A DNA stretch of 58,535 bases from Candidatus Enterococcus testudinis (lineage in GTDB: Bacteria; Bacillota; Bacilli; Lactobacillales; Enterococcaceae). Position 1 is the stretch's first letter. Each line of letters starts with the position of its first letter. This document shows positions 1 through 58,535 of the stretch, in pieces. The stretch lies in contig NZ_NGKU01000001.1 in NCBI RefSeq assembly GCF_002140915.1, positions 2,616,130-2,674,664 of the forward strand. Reading direction: 5' to 3'. A program made the position numbers and the translations under genes. A model generated the notes under the pieces. It did not search any database. It was not told where the DNA came from and saw nothing but the letters and a program-made list of their open reading frames with translations.

Positions 1-228
1 CTGCCATCCTCGCTTGGTGTGGTCGTATCTTCACCTGTTTCCGTTGGATTTTCGGTACTGCCATCTTCGCTTGGGGTAGTCGTATCTTCACCTGTATCTG
101 TCGGCGTTTCGGTACTGCCATCTTCATTTGGCGTGGTTGTATCCTCACCAGTAGCTGTTGGTGTTTCGGTACTGCCATCCTCGCTTGGCGTGGTTTCGTC
201 AGTTTCATTATCAACCGTTGCCTCACCT
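1..228 (-). repeat. 57-bp in-frame tandem repeats (19 aa each)
   Basis: Units begin at 1, 58 and 115, with a fourth, diverging unit at 172. Each encodes a 19-residue block of the pattern EDGSTETPTxTGEDTTTPS on the minus strand. The unit length is a multiple of three and substitutions are few, so copy number can change without breaking the frame. The array continues beyond the window edge, so total copy number is unknown. It is not a CRISPR array: units are contiguous with no spacers. Confidence 0.9.
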
Positions 229-1883
229 GTCGACATCGGAGAACTGATATAGGCAAAATTTCCACCCATTTGGTAAACATTAAAATTGGTATCTTTGATT
301 GCGATTGTAAAGTCACTGCCCGATCCGGAACTGCTCGATAAATAGCCGACATAGTTCACGCCATTGATCACTAGAGGTGTCGCAACAAAGGATGTATAAC
401 TTTGACCATCCACTTGTAAATGTAAGCTTTGCAAAACAGCATTAAAATTGGTTGCATTTACTTGATCAGACTTTGTGGTCACAGCTGAATTCACTGTGAT
501 TGTATGACCGCCATATCCGCCCCCAGAAAAAGTTGCCGTCTGATTCCAGCTGGCTACACCAGACGCATCTTCTGATAGTGAGCCATCGACAGCCCCTCCA
601 GGACTGATTCCCGCTTGCGAACCTGAATAAACGACCGGTTCACTGCTTACTTCAGACGCATAAGCAGTTTCAGTGTCGAATACGTCAGATACACTTTCGG
701 AAACCGTCTGATACACATATTTTAACGATTCAATGATTTGTTCCAACGCTTGGATCTCAAAACTTTCTTCATTTTCGTCGGCGATCGAATCTGTCGCAGT
801 CACTTGGACTGGCAAATCGGTTTCTTCCGAAGTGATCCATGTATTAGATTGATCAATACTTTTTACCGCTTGTAGGTTTAATGCATGTTGTAAACTCTCA
901 ATCGTATCGCCGTAATTTACAGCAGCAACGACATAATGATCAGAAACTTTCAGTGGTAACCCATGCGTTGTTCGAGCAAATGTAAAAAAACCATCTGCCT
1001 TGTTTTGTTGATAATCTGTTGATACAGATTCATCATGAAAAATCGCTGAATACAAGACACCATTAAACGTAATACCAAAATTCTTCTCCATTGTATCAGC
1101 GAAATCGCTCTTGATTTCATCCGTTAAAGGTGCATGTAAATCAGCCGTCTTGACTGCTAAGCCCAAATTACTGTCAATTGCCAGATTGCCAATAAAGGTA
1201 CCATCAGCTGCTGTAAAATTCATTGGTTGTGCAGCATCTTTCTGTTGAAAAGCGATACTCTTGGTACGATTGCTTGACACTACCCGAGAGTCTTTCCAAT
1301 TGGCTGAATCCATATAAGCGTCACTTTTATCTCCGTATAGATGAGGAGATACCGTTTTGTATGTCTCTGTTTGCAAAACACGTATGTTAGGATTGGCTTT
1401 GATCAAATCACGATACCGCGTCATTTTCATCACTCGCGGTTCGCTTTGAGACAATCCTTCTGTTCGATAATAGACATCTGCATCAGTGATAGACATGATT
1501 GAATCAATCGAATAAGTTGTCTGTTCATCACTCACAAGGACTGCATATCCACCATAAATCGATCGTAATTGGTCTTCATTTGGCAACTCATCTACCATCT
1601 TGGCTATATGACCGGTGGGGGTGGCTAGACTTGTGCTTTCGCCTTTTGCCAAAGACTGACTCAATTCATCCACCGATGTATGTTCAATGTCTTTGATGAT
1701 TTCATCTTCTTGGACACGTTTTTCAGATAGTGTCAATCCATCTGTTGTTTCTGCTTGGGCATTATTTTGCAAGCCCCCCGCCATAAAAGCACCTGCACCA
1801 ACGGTCAGCAATGCCCCTGCGCCAACGATGCGTCTTTGCCGTTTGTCGTCGTCCTTGTGGTCTTGATGTTCATCTTTACTCAT
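1..1883 (-). CDS. Large secreted repeat-bearing surface protein, C-terminus cut by window edge
   Basis: About 627 codons are visible and the frame is still open at base 1, so the C-terminus is missing. The start ATG (1883-1881) overlaps the stop of the upstream flavoprotein gene by 8 bases (ATGAGTAA), so translation is probably coupled. The N-terminus is charged (KDDDKRQRR), then hydrophobic (VGAGALLTVGAGAFMAGGL), then has an AQA-ET cleavage site near residue 44: a signal peptide. The middle part has no domain I recognise. From about residue 555 the chain becomes a Thr/Pro/Asp/Glu-rich stretch of near-identical 19-residue repeats, typical of a wall-spanning stalk. A sorting motif such as LPXTG would lie outside the window. 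Function is unknown; export and surface location are inferred. It lies directly downstream of a cytoplasmic flavoprotein, which is an odd partner. Confidence 0.85.
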   Translation of the reverse strand, partial: MSKDEHQDHKDDDKRQRRIVGAGALLTVGAGAFMAGGLQNNAQAETTDGLTLSEKRVQEDEIIKDIEHTSVDELSQSLAKGESTSLATPTGHIAKMVDELPNEDQLRSIYGGYAVLVSDEQTTYSIDSIMSITDADVYYRTEGLSQSEPRVMKMTRYRDLIKANPNIRVLQTETYKTVSPHLYGDKSDAYMDSANWKDSRVVSSNRTKSIAFQQKDAAQPMNFTAADGTFIGNLAIDSNLGLAVKTADLHAPLTDEIKSDFADTMEKNFGITFNGVLYSAIFHDESVSTDYQQNKADGFFTFARTTHGLPLKVSDHYVVAAVNYGDTIESLQHALNLQAVKSIDQSNTWITSEETDLPVQVTATDSIADENEESFEIQALEQIIESLKYVYQTVSESVSDVFDTETAYASEVSSEPVVYSGSQAGISPGGAVDGSLSEDASGVASWNQTATFSGGGYGGHTITVNSAVTTKSDQVNATNFNAVLQSLHLQVDGQSYTSFVATPLVINGVNYVGYLSSSSGSGSDFTIAIKDTNFNVYQMGGNFAYISSPMSTGEATVDNETDETTPSEDGSTETPTATGEDTTTPNEDGSTETPTDTGEDTTTPSEDGSTENPTETGEDTTTPSEDG

Positions 1884-3300
1884 CTGCCATTCCCTCCGAT
1901 TCATTTTCTCTAATTTTTTTCGCAATGATTTTGGTAAACCCGATTGGATCCTTGTAGCCATGTTCATAGAAAAAGTCGGTAAATTCGATCGCATCAGCGG
2001 TCAACCCTTGGGAAATGGCCAAGCTGATAATATTCGTATATTGTGATACATCGATTGTACCTAGCACTTGCAATCCAAGAATCTTCTTGGTTCCTTTTTC
2101 ATAAATGCAGAAAATCTGAATATAAGGTGTGTCAGATTTTTGATCTTTCACATAAAAGGAACCAGTATTGTCATAATACGAAGGACGTGCATCAGCTAAA
2201 TAGCTGTTATGATAAGATACTTCAGCAGCATCATAGCCTTTTTCAACGGCCTGACTAAGTGTGATGCCGGTGCTGGCTATAGTATATCCGTCCATGTTGA
2301 ATTTATAAGTACCCGTTGTAAAGGATATTGGTTGTCTTCGGCTATGGACATTGATTCCGGCTATTAATCCCTGTCTCAAAGCATCAGAGGCGTGTGGATT
2401 ATAGACATCTTCCCCTAGCAAATCCAAGTGTGTCGTCGCACAATCCCCCACAGCCAAAATATCTGGATCACTTGTATACATATATGGATCCACGACAATA
2501 GCACCTCGATCCCCTAATGTCACTTGACCTGCCAGCAAATGACTGCTTGGTCTAAAACCAATCGAGATGAAGACACCATCGGTTTGCACTTTTTTCCCAT
2601 TGGTCATCGTGACCGTTACACTCTTTTTGTGGATGATGCGACGCTCAGCAGTGTGATAGCTGCTTGCCCGCATACCTGTTAAGACATCAATACCTTCCCT
2701 TTTCAACTGAGCTTCTACTTCCAAAGAAGCTTTGTCATCAAGATAGCGTGTCAATAAATGTGGATTGGCTTCTACTAAAGTTACAGCTATCCCTCTTTGG
2801 GTCAAAATCCTTGATATTTCCACGCCGACTAATCCTCCACCGATAACCACTGCAGATTTGGCTTCTGTCAAAAATGCTGCAATTGCTTCAGCATCTGTCC
2901 GGTCTTTTAAAAGAAACAAGGTCTCGTTGCGCTTGCCACCTGTCGGAGGTAATAACGGGTAGGAGCCTGTCGCCAGAATCAAGCGATCATAAAAGATATC
3001 TTCTGAGATGCGTTGTCCTTCTTTTTGATACACGACTTTTTTTATCTTACTTTGAATGTCTAACACTTCCGTATTCAAATGCACGACTACCCCTTTGTCA
3101 GCCAATTCTTTCGGGGTCACGTAATTGGCTTGCTTCGCCAAGGTTTGTTTTCCCATTAAAAACAGAGGAATTGTTTGCGAAACAAAGGTCACTTCATTGC
3201 GCTTTTCAAATAAGACCACTTCGTCTTCTGGATACAACTCTTTGATGCGTAATGCTGCAGCAACACCGGCATGATTTCCGCCTACAATAATGATTTTCAT
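1876..3300 (-). CDS. NADH oxidase/peroxidase-family FAD oxidoreductase lacking the redox cysteine
   Basis: A 474-residue pyridine nucleotide-disulfide oxidoreductase of the Nox/Npr/CoA-disulfide reductase family. Visible motifs are the N-terminal FAD-binding segment (IIIVGGNHAGVAAA, with the conserved His at residue 10), the NAD-binding GGGLVGVE near residue 155, the second FAD motif ILAVGDCATTH, and the C-terminal dimerisation domain. Family members carry a catalytic Cys at position 42 inside FLSCG; here the matching segment reads FVSQT with Gln at 42. The usual cysteine-sulfenic acid chemistry therefore cannot occur, and the reaction is unknown. The start ATG has an upstream AGAGAGG. It is co-directional with, and overlaps, the surface protein gene downstream. 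Alternatives are a quinone or other NADH dehydrogenase. Family confidence is high, activity unknown. Confidence 0.9.
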   Translation of the reverse strand: MKIIIVGGNHAGVAAALRIKELYPEDEVVLFEKRNEVTFVSQTIPLFLMGKQTLAKQANYVTPKELADKGVVVHLNTEVLDIQSKIKKVVYQKEGQRISEDIFYDRLILATGSYPLLPPTGGKRNETLFLLKDRTDAEAIAAFLTEAKSAVVIGGGLVGVEISRILTQRGIAVTLVEANPHLLTRYLDDKASLEVEAQLKREGIDVLTGMRASSYHTAERRIIHKKSVTVTMTNGKKVQTDGVFISIGFRPSSHLLAGQVTLGDRGAIVVDPYMYTSDPDILAVGDCATTHLDLLGEDVYNPHASDALRQGLIAGINVHSRRQPISFTTGTYKFNMDGYTIASTGITLSQAVEKGYDAAEVSYHNSYLADARPSYYDNTGSFYVKDQKSDTPYIQIFCIYEKGTKKILGLQVLGTIDVSQYTNIISLAISQGLTADAIEFTDFFYEHGYKDPIGFTKIIAKKIRENESEGMADE

Positions 3301-3443
3301 TTCTTGTTTTGCCTCTCTCTCTTGCTCATCTGCTGCTTGTCAACCATACATCTAAGCCTTTTAATCCATTATACATTGCACCTACCCTTTCCCAAACTGA
3401 TGTGTTTAAGCGCTTTAATATAACATTAGTCGTTTTAATGTAT

Positions 3444-3473
3444 AAAAAAAAACAGACCCGTTGAAAGGTCTGT
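3444..3473 (-). terminator. Intrinsic terminator after the LysM gene
   Basis: On the minus strand a 7-bp stem (ACAGACC / GGTCTGT) with an 8-base loop is followed by nine T residues. It lies just past the stop of the LysM gene and separates it from the flavoprotein gene. Confidence 0.9.
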
Positions 3474-3486
3474 TAGCGTTGGCTGC

Positions 3487-4107
3487 TTAATACCAACCGT
3501 TTGCTTCCCAGAAAGCTTTTGCTGCTGTCCAAGAGCCATAACGTGATGCTACGTATTCATCGGCAACTTTTTCTTGGTTGGCTGCTGAATAGTCACCGTT
3601 CAAATATGAATTCGTTAATTGATAACGACCATAATATTGACCATTTGTCGCTGTATATGAACCACCAGATTCTTTATTGGCAATCCATTCTTTAGCAGAA
3701 GACTCAGAGCCAGAAGCAGATGATGTATAGCTTGATGTGCTTTCTGAACTTGTTGATGCTTGGTTACTGCTTGCTTGTGAAGATGTTGATTGTGCAGGTT
3801 GTTCGCTTGCTGCTGCGCTAGATGAAGATGAACCTTCATAGGAAGAAGCTGCATAGCTGCTGTCATCATCTGTAGGAATCACCAAAGATTCACCTACATA
3901 AATCAAATTGATATTGTCGATTTCATTTGCTTCTGCAATGGCATCAACGGCATCTGCAGAACCGAAGTAGTTATAAGCGATCGTGGATAAAGTGTCACCT
4001 GATTGAACTGTATATTGTTCATCGGCGAAAGCATCTTTACCACCTAAGAAAAGACCAAATCCGGCCAAGACAGCTGTACTGAATAAAACAGTTTTAAAAG
4101 ATTTCAT
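3487..4107 (-). CDS. Secreted LysM protein with C-terminal APF/transglycosylase-like domain
   Basis: 206 residues. It has a signal peptide with cleavage near AFA-DE (residue 29), then one LysM domain (about 31-77: YTVQSGDTLSTIAYNYFG to YVGESLVIP), which binds peptidoglycan. A Ser/Ala/Thr/Gln-rich linker follows (about 80-138), then a short C-terminal domain with EWIANKESGGSY, GRYQL and SWTAAKAFWEANGWY. That last domain is typical of the aggregation-promoting-factor/Sps-like wall proteins of Lactobacillales, thought to be peptidoglycan-active. The SD AAGGAG lies 8 bases before the ATG. Monocistronic, with its own terminator. Such genes are often under WalRK control; I saw only isolated TTACA elements upstream, no convincing tandem box. 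The enzyme activity is inferred, not shown. Confidence 0.88.
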   Translation of the reverse strand: MKSFKTVLFSTAVLAGFGLFLGGKDAFADEQYTVQSGDTLSTIAYNYFGSADAVDAIAEANEIDNINLIYVGESLVIPTDDDSSYAASSYEGSSSSSAAASEQPAQSTSSQASSNQASTSSESTSSYTSSASGSESSAKEWIANKESGGSYTATNGQYYGRYQLTNSYLNGDYSAANQEKVADEYVASRYGSWTAAKAFWEANGWY

Positions 4108-4395
4108 ATAGTAATATCTCCTTCTTTGTTAAACATCGTGTGCGCCGGTCGAAATAACTCAACCGCATGAACTAGTCTAACATCGAAGAATATTTCATAG
4201 GTGATAACTGCGTTACAATTTAAGTTGAAAAAAGACAAAAACCTTACGTTTTGTAAGAAAAGTATATATACTATAAAATCAGCGTTTACACATCAAAAAC
4301 AAATAATAATACGTTATTTATTTACAGAAATTCGCTATTTTTCCTAAGCGTCCAATCAAATATTACAAATAAACCGCTTTAACATATTTATGTAA
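4108..4395. other. Gene-free upstream region of the LysM gene
   Basis: 288 bases, AT-rich, holding the LysM gene promoter and a long 5' leader. A short inverted repeat (CTTAC-GTTTT-GTAAG at 4243-4257) and scattered TTACA elements are present, but I cannot assign a promoter or operator with confidence. No small gene was found. Confidence 0.5.
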
Positions 4396-4442
4396 TATAA
4401 AAGCAAGCAACAATCAGATACACTCTATCTAATAGTGCTTGC
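4396..4442 (-). terminator. Intrinsic terminator after the purine permease gene
   Basis: On the minus strand GCAAGCA (4442-4436) pairs with TGCTTGC (4409-4403). A shorter AGATA/TATCT stem sits inside the loop, and TTTTATATT follows. It lies 8 bases after the permease stop. Confidence 0.8.
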
Positions 4443-4450
4443 CTTAAAAA

Positions 4451-5776
4451 TTATTGATGCATTTTCTTTTCTGGAATCAACTTATTCATCACAATTGCTG
4501 CAATTGCACTTAAAGCAATCGGAGAATCAAGTAAATATTGTAAGAATTGCGGCGCTGATTCTTTGATCTCAGTGGGCATAAACAAAAGACCAATCGCAAT
4601 GATCAAAGGCACACCAATAATGTACAACTCACGCTCTGAAAACTCTTGGTTCTTGATGACCCGAAAACCACTTAGCAATATGATGACACAGACTACAGCG
4701 AAGACGCCCCCGATGACTGAAGACGGGACTGCATGGATCAATGCGGACAACTTACCAATGAATGAAAGCAAGATAAACCAGCAAGATGCCATGACAAATA
4801 CTTTTTTACTTGCTACGCCGGTAATTGAAATAATACCCGCATTCGTTGAATAACCAGTCACAGGCGTAGTGCCTACCATTGCAGCTACTAGACAGCCTAA
4901 ACCTTCACCGATCACACCTTTATTGATTTGTTCATCTGTTACAGGCTCTTCTATGACAGAACTAACCGCATACCACGTGCCCGTTGTTTCTGCCAATAAA
5001 ACCATGTAGATGACAAGCATCGTTAAGATTGCTGACACATCAAAATGAATACCATAATTGACAAAAGCCAATCTCGGCAGACTAAACAATGGTGCATCTG
5101 CCACTGATTGAAAATCAACACCTCCCATGAAAGAAGCAATCACGGTACCGATCACTAAGGCAATAATGACAGAGCTGATACGGAAGTACTTACCCAAACC
5201 TGGGAAATAATCACCTAACATCGAAAACAGAATCAAAATCGCAGCCGTGATTGCTGCTAGCAACATGTTTTGATTTGCACTCAACGTTTCTGTTGCTGGA
5301 TAAATATTGCTGGAAAATGCAGTTGGCAACAAGGTCAATCCAACGATCATAATAATCGTTCCACTGACAATCGTTGGAATAAAATGTCGAACAATATATT
5401 TATAAATACCGGTAAATCCTAACAAAATCACTGCGAGTGCACCAACGATACTCGCACCTAAGACAGTATCCATCCCTTTGGCACCAAAATAAATACCAAT
5501 AATTGCGCCTACCGGTACGAAGGACGGACCTTGGCAGACTGGCAATTTCAAAAAGAATAAGACTTGAATCAAAGAAGCAATCCCAGCCCCCAAGAAAGTA
5601 GATTGAATCAGTCCTGATGCATCTGAAGATGTCATAGCGACAGCTGTCGCAATAATAAATGGCGGGACATACACATCCATAGCTAATACGTGTTGCAAGC
5701 CTAATAAAACGGCTTGTCCAAAAGGAATATCTTCATCCATACCGATCGTTAAATGTTTGTTTTTTGCTGTTTCCAC
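4451..5776 (-). CDS. NCS2-family purine (xanthine/guanine-type) permease
   Basis: 441 residues with about 12-14 hydrophobic segments, typical of nucleobase:cation symporter-2 proteins. Family marks are QHVLAMDVYVPP at the N-terminus, QGPSFVPVGAIIG in the first third, and TNAGIISITGVASK, which matches the NAT signature with Thr in place of Gln before the Asn. It imports a purine base in symport with a cation. It lies 13 bases downstream of guanine deaminase in the same operon and behind a PurBox, so guanine, hypoxanthine or xanthine are the likely substrates; uracil is less likely. The exact substrate cannot be read from sequence. Confidence 0.88.
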   Translation of the reverse strand: METAKNKHLTIGMDEDIPFGQAVLLGLQHVLAMDVYVPPFIIATAVAMTSSDASGLIQSTFLGAGIASLIQVLFFLKLPVCQGPSFVPVGAIIGIYFGAKGMDTVLGASIVGALAVILLGFTGIYKYIVRHFIPTIVSGTIIMIVGLTLLPTAFSSNIYPATETLSANQNMLLAAITAAILILFSMLGDYFPGLGKYFRISSVIIALVIGTVIASFMGGVDFQSVADAPLFSLPRLAFVNYGIHFDVSAILTMLVIYMVLLAETTGTWYAVSSVIEEPVTDEQINKGVIGEGLGCLVAAMVGTTPVTGYSTNAGIISITGVASKKVFVMASCWFILLSFIGKLSALIHAVPSSVIGGVFAVVCVIILLSGFRVIKNQEFSERELYIIGVPLIIAIGLLFMPTEIKESAPQFLQYLLDSPIALSAIAAIVMNKLIPEKKMHQ

Positions 5777-5789
5777 TTGTTCATTCTCC

Positions 5790-7142
5790 TTATTTTTCGT
5801 GTACTTTTTTTCCTTGTACCCAGACCTGACGGATATTTTGCATGGTTGCTAAGTATAAGATTTTTTGTAATCTCGCTTCCGGCGATGTAAAGACACCAAA
5901 ATCGGGAATCGGATTGTCTTTATGACAGCTATCGATCACTTGCACATCAAAGGCATATCCTTCTTTGAGCACACCGATTGGCAATTTCAAGGCTTCTCCG
6001 CCACCTTTGGTTGCAAGTGAAAAGGAATCGATCACGGAAATACGTGAATCAGGTACCCCACGATCCATTTGATCCAGCGCAGCATCCACGCCATCTTCAA
6101 GCATTCTAGAAGACATCACAGCTTGCTTGATATTGTCATATAAACTGGGTGAAAAGCCACCAGAGATATCTGTGCCCAAGCCAATCGTGACGCCTTGCGC
6201 TTTCAATCGTCTGATTGGAATCACACTATTGGCAAAGTACGCATTTGAAATTGGGCAATGCGCCACTGCAGCCCCCGCTTCAATAAAGTGCGCCCCATCA
6301 GTTGAACTGATAAAATTACTATGGGCCATCACTGCTTTCTCTTTCAACAACCCGAAATCTTTGAGTACTTCCGTATCTGTTTTACCGAAACGCGCTTGAA
6401 CAAAGTCATGCTCCCATTGACCTTCGCTGCAATGGGTCTGGACATGAACATCATACCTTTGGGCCAATGCACCGAGTCCTGCCAACCCAGCATCCGTACA
6501 ACTTGGAACAAAGCGTGGCGTGACAACGGGGTAGACCCCTTGATGGGCAGTTTCCGCTAATTGTTGGACAGATTGGATAAATTGTTCTGTTTCTTTCAAT
6601 GCACTGTCTGTCGATTGATCCCGATAAAAATCTGGATTGGCGTTAGGGTCATCCATAACAACTTTCCCTACCAATCCTCTTTGCCCTTTTTCCACACATA
6701 TCTTCGCTAGCAACAAACTAGCTTCCAAATGGATGGTCGCAAAATAAAGAACCGTCGTCGTGCCTCTAGCCAATAATTGCATAACCAAATCTTCATAGAC
6801 CGTTTGTGCGAAAGTGAGATCAGCATATTTTGCTTCTAAAGGAAATGTGCATGCATCTAACCAAACGTTCAATGGTTCATCTAGCGCCACACCCGCTTGC
6901 GGCCATTGCGGCGCATGGACATGCAAGTCCACAAACCCAGGTAAAAAACATTGGCCTTTTGCTAATGCAATCACCTCTTCAGCCAGTTGACAGTCTGTTT
7001 CATAATCGTTATCGCCTTTTTTTGTCACTTTTGTGATGATTCCAGAAGAATCAACTTGAATCAACGCATCTTCGAGAAACTCTAATTGTCCATCAGTTGG
7101 TGTATGAAACACATCCCCTTTGAAGTATCTCTCTGTCGTCAT
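5790..7142 (-). CDS. guaD: Guanine deaminase
   Basis: A metal-dependent amidohydrolase converting guanine to xanthine and ammonia. The best start is the ATG at 7142 (MTTERYFKGD, 450 residues) because GGAGG sits 9 bases upstream; an in-frame extension to 7190 has no such site. Metal and catalytic motifs are PGFVDLHVHAPQ (zinc His pair), THCSE, HCPISNAYF and GLGTDISGG. HVHAPQ and the length of about 450 are typical of guanine deaminases rather than chlorohydrolases. It is the first gene of a two-gene purine salvage operon with the permease downstream, and a PurR-type box lies about 140 bases upstream. Together they would import and deaminate purine bases for salvage or nitrogen. Confidence 0.93.
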   Translation of the reverse strand: MTTERYFKGDVFHTPTDGQLEFLEDALIQVDSSGIITKVTKKGDNDYETDCQLAEEVIALAKGQCFLPGFVDLHVHAPQWPQAGVALDEPLNVWLDACTFPLEAKYADLTFAQTVYEDLVMQLLARGTTTVLYFATIHLEASLLLAKICVEKGQRGLVGKVVMDDPNANPDFYRDQSTDSALKETEQFIQSVQQLAETAHQGVYPVVTPRFVPSCTDAGLAGLGALAQRYDVHVQTHCSEGQWEHDFVQARFGKTDTEVLKDFGLLKEKAVMAHSNFISSTDGAHFIEAGAAVAHCPISNAYFANSVIPIRRLKAQGVTIGLGTDISGGFSPSLYDNIKQAVMSSRMLEDGVDAALDQMDRGVPDSRISVIDSFSLATKGGGEALKLPIGVLKEGYAFDVQVIDSCHKDNPIPDFGVFTSPEARLQKILYLATMQNIRQVWVQGKKVHEK

Positions 7143-7212
7143 GCAATATAAGCCTCCATTCATGATAAAAACGCGCCAAAACAAGGACAACGTTCCCCTT
7201 TTGAACGCGGGA

Positions 7213-7248
7213 TGACCTTATTTTAACGCGCAGAAAAAAAAGCGCAAT
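7213..7248 (-). promoter_or_regulatory. Possible promoter of the guanine deaminase operon
   Basis: The -10 candidate TAAAAT (7225-7220) has a weak -35 TTGCGC 16 bases upstream (7247-7242). It would place the start near 7213, about 77 bases downstream of the PurBox centre, close to the spacing known for PurR-activated lactococcal promoters. The weak -35 fits an activated promoter. Inference only. Confidence 0.4.
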
Positions 7249-7282
7249 AAAAAGCGAGATAATCTGCTTCAACTTTTTATAT

Positions 7283-7295
7283 AACGTTCGGTTTT
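7283..7295 (-). promoter_or_regulatory. PurBox (PurR-type operator)
   Basis: Minus-strand AAAACCGAACGTT matches the lactic acid bacterial PurBox AWWWCCGAACWWT at 12 of 13 positions, including the whole CCGAAC core. It lies upstream of guanine deaminase and the purine permease. PurR in this group activates in response to PRPP. No purine riboswitch was seen in the leader. Confidence 0.75.
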
Positions 7296-7305
7296 TATCC
7301 GGTTG

Positions 7306-7332
7306 CAAAAAAGAACAGCTTTCGCTGCCCTC
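7306..7332 (-). terminator. Intrinsic terminator after the unknown 12-TM gene
   Basis: Minus-strand stem GGGCAGC-GAAA-GCTGTTC (with G-U pairs) is followed by TTTTTT, a few bases past the stop at 7337. Confidence 0.85.
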
Positions 7333-7336
7333 TTTT

Positions 7337-8677
7337 TCACCCTCGTGATTGATGTAACTCTTTGTTTAAATAAAAGAAACCACATATAAATAATAAAATG
7401 ATACTTACAGCGGAAATCCATTTCACTGGTGTTAACAATGCTAGAATTGTTTGCTGTTGCACCAATTTGGTGTTGTTAGACAATTGGAAAATGATCCCTT
7501 CAGGCAATCGTTCCAATTGAGTCATTCCAAACAAGAGCAACATCAATAAGAATTGGTGTGTCAAACTCCCTTTGCTTTGCGTCGCATATTTGGCTATGCT
7601 TCTATGTTCTATCGTAGCAAAAGTAGCCGCTTGATATTGCTGACCCAACCAACGATTTATTCCTGCATTAAAGAAACTGATTCCTACCAAAGCAAATGGC
7701 AGAATCCCATCAAAACAAAATAACAGGATACAAATAACCAATCCTAAAATGTACGTCTTGATTACATACCTCGATAATTTCCGTTCTAAAATGGCCCCTG
7801 CAGCCATCGAGCTGAACAATCCTATAGCATAAGGAAGATAGACGTGAGAAGTCAGAGCAGACTGACCAAAGCGGGCACCAACATAGACCGAACCAAACAA
7901 AAACACAAAATTCCCAGCAACACCATGTAAAAAAGTGAATACATTCAAATACAGAGGGATATCCCAAGATTTTCTTCTATAACTCAACGTAATCATAGCC
8001 CCAGCAAACAAAAAGCCAAAACCGAAGATCGCCCATTCAAATAACGCATCTGATTGCAATAACCTACCAGTCCGTAAAACGAATAAAAGGGCAAAAAACA
8101 GAACATACAGAAATAGTTGCTTTCCTGTTAATTGTTTAACCATCCGCCATACGCCTTGTGGTCGATAACTGATCGTGTTGCTTTGGTAAGCGGCAGAAAT
8201 AAAGAGCAGCAAGTAACCAGCAAATAACCCTATTGTTTTCCATGGATGAGGTAATTGCATGGCGCCTAACAATAATAAAAGATAAACAAGAGCAAAGCGC
8301 CAGTCGTTTGTAAGCGACACTTCTGTTTTCTTAGAGGCTTGGCGATACATGAAGTCAGCGGGAGGCAGCCATGCGGCACTCAAGCCAAACAGAGCAGCAG
8401 CGGGTAATAGTGCATTCTCCCAAACACCACTGAGTAGACCAAAGAGACTGCCAATAGTACCAATCAACAGACTGATTGTCAGGAGGGCAGTTATTGAAAA
8501 TCTCTGTATCGTTTGCAAGAAGAAAACACCGGTCATTTTGAAAGTATAATATAAAACAAATGACAATATTGCAGCCAAAGTTTGTTCTTTGCTGATTGAA
8601 AGAAAAAAGAGATACGGAACGATCGTCAACGTATTGCTTAAGATAAACAGTGCTTGATGCGACTTGATTGATTTCAT
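7337..8677 (-). CDS. Unknown 12-TM membrane protein, MFS-like
   Basis: 446 residues, almost entirely hydrophobic, with roughly 12 membrane segments in two halves separated by a cytoplasmic loop near residues 175-190 (SYRPQGVWRMVKQLTGK). I see no firm MFS signature such as GxLaDrxGrr, so this is a remote MFS-like or orphan family. SD-like AAGGCGG precedes the ATG at 8677. It lies 100 bases downstream of the GH65 gene on the same strand but seems to have its own promoter (8716-8743) and terminator. Transport is likely; the substrate is unknown, though a role with the GH65 enzyme is conceivable. Confidence 0.7.
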   Translation of the reverse strand: MKSIKSHQALFILSNTLTIVPYLFFLSISKEQTLAAILSFVLYYTFKMTGVFFLQTIQRFSITALLTISLLIGTIGSLFGLLSGVWENALLPAAALFGLSAAWLPPADFMYRQASKKTEVSLTNDWRFALVYLLLLLGAMQLPHPWKTIGLFAGYLLLFISAAYQSNTISYRPQGVWRMVKQLTGKQLFLYVLFFALLFVLRTGRLLQSDALFEWAIFGFGFLFAGAMITLSYRRKSWDIPLYLNVFTFLHGVAGNFVFLFGSVYVGARFGQSALTSHVYLPYAIGLFSSMAAGAILERKLSRYVIKTYILGLVICILLFCFDGILPFALVGISFFNAGINRWLGQQYQAATFATIEHRSIAKYATQSKGSLTHQFLLMLLLFGMTQLERLPEGIIFQLSNNTKLVQQQTILALLTPVKWISAVSIILLFICGFFYLNKELHQSRG

Positions 8678-8715
8678 AGATATACCGCCTTATTTTGTAG
8701 GGAGCTTTTACTTTA

Positions 8716-8743
8716 ATCCTACGCTTTATGAGGAAGGTGTCAA
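8716..8743 (-). promoter_or_regulatory. Likely promoter of the unknown 12-TM gene
   Basis: Minus-strand TTGACA (8743-8738), a 16-base spacer and TAGGAT (8721-8716), about 40 bases before the start codon at 8677. The -35 is a perfect match and the -10 is moderate. Confidence 0.6.
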
Positions 8744-8777
8744 CTTCATTTAGTGATAACTGATACACCCTTTTAAT

Positions 8778-10898
8778 TTATCTCTGTTTAATCCGAATCC
8801 CTGCATCCATTTCTTCAACAACCAGTAATGAATCTGTTTGCAGTTCACAGAATATATCGTTCTGCGCTAAAGTAACTTTGATCGACTCGCCTAAATAAGA
8901 AAGTGTAAAAGATAGCGTCCCGATTTCTTTGGGCAAATGATTCGCCATCCGTAATCCTTGATCATAATACAGTCCAGCAAATCCATAAATCAAACTTAAC
9001 CAGCTACCACCCATATTCGCAGCATGAATACCATCCACCACATTTTTTTGCAAATCAGTGAGGTCCATCAACGCAGTATCCATAAAGTAGCGATAGGCTT
9101 TGCCTGTGTCACCGATTCGGCTCGCCATCACACTAAAAATCGAACGGGATAAAGAAGAATCGTGAGTAGTGACTTTTTCATAGTAGTCATAATCGCGTTT
9201 TAATTGAGCGAAACTAAAATCACCCGTGAACAACATCTCTGCCAGCACAGTATCTGCTTGCTTACACACTTGATGCTTATAGATGATCATTGGATGATAA
9301 TGCAACAAAAGTGGATAATTTTCGGCAGGTGTTTCTTCAAAAGGCCAGACAGCCTGATCTAAGAAACTATCATCTTGTTGGGTGATCTGCCGTTCTTCAT
9401 CAAATCCAAAATACATCGCATCAGCCGCAGCCAGCCACTTGTTGCGTTCCTCAGGATACATCCCATAACGCTCTGCTAGTTCAGCTGCATAATAAAAATT
9501 ATTTTGGACCATCTTGTTGGTATAAAAATTATTATTGACCAACGCGCTGTACTCATCCGGTCCCGTTACACCATGGACTCCAAAATAATCTTGTCCTTGT
9601 TTACGGGTATATGTGCCATAATTCAACCAAAACTTCGCCGTTTCAAATACCACATCTTTTCCGATGCCATCGATTAGTTCTTGATCGCCAGTGACACGTT
9701 CATATAATTGAAACCCATACACAATATCTGCGTTGATATGCAATTGCGCTGTTCCAGCTGGATAATATGCACTCGTCTCATTTCCATCAATTGTCCGCCA
9801 AGCAAACAATGCACCCGATTGTCCCAATTCTTTCGCTCTGGCATGGGCCTGTGGTAAGATATTGCCTCGATAACTCAACAATTGTTTCGCTACTTCTGGA
9901 TTGGTGTAAATAAAAAATGGCAGCAAATACATTTCCGTATCCCAGAAATAATGCCCTTCATAGCCCTCCCCTGTCAGCCCTTTTGCAGCAAAATTGGTCT
10001 TTCCGTCTCTGCCTGCTCCTTGATTTAAATGAAAGAGATTAAACCGTATGCCTTTTTGCAACTGCGCGTTGCCACTGATGTGAATATCACTTTTCTCCCA
10101 AAATGCTTGATAGCTTTCCTCTTGTTCTTTTACTAGAGTTGCGTAATCAACGCGTTGGTTTTGAAAAAAGTTGGCCTGATTGTCATCCACCAATGCCACT
10201 TGAAAAATTGATGCTATAGATGCGCCATCAGTAAGTTGATGGGGACCCAAATCCGCTCTCAGCGCAATCTGTTTGCCACTATGAGGGGCCGTCCAAATCT
10301 GATATTCCCCTCGCACTTCTTTTTCTAGCTGGTGATGTTTATTGGCAACTCGCGGATCATCTGTTTCAATAAGGCTGAAAGATTGATCTAAGGTATGACT
10401 CAATGCAACAGGATCCGAAAACGTACAGTGCGCAATGGTATAACGGCAGACATATAATTCTCGTCGTTTCATCGAAGCAAATGACGACAAAGATAAGTCA
10501 AATTGCTTATTTGAGGGAGTAATGACATGATATGTTTCCGTTAAAATCCCTGCCCCCATATCTAGATTCATTTCGGTTCTTTCCGTCTGCCACTCACTGT
10601 CCGAGGAGCATTCATGTCCAATGCGCAAAACAATACCTCGCAAATTAGGTAGCTTACAAATTGTTTGATGATTTTTCGCGTATCCATAAGCCCACTCTCC
10701 ATATTGGATTGGTTCGCTATCAAAAAATCCATTGACAAATACGCCTGGATTTCCATCATACAGCTGATTCACTTTCAATGGGTGTCCAGCACGCACACCA
10801 ATCTGTCCATTTCCTACTGCAAAAAGTGTTTCTAAATATTCCTGTGTTTGGTGTGGCAATTCTTCAACAGATAATTGAAACGACTGATTATCTACCAT
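8778..10898 (-). CDS. Glycoside hydrolase family 65 disaccharide phosphorylase
   Basis: 706 residues. GH65 enzymes mostly phosphorolyse alpha-glucosidic disaccharides (maltose, trehalose, kojibiose, nigerose) to beta-glucose 1-phosphate and a free sugar. The N-terminal beta-sandwich runs to about residue 270 and starts with the typical ETLFAVGNGQIGVRAGH. The (alpha/alpha)6 catalytic domain has HYFWDTEMYLLPF, the general acid in VTGPDEY (Glu449), and phosphate-site segments THDSSLS and GGSWLS; a small C-terminal beta-domain follows. It is somewhat shorter than the usual 750-780 residues. AAAGGAGG precedes the ATG. No signal peptide, so cytoplasmic. Substrate specificity cannot be read. It lies downstream of the alpha-mannoside genes but past a probable terminator, so it may be a separate unit. 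Confidence 0.9.
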   Translation of the reverse strand: MVDNQSFQLSVEELPHQTQEYLETLFAVGNGQIGVRAGHPLKVNQLYDGNPGVFVNGFFDSEPIQYGEWAYGYAKNHQTICKLPNLRGIVLRIGHECSSDSEWQTERTEMNLDMGAGILTETYHVITPSNKQFDLSLSSFASMKRRELYVCRYTIAHCTFSDPVALSHTLDQSFSLIETDDPRVANKHHQLEKEVRGEYQIWTAPHSGKQIALRADLGPHQLTDGASIASIFQVALVDDNQANFFQNQRVDYATLVKEQEESYQAFWEKSDIHISGNAQLQKGIRFNLFHLNQGAGRDGKTNFAAKGLTGEGYEGHYFWDTEMYLLPFFIYTNPEVAKQLLSYRGNILPQAHARAKELGQSGALFAWRTIDGNETSAYYPAGTAQLHINADIVYGFQLYERVTGDQELIDGIGKDVVFETAKFWLNYGTYTRKQGQDYFGVHGVTGPDEYSALVNNNFYTNKMVQNNFYYAAELAERYGMYPEERNKWLAAADAMYFGFDEERQITQQDDSFLDQAVWPFEETPAENYPLLLHYHPMIIYKHQVCKQADTVLAEMLFTGDFSFAQLKRDYDYYEKVTTHDSSLSRSIFSVMASRIGDTGKAYRYFMDTALMDLTDLQKNVVDGIHAANMGGSWLSLIYGFAGLYYDQGLRMANHLPKEIGTLSFTLSYLGESIKVTLAQNDIFCELQTDSLLVVEEMDAGIRIKQR

Positions 10899-11065
10899 AT
10901 AAATTCCTCCTTTATGATATTTACCTAGCCTGTCGTGTTACTTATTTATTCTCTATCCTACACGACTCAATCATGAATGCAAGCCGGATCACTTGCAGGG
11001 AATATCAGTGACTAATCAAAAGAAACAACTTTTTACCTAAACAGACATTTGGTTTCTTTATCAAA

Positions 11066-11105
11066 GTAAAAAACTATTATCAAACCGATTGAGGGATGAC
11101 AATAG
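11066..11105 (-). terminator. Probable terminator downstream of the GH125 gene
   Basis: On the minus strand ACTATT-G-TCA pairs with TGA-T-AATAGT across a 14-base loop, followed by TTTTTT. It lies about 90 bases past the GH125 stop. The rest of the 296-base gap 10899-11194 holds no gene I can see. Confidence 0.65.
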
Positions 11106-11194
11106 TCTTTTGATTATTCATGTAGCTTTCTTCCTAATTGATGTGTAACAAAGAAATGGTTAAATCATTTTTATCAGTGATTTCCTACTCCTTA

Positions 11195-12484
11195 TTACTT
11201 CTTCACGCGAATATCAAAATAATCCATGACTAATTCACAAAACATCATATTTGCCCATGAAAACCATTCTCGAGTATAGTCATTTGGATCATCGACATTG
11301 ATTCCTTCATGCATTAAATGTGAGCCTGCATCTATTGCCACAAGCTGATCTAAAATACGTGCTTTTTTTTCCTTGTCTGTCGTGGTCAAACCAGTCATTG
11401 CCATCGCAATTGGCCATACGAAGTTTTCTGGTGTATGTGAAGATCCAATACCACTGGCATACATACCTTCATAAAAGTATGGATTCTCTTTACTCAATAC
11501 TGTTTTTCGTGTTGATTGATAGATAGGATCTTCACATGTTCCATAGCCTAGATAGGGAGCCGAAATCAGATTAGGGACATTGCTATCATCCATGACCGTT
11601 GCATGTCCATTTCCATCCACTTCATAAGCGTAGATAATGTCACCCGCTTGATTCTTTGTCCGCCCATATCTATCGATTCCTTCTTGAATCTCTTTTCGCA
11701 ACTGTTGAGCTTGTATAACGATTTGATCGTCCGGTGATATTTCAGAAAAAATAAACTGGATATAATCAAGAACAACTACCGCAAACATATTCGAAGGTAC
11801 CAAGTAACCATACATACATGCATCATCGCTTGGTCGAAATCCCGACCACGTCATTCCTGTTTTTGAAACCGGTGTACCTTTACCATCAAAAGGCAACGTG
11901 TCTTCTTGTCGATCAGTATGTCTAATAAATGAATACGGTGAATGCTCGTGGTCTTGCTCCACTTGAAAAACGTCGATTGCTTTTTTGACGCCTTGTTTAA
12001 ATGACTCATCAAAGTGATCTACTCGTCCCGTATTTTTATAGAGCAAATAGGCCAACTGAATTGGATAACATAAGGAATCTATTTCATATTTTCGTTCCCA
12101 GATCCAACCACTCATCTCAGTCTCATCATCTTGATGCCCTGCACTATTTTCCGATTCATTGAACGCATTCGCATATGGATCAATACATACATATTGAAAT
12201 TGCTTTTTGACCAAACCAGCAATCATATCTGATAGTTCTTGATCTTCACTTGCAAGGCATAAATAAGGTCTTACTTGTGCTGTTGAATCCCTTAGCCACA
12301 TTGCAGGTATATCACCAGTCAACACAAAAGTTGTGCCATCTGAATGCTGCTTTACCGTTGTTAATACAGTATTCGCAAACGCCGCATTGAAATTTACGGC
12401 CCATTTAGAATGGGTGTCGCCACAAAGATCTGTAATTCTGTCCATAAACGATTGGATCACTGGGGGGATTTCCTTATATACCAT
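11195..12484 (-). CDS. GH125 exo-alpha-1,6-mannosidase
   Basis: 429 residues from ATG 12484 (MVYKEIPPVIQSF), chosen because AGGTG lies 7 bases upstream; the frame extends 9 codons further to 12511 without a good site. The family is recognised from GDIPAMWLRDSTAQVRPY, YEIDSLCYPIQLAY, SGFRPSDDACMYGY, DDSNVPNLISAPYLG and SSHTPENFVWPIA, all typical of GH125 (formerly DUF1237). GH125 enzymes are inverting, metal-independent exo-alpha-1,6-mannosidases acting on N-glycans or yeast mannan backbones. There is no signal peptide, so it should act in the cytoplasm on imported oligosaccharides. Its neighbours are GH76 and a CUT1 importer, which agree. Confidence 0.93.
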   Translation of the reverse strand: MVYKEIPPVIQSFMDRITDLCGDTHSKWAVNFNAAFANTVLTTVKQHSDGTTFVLTGDIPAMWLRDSTAQVRPYLCLASEDQELSDMIAGLVKKQFQYVCIDPYANAFNESENSAGHQDDETEMSGWIWERKYEIDSLCYPIQLAYLLYKNTGRVDHFDESFKQGVKKAIDVFQVEQDHEHSPYSFIRHTDRQEDTLPFDGKGTPVSKTGMTWSGFRPSDDACMYGYLVPSNMFAVVVLDYIQFIFSEISPDDQIVIQAQQLRKEIQEGIDRYGRTKNQAGDIIYAYEVDGNGHATVMDDSNVPNLISAPYLGYGTCEDPIYQSTRKTVLSKENPYFYEGMYASGIGSSHTPENFVWPIAMAMTGLTTTDKEKKARILDQLVAIDAGSHLMHEGINVDDPNDYTREWFSWANMMFCELVMDYFDIRVKK

Positions 12485-12542
12485 TTGTTTCACCTCATAC
12501 AAAATATTCATTTTTAGATTATGCTCTTAATCACATTTGCAT

Positions 12543-12585
12543 AATCGATAGTGATTATCTGCAAAAACTATTATCACTATCGATT
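12543..12585. repeat. 13-bp perfect inverted repeat between GH76 and GH125
   Basis: AATCGATAGTGAT (12543-12555) and its complement ATCACTATCGATT (12573-12585) are separated by 17 bases. It is not followed by a T-run on the minus strand, so it is a poor terminator. It could be an mRNA-stabilising hairpin between two cistrons, or an operator. Confidence 0.7.
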
Positions 12586-12603
12586 AATCAATTGTGAAAA
12601 ATA

Positions 12604-13656
12604 CTATGGTTCCTCAATTGTTGCAGCGCTCTCTAATGCCATCACACCTGATAATTGATCTGATAAGAAAATGCTCTCAGGTAATTGTTCTACGCGCCAA
12701 TCACGATAACACAAAAGATATTTTTCTTTCTGACTATGTTCTATAAGAATTTCACAGCTGGAAAGAATAAACTCTTTGATAAAATTGGAATCAAGGCCAA
12801 CCTTTTGCGTTTCTTTGGCTAATAAGTTCAAATATCGATATTCTATTCCTTTAAACAGACCGATATCTCCACCGTCACCTTGATCATCAAAGACACCATT
12901 TTTCGCAATCACTTCAATAGATGTTTTTGCACATTCTAAAGCATCTTTCAAATACTGCACATCCTTTGAGATATGATAAAACTCAATTAACGCACCGATA
13001 TATACCCCTTGGTTATACGTGAATTGCCATTGCGTATCCACTTTTCCATCGCCATTTCTATTGATTCCATCTTCGGCAAATTGTGTCTGTGGATTGATCA
13101 GATATTTCCTCATCCAAGCTAAAGTTTTTTCACTTGTTGTTAAATAGCGGGCATCACTTTCAATTTGATACAATCTCAAAGCCAAAATCATGATAGGTGC
13201 GTTGACTGGTGTATTCTTATAATCAAGTTGCGTGCGTTTCCACGCGAATCCGCCATCCATATGATCATTCCAAGCGGTATCAAAAATATCTATACATACC
13301 TCTCTGGCATCATCTAAATATCCAACTTTCTTTGTAATATTAAACAGGCGCAATCCAGCCAATGCGTTCCAAAGCATGTCATCATAATATTCATGCAGCA
13401 ACGTATTTTTATTTCTAGCTTTATTGTAATGATACGTAGCTTCTGCTTGTTCTAAATAACGTGTATCATTCGTGCGCAGATACGCATCGATTCTTACATC
13501 TACAAGATGTGCTATCCACCAATAATTGAATACCTCGTTTTCTTCTTCGTTGCTTAAAGGATACACGTTGTTCACATATTGGACAGGATCTTTTGATTTG
13601 TAAAAATAATCGGTGCTACTTTGTGCCAGTTCTGCATATTCATTATAATCGGTCAT
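12604..13656 (-). CDS. GH76 family protein (endo-alpha-1,6-mannanase-like), intracellular
   Basis: 350 residues with the GH76 (alpha/alpha)6 pattern. The paired catalytic aspartates sit in LHEYYDDMLWNALAGLRL near residue 92; other marks are NYWWIAHLVDVRIDAY, DGGFAWKR, NTPVNAPIMILALRLY and FTYNQGVYIGALIEFY. GH76 enzymes hydrolyse or transglycosylate alpha-1,6-mannan. There is no signal peptide, so the substrate must be imported. The ATG shares a base with the stop of the ABC binding-protein gene (TAATG), indicating tight coupling. With GH125 downstream, an endo-then-exo cytoplasmic breakdown of alpha-1,6-mannooligosaccharides is likely. Some GH76 members have other activities, so the exact product is an inference. 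Confidence 0.88.
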   Translation of the reverse strand: MTDYNEYAELAQSSTDYFYKSKDPVQYVNNVYPLSNEEENEVFNYWWIAHLVDVRIDAYLRTNDTRYLEQAEATYHYNKARNKNTLLHEYYDDMLWNALAGLRLFNITKKVGYLDDAREVCIDIFDTAWNDHMDGGFAWKRTQLDYKNTPVNAPIMILALRLYQIESDARYLTTSEKTLAWMRKYLINPQTQFAEDGINRNGDGKVDTQWQFTYNQGVYIGALIEFYHISKDVQYLKDALECAKTSIEVIAKNGVFDDQGDGGDIGLFKGIEYRYLNLLAKETQKVGLDSNFIKEFILSSCEILIEHSQKEKYLLCYRDWRVEQLPESIFLSDQLSGVMALESAATIEEP

Positions 13657-14903
13657 TATTCGGCCCCTTCTTCGAGGATTTTATTTCCTTGTGTTTGCGC
13701 GGTTTCTAAAGCTTTTTCTGGTGTCGTCTTACCAGCCATCACATTTTCAAGTTGTGGAATCAAAGCCAAACTTTCCACATCAGAATAACCAGGTACAGTA
13801 GGTCGAATTTTTGCGAACTCCATCGTTTCTACAAACGCTTTATATTGATCATTCTCTGTGAAATAAGGATCTTGGGCTGCTTCCATATTGGCCGGCAACC
13901 ACGTCGATATTTTTGCAAATTCTATTCCAACATCTGGATTCGTTGTCCACCATTTAATGAAATCCCATGCCGCATCTTGATTTTTGGCAGTTTTAGGAAT
14001 AACTAAACCAAATCCACCTGTCAATGCTCCCTTATCTCCATTTGGACCTGTAACTGGAGGTACGATACCATACTCTAAACCGTCAACTTTATCATAGTCG
14101 GACAGTGCCCATGGACCGTTATACATCATCGCCACTTTCCCGGCAGCAAATGCATCGGATCCATCATTAAATCCTTGTTGATAGACCTTTGATTCATTCA
14201 TTAATTGATCCCAGAAATTCAGCACTTCCAGACCTTGTTCGGAGTTAAATGCCGTTTCTGTATAATCGTCATTTAACATACTGCCTCCTGCTTGTTGGAT
14301 CCACATGTTGAATAAACCAACATCATCCATTGAGAAACCTGCTTGAACTAGTTTATTCCCTTCCCATTTAGTAGTCTTTTCAGCTACATCGATGAGCTCA
14401 TCCCATGTTGTAGGCGGTTCAACCCCCGCCTCATCAAGAAGTGTTTTATTGTAAAAAAGCGAGCGATTATCAACCAGCAATGGAATCCCGTACTGCTTAC
14501 CCTCGTATTGCATTTCTTTGACCGTTTCCTCATAAAAGGTACTCATATCGATATCGTCTTGGCTGATCAACTCATCCAAATCTAACAATGCATCTTTTTG
14601 TGCATACATGGATGTATTGACCCGATCCCATAAAATCACATCTGGTATCTCACCGCCTGCCATACCTGTCAAAAGTTTCTCTTCGACATTATCTTGTACT
14701 TTATAAGTCACTTTGTAATGATCTTGGCTCTCATTATATTGTCCTATCAATTCATTCAACTGCGCAACTTGGTCACCACTCCAAGAACCCCAAAAAGTGA
14801 TGTTTTTAGCGCCGCTATCATCCGTATTGTCACTTCCACCGCCACAAGCACTTAATAATACTGCTGCGCCGACCATTATCAATCCTTTTACTACTTTTTT
14901 CAT
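13656..14903 (-). CDS. CUT1 ABC importer, sugar-binding lipoprotein
   Basis: 416 residues from ATG 14903, chosen because GGAGTG lies 6 bases upstream; a longer in-frame start at 14972 lacks one and would bury the signal. The lipoprotein signal is MKKVVKGLIMVGAAVLLSAC with Cys20 as the lipidated residue, followed by a Gly/Ser/Asp linker. The family 1 extracellular solute-binding fold follows (ITFWGSWSG, GIPLLVDNRSLFYNK, AAGKVAMMYNGPWAL). It captures an oligosaccharide at the membrane and passes it to the two permeases encoded upstream. No ATPase is encoded here, so a shared MsmK-type ATPase elsewhere is expected. The adjacent GH76 and GH125 genes point to alpha-mannosides. Confidence 0.93.
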   Translation of the reverse strand: MKKVVKGLIMVGAAVLLSACGGGSDNTDDSGAKNITFWGSWSGDQVAQLNELIGQYNESQDHYKVTYKVQDNVEEKLLTGMAGGEIPDVILWDRVNTSMYAQKDALLDLDELISQDDIDMSTFYEETVKEMQYEGKQYGIPLLVDNRSLFYNKTLLDEAGVEPPTTWDELIDVAEKTTKWEGNKLVQAGFSMDDVGLFNMWIQQAGGSMLNDDYTETAFNSEQGLEVLNFWDQLMNESKVYQQGFNDGSDAFAAGKVAMMYNGPWALSDYDKVDGLEYGIVPPVTGPNGDKGALTGGFGLVIPKTAKNQDAAWDFIKWWTTNPDVGIEFAKISTWLPANMEAAQDPYFTENDQYKAFVETMEFAKIRPTVPGYSDVESLALIPQLENVMAGKTTPEKALETAQTQGNKILEEGAE

Positions 14904-14922
14904 TTTTTTCACTCCTTTTTTT

Positions 14923-15789
14923 TTATTTGATACTGGCATCTGCCATGCTCTGAACATAATTTCGTTGGGCAAAGATAAATAAAATCAATACGGGTAAGGT
15001 TGCCATGATCGTTCCTGCCATTAACGGCCCATAATTTGTATTGTAATTGTATTGAAATGCTGCCAACCCAACTTGAACCGTTTTCATTTCATCAGAGTTC
15101 AATACGATCATCGGCCACATAAAAGCATTCCACCCCGCTTGAAAAGTCATGATTCCCAGTGTTGTCAAAGAAGGCTTCGCTAATGGAAAGTAGACGCGCC
15201 AGAATATAGCAAATTCACTCGCTCCGTCAATTCGCGCACTTTCACCTAATTCTGAAGGTAACTGTTCAAAAAATTGCTTCATAAAGAAAATTGAGAACGC
15301 CCCTGCAGCACCTGGTAATAGAATAGCCCAATAGGAATTGATCAGTCCTAATCCGCCAGCACCCATTAAATCATTGCCACCCGCCAAAGGAAAACTTCGT
15401 AAAACAATAAAAGTGGGTATCATCGTCACAATTCCGGGAATCATCATAGAAGCTAAGAATATCAAGAAGATTGTCTTTTTCCCTTTGAATTTGAGTTGTC
15501 CAAAAGAATAGCCAGCCAAAGAACCGAAAAATAAGTTGGTAAGTACGCCTCCAATAGCTAAGATCAATGAATTTTTTAAATAATTTAAAAAAGGCATCGT
15601 GGCGAACACCTCTCGATAGTGATCAAGTGTAAATTCTTTGGGAATCACATTCATTGCACCACTTAATATTTCACTATTCGATTTCAATGATGTGGATACT
15701 GTCCAAACAAATGGAAATACAGTAGTCATACTAATCAAAATAACCATCACATACCACATGATTCCTCGTATACGTTTCGTTTTAGCCAT
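14923..15789 (-). CDS. CUT1 ABC sugar permease, MalG-type
   Basis: 288 residues with about six membrane segments and the ATPase-contact loop in the EAA motif region (ELGESARIDGASEFAIFWRVYFPLAKP). The C-terminus ends QRNYVQSMADASIK, in the position where these proteins normally have the VqGlt.GavKG ending. AAGGAGG precedes the ATG at 15789. It is the second permease of the mannoside importer, 11 bases after the first permease gene and followed by the binding-protein gene. Confidence 0.92.
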   Translation of the reverse strand: MAKTKRIRGIMWYVMVILISMTTVFPFVWTVSTSLKSNSEILSGAMNVIPKEFTLDHYREVFATMPFLNYLKNSLILAIGGVLTNLFFGSLAGYSFGQLKFKGKKTIFLIFLASMMIPGIVTMIPTFIVLRSFPLAGGNDLMGAGGLGLINSYWAILLPGAAGAFSIFFMKQFFEQLPSELGESARIDGASEFAIFWRVYFPLAKPSLTTLGIMTFQAGWNAFMWPMIVLNSDEMKTVQVGLAAFQYNYNTNYGPLMAGTIMATLPVLILFIFAQRNYVQSMADASIK

Positions 15790-15800
15790 GGTGCACCTCC

Positions 15801-16688
15801 TTAATTGATTTCTTTATTGGTTATCCGCATATTAATCAATGAAAAAACAAATATAATCATAAATAATATAAATGAAAGTGCCGAAGCATAACCCATTTCT
15901 AAACCACCAAAGCCTTTATTATAAATATAGTAAACGAGTGTTATGGTTGAATTCCCTGGTCCTCCTTTCGTCAACATATAAGCTTGATCAAATACTTGAA
16001 ATGCGCCAATTACCAATTGCGTGCTAACTAAGAAGGTTGTTTTTGATAGTTGAGGCCAAGTGATTCCTTTAAATTTCTGCCATCCATTGGCCCCTTCGAT
16101 ATCTGCAGCTTCATAAAGAGCAGGATTGATTCCTTGAAGACCAGCCAAAAAGATCATCATATTGCCCCCAAAACTCATCCACACACTCATGATCACGATG
16201 GCAGTCATCGCCCAATTGGAACTGTAAAGCCATGCCGGTCCGTTAATACCTATCAGACCTAGCAATTGATTCAACAACCCATATTGAGGATTCAATAACC
16301 AATACCAAATTGTTGCGGTAGCAACTGAGGAACATAATACGGGAAAATAAAAAAATACTCTAAACATACTGGATGTCCGTACTTTTCGATTGAGCAACAT
16401 AGCTGCTATCAGAGACACAATGAGTCCTAACGGGACATATAATAGTGTATACACAGCAGTATTTCTAAGTGATATAAAGAAGAATTCATCTTGAAAAATT
16501 CTGGTAAAATTTGAAAATCCAACCCAATTTGCTTTTTCTATAATGTTATAATCCGTAAAACTATAGTACAGCGCCATAATAATTGGGATAATCACAAAAA
16601 CGACTAGCAGAATGACAGGAAATAAAATAAACAGATACGCGATATTTTGCTGCTCGTTAATTCCTTTTTTCTTCTTCGATAATTCCAT
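15801..16688 (-). CDS. CUT1 ABC sugar permease, MalF-type
   Basis: 295 residues with six membrane segments and the EAA loop (LYEAADIEGANGWQKFKGITWPQLS). First gene of the importer operon, with GGAGG 7 bases before its ATG. The upstream region is interrupted after about 40 bases by the sequencing adapter at 16729-16766, so the real promoter may be incomplete or displaced in this assembly. Confidence 0.92.
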   Translation of the reverse strand: MELSKKKKGINEQQNIAYLFILFPVILLVVFVIIPIIMALYYSFTDYNIIEKANWVGFSNFTRIFQDEFFFISLRNTAVYTLLYVPLGLIVSLIAAMLLNRKVRTSSMFRVFFYFPVLCSSVATATIWYWLLNPQYGLLNQLLGLIGINGPAWLYSSNWAMTAIVIMSVWMSFGGNMMIFLAGLQGINPALYEAADIEGANGWQKFKGITWPQLSKTTFLVSTQLVIGAFQVFDQAYMLTKGGPGNSTITLVYYIYNKGFGGLEMGYASALSFILFMIIFVFSLINMRITNKEIN

Positions 16689-16712
16689 TATCCGACCTCC
16701 TTCAATAAACCA

Positions 16713-16726
16713 TTAATACATATTAA
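16713..16726. promoter_or_regulatory. AT-rich inverted repeat upstream of the mannoside importer, left of the adapter
   Basis: TTAATA-CA-TATTAA. A related palindrome lies at 16798-16811 on the other side of the adapter. Both could be operators for the divergent GntR/LacI-type regulator; this is inference. Confidence 0.35.
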
Positions 16727-16728
16727 AC

Positions 16729-16766
16729 CTGTCTCTTATACACATCTAGATGTGTATAAGAGACAG
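16729..16766. other. Nextera mate-pair junction adapter (two Tn5 mosaic ends); assembly artefact
   Basis: CTGTCTCTTATACACATCT (16729-16747) is exactly the 19-base hyperactive Tn5 mosaic end, and AGATGTGTATAAGAGACAG (16748-16766) is its reverse complement directly abutting. This 38-base arrangement is the circularisation junction of Nextera mate-pair libraries and is not expected in a natural genome. No transposase or IS50 sequence is nearby. Sequence to the left and right may come from points kilobases apart in the real chromosome. Confidence 0.95.
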
Positions 16767-16797
16767 ATATTTAGTCGTTTTATACTTGCAATTATTA

Positions 16798-16811
16798 TTA
16801 AATATATTTAA
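16798..16811. promoter_or_regulatory. Perfect AT-rich palindrome upstream of the GntR/LacI-type regulator
   Basis: TTAAATATATTTAA is a perfect palindrome about 40 bases before the regulator start. It may be an autoregulatory operator, but in AT-rich DNA such a palindrome could also arise by chance. Confidence 0.35.
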
Positions 16812-16851
16812 TATATAATTAAAGATTCTAAGTAAGAAAAGAGGGATATGA

Positions 16852-17946
16852 TTGAATAAACCACTTTATCAAGCTATCTATGAAACATTGCGTGACCAAA
16901 TCGAATCGGGCGTTATTTCTATTGATCAAGTCTTACCCACTGAAAAAGAACTGGCCAATTCATATAACGTGAGCACGATCACTGTAAAAAAATCATTAGA
17001 CCTATTAAAAGAAGATGGGTTTATTGTACGTAAACCTCGAAAGGGCTCGGTTGTCATCAATAACCAAAAAACTGATTACACAGAAACAAAAAAAATCGTT
17101 GGTCTGCTGATCACGAACTTTACAGACTTTTTTGGCGCACAAATATTACGAACTATCATAAAGAGCCAAGAAGAAGAAATCCATTTCATCGTTAAAATCA
17201 GCTATGGAGATCAAGAAACAGAAAATATCTTGATTCAAGAATTATTGGAAATCGGTGTACAAGGATTAGTTCTATTACCCACGTCTTCAGAATATACATC
17301 CCCAAAAATTCTTGAACTGATTTCAAAAAACTTTCCAATTATTGTAATTGACCGTTTGATGGCAAATCTGCCCATATGCAGTGTACAAACAGATAGTTTT
17401 AATGCTGCAAAAGATTTAACCAATTACCTTTTCAACAAAGGACACGAAAAGATTGGACTGATTGCTTCAGATAATAGCGTTTCAACTATTGATGAACGCA
17501 TCAATGGTTTTTTAGCTGCTCATATTGACCAAAACCGTGCTGTTAGTCAAAATCAAATATTGTCTCTCATTGACTCTGTTGTACCAAACTCTTCTCGAAG
17601 CATCGAGGAGGATGTTGGTATTATACGTACTTTTTTGATGAATAATCCACAAGTTACCGCCCTGTTTACAACTGAGTATAATATTGCGCTTCTTGCCAAA
17701 AGCGCAATCGAAGAAATGGAAAAGCAAGTCCCAGAAGATTATTCAATTGTCTGCTTTGACCATCCAGCAGCGAATATATTTGATCTTCATGCATTTGTGT
17801 TTACACATATTGAGCAAGACCAAACTGCGATCGGAAAGCATGCTGTTGAGGTATTAAAAAAGAAAATGATTGACCCAAAACTAATAGAGAAAGTTAACCT
17901 AGACTATAAACTGGTTTCAGGTCACTCTGTGAAAAATTTAGAATAA
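16852..17946 (+). CDS. GntR-type HTH / LacI-type sensor hybrid transcription regulator
   Basis: 364 residues. Residues 1-70 form a winged-helix GntR domain (LPTEKELANSYNVSTITVKKSLDLLKEDGFIVRKP). Residues 80-360 form a periplasmic-binding-protein-like sensor as in LacI/AraR (IVVIDRLMANLPICSVQTDSF, NKGHEKIGLIA). This domain order is that of AraR-type sugar regulators. The start is TTG at 16852, with GAGGG 6 bases upstream; the ATG 4 bases earlier is out of frame and stops at once. It is divergent from the mannoside importer operon and probably controls it in response to a sugar, but the adapter between them means this adjacency needs checking. Confidence 0.85.
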   Translation: MNKPLYQAIYETLRDQIESGVISIDQVLPTEKELANSYNVSTITVKKSLDLLKEDGFIVRKPRKGSVVINNQKTDYTETKKIVGLLITNFTDFFGAQILRTIIKSQEEEIHFIVKISYGDQETENILIQELLEIGVQGLVLLPTSSEYTSPKILELISKNFPIIVIDRLMANLPICSVQTDSFNAAKDLTNYLFNKGHEKIGLIASDNSVSTIDERINGFLAAHIDQNRAVSQNQILSLIDSVVPNSSRSIEEDVGIIRTFLMNNPQVTALFTTEYNIALLAKSAIEEMEKQVPEDYSIVCFDHPAANIFDLHAFVFTHIEQDQTAIGKHAVEVLKKKMIDPKLIEKVNLDYKLVSGHSVKNLE

Positions 17947-17980
17947 AAAAGCATGCCTTCACCTCAGTGATTGCATGCTT
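17945..17980 (-). terminator. Terminator between converging regulator and esterase genes
   Basis: An AAGCATGC/GCATGCTT stem with a 16-base loop is followed on the minus strand by TTTTATT. It serves the esterase gene and may also slow read-through from the plus strand. Confidence 0.75.
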
Positions 17981-18012
17981 CATGTGCTTATTCTCAAATT
18001 TTAACTATATAT

Positions 18013-18822
18013 TCAAATATTCCACTCCACCCAGTCCGCAAACAATTCTGGCCAGCGTACCACCGATGGTTCAATATTATGAACGCCACCATTCGCTGTT
18101 TCCTTGGTGCCCAGACTCAACCCATGACCGCCTCTAGGAAAAATATGCATCTCATATGGTACGTTGTACTGCCGCAACTGTTCCGCAAATAGCAAACTAT
18201 TTTCAGCCTTGACCAAACTATCTTCCAAAGTATGCCAAAGAAAAGTTGGCGGTGTTAGCTCCGTCACTAAATGTTCCAGGGAAAGACTGGTATGTTTCAC
18301 CGAATATTCCTCTGCTAAAAGAGCCCGGAATGAGCCTTCATGGGCAAATTCACCACTTGATAAAACTGGGTAACTGAGCAGCAAACCATTGGGCTGCCAG
18401 TCTTCTTTTTTCCCATCAAGCAATTCTTCTAAAAATGGTGCCTGCCATGATACGCCAAGATTGGCTGCTAAGTGACCACCCGCTGAAAATCCCGCAACGA
18501 TGATCTTATTGGGATCCACATGCCACTCCTCTTGCTTGCTGCGCACCAATTGGACAGCTGCCGCTAATTCTGTCAGCGCCAAGGGATAGACCGCTGGTTT
18601 GATACTATAGCGAAGGACAAAAGCCTGAAAGCCGTAGCTCATCATTTTGATCGCAATTGGTTCCGCCTCACGGTCAGACAACATTTCATACCCGCCTCCG
18701 GGACAGATAATCACCGCCGGTCGTAAACGATCCATGTCTATTTCAGGTGCATTTTCAATAATATACGTAGTTAAAACAGCTTGACTATCTGGTCTTAGTC
18801 CATCAATTTTTTTGTGTAACAC
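18013..18822 (-). CDS. Alpha/beta-hydrolase esterase (acetylxylan esterase-like)
   Basis: 269 residues, BD-FAE/lipase-like alpha/beta hydrolase. The oxyanion segment is ICPGGGYEMLSDREAEP, the nucleophile Ser lies in GFSAGGHLA, and the acid and base candidates are HTLEDSLV and PRGGHGLSLG. No signal peptide, so cytoplasmic. The start is GTG at 18822, with ATGAGG about 9 bases upstream. A TTAGT-type operator (18891-18910), like those of the xyl genes, lies upstream. With that site and the xylanolytic neighbours, removal of acetyl groups from imported xylo-oligosaccharides is the likely role. A general carboxylesterase is the alternative. Confidence 0.8.
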   Translation of the reverse strand: MLHKKIDGLRPDSQAVLTTYIIENAPEIDMDRLRPAVIICPGGGYEMLSDREAEPIAIKMMSYGFQAFVLRYSIKPAVYPLALTELAAAVQLVRSKQEEWHVDPNKIIVAGFSAGGHLAANLGVSWQAPFLEELLDGKKEDWQPNGLLLSYPVLSSGEFAHEGSFRALLAEEYSVKHTSLSLEHLVTELTPPTFLWHTLEDSLVKAENSLLFAEQLRQYNVPYEMHIFPRGGHGLSLGTKETANGGVHNIEPSVVRWPELFADWVEWNI

Positions 18823-18890
18823 GAGGCTGCCTCATTTCATTGTAATTTTAAAAACAGATTATTCTTAAATACTCACCACATTCATTTACA

Positions 18891-18910
18891 CTGTAATACT
18901 AACACTAAAT
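18891..18910 (-). promoter_or_regulatory. Putative XylR operator upstream of the esterase gene
   Basis: Minus-strand ATTTAGTGTTAGTATTACAG closely resembles the sequence next to the xylR promoter (TTAGTGTTAGTTTACCGTG). This suggests the esterase belongs to the XylR regulon. Inferred by similarity only. Confidence 0.5.
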
Positions 18911-18916
18911 CGTTAT

Positions 18917-18947
18917 CAAAAAAACTACCGCTTATACAAGCGGTAGT
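18917..18947 (-). terminator. Intrinsic terminator after xylA
   Basis: Minus-strand ACTACCGCTT-GTAT-AAGCGGTAGT, a perfect 10-bp stem, is followed by seven T residues, just past the xylA stop. Confidence 0.95.
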
Positions 18948-18954
18948 CAATAGT

Positions 18955-20262
18955 TTAAAACAGATAATCATTCAATCGAGATTTCACATATTCGATATGA
19001 CTGGATTCCAATTCGATTTGATCATGACCTAACGCGTATTCGGTCAACGATTCCAAATCTTCTTTATCTGCCAAAATTGTTGAACCAATTCCTTCGTGGA
19101 AAGATGCATATCGTTTTTCTTTCAGATCATCTAAGAAACGGTCTTCTTTTAGTCTCGCGGCCGCTTTTAATGCCCGCGCATACGTATCCATACCAGCGAT
19201 ATGAGCGAGTAATAAATCTTCCATTTCAAATGAAGAACGTCGAACTTTTGAGTCAAAATTGATACCACCAGGTGCGATGCCTCCGTTTTCTAATACTTCA
19301 TATAGTGCCAATGTTGAATCAAAGACATTCGTTGGAAACTCATCTGTATCCCATCCTAACAACATATCCCCTTGATTGGCATCTAGAGAGCCAAGTGCAT
19401 CATAACTGCGAGCCACTGCAATTTCGTGTTCGAATGTATGTCCTGCTAATGTTGCATGGTTGGCTTCCAAATTCAATTTGAAATCACCTTCTAAACCATA
19501 ATGTTGAATGAAAGCCATTGTAGTAGCCGCATCAAAATCATATTGATGTTTTGAAGGCTCTTTTGGTTTAGGTTCAAGTAAAAATTGTGGTTTATGTCCG
19601 ATTTTTTCGCCATAGGCAATCGCCATTTTGAATAAGCGGGCAATATTGACTTGTTCAAACTTCATGTCGGTATTCAATAAGGTTTCATAACCTTCGCGTC
19701 CACCCCAGAAAACATAGTTTTCGCCGCCTAATTTTTTCGAGATATCCAAGCCTTTTTTGACTTGTGCTGCTGCATAAGCATAGACTTCTGCATGATTGGT
19801 TGAAGCAGCGCCATTATTGAAACGCGGATGAGAGAACATATTCGCAGTATTCCATAACAATTTAATGCCCGTTTGATCCATTTTTTCTTTGATCAAATCT
19901 GTGATCTCGTCTAAGTTTTGAAAAAACGCTTCCAAAGTATCTCCTGCAGGTGCCACGTCTACATCATGGAAACAGAAAAATTCTGCGCCTAATTTTTCAC
20001 AAATCTCGAAGAAGGCTTCTACTCGATTTTTCGCTGTTTCCATTTCGGTATCACCGATCCACGTCCTTTTGTTGACCGGTGCACCAAATGGATCGGAACC
20101 ATCTTGCGTCATTGTATGCCAATAAGCAATCGCGAAACGAAGATGATCTTTCATTTTTTTGCCTAAGACGACTTCTTCGGCATCATAGTGGCGAAACGCA
20201 AACATGTTCTCGGTAGTTGGTCCTTCATATTGGATTTTTTGGATTTCTGGGAAATAAGTCAT
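18955..20262 (-). CDS. xylA: Xylose isomerase
   Basis: 435 residues, full family length. It interconverts D-xylose and D-xylulose with divalent metals. Recognised from YFPEIQKIQYEGP, RFAIAYWHT, the catalytic His in FFCFHDVDVAP, ENYVFWGGREGYE, LLEPKPKEP (metal Glu), NLEANHATLAGHTFEHE (metal and catalytic residues) and LGSLDANQGD. GGAGG precedes the ATG at 20262. It lies 87 bases downstream of xylB, a gap with its own TTAGT-type operator, so it may have its own promoter as well as read-through from xylB. Confidence 0.98.
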   Translation of the reverse strand: MTYFPEIQKIQYEGPTTENMFAFRHYDAEEVVLGKKMKDHLRFAIAYWHTMTQDGSDPFGAPVNKRTWIGDTEMETAKNRVEAFFEICEKLGAEFFCFHDVDVAPAGDTLEAFFQNLDEITDLIKEKMDQTGIKLLWNTANMFSHPRFNNGAASTNHAEVYAYAAAQVKKGLDISKKLGGENYVFWGGREGYETLLNTDMKFEQVNIARLFKMAIAYGEKIGHKPQFLLEPKPKEPSKHQYDFDAATTMAFIQHYGLEGDFKLNLEANHATLAGHTFEHEIAVARSYDALGSLDANQGDMLLGWDTDEFPTNVFDSTLALYEVLENGGIAPGGINFDSKVRRSSFEMEDLLLAHIAGMDTYARALKAAARLKEDRFLDDLKEKRYASFHEGIGSTILADKEDLESLTEYALGHDQIELESSHIEYVKSRLNDYLF

Positions 20263-20285
20263 TGTATTGCCTCCATTTTTGTTTT

Positions 20286-20307
20286 TTAGTGTAACAAACT
20301 AACTTAC
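20286..20307 (-). promoter_or_regulatory. Putative XylR operator upstream of xylA
   Basis: The minus strand carries AGTTAGTTTGTT, matching one half of the Bacillus XylR operator, followed by a weaker second half (ACACTAAA). It includes a possible extended -10 (TGTTACACT). Confidence 0.6.
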
Positions 20308-20349
20308 GTGACTCGTTTTTATGCTCTCGAGACTTGTACTACAGATATT

Positions 20350-21852
20350 CTATTCACTCTCAATTTTTGCAAGCGCGTGACATATCGGTGCAGTTTGCGA
20401 ATAAACCGTGCGATAGATGTCATAAATTTGTTGATATTTTTGGACATTTTCAGGAATTGGCTTTATGGCTTTCCCATATTTAACGAAAGATTTTACACAA
20501 GATGATGCATCTGGATATATGCCGCTACCAATAGCGACTAACATGGCTGCCCCCATTCCCGGTCCTTGCTCCGTCGTTAGTGTGAGCATTTCTGCATTAA
20601 AAATATCCGCTTGCATTTGTAACCAGTCATCATTTTTGGCGCCGCCTCCTACTGAAATAATGTGGGAGAAATTACGATGGGCCCGCTCTTCCATAATCAT
20701 TTGAGAATCTTTCAAAGAGAAGGTGATCCCCTCTAAAACGGCTCGACTAAAGTGTTTGGCACGATGTCTAGTATCGATGCCAATAAAGCTTCCTCTAATT
20801 TGGCTATCAATATACGGGGTACGTTCTCCCACAATATATGGCGTAAATAGCAGGCCTTCTGATCCAGGTTTCACTTCGCTGATTTCTGCCAACAACTCAT
20901 GAAATTCTTGATGTGGTTCAAATGTGTCACGATACCAACTCAATGAATTTCCTGCTGCTAAGGTGACACCCATTGAGTAAAGCTTGTCTGTAACTGCATG
21001 ACGAAATAGGTGCAAATCGCCCTGATAATCAACATTCTGCGCTTCCTCAAAGGATAAGAAGACACCACTGGTCCCGATGGATACCATACCGATACCTTCT
21101 GCAATAATACCTGATCCTAATGCCGCACAGGCATTATCTGCTCCGCCCGCATAAATCGTTATCTCTTGTTCAAACCCAAAAGCTTCTTGCAACTCAGTCC
21201 GCATCTTACCTACATGTGCTGTCGAATCAAAAAGCGGTGGCAACACATCTGGGTCTATCGCAAACTTTTCCATAATCGCTTCAGACCAGCATTTATTTTC
21301 AATATCTAGTAGCAATGTACCCGCCGCATCCGAGTAATCCATTGAATAGTTGCCAGTCAGCCAGAAAGCGAGATAGTCTTTTGGCAACATTAAATGACGG
21401 ACTTTCTGCCAGTTCTCGGGTTCATGCTCTTGGACCCACAAAACTTTGGGTAAAGTGAATCCTTCTAAAGCGATATTTTTGGTGATTGATTTTACCTGAT
21501 CGCCAAAAGAGGTCATGATCTGTTGGCATTGTTTCGTTGTGCGAACATCATTCCACAAAATTGCTGGTCGAACCACATGGTTCAATTCATCCAGTAAAAC
21601 CAAACTATGCATCTGACCAGAGAAGCTGATACCAATCAACTCTTGTTTTAATTGGGGAAGCTGTTGAATCAATTTTCGAATCACTATATCAGCGGCCTCT
21701 TGCCAATGTTCAGGTTCTTGTTCGCTGAACCCTGGTTTAGGTGAGGACAGTGGATAATCTGAGCTTGCTGTTGCCTGTAGTCCTCCAGTTTGATCAAAAA
21801 CTAAACCTTTTAATGCGCTTGTTCCTAGGTCCAACCCTAAAAAATAAGCCAT
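20350..21852 (-). CDS. xylB: Xylulokinase
   Basis: 500 residues, FGGY-family sugar kinase phosphorylating D-xylulose to xylulose 5-phosphate. N-terminal YFLGLDLGTSALKGLVFD carries the ATP phosphate-1 motif; ISFSGQMHSLVLLD, RPAILWNDVRT, YAGGADNACAALGSG (catalytic Asp) and SVGGGAKNDDWLQMQADIF complete the family pattern. Its promoter combines a consensus -35 overlapping a cre site and a XylR operator just after the -10. It is divergent from xylR and followed by xylA. Confidence 0.97.
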   Translation of the reverse strand: MAYFLGLDLGTSALKGLVFDQTGGLQATASSDYPLSSPKPGFSEQEPEHWQEAADIVIRKLIQQLPQLKQELIGISFSGQMHSLVLLDELNHVVRPAILWNDVRTTKQCQQIMTSFGDQVKSITKNIALEGFTLPKVLWVQEHEPENWQKVRHLMLPKDYLAFWLTGNYSMDYSDAAGTLLLDIENKCWSEAIMEKFAIDPDVLPPLFDSTAHVGKMRTELQEAFGFEQEITIYAGGADNACAALGSGIIAEGIGMVSIGTSGVFLSFEEAQNVDYQGDLHLFRHAVTDKLYSMGVTLAAGNSLSWYRDTFEPHQEFHELLAEISEVKPGSEGLLFTPYIVGERTPYIDSQIRGSFIGIDTRHRAKHFSRAVLEGITFSLKDSQMIMEERAHRNFSHIISVGGGAKNDDWLQMQADIFNAEMLTLTTEQGPGMGAAMLVAIGSGIYPDASSCVKSFVKYGKAIKPIPENVQKYQQIYDIYRTVYSQTAPICHALAKIESE

Positions 21853-21902
21853 ATCTTCTCTCCCTTCTCAATTTTAAATACCGAGCTTCATTTTATCGAT
21901 AG

Positions 21903-21930
21903 GTTAATTAGCTTTCAAAACTAACTAATT
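21903..21930 (-). promoter_or_regulatory. XylR operator of xylB
   Basis: The minus strand has TTAGTTAGTTTTGAAAGC followed by TAATTAA, an imperfect palindrome of TTAG-type half-sites immediately downstream of the -10, the expected place for a roadblock repressor site. Confidence 0.7.
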
Positions 21931-21932
21931 GG

Positions 21933-21961
21933 ATAGTAAAGGATAAATATTATTATGTCAA
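21933..21961 (-). promoter_or_regulatory. xylB promoter
   Basis: Minus-strand TTGACA (21961-21956), 17-base spacer, TACTAT (21938-21933): near consensus for the housekeeping sigma factor. Confidence 0.85.
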
Positions 21962-21970
21962 GCGCTTTCA
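21956..21970 (-). promoter_or_regulatory. cre site (CcpA) over the xylB -35
   Basis: Minus-strand TGAAAGCGCTTGACA fits the catabolite-responsive element (TGNAANCGNTNNCA) and includes the -35 hexamer. CcpA binding here would block RNA polymerase, giving glucose repression on top of XylR control. Confidence 0.75.
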
Positions 21971-22019
21971 AAAAAATATATGCGTCATTTTTATTCTATT
22001 ATTTTATTTGTTCTTGAAC

Positions 22020-22057
22020 TTGCATAATATTAATTTGCACGGTAAACTAACACTAAT
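22020..22057 (+). promoter_or_regulatory. xylR promoter with putative XylR half-sites
   Basis: TTGCAT (22020-22025), a 17-base spacer and TAAACT (22043-22048), followed by CTAACACTAAT, the same element as upstream of the esterase gene. Suggests autoregulation. Confidence 0.55.
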
Positions 22058-22080
22058 CACACGTACGAGAAGGAGAATAC

Positions 22081-23259
22081 ATGATTATTAACAAAATGGG
22101 CATTCGTGAGCAAAATGAAGCAGCAGTATTGAAGACAATCATTGATAATGAGCTGGTTTCACGGGCTGAAGTCTCAAACTTGACCAATCTAAATAAAGCT
22201 TCTGTTTCTCAAATCACTAAAAAATTAATTGAAACAGATTTCGTTAGAGAAGTCGGTATTGGCGATTCGACTTCGATTGGTGGACGAAAACCAATTCAAT
22301 TGCAATTTAATCATCTCAGCAGCTTAGCTGTGACTTTTGACATCGGTTATAACTATGTTCGTGGGATGCTTTCTTATATCAATGGAGAAATGATTGCTTC
22401 AGCCAATCACTCCAATGAATTGATTACAAAAGAAAATGTGCTGGCGACGATCGATGCAATGATGAAAAAATTCTGGTCACAAATGCCTAAAACGCCTCAC
22501 GGTTTAGTCGGAATCTGTCTTGCAATCCATGGCATCGTACACAATAGAACCATTGCCTTTACACCTTACTATGACTTGGAAAACTTTGACCTGATTACCC
22601 CTCTCAGCCAAAAATATAATACTGATGTTTATATTGAGAACGAAGCCAATTTAACTGCTTTAGGCGAATATTGTTTTTCTTCTGATTCAGTAAATTTATT
22701 GAGCGTCAGTGTCCATAGCGGCATAGGTGTCGGGATTGTCGTTAACGGTCAATTGCAAACCGGTACCCACGGCATGGCTGGAGAAGTTGGCCATTCTACG
22801 CTATTTCCTCACGGCAACTTATGTCCTTGTGGCAATCGAGGTTGTTTAGAGCAATATGCCTCAAATAAAGTACTATTTGATACATATGGTCAATATACAA
22901 AAACTAACGTTGTCAATTCTGACATTTTTGCAGAAGCCTATCATGCCGGAGAAAAAGCAGCAATCGAATTGGCGCGACAGAATGTTGAATTTCTTAGTAT
23001 TGGCTTGAATAACGTTATTACTTTTTCTGATCCGGAAGAAGTTTATATCAACAGTTCCGTTTATCGTAAAATTCCAAGTCTACTTATCGCTCTACAACAA
23101 AAACTGACAAGCCAATTCACTAAAAACGCCAAAATCAAAAACAGTCCACTAGGTGACCAAGCCCCGTTGTTTGGCGGGACTGTACTAGTTGCCAAACACT
23201 TCTTAAATATTAATGATCTACGCTTTACATCGATTGATTTATCCAAAGCGATCCATTAA
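22081..23259 (+). CDS. xylR: XylR, ROK-family xylose repressor
   Basis: 392 residues. An N-terminal winged helix (about 1-70: VSRAEVSNLTNLNKASVSQITKKLI) is joined to a ROK domain with VNGQLQTGTHGMAGEVGH and the ROK cysteine cluster CPCGNRGCLEQYAS, which binds zinc. Xylose binding releases DNA in this family. AAGGAG lies before the ATG. It is divergent from xylB, with TTAGT-type operators between them and upstream of xylA, the esterase and the GH43 gene, so it probably controls the whole locus. Confidence 0.92.
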   Translation: MIINKMGIREQNEAAVLKTIIDNELVSRAEVSNLTNLNKASVSQITKKLIETDFVREVGIGDSTSIGGRKPIQLQFNHLSSLAVTFDIGYNYVRGMLSYINGEMIASANHSNELITKENVLATIDAMMKKFWSQMPKTPHGLVGICLAIHGIVHNRTIAFTPYYDLENFDLITPLSQKYNTDVYIENEANLTALGEYCFSSDSVNLLSVSVHSGIGVGIVVNGQLQTGTHGMAGEVGHSTLFPHGNLCPCGNRGCLEQYASNKVLFDTYGQYTKTNVVNSDIFAEAYHAGEKAAIELARQNVEFLSIGLNNVITFSDPEEVYINSSVYRKIPSLLIALQQKLTSQFTKNAKIKNSPLGDQAPLFGGTVLVAKHFLNINDLRFTSIDLSKAIH

Positions 23260-23266
23260 ATGAATT

Positions 23267-23296
23267 CTGGACTGATTCTTCAGTCCAGATTTTTTT
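23267..23296 (+). terminator. Intrinsic terminator after xylR
   Basis: CTGGACTGA-TTCT-TCAGTCCAG stem followed by ATTTTTTT, right after the stop. Confidence 0.93.
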
Positions 23297-23311
23297 GATA
23301 AAAATTTCTCG

Positions 23312-24145
23312 CTAGCCTTTGATTCCTCCAGCCGTCACACCGCCCACAATGTATCTCGATAGAAATAGATAAATCAGCAATAACGGAATAATACTTAATG
23401 AGATTCCTAGATACATACTGCCAAATTCAGTTCGATAAACATCAGTTTTTAGCAATTGGACCAACATGGGCAAAGTATACTTTTCTGTATCGTTGATTAG
23501 GATCAACGGCATCAAGAAATTATTCCACGAAGTCACAAAAGAAAAGATTGCCATGGTGGCTAATCCTGGTTTCATTAGTGGCAACATGATTCGATGAAAA
23601 ATTTTGATTTCGCTAGCTCCGTCTAAACGAGCGGAATCTGCCAAATCAGGATGATAGATTGTTTCTAAGTATTGCTTTAAGAAAAAAACGCTAGCTGGTG
23701 AAGCGATTGCCGGTAAAATTAATGGCAGAAAATTATTCAAGAGATCTAAACGATTCATAAATTGATAAAAACCGATCATACTGATTTGCTGAGGAATCAT
23801 GATCAGTCCAAGAATGACAGCAAAAAGGACTTTCTTCCCACGAAATTCATAAGCGATCACGCCATAAGCCGTTAATGCCGAAAAATACACATTGAGAACG
23901 GTGGCTCCAGCAGCAATCAAGAAGCTATTTTTAAATCCATTGAAAACATTGAATCCTCTGCCCATTAAGACGGACCAGTTGTATTGTAGATTACCGCCCG
24001 GCCATAGGGATAGCCCTTGCTGGATCTGTTCCGCTGAACGTGTCGAGTTGACCAAGACGACCCAAAAAGGAAAAATACTTAGAATGGTCAGCAACACTAA
24101 AAAGACATAGATCAACAATCGTTTTACTCGATAGCTATTTTCCAT
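23312..24145 (-). CDS. CUT1 ABC sugar permease, MalG-type (xyloside importer)
   Basis: 277 residues with six membrane segments. The EAA loop reads DLADSARLDGASEIKIFHRIMLPLMKP, and the C-terminal RYIVGGVTAGGIKG is the classic ending of MalG-type permeases. It begins at the base next to the preceding permease stop, so the pair is translationally coupled. The context (GH43 xylosidase, binding protein, xyl genes) suggests xylo-oligosaccharide uptake. Confidence 0.92.
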   Translation of the reverse strand: MENSYRVKRLLIYVFLVLLTILSIFPFWVVLVNSTRSAEQIQQGLSLWPGGNLQYNWSVLMGRGFNVFNGFKNSFLIAAGATVLNVYFSALTAYGVIAYEFRGKKVLFAVILGLIMIPQQISMIGFYQFMNRLDLLNNFLPLILPAIASPASVFFLKQYLETIYHPDLADSARLDGASEIKIFHRIMLPLMKPGLATMAIFSFVTSWNNFLMPLILINDTEKYTLPMLVQLLKTDVYRTEFGSMYLGISLSIIPLLLIYLFLSRYIVGGVTAGGIKG

Positions 24146-25057
24146 TTATTTTCGCCCCACTTTGCTGTTTTCTTTGAAGAATTGAAACAATAACGTACTT
24201 AATACGATTGAAAGCACCAATAACAGCACCGACGCTGTTGCGGCAACGTTGAAATTTCTACTGCCGGTAAATGCTTGATTGTAGATAAACATCGTGATCG
24301 TTAAGACACTATTGTTAGGATTGCCATTTGTCAGTAAGAAAGGAATGTCGAACATTTGCAAGCCGCCAATCAAGGAAGTCACCAATGTATAAAGTAGTAT
24401 TGGTTTCAACAAAGGCAGCGTGATCTTGCGAAAAATCTGTCCATCATTGGCTCCATCGACCATAGCTGATTCAAAAAGAGCATCATCAATGCTTAAAATG
24501 CCCGAAACCAGAACAATCGTTGTTTGACCATACCACATCCAAAATTGGATAAAGGAAACGATCAGCCGAGTCCCCGTTTCACTGCGAAAAAAATCAAATG
24601 GCTGATCCAAAACACCGAAATGTTGCAAGGCAAGGTTGATCGGCCCCAATGGAAAACTGAATAAAACGAAAAATAGGATTGCTACTGAAGCTGCAGTAAT
24701 AATATTTGGTAAATAAAAAACGACTTTAAAGAAACCTTTCCCTCGCAAGCGCAGCTTGATGTTAGTAAACCATGCGGCCAGTAAGAGAGCCAAGCCAATT
24801 TGAGGAACGAAGTTTACACCCCACAAAATAAAGGTATTGCTGATCGATTTTAAAAATAATGGATTGCGAAAAATCGCAAAATAATTATCCAGTCCCACGA
24901 GATTAGCAGCAGGGTTCCACCCTTTTAGATCCGTAAAACTCAGATAAATCGTATAAAGAATTGGATAAAGTTGAAAAACCAAGAATGCTAGAAAAAATGG
25001 TGCGATAAATAATAGCCCATAGCGATGATACTGTTCAAATTTCCTCTTATTCTGCAT
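24146..25057 (-). CDS. CUT1 ABC sugar permease, MalF-type (xyloside importer)
   Basis: 303 residues with six membrane segments and the EAA loop (LFESAMVDGANDGQIFRKITLPLLKP). It follows the binding-protein gene after a 127-base gap holding a partial terminator, a common way to make less permease than binding protein. No ATPase is encoded in the operon, so a shared one is expected. Confidence 0.92.
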   Translation of the reverse strand: MQNKRKFEQYHRYGLLFIAPFFLAFLVFQLYPILYTIYLSFTDLKGWNPAANLVGLDNYFAIFRNPLFLKSISNTFILWGVNFVPQIGLALLLAAWFTNIKLRLRGKGFFKVVFYLPNIITAASVAILFFVLFSFPLGPINLALQHFGVLDQPFDFFRSETGTRLIVSFIQFWMWYGQTTIVLVSGILSIDDALFESAMVDGANDGQIFRKITLPLLKPILLYTLVTSLIGGLQMFDIPFLLTNGNPNNSVLTITMFIYNQAFTGSRNFNVAATASVLLLVLSIVLSTLLFQFFKENSKVGRK

Positions 25058-25138
25058 CGTAATCCCCCTGCATGATTTTTTCTACTACTTTTCCTGCTAG
25101 TTAAGACAGGTGCTTTAGTTAACCTACTATTACTGAGA

Positions 25139-25175
25139 AAAGGTTAAAACCGACTCCTTTATTCGGTGCCGGTTT
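25139..25175 (-). terminator. Weak internal terminator between binding protein and permeases
   Basis: Minus-strand AAACCG pairs with CGGTTT across a 17-base loop, followed by a poor T-run (TAACCTTTTC). Upstream in the same gap are two TAGTTAA elements (25098-25127) that resemble XylR half-sites. Likely an attenuator adjusting stoichiometry. Confidence 0.5.
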
Positions 25176-25184
25176 CAGGAACAC

Positions 25185-26510
25185 CTAATCTACTTGAATA
25201 TCTGGATATGCGTTGATGACCGCATTTTTAAAATTTTGGATAGCCGTTTCTTTATCGACTTCTCCTTTTGAGTATGGTGTCAAGCAACTATCGGTAAAGA
25301 GTGTTTCAATCGTTTGGTCATACTCTGTCAGAATTTTCGCGTTGATGTCTTGTACCATATCTGCAAATTCTGCATAGTGGTTTTGACCGCCTAAAAAATC
25401 TTCTTCGTATTCGCTTTTAATTTCTTCAACAACTTGCTCATTCGATACAAAATCACCGGTATCTTCTGCCCATTGTTTTAAAAATTCTTGATTTGTGGTT
25501 AAATATGCCACTAACTGCGCCGCTTCTTCCTGCATTTTAGAAGTTGCCGTGGCACCTATCCATGTGCCACCCCAGAACCAAGACGATGGTCCTTGGATCA
25601 TGCGCCAGTCACCTTCTGTTGAACTGGAGTTATCGGCAGCTGTCGCATTTGGTTTTAACCAATAATGCAGTCCCCATGTAGGCAAACTATAGCCAAACAC
25701 ATTATCGCCATTCATCCCAGCGAACCAAGCTTCTGATTGTCCTTCTATGTCTTGAGTCAAGCCTTCTTCAACAAATTTTCGCGATACATCCAACAAGTCA
25801 TACAAACTGTCGTCGATGACTAATTTGCCGTCTTCAACCCAGCCATGTTCGCGTTGACCATAAAAAGGCTTCGCCAAATCTTGAACACTAGAGATCATAT
25901 AGGTGGTTCCACCACTATTTTCTTTGACTGATTTGGCTTCCTCATAGAATTTATCGTATTCTGACAATGCCGCTTGCGCAGCCGCTGGATCATCGATCCC
26001 TAGCAGCTCTTCTGCCATCGATGCCCTGTAATAAAACCCGCCAGGAGCAGCTTGCCAAGCCAACGCATGAAGAACCCCGTCTTTTGAAGTCCCTACGTCT
26101 TTGACATATTGATACGTATCTGCCGCGGCTTCATCAAGCCCCAGTGAACCAAGGTCTGCCATCATACCTGATTCCACATATTTTTTGACAAAGGCAGATT
26201 CTAAAGCAATCACATCTGGTGCATCTTGGGAACCGAGAATCGGGTCTAGTTTGGTCTCGAATTGGTCAGAAGGAATCTCCACAATACGAATGTCATATGC
26301 TAAATCTTCGTGTTCCGGCAAATAGTAATCATTGATCATGGTTGATAATTCCGAGGTAAAGGTCCAAACAACGAGTTCATCCTTTCCGCCGCTCTCTGAT
26401 GAGCCGTTTTCTGATCCACTGTTTTCTGAACCATTGCCGCAGCCAATAAGTATCAAAGCAGTTAAGCCAATCATTGCTGCTGTTTGAAGCACTCGTTTCC
26501 AATTATTCAT
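25185..26510 (-). CDS. CUT1 ABC importer, sugar-binding lipoprotein (xyloside importer)
   Basis: 441 residues. The lipoprotein signal ends LTALILIGC with the lipidated Cys, followed by a long Gly/Ser/Asn/Glu linker, then a family 1 solute-binding fold (LVVWTFTSELSTMIN, APDVIALESAFVKKYVESG, TYMISSVQDLAKPFYG, FWGGTWIGATATSK). Its ATG overlaps the GH43 stop (ATGA), so it is coupled to the xylosidase. Beta-xylo-oligosaccharides are the likely ligand from context. Confidence 0.92.
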   Translation of the reverse strand: MNNWKRVLQTAAMIGLTALILIGCGNGSENSGSENGSSESGGKDELVVWTFTSELSTMINDYYLPEHEDLAYDIRIVEIPSDQFETKLDPILGSQDAPDVIALESAFVKKYVESGMMADLGSLGLDEAAADTYQYVKDVGTSKDGVLHALAWQAAPGGFYYRASMAEELLGIDDPAAAQAALSEYDKFYEEAKSVKENSGGTTYMISSVQDLAKPFYGQREHGWVEDGKLVIDDSLYDLLDVSRKFVEEGLTQDIEGQSEAWFAGMNGDNVFGYSLPTWGLHYWLKPNATAADNSSSTEGDWRMIQGPSSWFWGGTWIGATATSKMQEEAAQLVAYLTTNQEFLKQWAEDTGDFVSNEQVVEEIKSEYEEDFLGGQNHYAEFADMVQDINAKILTEYDQTIETLFTDSCLTPYSKGEVDKETAIQNFKNAVINAYPDIQVD

Positions 26511-28123
26511 CTTTCTTCCTCCTCGATTTTTTGATAGTCAAATGAATCAAAATCAGCAGGGAGACGATTACCAGTCGTATCGATCGTAAACATCCCCACA
26601 AAAGCCCCCGTAAAAAAGCCGCCATAATGTTCTGCCACATAATCGTCTGATAATAACAAACTGTCAAATAGCTGATCAAACACTTGCCACTCTTTTTGAT
26701 CAAATGAATAAGCGTATTGATAGGTGGTATAATTGACGATTGTTTTGAAATAGACAGTTTGTACTTCTGCAGGTATTGCAACCTCTTGTTCAATTTTCAT
26801 CTTCAGTTGTCCCTTTTCGCTCGACAGTACAGTGATGATTCTTCCTTTAGTCTCATCATGAGTGATGTAGATAGCTGACCAGTTTTGTGTATTGTAATAA
26901 TTCGTCAAGCCTGCCAACTGCAGAAAAGATTCCGGTAAAAATTCGACGGCTGTCGTTGCTTCAAAGCAGAAATCAGCCCATCTTCTTGCCACCAAAGCTT
27001 GATGGAATAGTGAATTGAAAGACTCTCGCCCATATAATCGCAAGTATCCTGGTCGCGCTGTCAAGCTACCAATCTCCTCAGAAAATGGAATCCTCAATGT
27101 TTGAAATACTGGTGCCAATGAATTATCTTCAAAATCATCAAAACCTGTTTCTATTTCCCATGGATGTTCGGTTATTTGTGGCTGTGGGACCTCATCTTTT
27201 GGAAAGTTCCCTCCTGTAATATACGGCCAATCTTTTTCCCAATAAACAGACTGGATCGCTGTTTCTCTTCCCAAGGGGCAATAGCCACGATTTTCTAAGA
27301 GTGGCGTTTGTGGATACTTCAACGCCCGTCCAGTCAAGTGAACAAAATACCATTCATTAGTCTGAGTTTGAACAAAGGAACCATGACCAGCTTTTTGCAG
27401 CTGAATCTCTGGCTGATTCCATGAACTGATCAGGGGATTTTGGGGATGAACCTCATACGGTCCATCAATGTGAGTAGAACGAGCGATTGTACTTGCATGT
27501 TCAAACTTGGTGCCACCTTCTGCTGTCAATAAATAATAATAGCCGTTAACTTTATACATGACCGGCGCTTCAGTCAATTTTCGCTCCGTTCCTTTAAAGA
27601 TGACTTTGGACTGACCTACCAATTTCTTGGTTTGCCAATCAAATTCTTGGAGGGAAATACCATAGAAAGAGTGATTTGCGGGGCGATAATCCCATACCAT
27701 ATTCAAAAAATATTTTTTGCCGTCTTCATCATGAAATAGAGAAGGATCGAAACCGGAAGAATTCATATAGATTGGCTCCGACCATTCTCCATCGATGGTT
27801 TCACATGTAATCAAATAATTGTTTACATCTTTCCAACTATTGGACTGCGTTTTGACATCTGAATATATCAACCAAAAACGACCATCACTATAACTTAAGT
27901 TTGGCGCCCAAACGCCACCAGAATCTGGATTTCCCAGCATATTCAACTGACTGACACGATTAACGGGCGTACTGATCAAGCGCCAGTTCTTCAAATCTTT
28001 CGAATGGAAGATACGCACCCCCGGAAACCATTCAAAAGTTGACGTGGCAATGTAATAATCTTCCCCTGCACGACAGATACTCGGATCTGGATGAAAGCCT
28101 GTTAATATCGGATTGGTAATCAA
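26507..28123 (-). CDS. xynB: GH43 beta-xylosidase
   Basis: 538 residues from a TTG start at 28123 (MITNPILTGFHPDPSI), placed 8 bases after GAGGAGG; a longer in-frame ATG at 28189 would add 22 residues not found in the family. The five-bladed propeller has the catalytic base in GFHPDPS (Asp13), the pKa-modulating Asp in SSGFDPSLFHDEDGKKYFLN, and the acid Glu in KLTEAPVMYKVNGYYYLLTAEGG. A C-terminal beta-sandwich follows from about residue 325, as in the GH43 xylosidases. Cytoplasmic; it releases xylose from short xylo-oligosaccharides. First gene of the importer operon, behind a TTAGT-type operator and divergent from an AraC regulator. Confidence 0.94.
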   Translation of the reverse strand: MITNPILTGFHPDPSICRAGEDYYIATSTFEWFPGVRIFHSKDLKNWRLISTPVNRVSQLNMLGNPDSGGVWAPNLSYSDGRFWLIYSDVKTQSNSWKDVNNYLITCETIDGEWSEPIYMNSSGFDPSLFHDEDGKKYFLNMVWDYRPANHSFYGISLQEFDWQTKKLVGQSKVIFKGTERKLTEAPVMYKVNGYYYLLTAEGGTKFEHASTIARSTHIDGPYEVHPQNPLISSWNQPEIQLQKAGHGSFVQTQTNEWYFVHLTGRALKYPQTPLLENRGYCPLGRETAIQSVYWEKDWPYITGGNFPKDEVPQPQITEHPWEIETGFDDFEDNSLAPVFQTLRIPFSEEIGSLTARPGYLRLYGRESFNSLFHQALVARRWADFCFEATTAVEFLPESFLQLAGLTNYYNTQNWSAIYITHDETKGRIITVLSSEKGQLKMKIEQEVAIPAEVQTVYFKTIVNYTTYQYAYSFDQKEWQVFDQLFDSLLLSDDYVAEHYGGFFTGAFVGMFTIDTTGNRLPADFDSFDYQKIEEEER

Positions 28124-28196
28124 AAAAATTCCTCCTCTTTCAATTTTCGGTATTTTGCAATTCAACTGAAAATCAATATTAATGAGCATATTAGAG

Positions 28197-28217
28197 TTAG
28201 TAAGTTTTATTTACTAA
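28197..28217. promoter_or_regulatory. Putative XylR operator upstream of the GH43 operon
   Basis: TTAGTAA and TTACTAA form a perfect 7-7-7 inverted repeat, the cleanest TTAGT palindrome in the locus. It sits between GH43 and the divergent AraC-type gene. Confidence 0.65.
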
Positions 28218-28382
28218 TATACCTAAATAAAAATATTATTGATGTGAACCTTTTTAAAATAAACCAGAATCATTGCCCTATTTACTTTATTCAGATGAAC
28301 TGTCATAATTATAAAATGAAATCGCTATCATTCACAGGACGATTTCCACACATCGATAGACAAAAAACGGAGGGCAGTTTAC

Positions 28383-29162
28383 GTGACCATTTTAGAAGAA
28401 TACCATTTTGGCGAATATCTAAGCGTTTCTAGTTACCATCCTTACTCTCTTAATTACATAGAACATTTTCATCGTTCCTTTGAATTACTTATTTGTAGTG
28501 ATGGCGAAGCCATTGTCAAAATCGAAGAAAGTCCCTATGTCCTTATGGCGGGTCAAGTATTATTAGTCATGCCTTACCAGACCCATGCCATTGAAACACC
28601 TAAGGAATCACAATTACATATTCTTGTTTTTTCTCCTGAGTATATTCCTGATTTTTTCGCTAAAACCAAGGACTTCTCTTTATCCGACCCAGTAATCACT
28701 ATCGATAGGTCTATTGCTAAGCAACTCTACTATCCTTTATTTGAAACGGATTCTCTCTATTTACGAAAATCCGCACTGTACCAAGTCCTCTATCTCTTTG
28801 AACACCAAACGACATTACTTCCAGCCAAAAACCAAGAAGATATCCTAATTCAGCTACTTGTTTATATCGAATCACACTTCAAAGAAGAGCTGACCCTCGA
28901 AAAATTAAGCAGCAATATAGGCTATAGCAGCGTCTACGTTTCCAGAATGATTACCGATAAATTAAAAAGTACTTTTCCTCGGATTTTGAATCAAGCAAGA
29001 ATTCGCCATGCCTCCTTCTTGCTGACCCATAGTCTATTGTCTATTGCAGAAGTAGCAGAACAAGCGGGCTTTCAAAACGTTCGGACATTCAATCGAAATT
29101 TCAAAGTATTAAAATCTATGACTCCTAAAGAATACCGCTTAAAACACAACGCAAATTTGTAA
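28383..29162 (+). CDS. AraC-family transcription regulator
   Basis: 259 residues. The N-terminal cupin-like sensor (EHFHRSFELLICSDGEA, VLLVMPYQTHAIE) is followed by two C-terminal helix-turn-helix motifs (LTLEKLSSNIGYSSVYVSRMI and LSIAEVAEQAGFQNVRTFNRNFK, then SMTPKEYR). The start is GTG at 28383, with GGAGGG 7-9 bases upstream. Divergent from the GH43/importer operon, so probably its sugar-responsive activator, adding to XylR control. Confidence 0.88.
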   Translation: MTILEEYHFGEYLSVSSYHPYSLNYIEHFHRSFELLICSDGEAIVKIEESPYVLMAGQVLLVMPYQTHAIETPKESQLHILVFSPEYIPDFFAKTKDFSLSDPVITIDRSIAKQLYYPLFETDSLYLRKSALYQVLYLFEHQTTLLPAKNQEDILIQLLVYIESHFKEELTLEKLSSNIGYSSVYVSRMITDKLKSTFPRILNQARIRHASFLLTHSLLSIAEVAEQAGFQNVRTFNRNFKVLKSMTPKEYRLKHNANL

Positions 29163-29183
29163 GCGTGACATAGAATAGTACAT

Positions 29184-29209
29184 AAACACAAATCAGGTTA
29201 TTTGTGTTT
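29184..29209 (+). terminator. Terminator after the AraC-family gene
   Basis: A perfect 10-bp stem AAACACAAAT/ATTTGTGTTT with loop CAGGTT; the T-run is weak (GTGTTATTT). Confidence 0.65.
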
Positions 29210-29607
29210 GTGTTATTTACAGATTTCTTGTATCTGCTGATTCCATGGTAAATAAGCCCATATCGCTTCAAGCAAGAACGATAAAACATATTTTAATACA
29301 ATTGTGTCAATGATCATTGACATCCCACTCTTTTAACAAAGTGTACAATAGCTATTTATGGATTTTGTGCCATGTTCGAAAATTGAACAGATACAAAATC
29401 TTTTTGATTTATGAACTATTTCTCCTAGTACGGATACATATTCTATTTTTTTCTCGAAAGGTTTAAGTACATAGTGAAAAAGCCATGAAGCTAAAAGATA
29501 TTAGCTTGCATCGCTTCGAATATCACATGTTTCATCACAAATGAAATGCCAATAAATTTTTATTCAGCAATTGTATTTTTCAAAAAGTTACCTAACGCTT
29601 ATTTCTC
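29210..29607. other. Gene-free stretch between AraC and 6-phosphogluconate dehydrogenase
   Basis: About 400 AT-rich bases between converging genes. Apart from the terminator at 29477-29515 I see no gene, RNA or repeat here. Confidence 0.6.
29477..29515 (-). terminator. Terminator downstream of the 6-phosphogluconate dehydrogenase gene
   Basis: Minus-strand imperfect stem AGC-ATG-AAGCTAA with TTAGCTT-CAT-GCT (single-base bulges), followed by TTTTTC, about 90 bases past the stop. Confidence 0.65.
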
Positions 29608-30504
29608 TCATTTCTTCACCATCTCATGCCCGCCAAACCCATTGCGCAGTGCAGCCACTACTTTCGCCGAGAAATTATCTTCTTCCTGAGAGATATTTCT
29701 CATAAATAGGCTCATGGCAATCGTCGGAACAGCTACATTCATATCAAGTGCTGTTTCAACGGTCCATTTGGCTTCGCCTGAAGCCGCCACGATTCCCCGG
29801 TACTCTGCTAAACGCGGACTATCCGAGAATTGTGCTTCCGCAATCTCCATCAACCAACTGCGGATCACTGATCCGTGATTCCAAACCTTTGCCACTGTTG
29901 CTAAATCAAATCCATATGCACTTTGTTCAATCAGTTGAAAACCTTCGCCAATCGATTGCATCATGCCATATTCGATGCCATTGTGGACCATCTTCAAAAA
30001 ATGTCCGCTTCCTGAAGGTCCCGCATATAAATAACCGTTCTCAGTAGCGATATCTATGAAGAGGCCTTCAATCTCACGAAATGCAGCTTCTTCTCCACCA
30101 ATCATCAAGCAGGCATCATTTCTGGCTCCTGATATGCCTCCAGATGTCCCGCAATCAAAATAAGATACTGCTTTTTCTTTAAACCATGCTGCACGACGAA
30201 TGGAATCTTTGTAGTTTGTGTTTCCCCCTTCAATAATGATGTCCCCAGATTCTACATGCGTAAACAATTCCTTTAGTACGTGCTCAGTTGGTTCCCCCGC
30301 AGGCAGCATCAACCAAAAAATACGTCTACCCGAAAATGCTTGGACCAACCTATCCACAGATTGTACAGTACTGATTCCTGCCTCTCTTGCTGCTTGTTGC
30401 GCCACTTCAGAGATATCCATTCCAATAACCTGATACTGATTGTCTGTCAAATTCATTGCCAGATTGAGTCCCATTTTACCTAGACCGATAATACCGACCT
30501 CCAT
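29608..30504 (-). CDS. 6-phosphogluconate dehydrogenase, short decarboxylating form
   Basis: 298 residues of the short (GntZ/YqeC-like) class rather than the 470-residue Gnd. N-terminal Rossmann fold MEVGIIGLGKMGLNLAMNL, then EGGNTNYKDSIRRAAWF, YFDCGTSGGISGARNDACLMIGG (substrate site), and catalytic Lys and Asn in FLKMVHNGIEYGMMQ. The enzyme oxidises 6-phosphogluconate to ribulose 5-phosphate, CO2 and NAD(P)H; short forms often prefer NAD. GGAGG-like sequence precedes the ATG. It is divergent from an RpiR regulator, and no gluconate kinase or permease is adjacent. Confidence 0.9.
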   Translation of the reverse strand: MEVGIIGLGKMGLNLAMNLTDNQYQVIGMDISEVAQQAAREAGISTVQSVDRLVQAFSGRRIFWLMLPAGEPTEHVLKELFTHVESGDIIIEGGNTNYKDSIRRAAWFKEKAVSYFDCGTSGGISGARNDACLMIGGEEAAFREIEGLFIDIATENGYLYAGPSGSGHFLKMVHNGIEYGMMQSIGEGFQLIEQSAYGFDLATVAKVWNHGSVIRSWLMEIAEAQFSDSPRLAEYRGIVAASGEAKWTVETALDMNVAVPTIAMSLFMRNISQEEDNFSAKVVAALRNGFGGHEMVKK

Positions 30505-30534
30505 ATCAGCGCCTCCATTCCTATATCTCTATTA

Positions 30535-30556
30535 TACAAAAAAATATTTTTTTGTA
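30535..30556. promoter_or_regulatory. 22-bp perfect palindrome between divergent gnd-like and RpiR genes
   Basis: TACAAAAAAAT followed by its exact complement ATTTTTTTGTA. Its position in the divergent promoter region suggests the RpiR operator. Confidence 0.55.
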
Positions 30557-30662
30557 AATATAAAAAATAAAAAATATTTTTATTTACTTTTTGATAGGAA
30601 AAGGGAACTCTTTATGATAAATTAATCATAATCTAACCATTTACTTGAAAGGAGGACCTTCA

Positions 30663-31517
30663 ATGACAGTGTCTATTCGTTTACAAATAAAAACACATTA
30701 TAAAGACTTTAGTTTGAAAGAACAAAAAATTGCTGACTATATCCTAGAAAACCCTAGCACAGTCAGTCATAGTTCAATTAGTGACCTTTCCAATACTTTA
30801 GGTGTAGCAGATTCGACTTTTTTCCAATTCACAAAAAAACTAGGTTATAACGGTTTTAAGGAATTTAAAATGGCCATGCTGATGCAAGAAAATGATTTGT
30901 CCGCTATTTCTTTCCACGAAAATATCCAGCAGACTGACAATGAATTGACCATGGCGCAAAAAGTCTTTGATTCCAATATGACGACTTTGACGGATACCCG
31001 TAATTTATTAACGGAGGAAAATCTCAAACATGCAGTAACGATGATTGACGGATCCAAACGCGTGTACTTTTTTGGCGTAGGGGGTTCAGAGATTGTTGCT
31101 ACAGATGCTTATCACAAATTTTTACGGTCTCCAATCGCTGTTTATCATAGTACAGATTTTCATATTCAATTAATGGAGGCATCTTTGTTAACCTCTGATG
31201 ATTGTGCCATTTTTATTTCTCATACTGGAAAATCGAGAGAAACAATCGAGATGGCGCAGATTGCGAAAGAAGCGGGTGCGAAAATCATTGTGATCACAAG
31301 TCACGCTGGTTCCCCATTGGCCAAGCTAGGCGACGTGGTGTTTATTTCCATTTCAGAAGAAACTGAATTTCGTTCTGAAGCGTTGGCCTCAAGAATTTCA
31401 CAGCTAAGTATTATGGATGCCCTATATGTGATTCTCATGTTCATCAACCGGGAAGATGCCCAAAAGTCGATCAAAAAAATTCGCCAGTCCATTTCAAAAA
31501 TCAAAGAAAACAATTGA
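30663..31517 (+). CDS. RpiR/MurR-family regulator
   Basis: 284 residues from ATG 30663, which has AAAGGAGG 7 bases upstream; an earlier in-frame TTG at 30645 precedes that site and is not used. Residues 1-75 are the RpiR HTH domain (SISDLSNTLGVADSTFFQFTKKLGYNGFKEFK) and about 110-245 the SIS phosphosugar-binding domain (VYFFGVGGSEIVATDAYHKF, ISHTGKSRETIEMAQIAKEAG). Divergent from the 6-phosphogluconate dehydrogenase, so it likely senses a sugar phosphate of that pathway. Confidence 0.88.
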   Translation: MTVSIRLQIKTHYKDFSLKEQKIADYILENPSTVSHSSISDLSNTLGVADSTFFQFTKKLGYNGFKEFKMAMLMQENDLSAISFHENIQQTDNELTMAQKVFDSNMTTLTDTRNLLTEENLKHAVTMIDGSKRVYFFGVGGSEIVATDAYHKFLRSPIAVYHSTDFHIQLMEASLLTSDDCAIFISHTGKSRETIEMAQIAKEAGAKIIVITSHAGSPLAKLGDVVFISISEETEFRSEALASRISQLSIMDALYVILMFINREDAQKSIKKIRQSISKIKENN

Positions 31518-31530
31518 TTATGTTACTTTG

Positions 31531-31612
31531 CGACAAAAAAACTTACCAATAGCCCTTGCCATTGCCCGCATGAAATAGCGTATTGGCTGCTAAAGGTAAG
31601 TTTTTTTTGTCG
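31531..31612. terminator. Bidirectional terminator between rpiR-type gene and aspA
   Basis: CGACAAAAAAACTTACC (31531-31547) pairs with GGTAAGTTTTTTTTGTCG (31595-31612). An inner CCAATA/TATTGG stem lies inside. The T-rich arm on either strand serves both converging genes. Confidence 0.8.
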
Positions 31613-31619
31613 ATGAATC

Positions 31620-32963
31620 CTATTGATAGGTTGCGCTTAATTGATTGTCTTGAACCAATAGTTCCTCGACCGAACAATTGGCGGCTAATGCGGCTTTGAC
31701 AAGGGCACTGGCTTTTTCGTAGCCGATTTCAGGCGCAAGCGCTGTAACCGTTCCTGTACTACAAGCCACTGCTTGCCGGCAAACCGTTTCATTGACCGTA
31801 ATGCCTGTCACACATTTTTCTGCAAAAATGCAACAAGCATTGGTCAATAGTTGACATGACTCAAATAAATTATGAAAAATCACCGGTTCGAACGCATTCA
31901 ATTCTAATTCTCCAGAAGCTGCTGCGAAAGTGATCGCTCCGTCGTTCCCCACAACTTGAAACGCAATTTGACTGACAACTTCGGGAATCACAGGATTGAC
32001 TTTGCCTGGCATAATCGATGATCCTGCTTGTCTAGCAGGCAAGTTCAGTTCATGGAAACCCGTTCGTGGTCCGCTGGAAAGCAAACGCATGTCATGGGCA
32101 CTCTTCGTCAATGCAATCGCAAGGGTCTTGAGGACACCAGACAAAGCAGCGAACGTATCTGCATGCTGTGTAGCATCAATCAGGTCATTGGCCGGGCGCA
32201 GCGGGCGCGAAAAACGCCGATTCAATTCCTCATACAGATATTCTTGATATCGAAAAGAAGCATTGAGACTAGTCCCAATCGCGGTTCCACCTAAGTTTAA
32301 TGTCAATAGTTCTGTTGAGAGGTGCTGCAACCGTTCACGACAACGAATCAAACTGCTCGCGTAAGCGGAAAAACTATCACTTACCATCATTGGTACCGCT
32401 TCTTGAAGCTGTGTCCTGCCCATTTTCTCCACATGTTGATATGCAGTTGCTTTCTTTTGCCACGCATCAATCAAAAGATTGACGGCATCCGTCAGCTGCT
32501 CCATATAAGTAAGTAATGTCAGCCGTCCAGCACTGGGATAGACATCATTGGTCGATTGACTTTGATTGACATCATCTAATGGATGTAGATAGTGATAGTC
32601 TCCTTTCTTGTGCCCCAATAACTCTAAACCGCGATTGGCGATTACTTCATTGACATTCATATTTGTCGATGTGCCCGCTCCCCCTTGGAAGGTATCCACT
32701 ATAAATTCATCCTGCCATTTGCCCATCATGATTTCTTCAGCTGCAGTAACGATCACTGCCGCTTTTTCTTTGGATAATGTGCCAGAGCGTTGATTGGCAA
32801 TAGCCGCTGCCGCCTTGATCCGCGCCACTTGCTGAATCAATAACCAATCTACTTTTTGTTGACTAAAGGCAAAATTTTCTTTTGCTCGATAACTATGAAT
32901 GCCATAGTAAGCTTCCTCATAGATTGGTAAACTGCCAATTGCATCAGATTCGATCCTCATCAT
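31620..32963 (-). CDS. aspA: Aspartate ammonia-lyase
   Basis: 447 residues of the aspartase/fumarase superfamily. The signature GSSIMPGKVNPVIPE with the catalytic Ser loop is followed by VVSQIAFQVVGND as in aspartases; TFQGGAGTSTNMNVNEVIAN and DDVNQSQSTNDVYPS are the other conserved blocks. It deaminates aspartate to fumarate and ammonia. Two start codons in tandem (MMRIE); AAGGGG is upstream. Divergent from an Lrp/AsnC gene across a TATGTGATA palindrome, so probably regulated by it. Slightly short against the usual 468 residues. Confidence 0.9.
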   Translation of the reverse strand: MMRIESDAIGSLPIYEEAYYGIHSYRAKENFAFSQQKVDWLLIQQVARIKAAAAIANQRSGTLSKEKAAVIVTAAEEIMMGKWQDEFIVDTFQGGAGTSTNMNVNEVIANRGLELLGHKKGDYHYLHPLDDVNQSQSTNDVYPSAGRLTLLTYMEQLTDAVNLLIDAWQKKATAYQHVEKMGRTQLQEAVPMMVSDSFSAYASSLIRCRERLQHLSTELLTLNLGGTAIGTSLNASFRYQEYLYEELNRRFSRPLRPANDLIDATQHADTFAALSGVLKTLAIALTKSAHDMRLLSSGPRTGFHELNLPARQAGSSIMPGKVNPVIPEVVSQIAFQVVGNDGAITFAAASGELELNAFEPVIFHNLFESCQLLTNACCIFAEKCVTGITVNETVCRQAVACSTGTVTALAPEIGYEKASALVKAALAANCSVEELLVQDNQLSATYQ

Positions 32964-32988
32964 GATTAAAACGCCCCTTTTTGTTTTA

Positions 32989-33009
32989 TATGTGATAAAA
33001 TATCACATA
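32989..33009. promoter_or_regulatory. Lrp/AsnC-type operator between aspA and the divergent regulator
   Basis: TATGTGATA-AAA-TATCACATA, a perfect 9-3-9 inverted repeat in the shared promoter region. The same TGTGA half-site recurs upstream of the second Lrp gene. Confidence 0.65.
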
Positions 33010-33121
33010 AGTTGAAAATAGACGAGTCATTTTCGCCATGTCTTTGTTTATCACTGAAATTTGTCCCTTAGACTTTGCAAAACAAAAAGAATGTATCCAA
33101 AAACAGAAAAGAGGAAAGCGA

Positions 33122-33553
33122 TTGGATGAACTAGATAAAAAATTGTTGAACCTACTACAGAAAAATGGTCGTTTATCGATCAAAAAATTAAGTGAAGCTT
33201 TATTCATCACAGCACCCGCTGTATCACAACGGTTAAAACACTTAGAAGAAACCCGTCATTTAGTGGATTATCAAGCCACTGTCGACTATGAACAAGCCGG
33301 TCTGCCAATTAAGGCTTTCATCCATCTATCGATTGAACCTCAGCAAAAAGCCAGCTTTTATCCTTTTATCCAAGCCATTCCCAATGTGCTTGAATGTGAT
33401 TGCGTCACAGGGCCTTATTCAATGTTGATCAAAGTAGTCTTCCCCTCCACCAAAGCATTAGATCATTTTATCAATGATTTACAGAAATTTGGTCGAACCA
33501 ATACACAAATCGTCTTTTCGACACCTGTCCCTTCAAGAGGCTTTCAATTCTGA
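33122..33553 (+). CDS. Lrp/AsnC-family regulator (1), divergent from aspA
   Basis: 144 residues from TTG 33122 (MDELDKKLLNLLQKNGR), which has AGAGGA 7-8 bases upstream and aligns with the start of the second Lrp homologue; a longer ATG at 33038 adds 28 unrelated residues. N-terminal HTH (LSIKKLSEALFITAPAVSQRLKHLEE), C-terminal RAM ligand domain (ECDCVTGPYSMLIKVVF). Likely an amino-acid-responsive regulator of aspA and itself. Confidence 0.9.
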   Translation: MDELDKKLLNLLQKNGRLSIKKLSEALFITAPAVSQRLKHLEETRHLVDYQATVDYEQAGLPIKAFIHLSIEPQQKASFYPFIQAIPNVLECDCVTGPYSMLIKVVFPSTKALDHFINDLQKFGRTNTQIVFSTPVPSRGFQF

Positions 33554-33573
33554 CAATATATAAGGACCCACGC

Positions 33574-33613
33574 CAAATAACGTCCCCGTCATTTTTCACG
33601 GGGACGTTATTTG
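33574..33613. terminator. Bidirectional terminator between the two Lrp genes
   Basis: A perfect 16-bp stem (CAAATAACGTCCCCGT and its complement) with an 8-base loop, between converging genes. Confidence 0.9.
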
Positions 33614-33619
33614 ATGCCT

Positions 33620-34066
33620 TCACTCTTCACTGATGGGTACTTGCAGGCCTCGTGGCCCAACACTTGTCGAAAAAACGATATGGGTTTTTGTATCTCCATA
33701 AAATTGCAGATCGGTAATAAAGCGATCTAAAACAACCGTATCACTAAAATAAACCTTCAAGAGCATAGAATAATCCCCAGTAATGCAGTCACATTCAATC
33801 ACATTAGGAATAGCTGCGATATAGGCATAAAAAGCATCTTTGTCTTTGGCATTTACCGCACAATGCACATATGCTTTGATTAGATAACCAAGTTTCTGAT
33901 AATCAATCAACGCTTGATAGGATCGTATGTACCCCAACTGTTCCAGATTTTGCACTCTTACAGATACGGAGGGCGAAGAAATAAAACATTGCTCCGCGAT
34001 TTGCTTCACTGTCACTCGGGCGTTTTTCTGCAAGATGTTTACTATTTTTCGGTCTAAATTATCCAT
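33620..34066 (-). CDS. Lrp/AsnC-family regulator (2)
   Basis: 148 residues. HTH with VTVKQIAEQCFISSPSVSVRVQNLEQLG, and a RAM domain with ECDCITGDYSMLLKVYF. It is a close paralogue of the neighbouring Lrp gene (same IPNVxECDCxTGxYSMLxKVxF block and xIVFSTxVxxRG near the end), so the pair arose by duplication. It lies at the end of the amino acid import operon but has its own TGTGA half-sites upstream, suggesting separate autoregulated transcription. Confidence 0.9.
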   Translation of the reverse strand: MDNLDRKIVNILQKNARVTVKQIAEQCFISSPSVSVRVQNLEQLGYIRSYQALIDYQKLGYLIKAYVHCAVNAKDKDAFYAYIAAIPNVIECDCITGDYSMLLKVYFSDTVVLDRFITDLQFYGDTKTHIVFSTSVGPRGLQVPISEE

Positions 34067-34130
34067 GATCGTCCCCCGTTCTCATTTTTTCTCAGTTTAA
34101 CGAGAAAAACGCAGAAGTGCAAGTTCGAAA

Positions 34131-34158
34131 TCACATCTCATGTGACATTTCATCACAT
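34131..34158. promoter_or_regulatory. Three TGTGA half-sites upstream of the second Lrp gene
   Basis: TCACAT (34131), ATGTGA (34140) and TCACAT (34153) in alternating orientation, the same half-site as in the aspA/Lrp palindrome. Likely an Lrp-type autoregulatory region. Confidence 0.5.
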
Positions 34159-34160
34159 AC

Positions 34161-35330
34161 CTATTCAATGTAGCGAAAATAGCGATAAAGAATGAGTGCA
34201 GCAACTGCAAATATCCCACAACCGAAAAACATAACCTGAAAGCCAAAAAGACTGGCAATCAAGCCCCACAAAAAAGCGCCACTGCCATAGGCTACATCCA
34301 AAGCTGCAGAGAATATAGCCGTTCCTTGCCCTCGTTCCTCCTCTGTCACGGCTTCTATGACAATTGTATTCATCACTGGCAACAAACCCGCATAGCCTAC
34401 TCCATAGCACGCAGCAGCGACAAGCAATCCAGACAAACGACTGACAAATGGCAGCAAACAAAAGGATGCCAGGATTAATAGCAGACTACCGTAAATCAAA
34501 GGCGCGGTTCGAATCTTCTCAAGCAGGCGTGGAAAGATGACTCGCGTCAACACAGTCATCACAGACATCACAGTAAAATAATACCCTGACCCGACGATAT
34601 TGCGTTCAAGCGCATATTGTGCGATGAACGCAACGATGCCAGAGTTGGCAAAGCAAATCAGAAACAAAATCCCGCTGGGAAACAAGACTGCTTTAATACG
34701 CAAAATATCTTGCATCTGCCCTTGTTTCTTTTGGATCCCCGATGATAGGTGGGACAATGGCTGCTCTTTCAAAAAGAAGCTCAATAAAAAAGCTGTCCCA
34801 CATAATATAACGGACACCCGAAAAAGAGCAGGAAACCCATAATGTTCTACGATCGTGAGACCAATCAATGGACCAATCGCACTAGGAACAGCTTGGGCGA
34901 TACTGAAATAGCCCAAGCCCACTGCTAATTTACCCTCTGGAATCGTATCGACAGCCATCGTTGCCGCTGCTGTTGCTTGTATACTGTTGCCAACACCTTG
35001 GACGATCCTCAAGCAAAACAGTACCAACAGTCCTTGAAACAGATTCAATAAACCGAAATCAAGAAGTAGTATCCCTAAACCCAAACAGAGTAATCCTTTG
35101 CGTCCATGACGATCTATCGCCACACCAATCGGTAAACGGCAGCAAAGCGCCGCTATTCCCAACACGCCAACAATGGCACCGGAAATTGTTTTAGAGCCGC
35201 CTAGAGAAGCCACATACAACGGTAACGTGCCCATCTGAGTAGTGATAGCTGTCATCGCTAATGCTGTAACAACCATCACCAAATAAAAATCTTTCGACCA
35301 GAGTCGACTGCTACTGGTTACCTTTTCCAT
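34161..35330 (-). CDS. MFS transporter (DHA-type)
   Basis: 389 residues with 12 membrane segments and the MFS signature in loop 2-3 (GVAIDRHGRKGLLCLG). GAGGTGATGT precedes the ATG. Last gene of the amino acid import operon, 14 bases after the second ATPase. Proteins of this class export drugs or small metabolites. Here the operon context (aminotransferase, 2-hydroxyacid dehydrogenase) makes export of a hydroxy acid or other product possible. Substrate unknown. Confidence 0.85.
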   Translation of the reverse strand: MEKVTSSSRLWSKDFYLVMVVTALAMTAITTQMGTLPLYVASLGGSKTISGAIVGVLGIAALCCRLPIGVAIDRHGRKGLLCLGLGILLLDFGLLNLFQGLLVLFCLRIVQGVGNSIQATAAATMAVDTIPEGKLAVGLGYFSIAQAVPSAIGPLIGLTIVEHYGFPALFRVSVILCGTAFLLSFFLKEQPLSHLSSGIQKKQGQMQDILRIKAVLFPSGILFLICFANSGIVAFIAQYALERNIVGSGYYFTVMSVMTVLTRVIFPRLLEKIRTAPLIYGSLLLILASFCLLPFVSRLSGLLVAAACYGVGYAGLLPVMNTIVIEAVTEEERGQGTAIFSAALDVAYGSGAFLWGLIASLFGFQVMFFGCGIFAVAALILYRYFRYIE

Positions 35331-35344
35331 ACATCACCTCACTG

Positions 35345-36097
35345 CTAAACCGCAGTTTGAAAACGCACTTGTGTCAAAAATTGCTGGGTGCGTTCTTCTT
35401 GCGGATACTCAAAAATGTCTTCTGGCGTGCCTGCTTCGACCACGACACCATCTGCCATAAAAATCACTTTATCTGCAACCTCCTGCGCAAACTGCATTTC
35501 GTGGGTAACAATAATCATGGTTTGACCACTATCGGCTAACTGTTTCATGACCTTCAGCACTTCCCCAACCAACTCTGGATCAAGCGCTGAAGTGGGTTCA
35601 TCAAATAACAACAGTTCTGGCGTTAACGCCATGGCTCTGGCGATACCGACACGTTGTTGCTGTCCACCAGATAATTGAACGGGATACATCGATGCTTTAT
35701 CCGCCAGGCCCACTTTTTCCAACGCGGCTAATGCAGCTTTTTCTGCTAATTTTTTGGGAAAGCGTCTTGGGACGCGCAACCCTTCTGCCACATTTTGTAA
35801 GACATTCATGTGACTGAACAACTCGTAAGACTGGAACACCATTGCCGTTTTCCGAGCAATTTCTAAGCGCTGCGTTTTGCCAATATGGGCTAGATCGTAC
35901 TGAAAATCACCAATAGAGTAACTGCCAGCGTCGGGTTGTTCCAATAAATTCAAGCAGCGCAGGAACGTTGTTTTGCCAGATCCGCTAGGTCCGATGATAC
36001 AAACGACTTCCCCCCGATCAATTTGCAGCCCAACATTTTTTAAAATCACTTGTTTGTCAAAAGATTTTCTTAATCCTTTGATTTCTGCTTGCAACAT
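35345..36097 (-). CDS. Polar amino acid ABC importer ATPase (second copy in operon)
   Basis: 250 residues from ATG 36097 ([13 protein letters not shown]), which has GAGAGGG 8 bases upstream; a GTG three codons earlier overlaps that site. Walker [11 protein letters not shown]-loop region [17 protein letters not shown], signature [16 protein letters not shown], Walker [14 protein letters not shown]-loop VTHEM. Typical of GlnQ/TcyN-type ATPases. The operon encodes another ATPase (38351-39097), so either there are two transporters or each permease has its own ATPase. Confidence 0.93.
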
Positions 36098-36123
36098 AGG
36101 CTTCACCCTCTCTTATCTATCCT

Positions 36124-37095
36124 TTAAAGTGCAATTGTGTTCGCTGACTGCCCTGCCAGTAAGATATCTCTGGCATTATTCAAAGCTGTTTCCGCAATCT
36201 CTTGTACTGCCAAATGGGTGTAATAAGCAATATGAGGCGTTAATAGGACATTTGGCAATTGATTCAATTGTTGATAATAGGGATTTCGATCCCAGCCAAC
36301 AGCAAAATAGCGCTCTTCGTTCGCCAAGGCATCCAATACTGCACCGCCTAACTTGCCGTTTGCCAAAGCAAAAATCAACGCATCGGTATCAACGATCCCT
36401 CCTCGTGCGGTGTTGACGAGCCAACTATCAGGCTTCATTTGTGCAAAAACAGCTGCCGAAAATAATTTCTCAGATGCTTGCGTCAATGGGACATGGATGG
36501 ACAACACATCGGATGAAGCCACCAATGTTTCAAAGGACACGTAGTCCACGATTCCTTTTAAGCGGGCATTCTCACTGCGACTTGTGGCGATTACATGCCC
36601 CCCCATTTGATGGATGGCTTCTGCTACCACGGCACCGATGCGACCAGTCCCTAAAATGCCCACCGTCACATCTTGTAATTCTCGTCCAATGACAGAGCGG
36701 CGATCAAGATTGCCTTTGACCATCGAAGGGATACGTCGCAACGCCATCAAAATCGACATTACCGCAAAGTGTCCTACAGACGTCGGACTATAGGAAGGAA
36801 CATTCGTCACTGTCAGTTGATACTTCTCAGCCCAAGCGAAATTGACCCCATCAACTCCTGTTGATTTGATTGACAATTGCTGCATCCCCATCTCATGGAG
36901 CTGTTGATAGAGGGATTCATCTTGACGCATAGCCACACTTGGATAAAGACAAATCCCATCGTGACCTGAGGCAAGATGGATATTGTCGTGATCAAGCCCT
37001 TCGCTGACAATTGTGACAGCTGTTTTATGAATAAAACCCCAACGCTCAATATAAGGGATTTCTTCTTCACTGACCCCATAATAAATCAATTGCAT
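36124..37095 (-). CDS. D-isomer-specific 2-hydroxyacid dehydrogenase
   Basis: 323 residues, D-lactate dehydrogenase-like. The NAD-binding motif is VGILGTGRIGAVVAEAI near residue 145. The active site shows Arg in NTARGGIVDTDAL, acidic residues in ALANEERYF and His in LLTPHIAYYT, plus the typical substrate loop LSIKSTGVDGVNF near residue 75. It reduces a 2-oxo acid to a D-2-hydroxy acid with NADH. AGGAGG precedes the ATG. It is directly downstream of an aminotransferase gene, so it probably reduces the 2-oxo acid made there. Confidence 0.9.
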   Translation of the reverse strand: MQLIYYGVSEEEIPYIERWGFIHKTAVTIVSEGLDHDNIHLASGHDGICLYPSVAMRQDESLYQQLHEMGMQQLSIKSTGVDGVNFAWAEKYQLTVTNVPSYSPTSVGHFAVMSILMALRRIPSMVKGNLDRRSVIGRELQDVTVGILGTGRIGAVVAEAIHQMGGHVIATSRSENARLKGIVDYVSFETLVASSDVLSIHVPLTQASEKLFSAAVFAQMKPDSWLVNTARGGIVDTDALIFALANGKLGGAVLDALANEERYFAVGWDRNPYYQQLNQLPNVLLTPHIAYYTHLAVQEIAETALNNARDILLAGQSANTIAL

Positions 37096-37106
37096 CTACA
37101 TACCTC

Positions 37107-38327
37107 CTAAATGACGCCTTCATAAGCTGGTGCCAACGCATAATCCAATGCATCACCAATGAGCGTGATCCCTTCATCGATTTGTGCCAACGTCGGTTTG
37201 GTGAAATTCAAGCGAAACGAGAGCTCATAACCTTTCCCTGCCACACTCATGATATTGCCAGGAATGACCGCCACTTTTGCTTCATCAAGATAATCATAGA
37301 ACCGTTCAGAATCAACTGTTGTCGCCAAAAAACACGTGATGAAATAGCCGCCGGTTGGTTTGATATAGGTTAGCTTATCACTAGGCAATGCCTGCAACGC
37401 GTTGAGCATGCGGGTATATTTCTCTTGGTACATCAACGTAAGCTGTGCAACATGACCTTCAAAATCATAATGGTCCATATACTCTGCCAAAACCACTTGC
37501 CAATAAAAATTGGTATGAGAATCCGCAGACTGTTTGGCCAAAATCAATTTTTCCATAGCTGGGCCAGCCGCCATCATAAAGCCAATACGACTACTAGGTG
37601 CGAGAATTTTTGAAAAAGAACCGGCATAAATGATCCGACCTTCTAAGTCCATCGTTTTCATTTTAGGAATCGGATCACCCTCATACAATAATTCGCCATA
37701 CGGATCATCTTCAAAAATCAAAATATCATAGCGACAGGCCAATTCGTAGATTGCTTTGCGCTTATCCAACGGCATCGACGTACCTAATGGATTTTGAAAT
37801 GTCGGGATCAGGTACAGCATTTTTACCCGTGGCTCTGTTTTAAGGATTGTTTCTAAAGCATCAAGATCCATTGATTCTGCAGTGAGGTCCATCGGCACGG
37901 GTACGGGAATCGCACCATACCCTTTGATTGCATTAACAGCGCCTGAAAAAGTTTGTTCCTCACATAAGACGACATCTCCCTCATTGCAGAACACTTTGAC
38001 AGCCAAGTCCATTGCTTGGGTCGACCCTGACACCACGAGCACCTCCTCCTCATTATCAATTGCGGACAATTGCTGCAACCGTTCTTTGATCAATGTACGC
38101 AATCGTGGATATCCTTCTGACGCGCCATATTGCAAAAAAGATTCCGGATCTGCTTCGGTGTATAATTTTTGCGAAATTTCTTTCAGTACGGCCATTGGAA
38201 AAGCCTCTGTTGGAGGAAAGCCATACGCAAATGAAATAGCTGATGAAGAGGCCATATTTTTTTTCGCATTCTCTCTCAATGGAGATGCTTCTAAAGTGTT
38301 GATTCGTTGTGCAAATTGATAGTTCAT
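37107..38327 (-). CDS. PLP-dependent aminotransferase, class I (2-aminoadipate/aromatic type)
   Basis: 406 residues, fold type I. Key features: QYGASEGYPRLRTLI, VSGSTQAMDLAVKVF (PLP phosphate site), YLIPTFQNPLGTSM, FEDDPYGELLYEG (PLP-ring Asp), SFSKILAPSSRIGFM (Schiff-base Lys), and the substrate-carboxylate Arg in SFRLNFTKP. Close to the LysN/ARO8/MocR-like group. Upstream GAGGGAGG is a strong site. It should convert an imported amino acid to the 2-oxo acid used by the dehydrogenase encoded next. The substrate cannot be read. Confidence 0.9.
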   Translation of the reverse strand: MNYQFAQRINTLEASPLRENAKKNMASSSAISFAYGFPPTEAFPMAVLKEISQKLYTEADPESFLQYGASEGYPRLRTLIKERLQQLSAIDNEEEVLVVSGSTQAMDLAVKVFCNEGDVVLCEEQTFSGAVNAIKGYGAIPVPVPMDLTAESMDLDALETILKTEPRVKMLYLIPTFQNPLGTSMPLDKRKAIYELACRYDILIFEDDPYGELLYEGDPIPKMKTMDLEGRIIYAGSFSKILAPSSRIGFMMAAGPAMEKLILAKQSADSHTNFYWQVVLAEYMDHYDFEGHVAQLTLMYQEKYTRMLNALQALPSDKLTYIKPTGGYFITCFLATTVDSERFYDYLDEAKVAVIPGNIMSVAGKGYELSFRLNFTKPTLAQIDEGITLIGDALDYALAPAYEGVI

Positions 38328-38350
38328 TCTGGTTCCTCCCTCGTTGTTTT

Positions 38351-39097
38351 TCAGCCTGCCAGCTGGTTCGTAAAACGGGCCAAAAAGGCTTTGGTACGTT
38401 CTTCTTTGGTTTGTTCAAATACTTGCTGTGGTGTACCTTGCTCCACGATATGACCATTCTCCATAAAGACGACTTTGTCCGCCACCTCATACGCAAACTT
38501 CATTTCATGGGTGACCAAGACCATAGTGGCCCCGGTTTCAGCAATATCTCTGAGCAGCGCTAACGTTTGTCCCACCAATTCAGGATCTAAAGCCGATGTA
38601 GGTTCATCGAACAAAATAACCTTGGGATTCAACGCCAATGCCCGCGCTATACCGATCCGCTGCTGTTGTCCACCTGAAAGCTGGCTAGGATAGAAATCCT
38701 GTCGTTGCGTCAACCCCACTTGATCAAGCAGCATTTCCGCTGTCCGTTGGGCCTCCTCCTTGTTTTGTTTTTTTGTGACGATCAATGGCATCATAATATT
38801 TTCTTTGGCCGTTTTATTTTGAAACAAAGCATAATTTTGAAAGACCATGGCGGTTTGCCGCTGATGTGCCAAAATCTCCTTTTTGTTGGCTTTATGCAGC
38901 AATGTTTGGGTCTCACCCAATTGAATCTGACCTTGATCCGCACGTTCCAGAATATTCAAACATCGTAAAAAAGTCGTCTTACCAGAACCTGACGGACCTA
39001 AAAGAACCACCACTTCTCCTTTGCCGACATCAAGGTCGATGCCTTTTAGCACCTCTTGTTTGCCAAAACGCTTATGAACATCCGTCACCTTCATCAT
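38351..39097 (-). CDS. Polar amino acid ABC importer ATPase (first copy in operon)
   Basis: 248 residues. Walker [27 protein letters not shown], signature [16 protein letters not shown], Walker [13 protein letters not shown] and [15 protein letters not shown]. Its ATG overlaps the stop of the second permease gene (ATGA), with GGAGG upstream. It is only moderately similar to the second ATPase of the operon, so that copy is not a recent duplicate. Confidence 0.93.
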
Positions 39098-39810
39098 AAT
39101 GTCGCCCTCCTTAATTTACGTGACATCCGTTCTTCCAATAATTGCGCACCTTTTTCAATGACCAAACTAATCATCCAATAAATAATAGCAACAGCAACAT
39201 AGGCTTCCAAAAAGCGATAGTTTTGCTGGGCAGTGATTTTGGCTGCAGCAAACACATCCACGACGCTGACCATTGACGCCAATGCTGAAGCCTTAACCAA
39301 TGAAATCAGCAAATTGCTGAACATCGGAATTGAAATTGGCAATGCCTGTGGAAGCAATACACGGCGAATCACTTGCAGATTCGTCATACCTATCGATTTG
39401 GCTGCATCAAATTGTCCTTTTTTGACCGCTGCAAAAGCTCCTCTAAAAATTTCACTACTGTTGATTGCCGACAGTAAACTTAAGGCAGCAATCGCAATCC
39501 AAACCATATTGAAATCTTTGAAGCGCAGCTGCCAGTGCATGGATTCTGCCCAGATATCGAACTGTTTTGCTGAGACAAGATACAACGCTAAGATCACTAA
39601 CACAATCGGCACGCCTTTCAAGATCGTCACTATTCCTTGCAAAATCGGTGCAATCACCTTGACCCGATATAAACGAATCAAGGCAATCCCAAGACCAATT
39701 ACAAGGCCGATCACCAATGCGGTGATTGCCATAAAGAGTGTGGTGCCGATATAGTGGCTAGCTGTTTTCAGCGCATCGATCATAATAGAAAATTGAAAAC
39801 TCATCGCCAT
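39094..39810 (-). CDS. Polar amino acid ABC importer permease (2)
   Basis: 238 residues of the HisM/GlnP type. About five membrane segments and the EAA-type loop ([27 protein letters not shown]). The start ATG at 39810 has GGAGG about 9 bases upstream. It follows the binding-protein gene by 6 bases. Confidence 0.92.
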
Positions 39811-39816
39811 TCCTCC

Positions 39817-40629
39817 CTATTCAGGGACATAATCCCCATCCAAATATTTTTCAGATAATTCTTTGATCGTACCGTCTTCCTTCAACTCCTCAAGTGCCGT
39901 GTTGACTGCATCGATGAAGTCTTGATCAGTTTCTTTATTGAATAACAAGTAGGCATCAGAATTGTGGACAGGTTCGCTGCCGATTTCTAAGTTTTCACTA
40001 AAAGAGTTATTCCAGTTGTCCACTTGATATTCTGGTGCCAACGTCGCATCCACCGCACCTGACGTCACTGCTTGTACGATTTGCTCATTGTTGTATTCAC
40101 CATAGACCAATTCAAAGGCATCTGGATTTTCTGCTAAATAGGCTTCTGCCATTGCCGCTTGGTTCGTGGCAGTTGTGACATAGACTTTTTTGCCAGCTAA
40201 ATCATCAAAGCTGTCGTAGACCGTACCGGCATCCGGATCAGATACGATATAGGTATCCCACACTACATACCCCACATCACCATAGACAAATTTTTCTTTC
40301 CGTTCATCATTGACTTCATATTCATAAGCGGCCATTTGGACCTTATTGCTTTCTAGATTAGACAATGTCGTTGGAAAATCTGCGCCTTCAAAGGTGAAGG
40401 TATAATCAGATAATTTTTCATCAATTGCCTTTACGACAGATACATCATAGCCGTCATACTCGCCATTTTCATCTAAATAGGCATACGGCAATGCCTCGTT
40501 ACCAGTCCCAACTTTGATCTCTGTCGCATCACTGGCATCACTACTGGTCGTATCCGCAGAACTACTGCCGCAAGCACCTAGAACCAAAGCTGTCAGCAGG
40601 GCACTTGCACCTATTATCGTTTTTTTCAT
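39817..40629 (-). CDS. Amino acid ABC importer, binding lipoprotein
   Basis: 270 residues from ATG 40629, chosen for GGGAGG about 7 bases upstream; an in-frame extension to 40701 overlaps the previous gene. Lipoprotein signal MKKTIIGASALLTALVLGAC, then a family 3 solute-binding domain (IKVGTGNEALPYAYLDENG, GYDVSVVKAIDEKL, FPTTLSNLESNKVQMAAYEYEV, LAGKKVYVTTATNQAA). Overall appearance is of the cystine/polar amino acid type (TcyJ/K-like), but the ligand is not certain. Confidence 0.93.
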   Translation of the reverse strand: MKKTIIGASALLTALVLGACGSSSADTTSSDASDATEIKVGTGNEALPYAYLDENGEYDGYDVSVVKAIDEKLSDYTFTFEGADFPTTLSNLESNKVQMAAYEYEVNDERKEKFVYGDVGYVVWDTYIVSDPDAGTVYDSFDDLAGKKVYVTTATNQAAMAEAYLAENPDAFELVYGEYNNEQIVQAVTSGAVDATLAPEYQVDNWNNSFSENLEIGSEPVHNSDAYLLFNKETDQDFIDAVNTALEELKEDGTIKELSEKYLDGDYVPE

Positions 40630-40664
40630 TTGAATTCCTCCCTTTCCCTCTACCCAAAATTTTC

Positions 40665-41417
40665 CTATGTTGTTTTTATTTTCTGCTGCTTTTTTGACCA
40701 AGTCATCAGCGGTATTTTTGCAGCTGGTTGTTTTGTTTTCGAAAAACTCATCCGTCGTTCAAGACCGGTGAAAACACGTTCTAGAATAAAACTTAAGGTG
40801 ATAAATAAAATTGCCGCACCCACATAACCTTCTAAAGTATGGAAAGTCACTGCACCAATTGCACGGGCTTTGCCGACAACATCCACCACCCCGATCGTAA
40901 AGGCCAGTGAGGTATCTTGCAGCAACGCAATCGTGGTCGTCCCAAAGGCTGGCAATGCGACACGAACAACTTGTGGTAAAATCACCTGGCGATACATTTG
41001 TGTCTTCGTTAGCCCACAAGCGATACTGGCTTCTTTTTGTGTTACAGGGACACTTAAAATTGCCGCTCTAAAGGTTTCTGATTGAAAAGCAGCTGTATTC
41101 AAGCCATAGGTAATATAGATGAAGATAATTTTATTCCAAGATGACACATCGACTTGAATCATTTGCAGTAAAGCAGGTACGCCATAATACACTACATAAA
41201 GTTGAACCAAAATTGGTGTCCCGCGAATAAATGAGACGAATACCGCAGCCAGCTGACTCAGAATAGGCACCTTCTCGACACGTATAAAGGCGAGTAGAAT
41301 CCCAAAAATCAGACCGACGATCGTGGCCACACCAACGATCATCAAGGTCACGGGCAATGCACTTAAAATTTTCGGGAAATATTCCCAAACCAATTGCCAT
41401 TGAAAAAATGCGGACAT
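40665..41417 (-). CDS. Polar amino acid ABC importer permease (1)
   Basis: 250 residues from ATG 41417 (MSAFFQWQLVWEYFP), with GGGAGGG upstream; an in-frame start at 41450 lies in the leader. HisM/GlnP-type with the loop EASIACGLTKTQMYRQVILPQVVRVALP. First gene of the operon, behind a promoter that overlaps a CodY-like box. Confidence 0.93.
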   Translation of the reverse strand: MSAFFQWQLVWEYFPKILSALPVTLMIVGVATIVGLIFGILLAFIRVEKVPILSQLAAVFVSFIRGTPILVQLYVVYYGVPALLQMIQVDVSSWNKIIFIYITYGLNTAAFQSETFRAAILSVPVTQKEASIACGLTKTQMYRQVILPQVVRVALPAFGTTTIALLQDTSLAFTIGVVDVVGKARAIGAVTFHTLEGYVGAAILFITLSFILERVFTGLERRMSFSKTKQPAAKIPLMTWSKKQQKIKTT

Positions 41418-41457
41418 ATCGTTCCCTCCCTTAATTAAAACCAACACCATATTTCAG

Positions 41458-41472
41458 AATTTTCTGAATTTT
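41458..41472. promoter_or_regulatory. CodY-like box at the amino acid importer promoter
   Basis: AATTTTCTGAATTTT matches the CodY consensus AATTTTCWGAAAATT at 13 of 15 positions, on either strand. It covers the predicted transcription start, so CodY with branched-chain amino acids or GTP would repress the operon. Confidence 0.65.
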
Positions 41473-41476
41473 CATA

Positions 41477-41506
41477 ACAATACCCTATTCACCATGATTT
41501 AGACAA
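41477..41506 (-). promoter_or_regulatory. Likely promoter of the amino acid importer operon
   Basis: Minus-strand TTGTCT (41506-41501), 18-base spacer, TATTGT (41482-41477), with the predicted start falling at the edge of the CodY-like box. Confidence 0.5.
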
Positions 41507-41612
41507 TAGCCGTCTTGGTTTAACTATGAATATTTTGTCATTCAATTCATTTACCAAATAAAAAAAGGAAGAAAGCGACACCATCTTTTTTTACGTCGGC
41601 AGAAGCAACACC

Positions 41613-41631
41613 AAAAAAGCCGCGGAACGGC
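41613..41631 (-). terminator. Terminator after the YccF gene
   Basis: Minus-strand GCCG-TTCCG-CGGC stem followed by TTTTTT, about 37 bases past the stop. Confidence 0.7.
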
Positions 41632-41667
41632 ATGGCAGCCATTCACACGACAGATGAGATTATTCTA

Positions 41668-42042
41668 CTATCTCCAGCGGTTAGAAACGATTTCTGCACC
41701 AAAGGGCATCAATGCCAACCGTGCCATTTTCAACGATTGGGTGGCAAAAGGAATCCCAATGATCGTAATCGTCAAAAACAAGGCACTTATTAAATGACCA
41801 AATGCGATCGGCAATCCTGAGACGATCAACCAAATAATATTCAGAATCAAAGAAACGCCACCGCCACGATAGACAACATCTTTGCCAAAAGGTGCCAATG
41901 ATAGGGAAGCAAATTTGAAGCATTGCAGGCCAATCGGAATCCCGATGATTGTGAAACACCATATGCAACCTGCCAAAAACCATGAAATTGCACCTACCAA
42001 ACCACCGAAAATAAACCAAATAATATTACCGAGAACGTTCAT
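41668..42042 (-). CDS. YccF-family membrane protein
   Basis: 124 residues made of two similar halves, each with a TIIGIP motif and an SLxxAxxxLxPFG segment (FTIIGIPIGLQCFKFASLSLAPFG and TITIIGIPFATQSLKMARLALMPFG), the mark of the YccF (DUF307) family. About four membrane segments. AAAGGA lies upstream of the ATG. Function unknown in the family. Confidence 0.88.
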   Translation of the reverse strand: MNVLGNIIWFIFGGLVGAISWFLAGCIWCFTIIGIPIGLQCFKFASLSLAPFGKDVVYRGGGVSLILNIIWLIVSGLPIAFGHLISALFLTITIIGIPFATQSLKMARLALMPFGAEIVSNRWR

Positions 42043-42098
42043 TCATCTAATTCCTTTCATTTAGTTCCTTTTTTACCCTCTGGCCATCTGATGTTGCT

Positions 42099-43160
42099 TT
42101 ATTCTACCGTACTTGTTGACTCGCTCGTAGTCGTATCGGTAGTCGTGTTGGTTTCATCCCCACCGAACACACCGGTGATCGATGACCACAAACCACTAAA
42201 GAAACTCTTGATATTCTCCCACAAACCTTTAGATTTTTCTTCAATTTGTTTCCGTGCTTCAGTCAAATCCAGTTCATTCACAAAGTCTTCAAAAATATTT
42301 TTGTCTTTCATATCACTCATCAAAGACGTCAACTCGCTGATTTGGCTTTCAGTAACGATTCCGTCTAATCCATTGTCTTTCAATGCTTTTTCAACGGTTT
42401 CTTGAATATCGGATTGCGTTAGATTTGAGCCATCAGCTGTTTGCGCCGCTAAATCTGCTTTTGCTTGTTCTTGCGCTGCGTTCAACGCATCATCTGAATA
42501 GCCATCTTTGTCTTTATTTTCTTCTGTGATCGTCGATAAAACATCCATTTCATCTTGCGCGACTGCGACGCGGTCTTGATTGATGACCCCACCAGATTCT
42601 TCCACGATTTTATAAACACCTGCTAATGCGCCTGACCCATCAATTGGTACTGCAGAAGCGACCGTTAGTTTTGCATCAGTAATCCCCGCTGTCAACGCTG
42701 CATTTTGATACTGTGCAGCAGTGATTTTGGTTATATTGTCTGGTGTTGCAATATCAACAGTGATTCCTGCCCCTTCATCTAACGTCTGCATTCGGACAGA
42801 GCTGTACACAGCCCAATCTGAGGTAAAGCCGCCATCAGGGATATACGTCATCAAATCAGTCCCAGAAGTAGTATAAATAGGCGTCTCGCCTTTGATGCCT
42901 AATTTATCTAAAGTGTACGATTCTTGGTCGCTTGTCAATGCATTGCCGATTGCTACCGCATTGACTTGCAGACGTTCAGTAGTATCCGCTGTCGATGTAT
43001 CGGTTTCTGTGATTGATGAATCAAGTGTTTCTGAAATAACAACAGCACTCTCTGTCGTTGCCGTTTCTTCAGCAAAGGCAGTTGGAATAGCGAGTAAAAC
43101 TTGACTCGATACCAAAAGCGCAGCGATCATCGTGATTGGTTTACGTGTTTGTTTTTTCAT
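42099..43160 (-). CDS. Secreted DUF1002-family protein
   Basis: 353 residues from ATG 43160, with GGAGG 6 bases upstream; a longer frame to 43235 lacks one. Signal peptide MKKQTRKPITMIAALLVSSQ... ending AFA-EE near residue 30. A Thr/Ser/Glu-rich stretch precedes the DUF1002 domain (about 65-265: VAIGNALTSDQESYTLDKLGI, TPDNITKITAAQYQNAALTAGI, ASAVPIDGSGALAGVYKI). The C-terminus is acidic/Thr-rich after an amphipathic FFSGLWSSITGVFGG segment. Resembles Bacillus YpuA; function unknown. Confidence 0.85.
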   Translation of the reverse strand: MKKQTRKPITMIAALLVSSQVLLAIPTAFAEETATTESAVVISETLDSSITETDTSTADTTERLQVNAVAIGNALTSDQESYTLDKLGIKGETPIYTTSGTDLMTYIPDGGFTSDWAVYSSVRMQTLDEGAGITVDIATPDNITKITAAQYQNAALTAGITDAKLTVASAVPIDGSGALAGVYKIVEESGGVINQDRVAVAQDEMDVLSTITEENKDKDGYSDDALNAAQEQAKADLAAQTADGSNLTQSDIQETVEKALKDNGLDGIVTESQISELTSLMSDMKDKNIFEDFVNELDLTEARKQIEEKSKGLWENIKSFFSGLWSSITGVFGGDETNTTTDTTTSESTSTVE

Positions 43161-43311
43161 AAGATCCTCCATATGAATCGAATTTAGGATACGGTCGTTA
43201 TTTACAAACCGTGAATAACTGTATCTATTGTACAATAGTCAATCAACAAGTACCTACGCCGAAGGTACGATTTGAAGGAAAACTTATAGAACGCAAGAAA
43301 ATTCATTAAAA

Positions 43312-43340
43312 AAACAAAAAAAAGAAAGGCACTTGCCTTT
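43312..43340 (-). terminator. Minus-strand terminator antisense to the toxin leader region
   Basis: Minus-strand AAAGGC-AAGT-GCCTTT stem followed by CTTTTTTTTG. No protein gene ends here on this strand; it may stop read-through from the antitoxin RNA or the CPBP gene. Confidence 0.65.
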
Positions 43341-43519
43341 ATCTTGATTAATTAAGGCTGTTTTATTGCACAAAATGGCAAAAACGCTGATTGATCAACA
43401 TGCATTCAATAGAAGCATGGTAAAATAAATCTACAGTATAGTTTGTGACGGTGGCTATCTTTTGGAAGGTGGTGGTGCTTATGGAAGTAAGGACTGACTC
43501 TTTAGAAAGGAGAAGCCTT

Positions 43520-43624
43520 TTGTCTATAGCTGAAGCATTGGGCCTTATGATTAGTTTCGGATCGTTGATCGCGATACTGATCTTTGGCATCCTATCTGCA
43601 GCGAAAAATGACAAAAAAAAATAA
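43520..43624 (+). CDS. Hol-Tox-type small toxin of a type I toxin-antitoxin system
   Basis: 34 residues from TTG 43520 (MSIAEALGLMISFGSLI..., ending NDKKK), with AAAGGAG 8 bases upstream; the frame is open further upstream to an ATG at 43481 (47 residues) without a clear site. Family pattern of putative holin-like toxins: xIAEALxLMIxFG, one membrane segment, Lys-rich tail. Such peptides insert into the membrane and are held in check by an antisense RNA. Here a convergent consensus promoter (43726-43754) and a shared bidirectional terminator (43612-43657) supply that RNA. Toxicity is inferred from family. Confidence 0.8.
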   Translation: MSIAEALGLMISFGSLIAILIFGILSAAKNDKKK

Positions 43625-43657
43625 CCGTCGACTTTAGACTGTGATGGTTATTTTTTT
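43612..43657. terminator. Bidirectional terminator shared by toxin mRNA and antitoxin RNA
   Basis: AAATAACC (43619-43626) pairs with GGTTATTT (43646-43653), with T-runs on both strands. It overlaps the toxin stop codon, so the two transcripts would be complementary over this region. Confidence 0.8.
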
Positions 43658-43719
43658 GTATCAAACTGTCACCGTCTTAAGCGATGCTGTAAGGGAGTTG
43701 TTGACGCAACTCCTTTTTC
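43613..43719 (-). ncRNA. Putative antitoxin RNA, convergent with the Hol-Tox gene
   Basis: Starts about 7 bases after the -10 at 43731-43726, begins with a stable hairpin (GGAGTTG-CGTCAA-CAACTCC) and ends at the shared terminator, giving roughly 105 nt. No ORF of note is present. The arrangement is like other Gram-positive type I modules (txpA/RatA, par). Ends are predicted, not mapped. Confidence 0.65.
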
Positions 43720-43725
43720 ATTTTT

Positions 43726-43754
43726 ATTATAGCAAAATCGAGCAGTTTTCTCAA
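43726..43754 (-). promoter_or_regulatory. Promoter of the antitoxin RNA
   Basis: Minus-strand TTGAGA (43754-43749), 17-base spacer, TATAAT (43731-43726). A perfect -10 at the 3' side of a converging toxin gene, with no downstream protein gene to explain it. Confidence 0.8.
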
Positions 43755-43775
43755 CCATCTATTGGCAATGTTCTT

Positions 43776-44441
43776 CTACAAAAACATCAGTGCGATAGCG
43801 CCGAGGACATTGTTCAAAAAGTGAACCGCAACGGCTGCTTCTAACCGCTTCGTCTTCTTATAAACAAGTGCCATCAGCAAACCAATCAGCGCATAGATAG
43901 CAAACTCGATCCAACTGGTCGCCGTATGCGCGAGGCCAAATAATATCACACTGACAGCAATGCCAATCATTTGATACTTTTCAAATAAAAATCCGATGAT
44001 TCCCCCGCGAAAAACAATCTCTTCCATCACTGGTGCCGCAACAGCAATCAATAAGAAAATCAACAGCGGATTTTCACCTGCGAAGACATTATTTAACAGC
44101 GTATCATTGGCCGTCGACTGCTGTCCTGTATTTGCTTGCAAAAAGAGCGTACCGACAATAGCGATCACTCTTCCAAGCACAAAGGCACCAATAATCCATA
44201 GCCAATTTTTCTTCGTAGACCAATCAAATCTAAAACTAGCCAATCCTAATTTTTTTGCCAACCACATAAGCAAACCAATATTCATGAGCACCATCGCGAT
44301 CAATCCATACGCAATCAGACTTGGCAAATACGCTTCACCCATATCAAAATAATGCGTCTTCACCAAGCCAAACATCGTCATACTGACTTGGCTTAGTATA
44401 AATAATCCAATAACGATACACACTTTTTTGACTATTTTCAT
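43776..44441 (-). CDS. CPBP-family intramembrane metalloprotease
   Basis: 221 residues, about six to seven membrane segments. The three CPBP/Abi motifs are present: EEIVFRGGIIGFL (EExxxR), ILFGLAHTATS (FxxxH) and AVHFLNNVLGAIAL (HxxxN). Members process prenylated or secreted peptides, including bacteriocin-related ones, or have immunity roles. No bacteriocin gene was recognised nearby; the closest small peptide gene is the Hol-Tox toxin downstream, and a link is speculative. GGGAGG precedes the ATG. Confidence 0.88.
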   Translation of the reverse strand: MKIVKKVCIVIGLFILSQVSMTMFGLVKTHYFDMGEAYLPSLIAYGLIAMVLMNIGLLMWLAKKLGLASFRFDWSTKKNWLWIIGAFVLGRVIAIVGTLFLQANTGQQSTANDTLLNNVFAGENPLLIFLLIAVAAPVMEEIVFRGGIIGFLFEKYQMIGIAVSVILFGLAHTATSWIEFAIYALIGLLMALVYKKTKRLEAAVAVHFLNNVLGAIALMFL

Positions 44442-44595
44442 AAACCCTCCCGTTCGTTAACCATATTAAGACTGAACATCTTCATTTCCATCTTCATTCT
44501 ATAGTACCGATTATTCACATGTGATTCAAGCCAATTCTCTAGTGAATCAAATTTTTTAAAAGCGTTTGACAACTACGGATTGTATTCACATTTCT

Positions 44596-44604
44596 GTTAT
44601 GATA
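44596..44604 (+). promoter_or_regulatory. Extended -10 element upstream of the exporter leader
   Basis: TGTTATGAT, a TGn-extended -10, about 25 bases before the leader ORF. No convincing -35 at standard spacing; TTGACA at 44567-44572 is too far upstream. Confidence 0.4.
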
Positions 44605-44629
44605 CACTGTTTCTACTTTTGTTTGGCTG

Positions 44630-44740
44630 ATGAACCGCTGCCCCAACCATGTTCATTTGGACCATCTCGTTGCGAGTATTCGATTACGAATGCTCTTTTT
44701 GTCGCGTTGTTGTCGAAAGAAAGTGAGTGATGCCAAATGA
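44630..44740 (+). CDS. Leader peptide ORF preceding the ABC-2 exporter
   Basis: 36 codons, ATG 44630 to TGA 44738-44740. The stop overlaps the exporter ATPase start (ATGA). The peptide begins MNRCPNHVHLDHLV and ends basic and Cys-rich (LSRCCRKKVSDAK). No good ribosome site precedes it, but the exporter gene also lacks a strong one, which would fit coupling. An intrinsic terminator hairpin lies inside the ORF (44674-44700), so translation of this ORF would decide whether the hairpin forms. Function is inferred from layout alone. Confidence 0.45.
   Translation: MNRCPNHVHLDHLVASIRLRMLFLSRCCRKKVSDAK
44674..44700 (+). terminator. Attenuator-like terminator inside the exporter leader
   Basis: GAGTATTCG-ATTA-CGAATGCTC, a 9-bp stem (one G-U), followed directly by TTTTT, 37 bases before the exporter start codon. 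A competing small hairpin CTCG-TTG-CGAG (44666-44676) shares part of the left arm. Confidence 0.75.
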
Positions 44741-45711
44741 TCCAAGTAGAACACCTCAGCAAAACATTCCATGTCACGAAAAGACAAAGTGGGTTTTGGT
44801 CTGCCACAAAGGCCTTTGTCTCTAGAGAAACCACCCAGATCCACGCCTTGCAAGATGTTAGTTTCACGATCCAAGAAGGCGAGATGATCGGTTACATCGG
44901 ACCAAACGGTGCTGGCAAGAGTACCACAATCAAAATGATGTGCGGTATTTTGACCCCTGATGAAGGTCAGTGCCTCATCAACGGGCGCATCCCCTGGCGT
45001 GAGCGGAAACAACATGTCAAAGAAATCGGCGTGGTTTTCGGACAACGCAGCCAGCTTTGGTGGGATGTCCCGGTAATCGACAGTTTCGATTTGATCAGAG
45101 ATATTTATCAAGTCGATCACCAACGTTATCAACAAAATTTGAACGAACTCACTGCGCTCTTGGACTTAGGTGAGTTGCTCAAAACGCCCGCGCGCTCCTT
45201 AAGCCTTGGGCAACGTATGCGGTGTGAAATCGCTGCTTCTTTGCTGCATGATCCAAAGATTCTCTTCTTAGATGAGCCCACCATTGGTTTAGATGCTGTT
45301 TCCAAAATCGCTGTACGTCAATTTGTCAAACGCCTCAATAAGGAGAAAGGGACCACTGTCATTCTGACCACCCATGACATGCAGGATATCGAAGCGTTGA
45401 CCCAGCGCATTTTATTGATTGGTAAAGGAAAGATTTTGCTGGATGGACGGTTAGATGAACTCAAACAGCGATTTTCCGATGTAAAAACGGTCACCCTTGA
45501 TTACACAGGTACATTACCCTCTCTGCCTCTCTCTGTCCAATCAGTCGAAGAATCCGTTGGTAGAATTGTTCTAAAAGTCGATCCTATATCCTTTCCTGTT
45601 CCTCAATTGATCAATTTTTTGAGTCAGCATGTTGCCATTACAGATTTGTCTGTTGCCAGTATCACTGCCGAAGAAATGGTGGCGAAGATGTATCAGGAGT
45701 ATCACATATGA
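44737..45711 (+). CDS. ABC-2 exporter ATPase
   Basis: 324 residues. Walker A GPNGAGKSTT, Q-loop region VVFGQRSQLWWDVPVIDSF, signature LSLGQRMRCEIAASLL, Walker B ILFLDEPTIGLD, H-loop TTHDM, followed by a C-terminal extension of about 90 residues. The signature LSLGQRMR and the QLWWD segment are typical of the ATPases paired with PF06182 (DUF990) ABC-2 permeases. Only a weak ribosome site (AAGTGAGTG) precedes the ATG, which overlaps the leader ORF stop. Start of a three-gene exporter operon; substrate unknown. Confidence 0.9.
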   Translation: MIQVEHLSKTFHVTKRQSGFWSATKAFVSRETTQIHALQDVSFTIQEGEMIGYIGPNGAGKSTTIKMMCGILTPDEGQCLINGRIPWRERKQHVKEIGVVFGQRSQLWWDVPVIDSFDLIRDIYQVDHQRYQQNLNELTALLDLGELLKTPARSLSLGQRMRCEIAASLLHDPKILFLDEPTIGLDAVSKIAVRQFVKRLNKEKGTTVILTTHDMQDIEALTQRILLIGKGKILLDGRLDELKQRFSDVKTVTLDYTGTLPSLPLSVQSVEESVGRIVLKVDPISFPVPQLINFLSQHVAITDLSVASITAEEMVAKMYQEYHI

Positions 45712-46511
45712 ACAAATACGCTGCTTTGTTTCGCATTCGTTTCATTCATACATTGCAATATCGCTCTGCGGCCATTGCGGGGATGGCCACACAGTTTGTC
45801 TGGGGCATGATGGAGATTCTCGCATTCCATGCCTTTTATCAAACAGAAGCCTCAGCTTTTCCGATGACTATTCAGCAGACGGTTTCTTATATTTGGATGC
45901 AGCAAGCATTTCTCTCCTTGTTCATGCTTTGGTTTTTTGAGAGCGAGATTTTTGAAGCCATCACGAGCGGAGCCATTGCTTATGAGCTGGCTCGACCTTT
46001 GGATCTTTATGATAAATGGTTTTGTCAATCAATCGCCAATCGTCTGGCAAAAGCCCTCTTACGGTGTGTACCGATTTTCGCGATTGCTTTCTTGCTGCCT
46101 GCACCGTATCGATTGGTGTTACCTGCAAATCTAGCAACTTTTTGGCTATTCCTTTTGTCTTTACTCCTTAGTTTGGGCGTTGTGGTCACGGTATCTCAGT
46201 TGATCTATATTTCAACCTTTTATACGTTGTCCTCCGTTGGTGTTCGGGTGGTCGTTGGTGCAATCGGCGAATTTCTGGCTGGCGGTATTGTACCCATTCC
46301 GTTCTTTCCGCAACCAATCCGACAACTAGCTGAACTTTTGCCTTTTGCTGCCATGCAAAATGTTCCTTTGCGTATTTACAGCGGAAATTTACAAGGATTT
46401 GATGCAGGACGAAGTTTGTTGTTGCAAGTCTTTTGGTTGATCACGTTGCTGCTGATCGGCAAATGGTGGTTAAAAAAAGCCCTCAAACGGGTCGTGGTGC
46501 AAGGAGGATAA
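45708..46511 (+). CDS. ABC-2 exporter permease (1), PF06182 type
   Basis: 267 residues with six membrane segments. Its ATG overlaps the ATPase stop (ATGA). Resembles the ABC-2 family (DUF990) proteins that occur in pairs next to such ATPases: N-terminal YRSAAIAGMATQFVWGMMEI, central GAIAYELARPLDLY, and the GGIVPIPFFPQPIRQLAELLPF block. Confidence 0.87.
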   Translation: MNKYAALFRIRFIHTLQYRSAAIAGMATQFVWGMMEILAFHAFYQTEASAFPMTIQQTVSYIWMQQAFLSLFMLWFFESEIFEAITSGAIAYELARPLDLYDKWFCQSIANRLAKALLRCVPIFAIAFLLPAPYRLVLPANLATFWLFLLSLLLSLGVVVTVSQLIYISTFYTLSSVGVRVVVGAIGEFLAGGIVPIPFFPQPIRQLAELLPFAAMQNVPLRIYSGNLQGFDAGRSLLLQVFWLITLLLIGKWWLKKALKRVVVQGG

Positions 46512-46515
46512 TTCG

Positions 46516-47289
46516 ATGGTTTATTGGCAGTATCTTTGTATTCATTTAAAAAGTCAAATGCAGTATAAAGTTTCCTTTATTTTTATGGCGGTCGGCCAGT
46601 TTCTTGGGTCCCTCACTGCCTTCTTAGGGATTTGGTTTATGTTCAGCCGCTTTCACCAAGTTGATGGCTTTGCCTTTGAAGAGGTCTTACTCTGTTTTGC
46701 GACAGTCTTGTTGTCTTATTCGATTGCTGAATGTTTCGGACGAGGATTCGATCTCTTTCCTCAAATGATCAGCAACGGTGAGTTTGATCGCGCATTGGTT
46801 AGACCTCGGTCGCTGATTTTTCAAGTATTGGCCTCTAAGATGGAATTTTCTCGGATTGGCCGTTTTCTTCAGGCTGTGCTGGTTTTCATCTATGCGATCC
46901 CTAGAAGCGGGGTAGATTGGCATGTTGGCGCGATCGTGACACTTAGCTTGATGATCATTTGCGGCAGTATCTTTTTCAGTCTACTTTTTCTTGTCTATGC
47001 GGCTATCACATTTTTCACGATTCAAGGCTTGGAATTCATGAATATTTTTACGGATGGTGCGCGGGAATTCGGGCGTTATCCTTTTAGCATTTATGGGAAA
47101 CAGGTCTTGCGTTTATTGACTTTTGTGATTCCGATGGCTTGGTTTCAATATTATCCTTTTCTTTATCTCATCGGTCAATTGACCAATCCATGGTGGAGTT
47201 TATCGCCGTTGGTATGCTTGGTCTTTGCTTTGCCAGCTATCTGGTTCTGGCGGTTTGGATTAAAGAATTATGTATCCACGGGGTCATGA
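46516..47289 (+). CDS. ABC-2 exporter permease (2), PF06182 type
   Basis: 257 residues, six membrane segments, partner of the preceding permease. Characteristic blocks are FDRALVRPRSLIFQVLASKMEFSR and YPFSIYGKQVLRLLTFVIPMAWFQYYP. Starts 4 bases after the previous stop with GGAGG upstream. The two permeases probably form a heterodimer with the ATPase dimer. Possible substrates include drugs, lipids or peptides; nothing here decides. Confidence 0.87.
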   Translation: MVYWQYLCIHLKSQMQYKVSFIFMAVGQFLGSLTAFLGIWFMFSRFHQVDGFAFEEVLLCFATVLLSYSIAECFGRGFDLFPQMISNGEFDRALVRPRSLIFQVLASKMEFSRIGRFLQAVLVFIYAIPRSGVDWHVGAIVTLSLMIICGSIFFSLLFLVYAAITFFTIQGLEFMNIFTDGAREFGRYPFSIYGKQVLRLLTFVIPMAWFQYYPFLYLIGQLTNPWWSLSPLVCLVFALPAIWFWRFGLKNYVSTGS

Positions 47290-47290
47290 A

Positions 47291-47329
47291 GAAAGCATCG
47301 CCTTGAATAAATCAGGGCGATGCTTTTTT
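47291..47329. terminator. Terminator between exporter operon and PTS EIIA gene
   Basis: AAAGCATCGCC pairs with GGCGATGCTTT, followed by TTT on the plus strand. It touches the stop codon of the converging EIIA gene, so it may serve both. Confidence 0.88.
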
Positions 47330-47786
47330 ACAGTCGAAATACATTTTCTCCATATTCAATAATCTTAAATGATTCCAAAATATCCCCCTCTTGCATATCT
47401 ACCAAAATAACAATAATCATATCTTCCTTGTCATATTCTTTAAGTTTTGCAAGGTCCATAACAGCAAGTAAATCCCCAGTTTTTATCTGTTGATTATTTT
47501 TAACAGTTAATTTAAAAGGCACTCCGTTTAAATCAACTGTATCAATACCCATGTGAATAAGTATGTCCGGCCCATTCTTCGTTTTTATAACAATTGCATG
47601 TTTGGTAGAAAAAATTGTTTGGACTATTCCAGTTACTGGGGAATAAACTTTTCCATTGTGGTTTGCAATAGCAAAACCATTTCCCATCATTTTTGCAGAA
47701 AAGACTGTATCTGGAATTTGTTCAATGGGAATAATCGTTCCTGTAGCAGGTGCCTTAATATATTTGATTTTTTTCGAAAATAACAT
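47328..47786 (-). CDS. PTS glucose-family EIIA protein
   Basis: 152 residues, a free-standing EIIA-Glc domain. KAPATGTIIPIEQIPDTVFS is the standard start. The phosphorylated His is His78 in DILIHMGIDTVDLNG, and the second active-site His is in FSTKHAIVIKT. It takes phosphate from HPr and passes it to an EIIB domain; the EIICB protein encoded at the head of this operon has no EIIA of its own, so this is its likely partner. AAGGGG precedes the ATG. Starts 3 bases after the MFS stop. Confidence 0.93.
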   Translation of the reverse strand: MLFSKKIKYIKAPATGTIIPIEQIPDTVFSAKMMGNGFAIANHNGKVYSPVTGIVQTIFSTKHAIVIKTKNGPDILIHMGIDTVDLNGVPFKLTVKNNQQIKTGDLLAVMDLAKLKEYDKEDMIIVILVDMQEGDILESFKIIEYGENVFRL

Positions 47787-47789
47787 GAC

Positions 47790-48962
47790 TCACCCCTTAT
47801 GGAATATCTCTTTTTTGAAAATAATGTATACAAGAAATGCAACTAATGGAAAAATGCCGAAAGTAAAGATTGCGACGTTTATAGATACATATTGAGACAA
47901 CGTGCCGGAAATAATAGGTGCAACAAAAGAGGAAATCCCAATATAAAAGCTGACTGATATCAACTGACCAGAAGAAAAAACTTCTCTAGGTGTAATTTCG
48001 CTGATTAACATGCGCGAACCGACTGTAAAAGCGGGGACTGTGAAAAACTGAAATAAGCTAGCGCATAGAAAAATCCATACATTATTAGACAATCCATAAA
48101 TCAAAAATTGTAAAATTAGGAAAAATCCAGCAATCACAATGAGTCGCTCATTACGCCACTTAGAGACAGTTCGATTTAATAGAAGATAAGCAGGGATTTC
48201 GCAAAAAGATTGAATTGACCACTTAAATCCAACCATTTCATTCCCATTTTCAAATGTTAATAACTTATCTATCACAAGAGTATTATTGGCAACAATCGTC
48301 AAATAGATCATAAAAAAAATAATATTACATAAGATAAACGGTTTGTTGATACATAACTTGTATACATCTTTAATATTTAAACTCAAGTGAGGGACCGCAA
48401 TATCTTTGGTTTTATGATCATCATAATTTTGGGGTATTTTCCTAACGAAAGCTGCATTTAAACTGAAAAAAAATAATAATGGCACGCTCAACATTTGATA
48501 ATTACCATTTGCTACAATCAAAGGTATCATCAAACTCGCTAAACACCAACCGAGGGAGCCAGTCGACTTTATGGTTGAAAAGTACAATACTGATTTTTTA
48601 TCTGAAAGTACCCAATTATCTAATGTAGCTGCTGCAGTATTAGCCAACCCACCCGCGATTGCCATTACTATTAAATGCACAAGCCACATACTCATTCCCA
48701 ACCAATAAAAACAAATGATTGCAATGGTTAGAAAAATAGACAAAAATAACGAAATGTTCTTTGAATCATTTCTTTTATCAGAATAGAAACCAACTGCAAT
48801 TTGGAAGACAATGGTGGTAATACTGTAAGAGGCGAGAAACCATCCCCGTTGTACAGCGTTGTACCCTTGAAAAGTCAGAAATGGAACGATTTGCGTCATT
48901 AGAATAGCCATAATTACATATTGACTAAAGTAAATAACTTGAAAACTGTATTTGTTCTTCAT
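47790..48962 (-). CDS. MFS transporter (oligosaccharide/LacY-like) in a PTS operon
   Basis: 390 residues, 12 membrane segments. The segment GFYSDKRNDSKNISLFLS is in the place of the MFS loop 2-3 signature. General look of the MFS_1-like/LacY sugar transporters (SYSITTIVFQIAVGF, IQSFCEIPAYLLLNR). No recognisable SD before the ATG, unlike its neighbours, so translation may be weak or the start misjudged. Having a second, ion-driven sugar carrier inside an alpha-glucoside PTS operon is unusual; it might move a non-phosphorylated sugar in or out. Confidence 0.8.
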   Translation of the reverse strand: MKNKYSFQVIYFSQYVIMAILMTQIVPFLTFQGYNAVQRGWFLASYSITTIVFQIAVGFYSDKRNDSKNISLFLSIFLTIAIICFYWLGMSMWLVHLIVMAIAGGLANTAAATLDNWVLSDKKSVLYFSTIKSTGSLGWCLASLMIPLIVANGNYQMLSVPLLFFFSLNAAFVRKIPQNYDDHKTKDIAVPHLSLNIKDVYKLCINKPFILCNIIFFMIYLTIVANNTLVIDKLLTFENGNEMVGFKWSIQSFCEIPAYLLLNRTVSKWRNERLIVIAGFFLILQFLIYGLSNNVWIFLCASLFQFFTVPAFTVGSRMLISEITPREVFSSGQLISVSFYIGISSFVAPIISGTLSQYVSINVAIFTFGIFPLVAFLVYIIFKKEIFHKG

Positions 48963-49002
48963 GGTTTTTTAATGGTATTTGCTTCATAAGTGCACCAGAA
49001 AA

Positions 49003-49072
49003 TAATTACTCGAGAAATCGATTATCGCATTTAAAATTCCCTTTATTTTTAAACATATTTCTCGAGTAATTA
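49003..49072. repeat. 16-bp perfect inverted repeat between the GH4 and MFS genes
   Basis: TAATTACTCGAGAAAT (49003-49018) and its complement (49057-49072) with 38 bases between. A further CTTCATA/TATGAAG pair (48982-48988, 49085-49091) lies symmetrically outside. No T-run on the minus strand. Could be an mRNA hairpin that separates the downstream genes, or an operator. Confidence 0.7.
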
Positions 49073-49124
49073 CAGTTAGTCGCCTATGAAGACGTGTCCT
49101 TTCGAAATCGATTTTGAGAAGATT

Positions 49125-52080
<2,956 letters not shown>

Positions 52081-52199
52081 AATTTTTCGTCCTTCACGTT
52101 TTTTAGTTCAGCGCTTTACTGATTCTCATTTTACTATTAAAATTAATCAATGAAAGCCTTTTCTAATATTTAAAAGTTTATCACAAAGTAAAAAAAAAT

Positions 52200-52216
52200 T
52201 TCACATATATTGTGAA
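52200..52216. promoter_or_regulatory. Palindromic operator candidate between EIICB and the RpiR regulator
   Basis: TTCACA-TATAT-TGTGAA, a 6-5-6 inverted repeat in the divergent promoter region, 34 bases before the regulator start. Confidence 0.5.
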
Positions 52217-52249
52217 TCGTCACAACAAGAATATAGAAGGAGGACACGC

Positions 52250-53011
52250 ATGATACAAGACCGCATCACCACATACCAGTCAAAATTAACAGAGAATGAT
52301 TTGCTCATTTGGTCCTATATCTCTAGTCATAAGAAATATTGTCTGAATATGTCTATCAATGAAATAGCTAAAGAATGTATAGTATCGAGAACTACAATAA
52401 TGCGCTTTTGTCAGAAAATAGGATTTGATGGTTTTTCTGAATTTAAATACCACTTGAAAAACGAATTAATGCAGGAAAATGCACTACTATCAGAAATAGA
52501 AGGCGAGATCCTCTCTAATCATGTCCAAACCATAGAAAATCTAAAAAAGAAAGATTTCACAAAGATATGTACTATGTTAGCTAACGCAAATCGCATTTTT
52601 ATTTATGGCTCAGGAGATATACAAAACTTAGTTTCAAATTATATGAAACTTTTGTTTTTACCAAATGGCTTACTCGTATATGACTTTGGCGGCGTGTCAA
52701 TGAACGAACAGTTTTATCAAGTCATTCAACCCCATGATTTGGTCTTGTTGATTACATTAAATGGTGAGTCAAATACAGTTGTTAAACTAGCAAAGCAATT
52801 AAAGCAACGCAATATACAAACAATTGGCATTACTAAGCTCAGAAACTCTACGGTATCAAAACTATGTGACGAAACAATTTTTGTTCTGAATCCAGAAATT
52901 CATCCAACCAAGAATGCTGTGTATTCATTTGAAACGACATCTGCTCTTTTCTTTGTTATTGAATATTTATTGTTAAAATATGATGCTTGGCAAAAAAAGC
53001 ACCTAATATAA
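52250..53011 (+). CDS. RpiR/MurR-family regulator of the alpha-glucoside PTS operon
   Basis: 253 residues. N-terminal HTH domain (MSINEIAKECIVSRTTIMRFCQKIGFDGFSEFKYHLK) and SIS domain (about 105-235: RIFIYGSGDIQNLVSNYMKLL, LLITLNGESNTVVKLAKQLK). GlvR-type regulators of this group activate alpha-glucoside operons in response to the phosphorylated sugar. AAGGAGG precedes the ATG. Divergent from EIICB. Confidence 0.9.
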   Translation: MIQDRITTYQSKLTENDLLIWSYISSHKKYCLNMSINEIAKECIVSRTTIMRFCQKIGFDGFSEFKYHLKNELMQENALLSEIEGEILSNHVQTIENLKKKDFTKICTMLANANRIFIYGSGDIQNLVSNYMKLLFLPNGLLVYDFGGVSMNEQFYQVIQPHDLVLLITLNGESNTVVKLAKQLKQRNIQTIGITKLRNSTVSKLCDETIFVLNPEIHPTKNAVYSFETTSALFFVIEYLLLKYDAWQKKHLI

Positions 53012-53014
53012 ATT

Positions 53015-53079
53015 TAGAAACCACCAAAAGTATTTACCATGTTGTCGATTAACATGGTAAATACTTTTGGTGGTTTCTA
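53015..53079. terminator. Exceptionally long perfect hairpin after the RpiR gene
   Basis: A 29-bp perfect inverted repeat (53015-53043 with 53051-53079) with a 7-base loop, just after the stop. The core arm includes ACCACCAAAAGTATTTACC. A T-run is absent on the plus strand (TATTTCATT). It may act as a terminator for both flanking genes, but the length and perfection are unusual for one. Confidence 0.7.
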
Positions 53080-53110
53080 TTTCATTAGAACGATATCGTT
53101 ATACCCTTTA

Positions 53111-53503
53111 CTATTCTGTTACTACATCCATCCGCACGACACCATGTAGTTTAGCTGGATAACGCTCAAGAATTGGTCCAGTAAAATAGACTCGGACGTA
53201 ATCGCCATTTTTGACATGTTGTGCTGATACAGCACCGACCTCAACCCAATTGTATCTCGTATCAAATACCCGTTGGTTGACATCGGTTATTGTCAGATAA
53301 TCCCCGAGATACGCAGCTTCTTCCTCTATGGTCAATCTTTCTCGCTCATCGATCATCCCCGACCAATAGTATCCTGCTTTGACTACCAACATTTCCTCTG
53401 ACACCTCTTTTGACTGCATCACCAAACTGATCAACAAGATCCCGCATACAAGCAGACCGCAACTGACTGCTGATATGTGGATATTCTTTTTCTTTTGCTT
53501 CAC
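53111..53503 (-). CDS. Small membrane-anchored DUF3221-like protein
   Basis: 130 residues from GTG 53503, with AAGGAG 8 bases upstream; the frame upstream to 53542 is probably not used, and the overlapping ATG stops at once. A Lys-rich N-terminus and one membrane segment (ISAVSCGLLVCGILLISLVM) are followed by an extracytoplasmic domain with VKNGDYVRVYFTGPILERYPAKLHGV, which resembles the DUF3221 (YobA) pattern GdxVxVxxxGxxxxSYPa. Function unknown. Monocistronic. Confidence 0.7.
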   Translation of the reverse strand: MKQKKKNIHISAVSCGLLVCGILLISLVMQSKEVSEEMLVVKAGYYWSGMIDERERLTIEEEAAYLGDYLTITDVNQRVFDTRYNWVEVGAVSAQHVKNGDYVRVYFTGPILERYPAKLHGVVRMDVVTE

Positions 53504-53561
53504 ATGATTCACTCCTTCGACTGGGGGAAGTGACAGTGGCAACTACTTTCATACTTATAAC

Positions 53562-54443
53562 TCACATATTTTTCAGACTAACATCTTTCACATAAATCGC
53601 GGTACCTGAGATTGCTATCGACAATTCCGGCAGCGCTTCTACATGAACATAGACCTTGCCAGCTTTACCGATTTCATGTCCTTGTTCAATCGTTAAACAG
53701 GCAGGTGTTTTCAAGTCAGGTTGGATATAGGTCTTATAGTAAGCACCCATTACACCCGATGCCGTCCCTGTAACTGGATCTTCGATGGTGCCTGAGTATG
53801 GAGAGGAAAAGTGCCGTCCGTACATCTTGGTATCTGCACTTTGGGTATCAAGTGTGAAAGGATGGACTGACGCGCGGGGTACTTCAGCCAGTAGCGCTGG
53901 AAACAGTGGATTATCAGACTGCATAGCCGCAAAGCGACGGCGTTCCTTAATGGGAATGAGCAATGTCCAAATACCGGTATTGCCATAAACGATTGGATAT
54001 CTCGTATCAAGATCTTCAATCGTTAGACCAATTGCAGCCAACAAAGCTGCTGAATCACCTGTCCATGGCAAAAATTGTGGTATAGCTTGACGCATGGTGA
54101 TCATGGGTTCTTCGCCAGCAAGATCCACAACGATGGGTAACAGCCCTGCGTTGGTGTCGATCGTGATTGTTCCTGCTGTGATCCAGCCCGCATCGACCAA
54201 GGCTTGGATACAAGCAATCGTTCCATGTCCACATAGATTCATTTCATGTCCAGGGGTGAAATATCGAAAGCGATAGTCTGCTTTTTCAGATGGCAAAACA
54301 AACGCCGTTTCATTATATCCGGCTTCCGCCGCGATGTACTGCATCTCAGTATCTGAGAGGCCTATCGCTGCCAAAACAACCCCCGCCGGATTTCCTTTGC
54401 CAGGAACCGTCGTAAAAGCATCATATTGTTTCACATTGACCAT
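53562..54443 (-). CDS. PhzF-family isomerase-like protein
   Basis: 293 residues, two-domain diaminopimelate epimerase-like fold. Conserved DAFTTVPGKGNPAGVVL, catalytic Glu45 in AGYNETAFVLP, FTPGHEMNLCGHGTIACIQAL, and EDPVTGTASGVMGAYY in the second half. Most members outside phenazine clusters have no known substrate. No phenazine genes are nearby. AAGGAG-like sequence lies upstream of the ATG. Confidence 0.92.
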   Translation of the reverse strand: MVNVKQYDAFTTVPGKGNPAGVVLAAIGLSDTEMQYIAAEAGYNETAFVLPSEKADYRFRYFTPGHEMNLCGHGTIACIQALVDAGWITAGTITIDTNAGLLPIVVDLAGEEPMITMRQAIPQFLPWTGDSAALLAAIGLTIEDLDTRYPIVYGNTGIWTLLIPIKERRRFAAMQSDNPLFPALLAEVPRASVHPFTLDTQSADTKMYGRHFSSPYSGTIEDPVTGTASGVMGAYYKTYIQPDLKTPACLTIEQGHEIGKAGKVYVHVEALPELSIAISGTAIYVKDVSLKNM

Positions 54444-54563
54444 TATCCCACTCCTTTTTGACTATCTAACCAGATGAATACAAATTTGTCAAAGTACTTT
54501 TTTCACCTAGGAAAATACTGGATTCTTTGATAAGATAGAAAAAAAAGTAAAAGAGGACCTTTT

Positions 54564-54731
54564 ATGGGCTTTTCCCTTATTTTCATCTTATGTTTGATTC
54601 TTGACCTGATACTATTACGCATCAGTTATCAAAAGAAACGATTTGGCATGCTATTCTTGTCTTTATCTGGACTGATTTTGATTAGTTTGGTACTGGTGTC
54701 AGTGATTTTCTTTTTTCCGGATTATTTATGA
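54564..54731 (+). CDS. Small two-TM membrane protein, unknown
   Basis: 55 residues, ATG 54564 with AGAGGA 7 bases upstream. Two hydrophobic segments (SLIFILCLILDLILLRI and LFLSLSGLILISLVLVSVIFF) joined by a basic turn SYQKKRFG. No family recognised. A short hairpin (ACACAAATCA/TGATTTGTGT at 54733-54771) and a strong terminator follow, which supports a real transcript. Confidence 0.65.
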   Translation: MGFSLIFILCLILDLILLRISYQKKRFGMLFLSLSGLILISLVLVSVIFFFPDYL

Positions 54732-54773
54732 TACACAAATCACGTTAACGACAAATTTGCATGATTTGTGTAA

Positions 54774-54820
54774 GCAAACGACGACTGCTTTTCTATAAAA
54801 GCAGCCGTCGTTTGTTTAAT
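54774..54820. terminator. Bidirectional terminator after the small membrane protein
   Basis: An 18-bp stem with one mismatch (CAAACGACGACTGCTTTT and its near complement) and a 4-base loop, followed by TTTAATTT. It also lies just past the end of the ABC ATPase gene on the other strand. Confidence 0.85.
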
Positions 54821-54844
54821 TTCATTCTTCTCTTATAGACACAA

Positions 54845-55522
54845 TCACTCTCTAAAATCCGCCATTCTGATACAGCGGTCGCACTGGCGGTCGCACTGGC
54901 GGTCGCACTGGCGCTCAATCAGCGCGCCTTCATGGGAGATGAGTATCACTGTCATCTGCTTTTGGGTACGTAAGAATTTGAACAAATGACGTTCATTGAT
55001 TTTGTCTAAACTTGCCGTCATTTCATCGCAGATCAAAATGGCCGGTTCAATCAGTAACGAGAGGGCCAAAGACACCCGTTGGTACTGTCCGCCGCTTAGT
55101 GCAGCTGGATAGGCCGACACTATATCAGCTGGCAGATTACAGGTAACGAGCATCGCAGCGATACGCGCCTTCACTTGTTCAGCTGGAACGAGGTGCCACA
55201 ATTGCAACGGTTCCCGCAAAATTTGGGCCACTGTCTTCATCGGATCTAATGACTTTCGAGAATATTGGGTCACCAATTGGATCTGCTGCGCCCATTCTCT
55301 TCTTGTATAGTGAGACTGGGCTTGTTCATGCAAATAGATTTCGCCATGATCAGCCTTTTCTAATCCAGCAATGATTTTCATCAATGTGGATTTACCGCTG
55401 CCGTTTTCTCCAACGATCCCTAACCACTCGCCTTGTGCCACTTGAAAGGACAAATGACGAAAAATCGTTTGTTTATACGCTTTTGATAATTGTTCTATTT
55501 GTAAAATCGTTTCATTAATCAT
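54845..55522 (-). CDS. Nickel/peptide-type ABC ATPase (NikE/DppF-like), orphaned
   Basis: 226 residues from ATG 55522, which overlaps the stop of an upstream ATPase remnant (ATGATTAA). Walker A GENGSGKSTL, Q-loop VTQYSRKSLDPMKTV, signature LSGGQYQRVSLALSL, Walker B ILICDEMTASLD, H-loop ISHEGALIE: all intact. The expected partners (binding protein, two permeases, first ATPase) survive only as fragments upstream, so it probably no longer works in its original transporter. Near the C-terminus is an ERQCDRQCDRQCDRC block from a triplicated 12-bp unit. Confidence 0.85.
   Translation of the reverse strand: MINETILQIEQLSKAYKQTIFRHLSFQVAQGEWLGIVGENGSGKSTLMKIIAGLEKADHGEIYLHEQAQSHYTRREWAQQIQLVTQYSRKSLDPMKTVAQILREPLQLWHLVPAEQVKARIAAMLVTCNLPADIVSAYPAALSGGQYQRVSLALSLLIEPAILICDEMTASLDKINERHLFKFLRTQKQMTVILISHEGALIERQCDRQCDRQCDRCIRMADFRE
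54876..54911 (-). repeat. Three tandem copies of a 12-bp unit in the ATPase gene
   Basis: Unit CGGTCGCACTGG on the plus strand, repeated exactly three times, adding QCDR blocks on the minus strand. In-frame slippage expansion near the 3' end of the gene. Confidence 0.92.
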
Positions 55523-55685
55523 CAAATATATCAATCAATTCTTTCGTGTATTTTTGCTGCGGATTGTGTATGATTGCATCTGTGTTTCCAGTTTCGATCA
55601 GCTGGCCATCTTTGACGACCCCTAGATCGGTACTAAACCTACGGGCCAAGTCGAGATCATGGGTGATGAAAAAGATGGTACAACC
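55515..55685 (-). pseudogene. Remnant (C-terminus) of a NikD/DppD-like ABC ATPase
   Basis: About 56 codons in one frame: CTIFFITHDLDLARRF (H-loop region), then DLGVVKDGQLIETGNTDAI and KYTKELIDIFDD, ending at TAA 55517-55515. This is the last quarter of an oligopeptide/nickel ATPase. Walker A, signature and Walker B are absent. The fragment is joined out of frame to a permease N-terminus at about 55685. Confidence 0.85.
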
Positions 55686-55866
55686 CCAAAGCTTGGCGTG
55701 TTTGATTCAGTGCATCTGTTGTGATATTCGATGTGCCAGACTTTCTCAACAAACTGATTGCCGGATTCCCAGTCGATAGATACAGCAACCCGTATAGCAA
55801 CACTGAAAAAAGCAGCAAACTAAGCAAGAAGCGGCACGTCTTTCGACAAAGGATGCGAACATTCAT
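55686..55866 (-). pseudogene. Remnant (N-terminus) of a NikB/DppB-like permease
   Basis: About 60 codons: start MNVRILCRKTCRFLLSLLLF, then the typical LLYLSTGNPAISLLRKSG and LNQTRQALGL, after which homology stops and the frame runs into the ATPase remnant and a stop near 55657. The ATG overlaps the stop of the binding-protein remnant (TAATG), preserving the original operon junction. The rest of this permease, the second permease and most of the first ATPase are missing, a deletion of probably about 2-2.5 kb. Confidence 0.85.
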
Positions 55867-56279
55867 TATTTCACCACTAATTGTTGATAATCAATCGGCG
55901 CATCAGATAGACCAGAAAAGACGAAGTCCTCGATTTTACTTGTTGTGACGAAGTTCTCGTCTTTATAATCGATAGGAGTGGCCAACGTTTCGTCTGATAA
56001 TTCATTAAAAATATCATCGAAAATACTTTGTTGGTCCGCTTCAGTAGCAGCTGCCGCGTAAGTATTTAGCAACGTTGAAAGCCGTTCATCATCAGCCAAC
56101 ACGCCATGGCTATCTGCCGTGTTATAAAAGAGTGAGTTCAAAAAATTATATGGCAGCAGCGCATCAGTATACGTACGATATAAAATCATATCGAAGTCTT
56201 TGGATGTCCATAACACATCATAGTAACTTTCACTGTCTAAGGTATTGATCGTTACATTTACACCGCTTGTTTCAAATTA
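55866..56279 (-). pseudogene. Remnant (C-terminus) of a nickel/peptide-binding protein
   Basis: The last about 135 codons of a family 5 solute-binding protein: GVNVTINTLDSESYYDVLW, DFDMILYRTYTDALLPYNFL, SLFYNTADSHGVLADDE, and a C-terminal PIDYQQLVVK. Upstream, ENNLKQA lies in another frame, so there is a one-base frameshift near 56263. The signal peptide and first three quarters of the protein are missing, and the fragment abuts the methyltransferase gene. Confidence 0.85.
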
Positions 56280-56987
56280 TTTTCGATCACTTCCGCTCAA
56301 GTTTCCTTTCACTGATGCTTTTGTTGCTTTGATCAAGTAACTACTCTCACAAGACTGGATGAAATCCGCTACAGATAGATAGAACTTCTTGTAGTCCGTC
56401 ACTTCATAGGTTGGTTTGGTGTATTCTTTGATCAGTTCAACAGAAAAACCATGTGCCACCAAACTATCCACGACCTCATTCAGGGTTTTTCCTTGCATTT
56501 TGGTTGCGCCATACGCATCGATCACACGTTTCATATAATCAAAACTAGGGTTATCCGTTTGATCTGCAAATGAAGCATAGTATACGCCCCCATCCACCAA
56601 AACATCATTGATCATTTGAAAATGCGCGTCTAAATCATCAATCAAATATAGGACAGATGTACTGATTGCCGTATCGAATCGTTGGCCCACAGAGACTGCG
56701 TCTCCTGTGTTGACGTAGCGGATTGGCTTGGTTCCTACCCGTGTATTGGCGACTGCCACAGCTTTACTCGCTAAATCGATCCCAACACCACTTGTAAACG
56801 GCAATGCATCATGCAATTTCCGCAAAAAGCCTCCTTGGTTGCAGCCAAAATCCAATATACATTTGCCCATAATATCGTTAGGATCCATTAAAGTAATGAT
56901 ATTTTCCCATGCTTCTTGATGGTCATTTTCCATCTCTTGGTTCCCGTTTGTTCCTTCTAACCACCAATGATCATATGTGTCTGTCAT
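56277..56987 (-). CDS. Class I SAM-dependent methyltransferase
   Basis: 236 residues. Motif I is CILDFGCNQGGFLRKL near residue 43; VGIDLASKAVAVANTR is motif II, and TAISTSVLYLIDDLDAHFQMI and VLVDGGVYYASFAD follow. GGAGG lies before the ATG at 56987, behind a consensus promoter and a GTAATNATTAC palindrome. The last few codons overlap DNA that reads, in another frame, as the binding-protein remnant (EVIENNLKQA), so the true C-terminus may have been changed by the rearrangement. Substrate unknown; the former Ni/peptide transporter partner suggests a metallophore or peptide. Confidence 0.85.
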   Translation of the reverse strand: MTDTYDHWWLEGTNGNQEMENDHQEAWENIITLMDPNDIMGKCILDFGCNQGGFLRKLHDALPFTSGVGIDLASKAVAVANTRVGTKPIRYVNTGDAVSVGQRFDTAISTSVLYLIDDLDAHFQMINDVLVDGGVYYASFADQTDNPSFDYMKRVIDAYGATKMQGKTLNEVVDSLVAHGFSVELIKEYTKPTYEVTDYKKFYLSVADFIQSCESSYLIKATKASVKGNLSGSDRK

Positions 56988-57021
56988 GTTATATCCTCCA
57001 AATTATATCAATTTACAAATA

Positions 57022-57032
57022 GTAATGATTAC
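57022..57032. promoter_or_regulatory. Zur/Fur-family-like palindrome at the methyltransferase promoter
   Basis: GTAATGATTAC, an 11-bp palindrome with the GTAATNATTAC core of Firmicutes Zur boxes. It sits just after the predicted transcription start, in a repressing position. Confidence 0.5.
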
Positions 57033-57047
57033 ATTTTACAAAAATGA

Positions 57048-57076
57048 ATAATAACAAATGATATAGACCCTGTCAA
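57048..57076 (-). promoter_or_regulatory. Promoter of the methyltransferase (former metal/peptide transporter) operon
   Basis: Minus-strand TTGACA (57076-57071), 17-base spacer, TATTAT (57053-57048). The 57054-57362 stretch around and beyond it has no gene that I can see; it also holds the hairpin at 57278-57307. Confidence 0.85.
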
Positions 57077-57277
57077 ACTTTTTTTACAATCCCGCAAATA
57101 AGTCTTGCTGAAAAACAAATATAAATCGGTTTTTTCTTTATTTCTTTTTCATGATGTGTACAGACCAACTGTTTTATACAGTTTATTAAATAACAATTAT
57201 GAAAATTATTCTTAGAAAAAAATCTATCGAAATAAGATAGCTATACATGCTATTCGGTTGGGTATATTGCACACCAA

Positions 57278-57307
57278 AGAACCCCAGTCGTTTGTGAGTG
57301 GGGTTCT
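57278..57307 (-). terminator. Hairpin downstream of the BspA/WxL gene
   Basis: AGAACCCCA pairs with TGGGGTTCT across a 12-base loop, about 55 bases past the stop; the following T-run on the minus strand is short (TTTGG). Probable terminator. Confidence 0.6.
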
Positions 57308-57362
57308 TGAAACGTATCGCTCAAAAATAGTCTATCTCAAAAAGCTGCTTCTTGCAGATGGA

Positions 57363-58535
57363 TCACGGGACAATTTCCAGCGACCATGTCAATATTGCCT
57401 CGTAGGTTTGCGCACGAGGGTTGGTTTTTGCTGGGACATGCAGCTGAATGCTTTGGTCTTGTGTAGCTGTATCACCAAAAGGATAGAGCCAAGTCCCCAT
57501 TCCTTGATTGGCCTCTGCTTTAATCAACTGGGTACTTTTCCCGGGGACCAATTGAAAGTCTGAGAGATATTCACTTGGCCGTGTTCGATTGTGGACACTG
57601 ACTAGATTCCCTTGCGTGAATTCGATCACGGCACCTGTCAGCGCTTCCCCTTGGCTCGTCATCATCTGCTCCTTTTGCTGCAAGGACAAGCGCCAACCAG
57701 GTTGCTCCGGATGAAAATGACTGATTTGCACAAAATTTGGCCGTTCATTCTGCTCCTCTGCCAACTGCAGCGGTTCTGCATAGTAAGCTTGATCTGTAGT
57801 CGAAATCGTCCCCACACCAAAGTTCAATGTCGGTGCGAAATCGATCCGCAAGCTTTTCAATTCCTCTGCAGTATCAGGCAAATGCGCTGGGTGAATCTCT
57901 GCTGCCGGGTTGATCGGATCATGAATCTTTGCATCTGCTAATTCATAGATCAAAGTGATTTCCTGCTTGTCCTGTGTGAAGATACCGGACAACGGACCAT
58001 CGGCTTCGATGAAGGACCAGCCGAGGATTGACTGGATGGCGGCTTCGTAGGTTTGTTCAATGTAACCAGTAATCGTTTGAGTTGGCGCTAATGTATTTCC
58101 TAGAACATCCTCATGCCGCACCGTGACTTCTCCACCACTAGCCGCCCAAATATAGCGACCTGCCAGAGAATTCGCGCCCTGACTCATCAGCTGACTACTC
58201 GTAAAAAACGAAGATAGGTTTTCATACATCCACAAGCCTACATACCCGTCTGTGTCAGGCACTGGGGGTAGGTTTGTACTGTTCAAGTTCGTTCGTTCAC
58301 CAATGATCAATGTTGCCAGCTTCGTTGTATTTTCCAACAAATTAAGTCGGGTGTTTGCAAGGTAACTCATTTCGAAACTGCTTAAATCTAATTTTTCTAA
58401 CGCACTTGCATCAGCAAACATATTCGCCATTATAGTTACAGTTCTTGTATTAAAATAACTTAAATCTAAATTGATTAACCCACTGGCACCAGCAAACATG
58501 CTCTCCATCGTCGTCACACTTGACGTATCAAAACT
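57363..58535 (-). CDS. BspA-repeat surface protein with MucBP-like and WxL domains, N-terminus cut by window edge
   Basis: About 390 C-terminal codons are visible; the frame is open at the window end. It begins in DUF285/BspA-like leucine-rich repeats (FDTSSVTTMESMFAGASGL, LDLSYFNTRTVTIMANMF, LDLSSFEM). A MucBP-like segment follows (VTVRHEDVLGNTLAPTQTITG to DKQEITLIYEL), then a WxL domain (LRIDFAPTLNFGVGTI to YEAILTWSLEIVP), which binds peptidoglycan non-covalently. Such proteins are surface adhesins or part of WxL complexes in enterococci. No other WxL operon gene is visible in the window. Confidence 0.9.
   Translation of the reverse strand, partial: SFDTSSVTTMESMFAGASGLINLDLSYFNTRTVTIMANMFADASALEKLDLSSFEMSYLANTRLNLLENTTKLATLIIGERTNLNSTNLPPVPDTDGYVGLWMYENLSSFFTSSQLMSQGANSLAGRYIWAASGGEVTVRHEDVLGNTLAPTQTITGYIEQTYEAAIQSILGWSFIEADGPLSGIFTQDKQEITLIYELADAKIHDPINPAAEIHPAHLPDTAEELKSLRIDFAPTLNFGVGTISTTDQAYYAEPLQLAEEQNERPNFVQISHFHPEQPGWRLSLQQKEQMMTSQGEALTGAVIEFTQGNLVSVHNRTRPSEYLSDFQLVPGKSTQLIKAEANQGMGTWLYPFGDTATQDQSIQLHVPAKTNPRAQTYEAILTWSLEIVP

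Follow-up and report, generated by a model that had tools for sequence, protein, structure and literature searches.

In the mate-pair method, genomic fragments of kilobase size receive a 19-base mosaic end from Tn5 at each of their two ends. When such a fragment is circularised, its ends meet back to back as a palindrome of 38 bases, and reads that run across this junction need to be trimmed. The mosaic end was derived in the laboratory from the ends of Tn5; the target duplication of Tn5 is 9 bases long. Nextera mate-pair kits presumably use exactly the 38-mer described below. In a passage of PMC7357533, these 38 letters are given as the sequence of a biotin-labelled ring adapter that circularises fragments of about 4 kb, which, according to that source, were made by ultrasound. 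Passages of PMC6298255 describe tagmentation with biotinylated Nextera mate-pair junction adapters and trimming by NxTrim; the adapter letters are absent from those passages.

The window, a stretch of 58,535 bases, belongs to an assembly of 3.20 Mb in 3 contigs. Positions 16729-16766 consist of two perfect 19-base Tn5 mosaic ends placed head to head, which together form a 38-base palindrome: AGATGTGTATAAGAGACAG was found at 16748-16766 on the forward strand and at 16729-16747 on the reverse strand, with 0 mismatches in each copy and with the copies directly abutting. These were the only two matches to AGATGTGTATAAGAGACAG in the window at up to 3 mismatches, compared with a mean of 0.04 in dinucleotide-preserving shuffles, none of which reached 2 (n = 100). 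No transposon body lies between the two ends. The exact overlap between the end of the left flank and the beginning of the right flank is 0, so the 9-base target duplication is absent from this site. An earlier note, made from the letters alone, had placed two back-to-back 19-base ends at 16729..16766, without a target duplication, between an importer and its presumed regulator; the coordinates proved exact, the missing duplication was borne out, and the site is intergenic, with a permease ORF (-) on one side and a regulator ORF (+) on the other (Table 1). In a search of 16600-16900, the one terminator-like hairpin found was the adapter palindrome itself. A promoter scan of the same interval gave no signal (1 promoter-like site, against a shuffle mean of 1.9).

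Table 1. Coordinates of the adapter halves, their neighbours in the window and the further adapter blocks of the assembly
Feature	Position	Strand	Basis
ABC transporter permease (BPD_transp_1), left neighbour	15801..16688	-	ORF; Pfam PF00528, E 5.2e-14
Divergent intergenic region	16689..16851	.	ORF starts and congener alignment
Tn5 mosaic end, 19 bases, first half of the adapter	16729..16747	-	Exact match
Tn5 mosaic end, 19 bases, second half of the adapter	16748..16766	+	Exact match
Regulator with GntR DNA-binding and LacI-type sugar-binding domains, right neighbour	16852..17946	+	ORF; PF00392, E 3.8e-17; PF13377, E 6.2e-17
26 further adapter blocks in 20 other regions of contig C1	211440, 320136, 498833, 542589, 632599, 974542, 984729, 1019559, 1051403, 1224306, 1490650, 1548552, 1618670, 1638049, 1878189, 1919787, 2032181, 2157943, 2260919, 3143830

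The same sequence recurs through the assembly. When up to 2 mismatches are tolerated, it contains the mosaic end 45 times, and a control pattern (the same letters read backwards) 0 times. These copies make up 27 adapter blocks in 21 regions: 15 are perfect 38-mers, 4 are palindromes trimmed to 35-37 bases, and 8 are single halves. For all 27 blocks, the exact overlap between the left and right flanks was measured, and further copies of the flank ends were looked for within 2 kb on either side. Exact overlaps of 27, 35, 42, 42, 68, 86 and 95 bases were found in 7 of the 27 blocks; in another 3, the sequence on the right begins anew from a point 101, 106 and 110 bases upstream, with no exact match that reaches the block. 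One block (3143830) has an overlap of 9 bases and one has an overlap of 5, and the other 15 of the 27, the window block among them, have no such overlap. In five overlap-free blocks (542589, 984729, 1618670, 1618739 and 2260919), the left end is found again at a distance of 95-969 bases to the right. Runs of N present in some of the examined regions were not counted as evidence of gaps. The overlaps are of read-length scale and variable, unlike the fixed duplication of a transposon; they would fit contig ends that should merge and are held apart by the adapter. Several of the 26 further blocks have duplicated flanks, and false repeats or gene breaks are possible there.

The exact 38-mer was found in none of the 5 congeners and in 2 of 105 genomes of the family, namely the window's own assembly (15 copies) and G041 (71 copies), and was absent from the other 103. 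The match coordinates in G041, for example 90616 and 304427, coincide with those in Enterococcus sp. 10A9_DIV0425 (NZ_NGMO01); the window would accordingly belong to that organism's family, presumably Enterococcaceae. In named genomes, a scan revealed the exact 38-mer in at least 108 stretches from at least 18 assemblies of very different groups, including, among the matches listed, cyanobacteria, Streptomyces, Rhizobium and Collinsella. It also stands in three records with chromosome titles (CP017948.1, NZ_CP051236.1 and CP051244.1), one of them described as a complete sequence. In viral contigs (IMG/VR), the 38-mer was present in 7 stretches, 4 of which lie 10 bases or less from a contig end. 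Five enterobacterial plasmid records gave adapter-sized matches, of 38-45 bases at the best place.

Four of the 20 other regions (2032181, 211440, 1051403 and 2260919) were compared with the congeners. For 2032181, a single adapter-free stretch of the congener G004 matches the two flanks at 97-98% identity; within it, the aligned flank pieces overlap imperfectly, by 21 bases. At 211440, the left flank matches G004 (98%) up to the adapter and the right flank matches just a 33-base piece elsewhere, which reflects a misjoin or else a genuine difference between strains. At 1051403, the match of G004 to the right flank (83%) begins about 90 bases past the adapter, and the left flank gave partial matches only, at 67-80% in several places. 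At 2260919, two other congeners (G001 and G003) match just a piece whose end lies some 337 bases to the left of the adapter. Misjoins at some sites other than that in the window are thus possible.

Read together, these observations make it very nearly certain that 16729-16766 represents a Nextera-type mate-pair circularisation adapter left in the assembly. This reading, which the earlier note had already proposed, is supported by the exact 38-mer, its recurrence in 27 blocks, its absence from all 5 congeners, its presence in at least 18 assemblies of very different groups, its identity with the adapter printed in the passage of PMC7357533, the overlaps at other joins, and the one empty site in G004. 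Some junction-crossing reads would have stayed untrimmed, and the adapter would have entered the assembly when these reads served to join contigs or to close gaps; for the window we infer this joining step from the other sites, its own flanks showing no overlap. There, the adapter would have replaced, or would hide, part of a native AT-rich spacer between correctly neighbouring genes. These 38 bases almost certainly arose as an artefact of the assembly and serve no biological function.

A natural origin would require paired Tn5/IS50 ends, or a miniature inverted-repeat element derived from them, that is mobile in the strain. The many copies in one genome would suit such an element, as would the exact 9-base flank repeat at block 3143830, which has the length of a Tn5 target duplication. 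However, a 9-base repeat is present in only 1 of the 27 blocks, exact overlaps elsewhere range from 0 to 95, and single halves and trimmed copies occur as well. Moreover, an identical 38-mer in very different assemblies, together with its absence from nearly all the family genomes, speaks against an element of this strain, as does the orthologous site of 2032181, empty in G004 with its imperfect 21-base overlap. A search for the Tn5-dimerisation family PF02281 gave 0 matches in the genome, but also 0 in all 14 control genomes. We consider this origin extremely improbable; natural transposon ends were rejected on the grounds of the abutting ends, the missing duplication at this site, the variable overlaps elsewhere and the diversity of the carrier assemblies. 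More far-fetched still is a genuine family of palindromes, 38 bases long and built from two Tn5-type ends, that spread recently across the chromosome by mobilisation and is identical to the adapter by mere chance. Another laboratory source is ordinary Nextera paired-end tagmentation, with read-through into its adapter instead of a mate-pair junction. The 8 of 27 blocks that are single 19-base halves could be explained in this way, but the other 19 are back-to-back pairs (15 full and 4 trimmed), and paired-end adapters are not expected to make such pairs. In addition, no index-adapter sequence was seen when the flanks of the 8 single halves were read by eye, and paired-end read-through is very improbable as a source of the site.

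The remaining alternative is a chimeric misassembly, in which two distant parts of the genome were joined through a mate-pair junction read. An untrimmed read of this kind could yield such a join, and at site 211440 G004 matches the left flank and not the right. For the window, however, the congeners argue otherwise. The region was matched in 2 of the 5 (G002 and G005), and in both a single, continuous alignment of 3.2 kb at 72% identity spans the permease, the spacer and the regulator, with the two genes adjacent and in the same divergent layout. As G002 and G005 are nearly identical at the locus, they amount to little more than one witness. Neither of these two congeners carries the 38-mer at the orthologous site; G004 has no match at the window locus, hence no empty-site control there. 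Furthermore, among the candidates scored in the assembly that contains the window (40 of 54), the flanks were found nowhere else, except for matches based on the adapter plus a few bases beside it and one 31-base, self-inverted, AT-rich match. A distant chimera at this site was rejected because of the gene order conserved in G002 and G005, and its probability is small, if not quite as slight as that of paired-end read-through. The concern, raised in the earlier note, that the two sides might lie apart in the real genome is thus unsupported at the level of genes. To judge from the relatives' gene order, the permease and the regulator are most likely true neighbours, and the doubt at the window site concerns the exact bases between them. 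Interval 16200-17300 of the window was found in 2 of the 5 congeners (67% over 1.1 kb) and has no match in G004, which elsewhere is 97-98% identical at two other sites and 83% identical at a third, with no match at a fourth; it is possibly an accessory region.

Beyond the permease lie a second permease, a solute-binding protein, a GH76-type protein, a GH125 alpha-mannosidase and a GH65 protein, and "mannoside importer" is a reasonable predicted name for the neighbouring transporter genes. The regulator ORF opens with a TTG start. From start to start, the spacer measures 163 bases as assembled and 125 without the adapter, compared with 201 in G002 and G005, a length taken from coordinates with the aligned TTG and ATG starts. 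About 76 native bases may therefore be missing at the join, perhaps including one arm of an inverted repeat. The shorter spacer is also possible as a natural difference in length, the relatives that have the locus being just 72% identical. In these relatives, the spacer contains two AT-rich stretches that are inverted relative to each other. The right stretch is kept in the window, and the window's left flank ends near the expected beginning of the left one. Positions 16799-16816 match the relatives' left stretch, inverted, at 17 of 18 bases, an AT-rich match that is weak alone (E 0.12). The inverted repeat of the spacer may have broken the assembly at this point. An AT-rich near-palindrome lies at 16797-16822, upstream of the regulator, and a second, inverted copy stands across the spacer in the two congeners. 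The two copies, whose match is weak, are possibly a paired operator for the GntR/LacI-type regulator.

The significance of the site is limited to data quality. Calls of promoters, operators or terminators in 16689-16851 are unreliable because the adapter is the lone terminator-like hairpin and native bases may be missing, and the adapter hairpin should stay unannotated. The 26 further blocks could create false gene ends, false repeats and false strain differences. Scans of public genomes for palindromes or mobile elements should screen out the 38-mer, which also affects finished-looking chromosome records and viral contigs.

Among known systems, the window site agrees with the circularisation adapter as printed in the passage of PMC7357533 in all 38 letters, with no difference, whereas some other blocks of the assembly differ from the full adapter in being trimmed copies or single halves. 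With Tn5/IS50 ends it has the 19-base mosaic end in common, but it lacks a body between the ends and a 9-base duplication. The same exact 38-mer stands in several places per assembly in Enterococcus sp. 10A9_DIV0425 (NZ_NGMO01), Scytonema tolypothrichoides VB-61278 and Collinsella ihumii GD8, and the number of perfect copies differs between carriers, with 15 in the window's assembly and 71 in G041.
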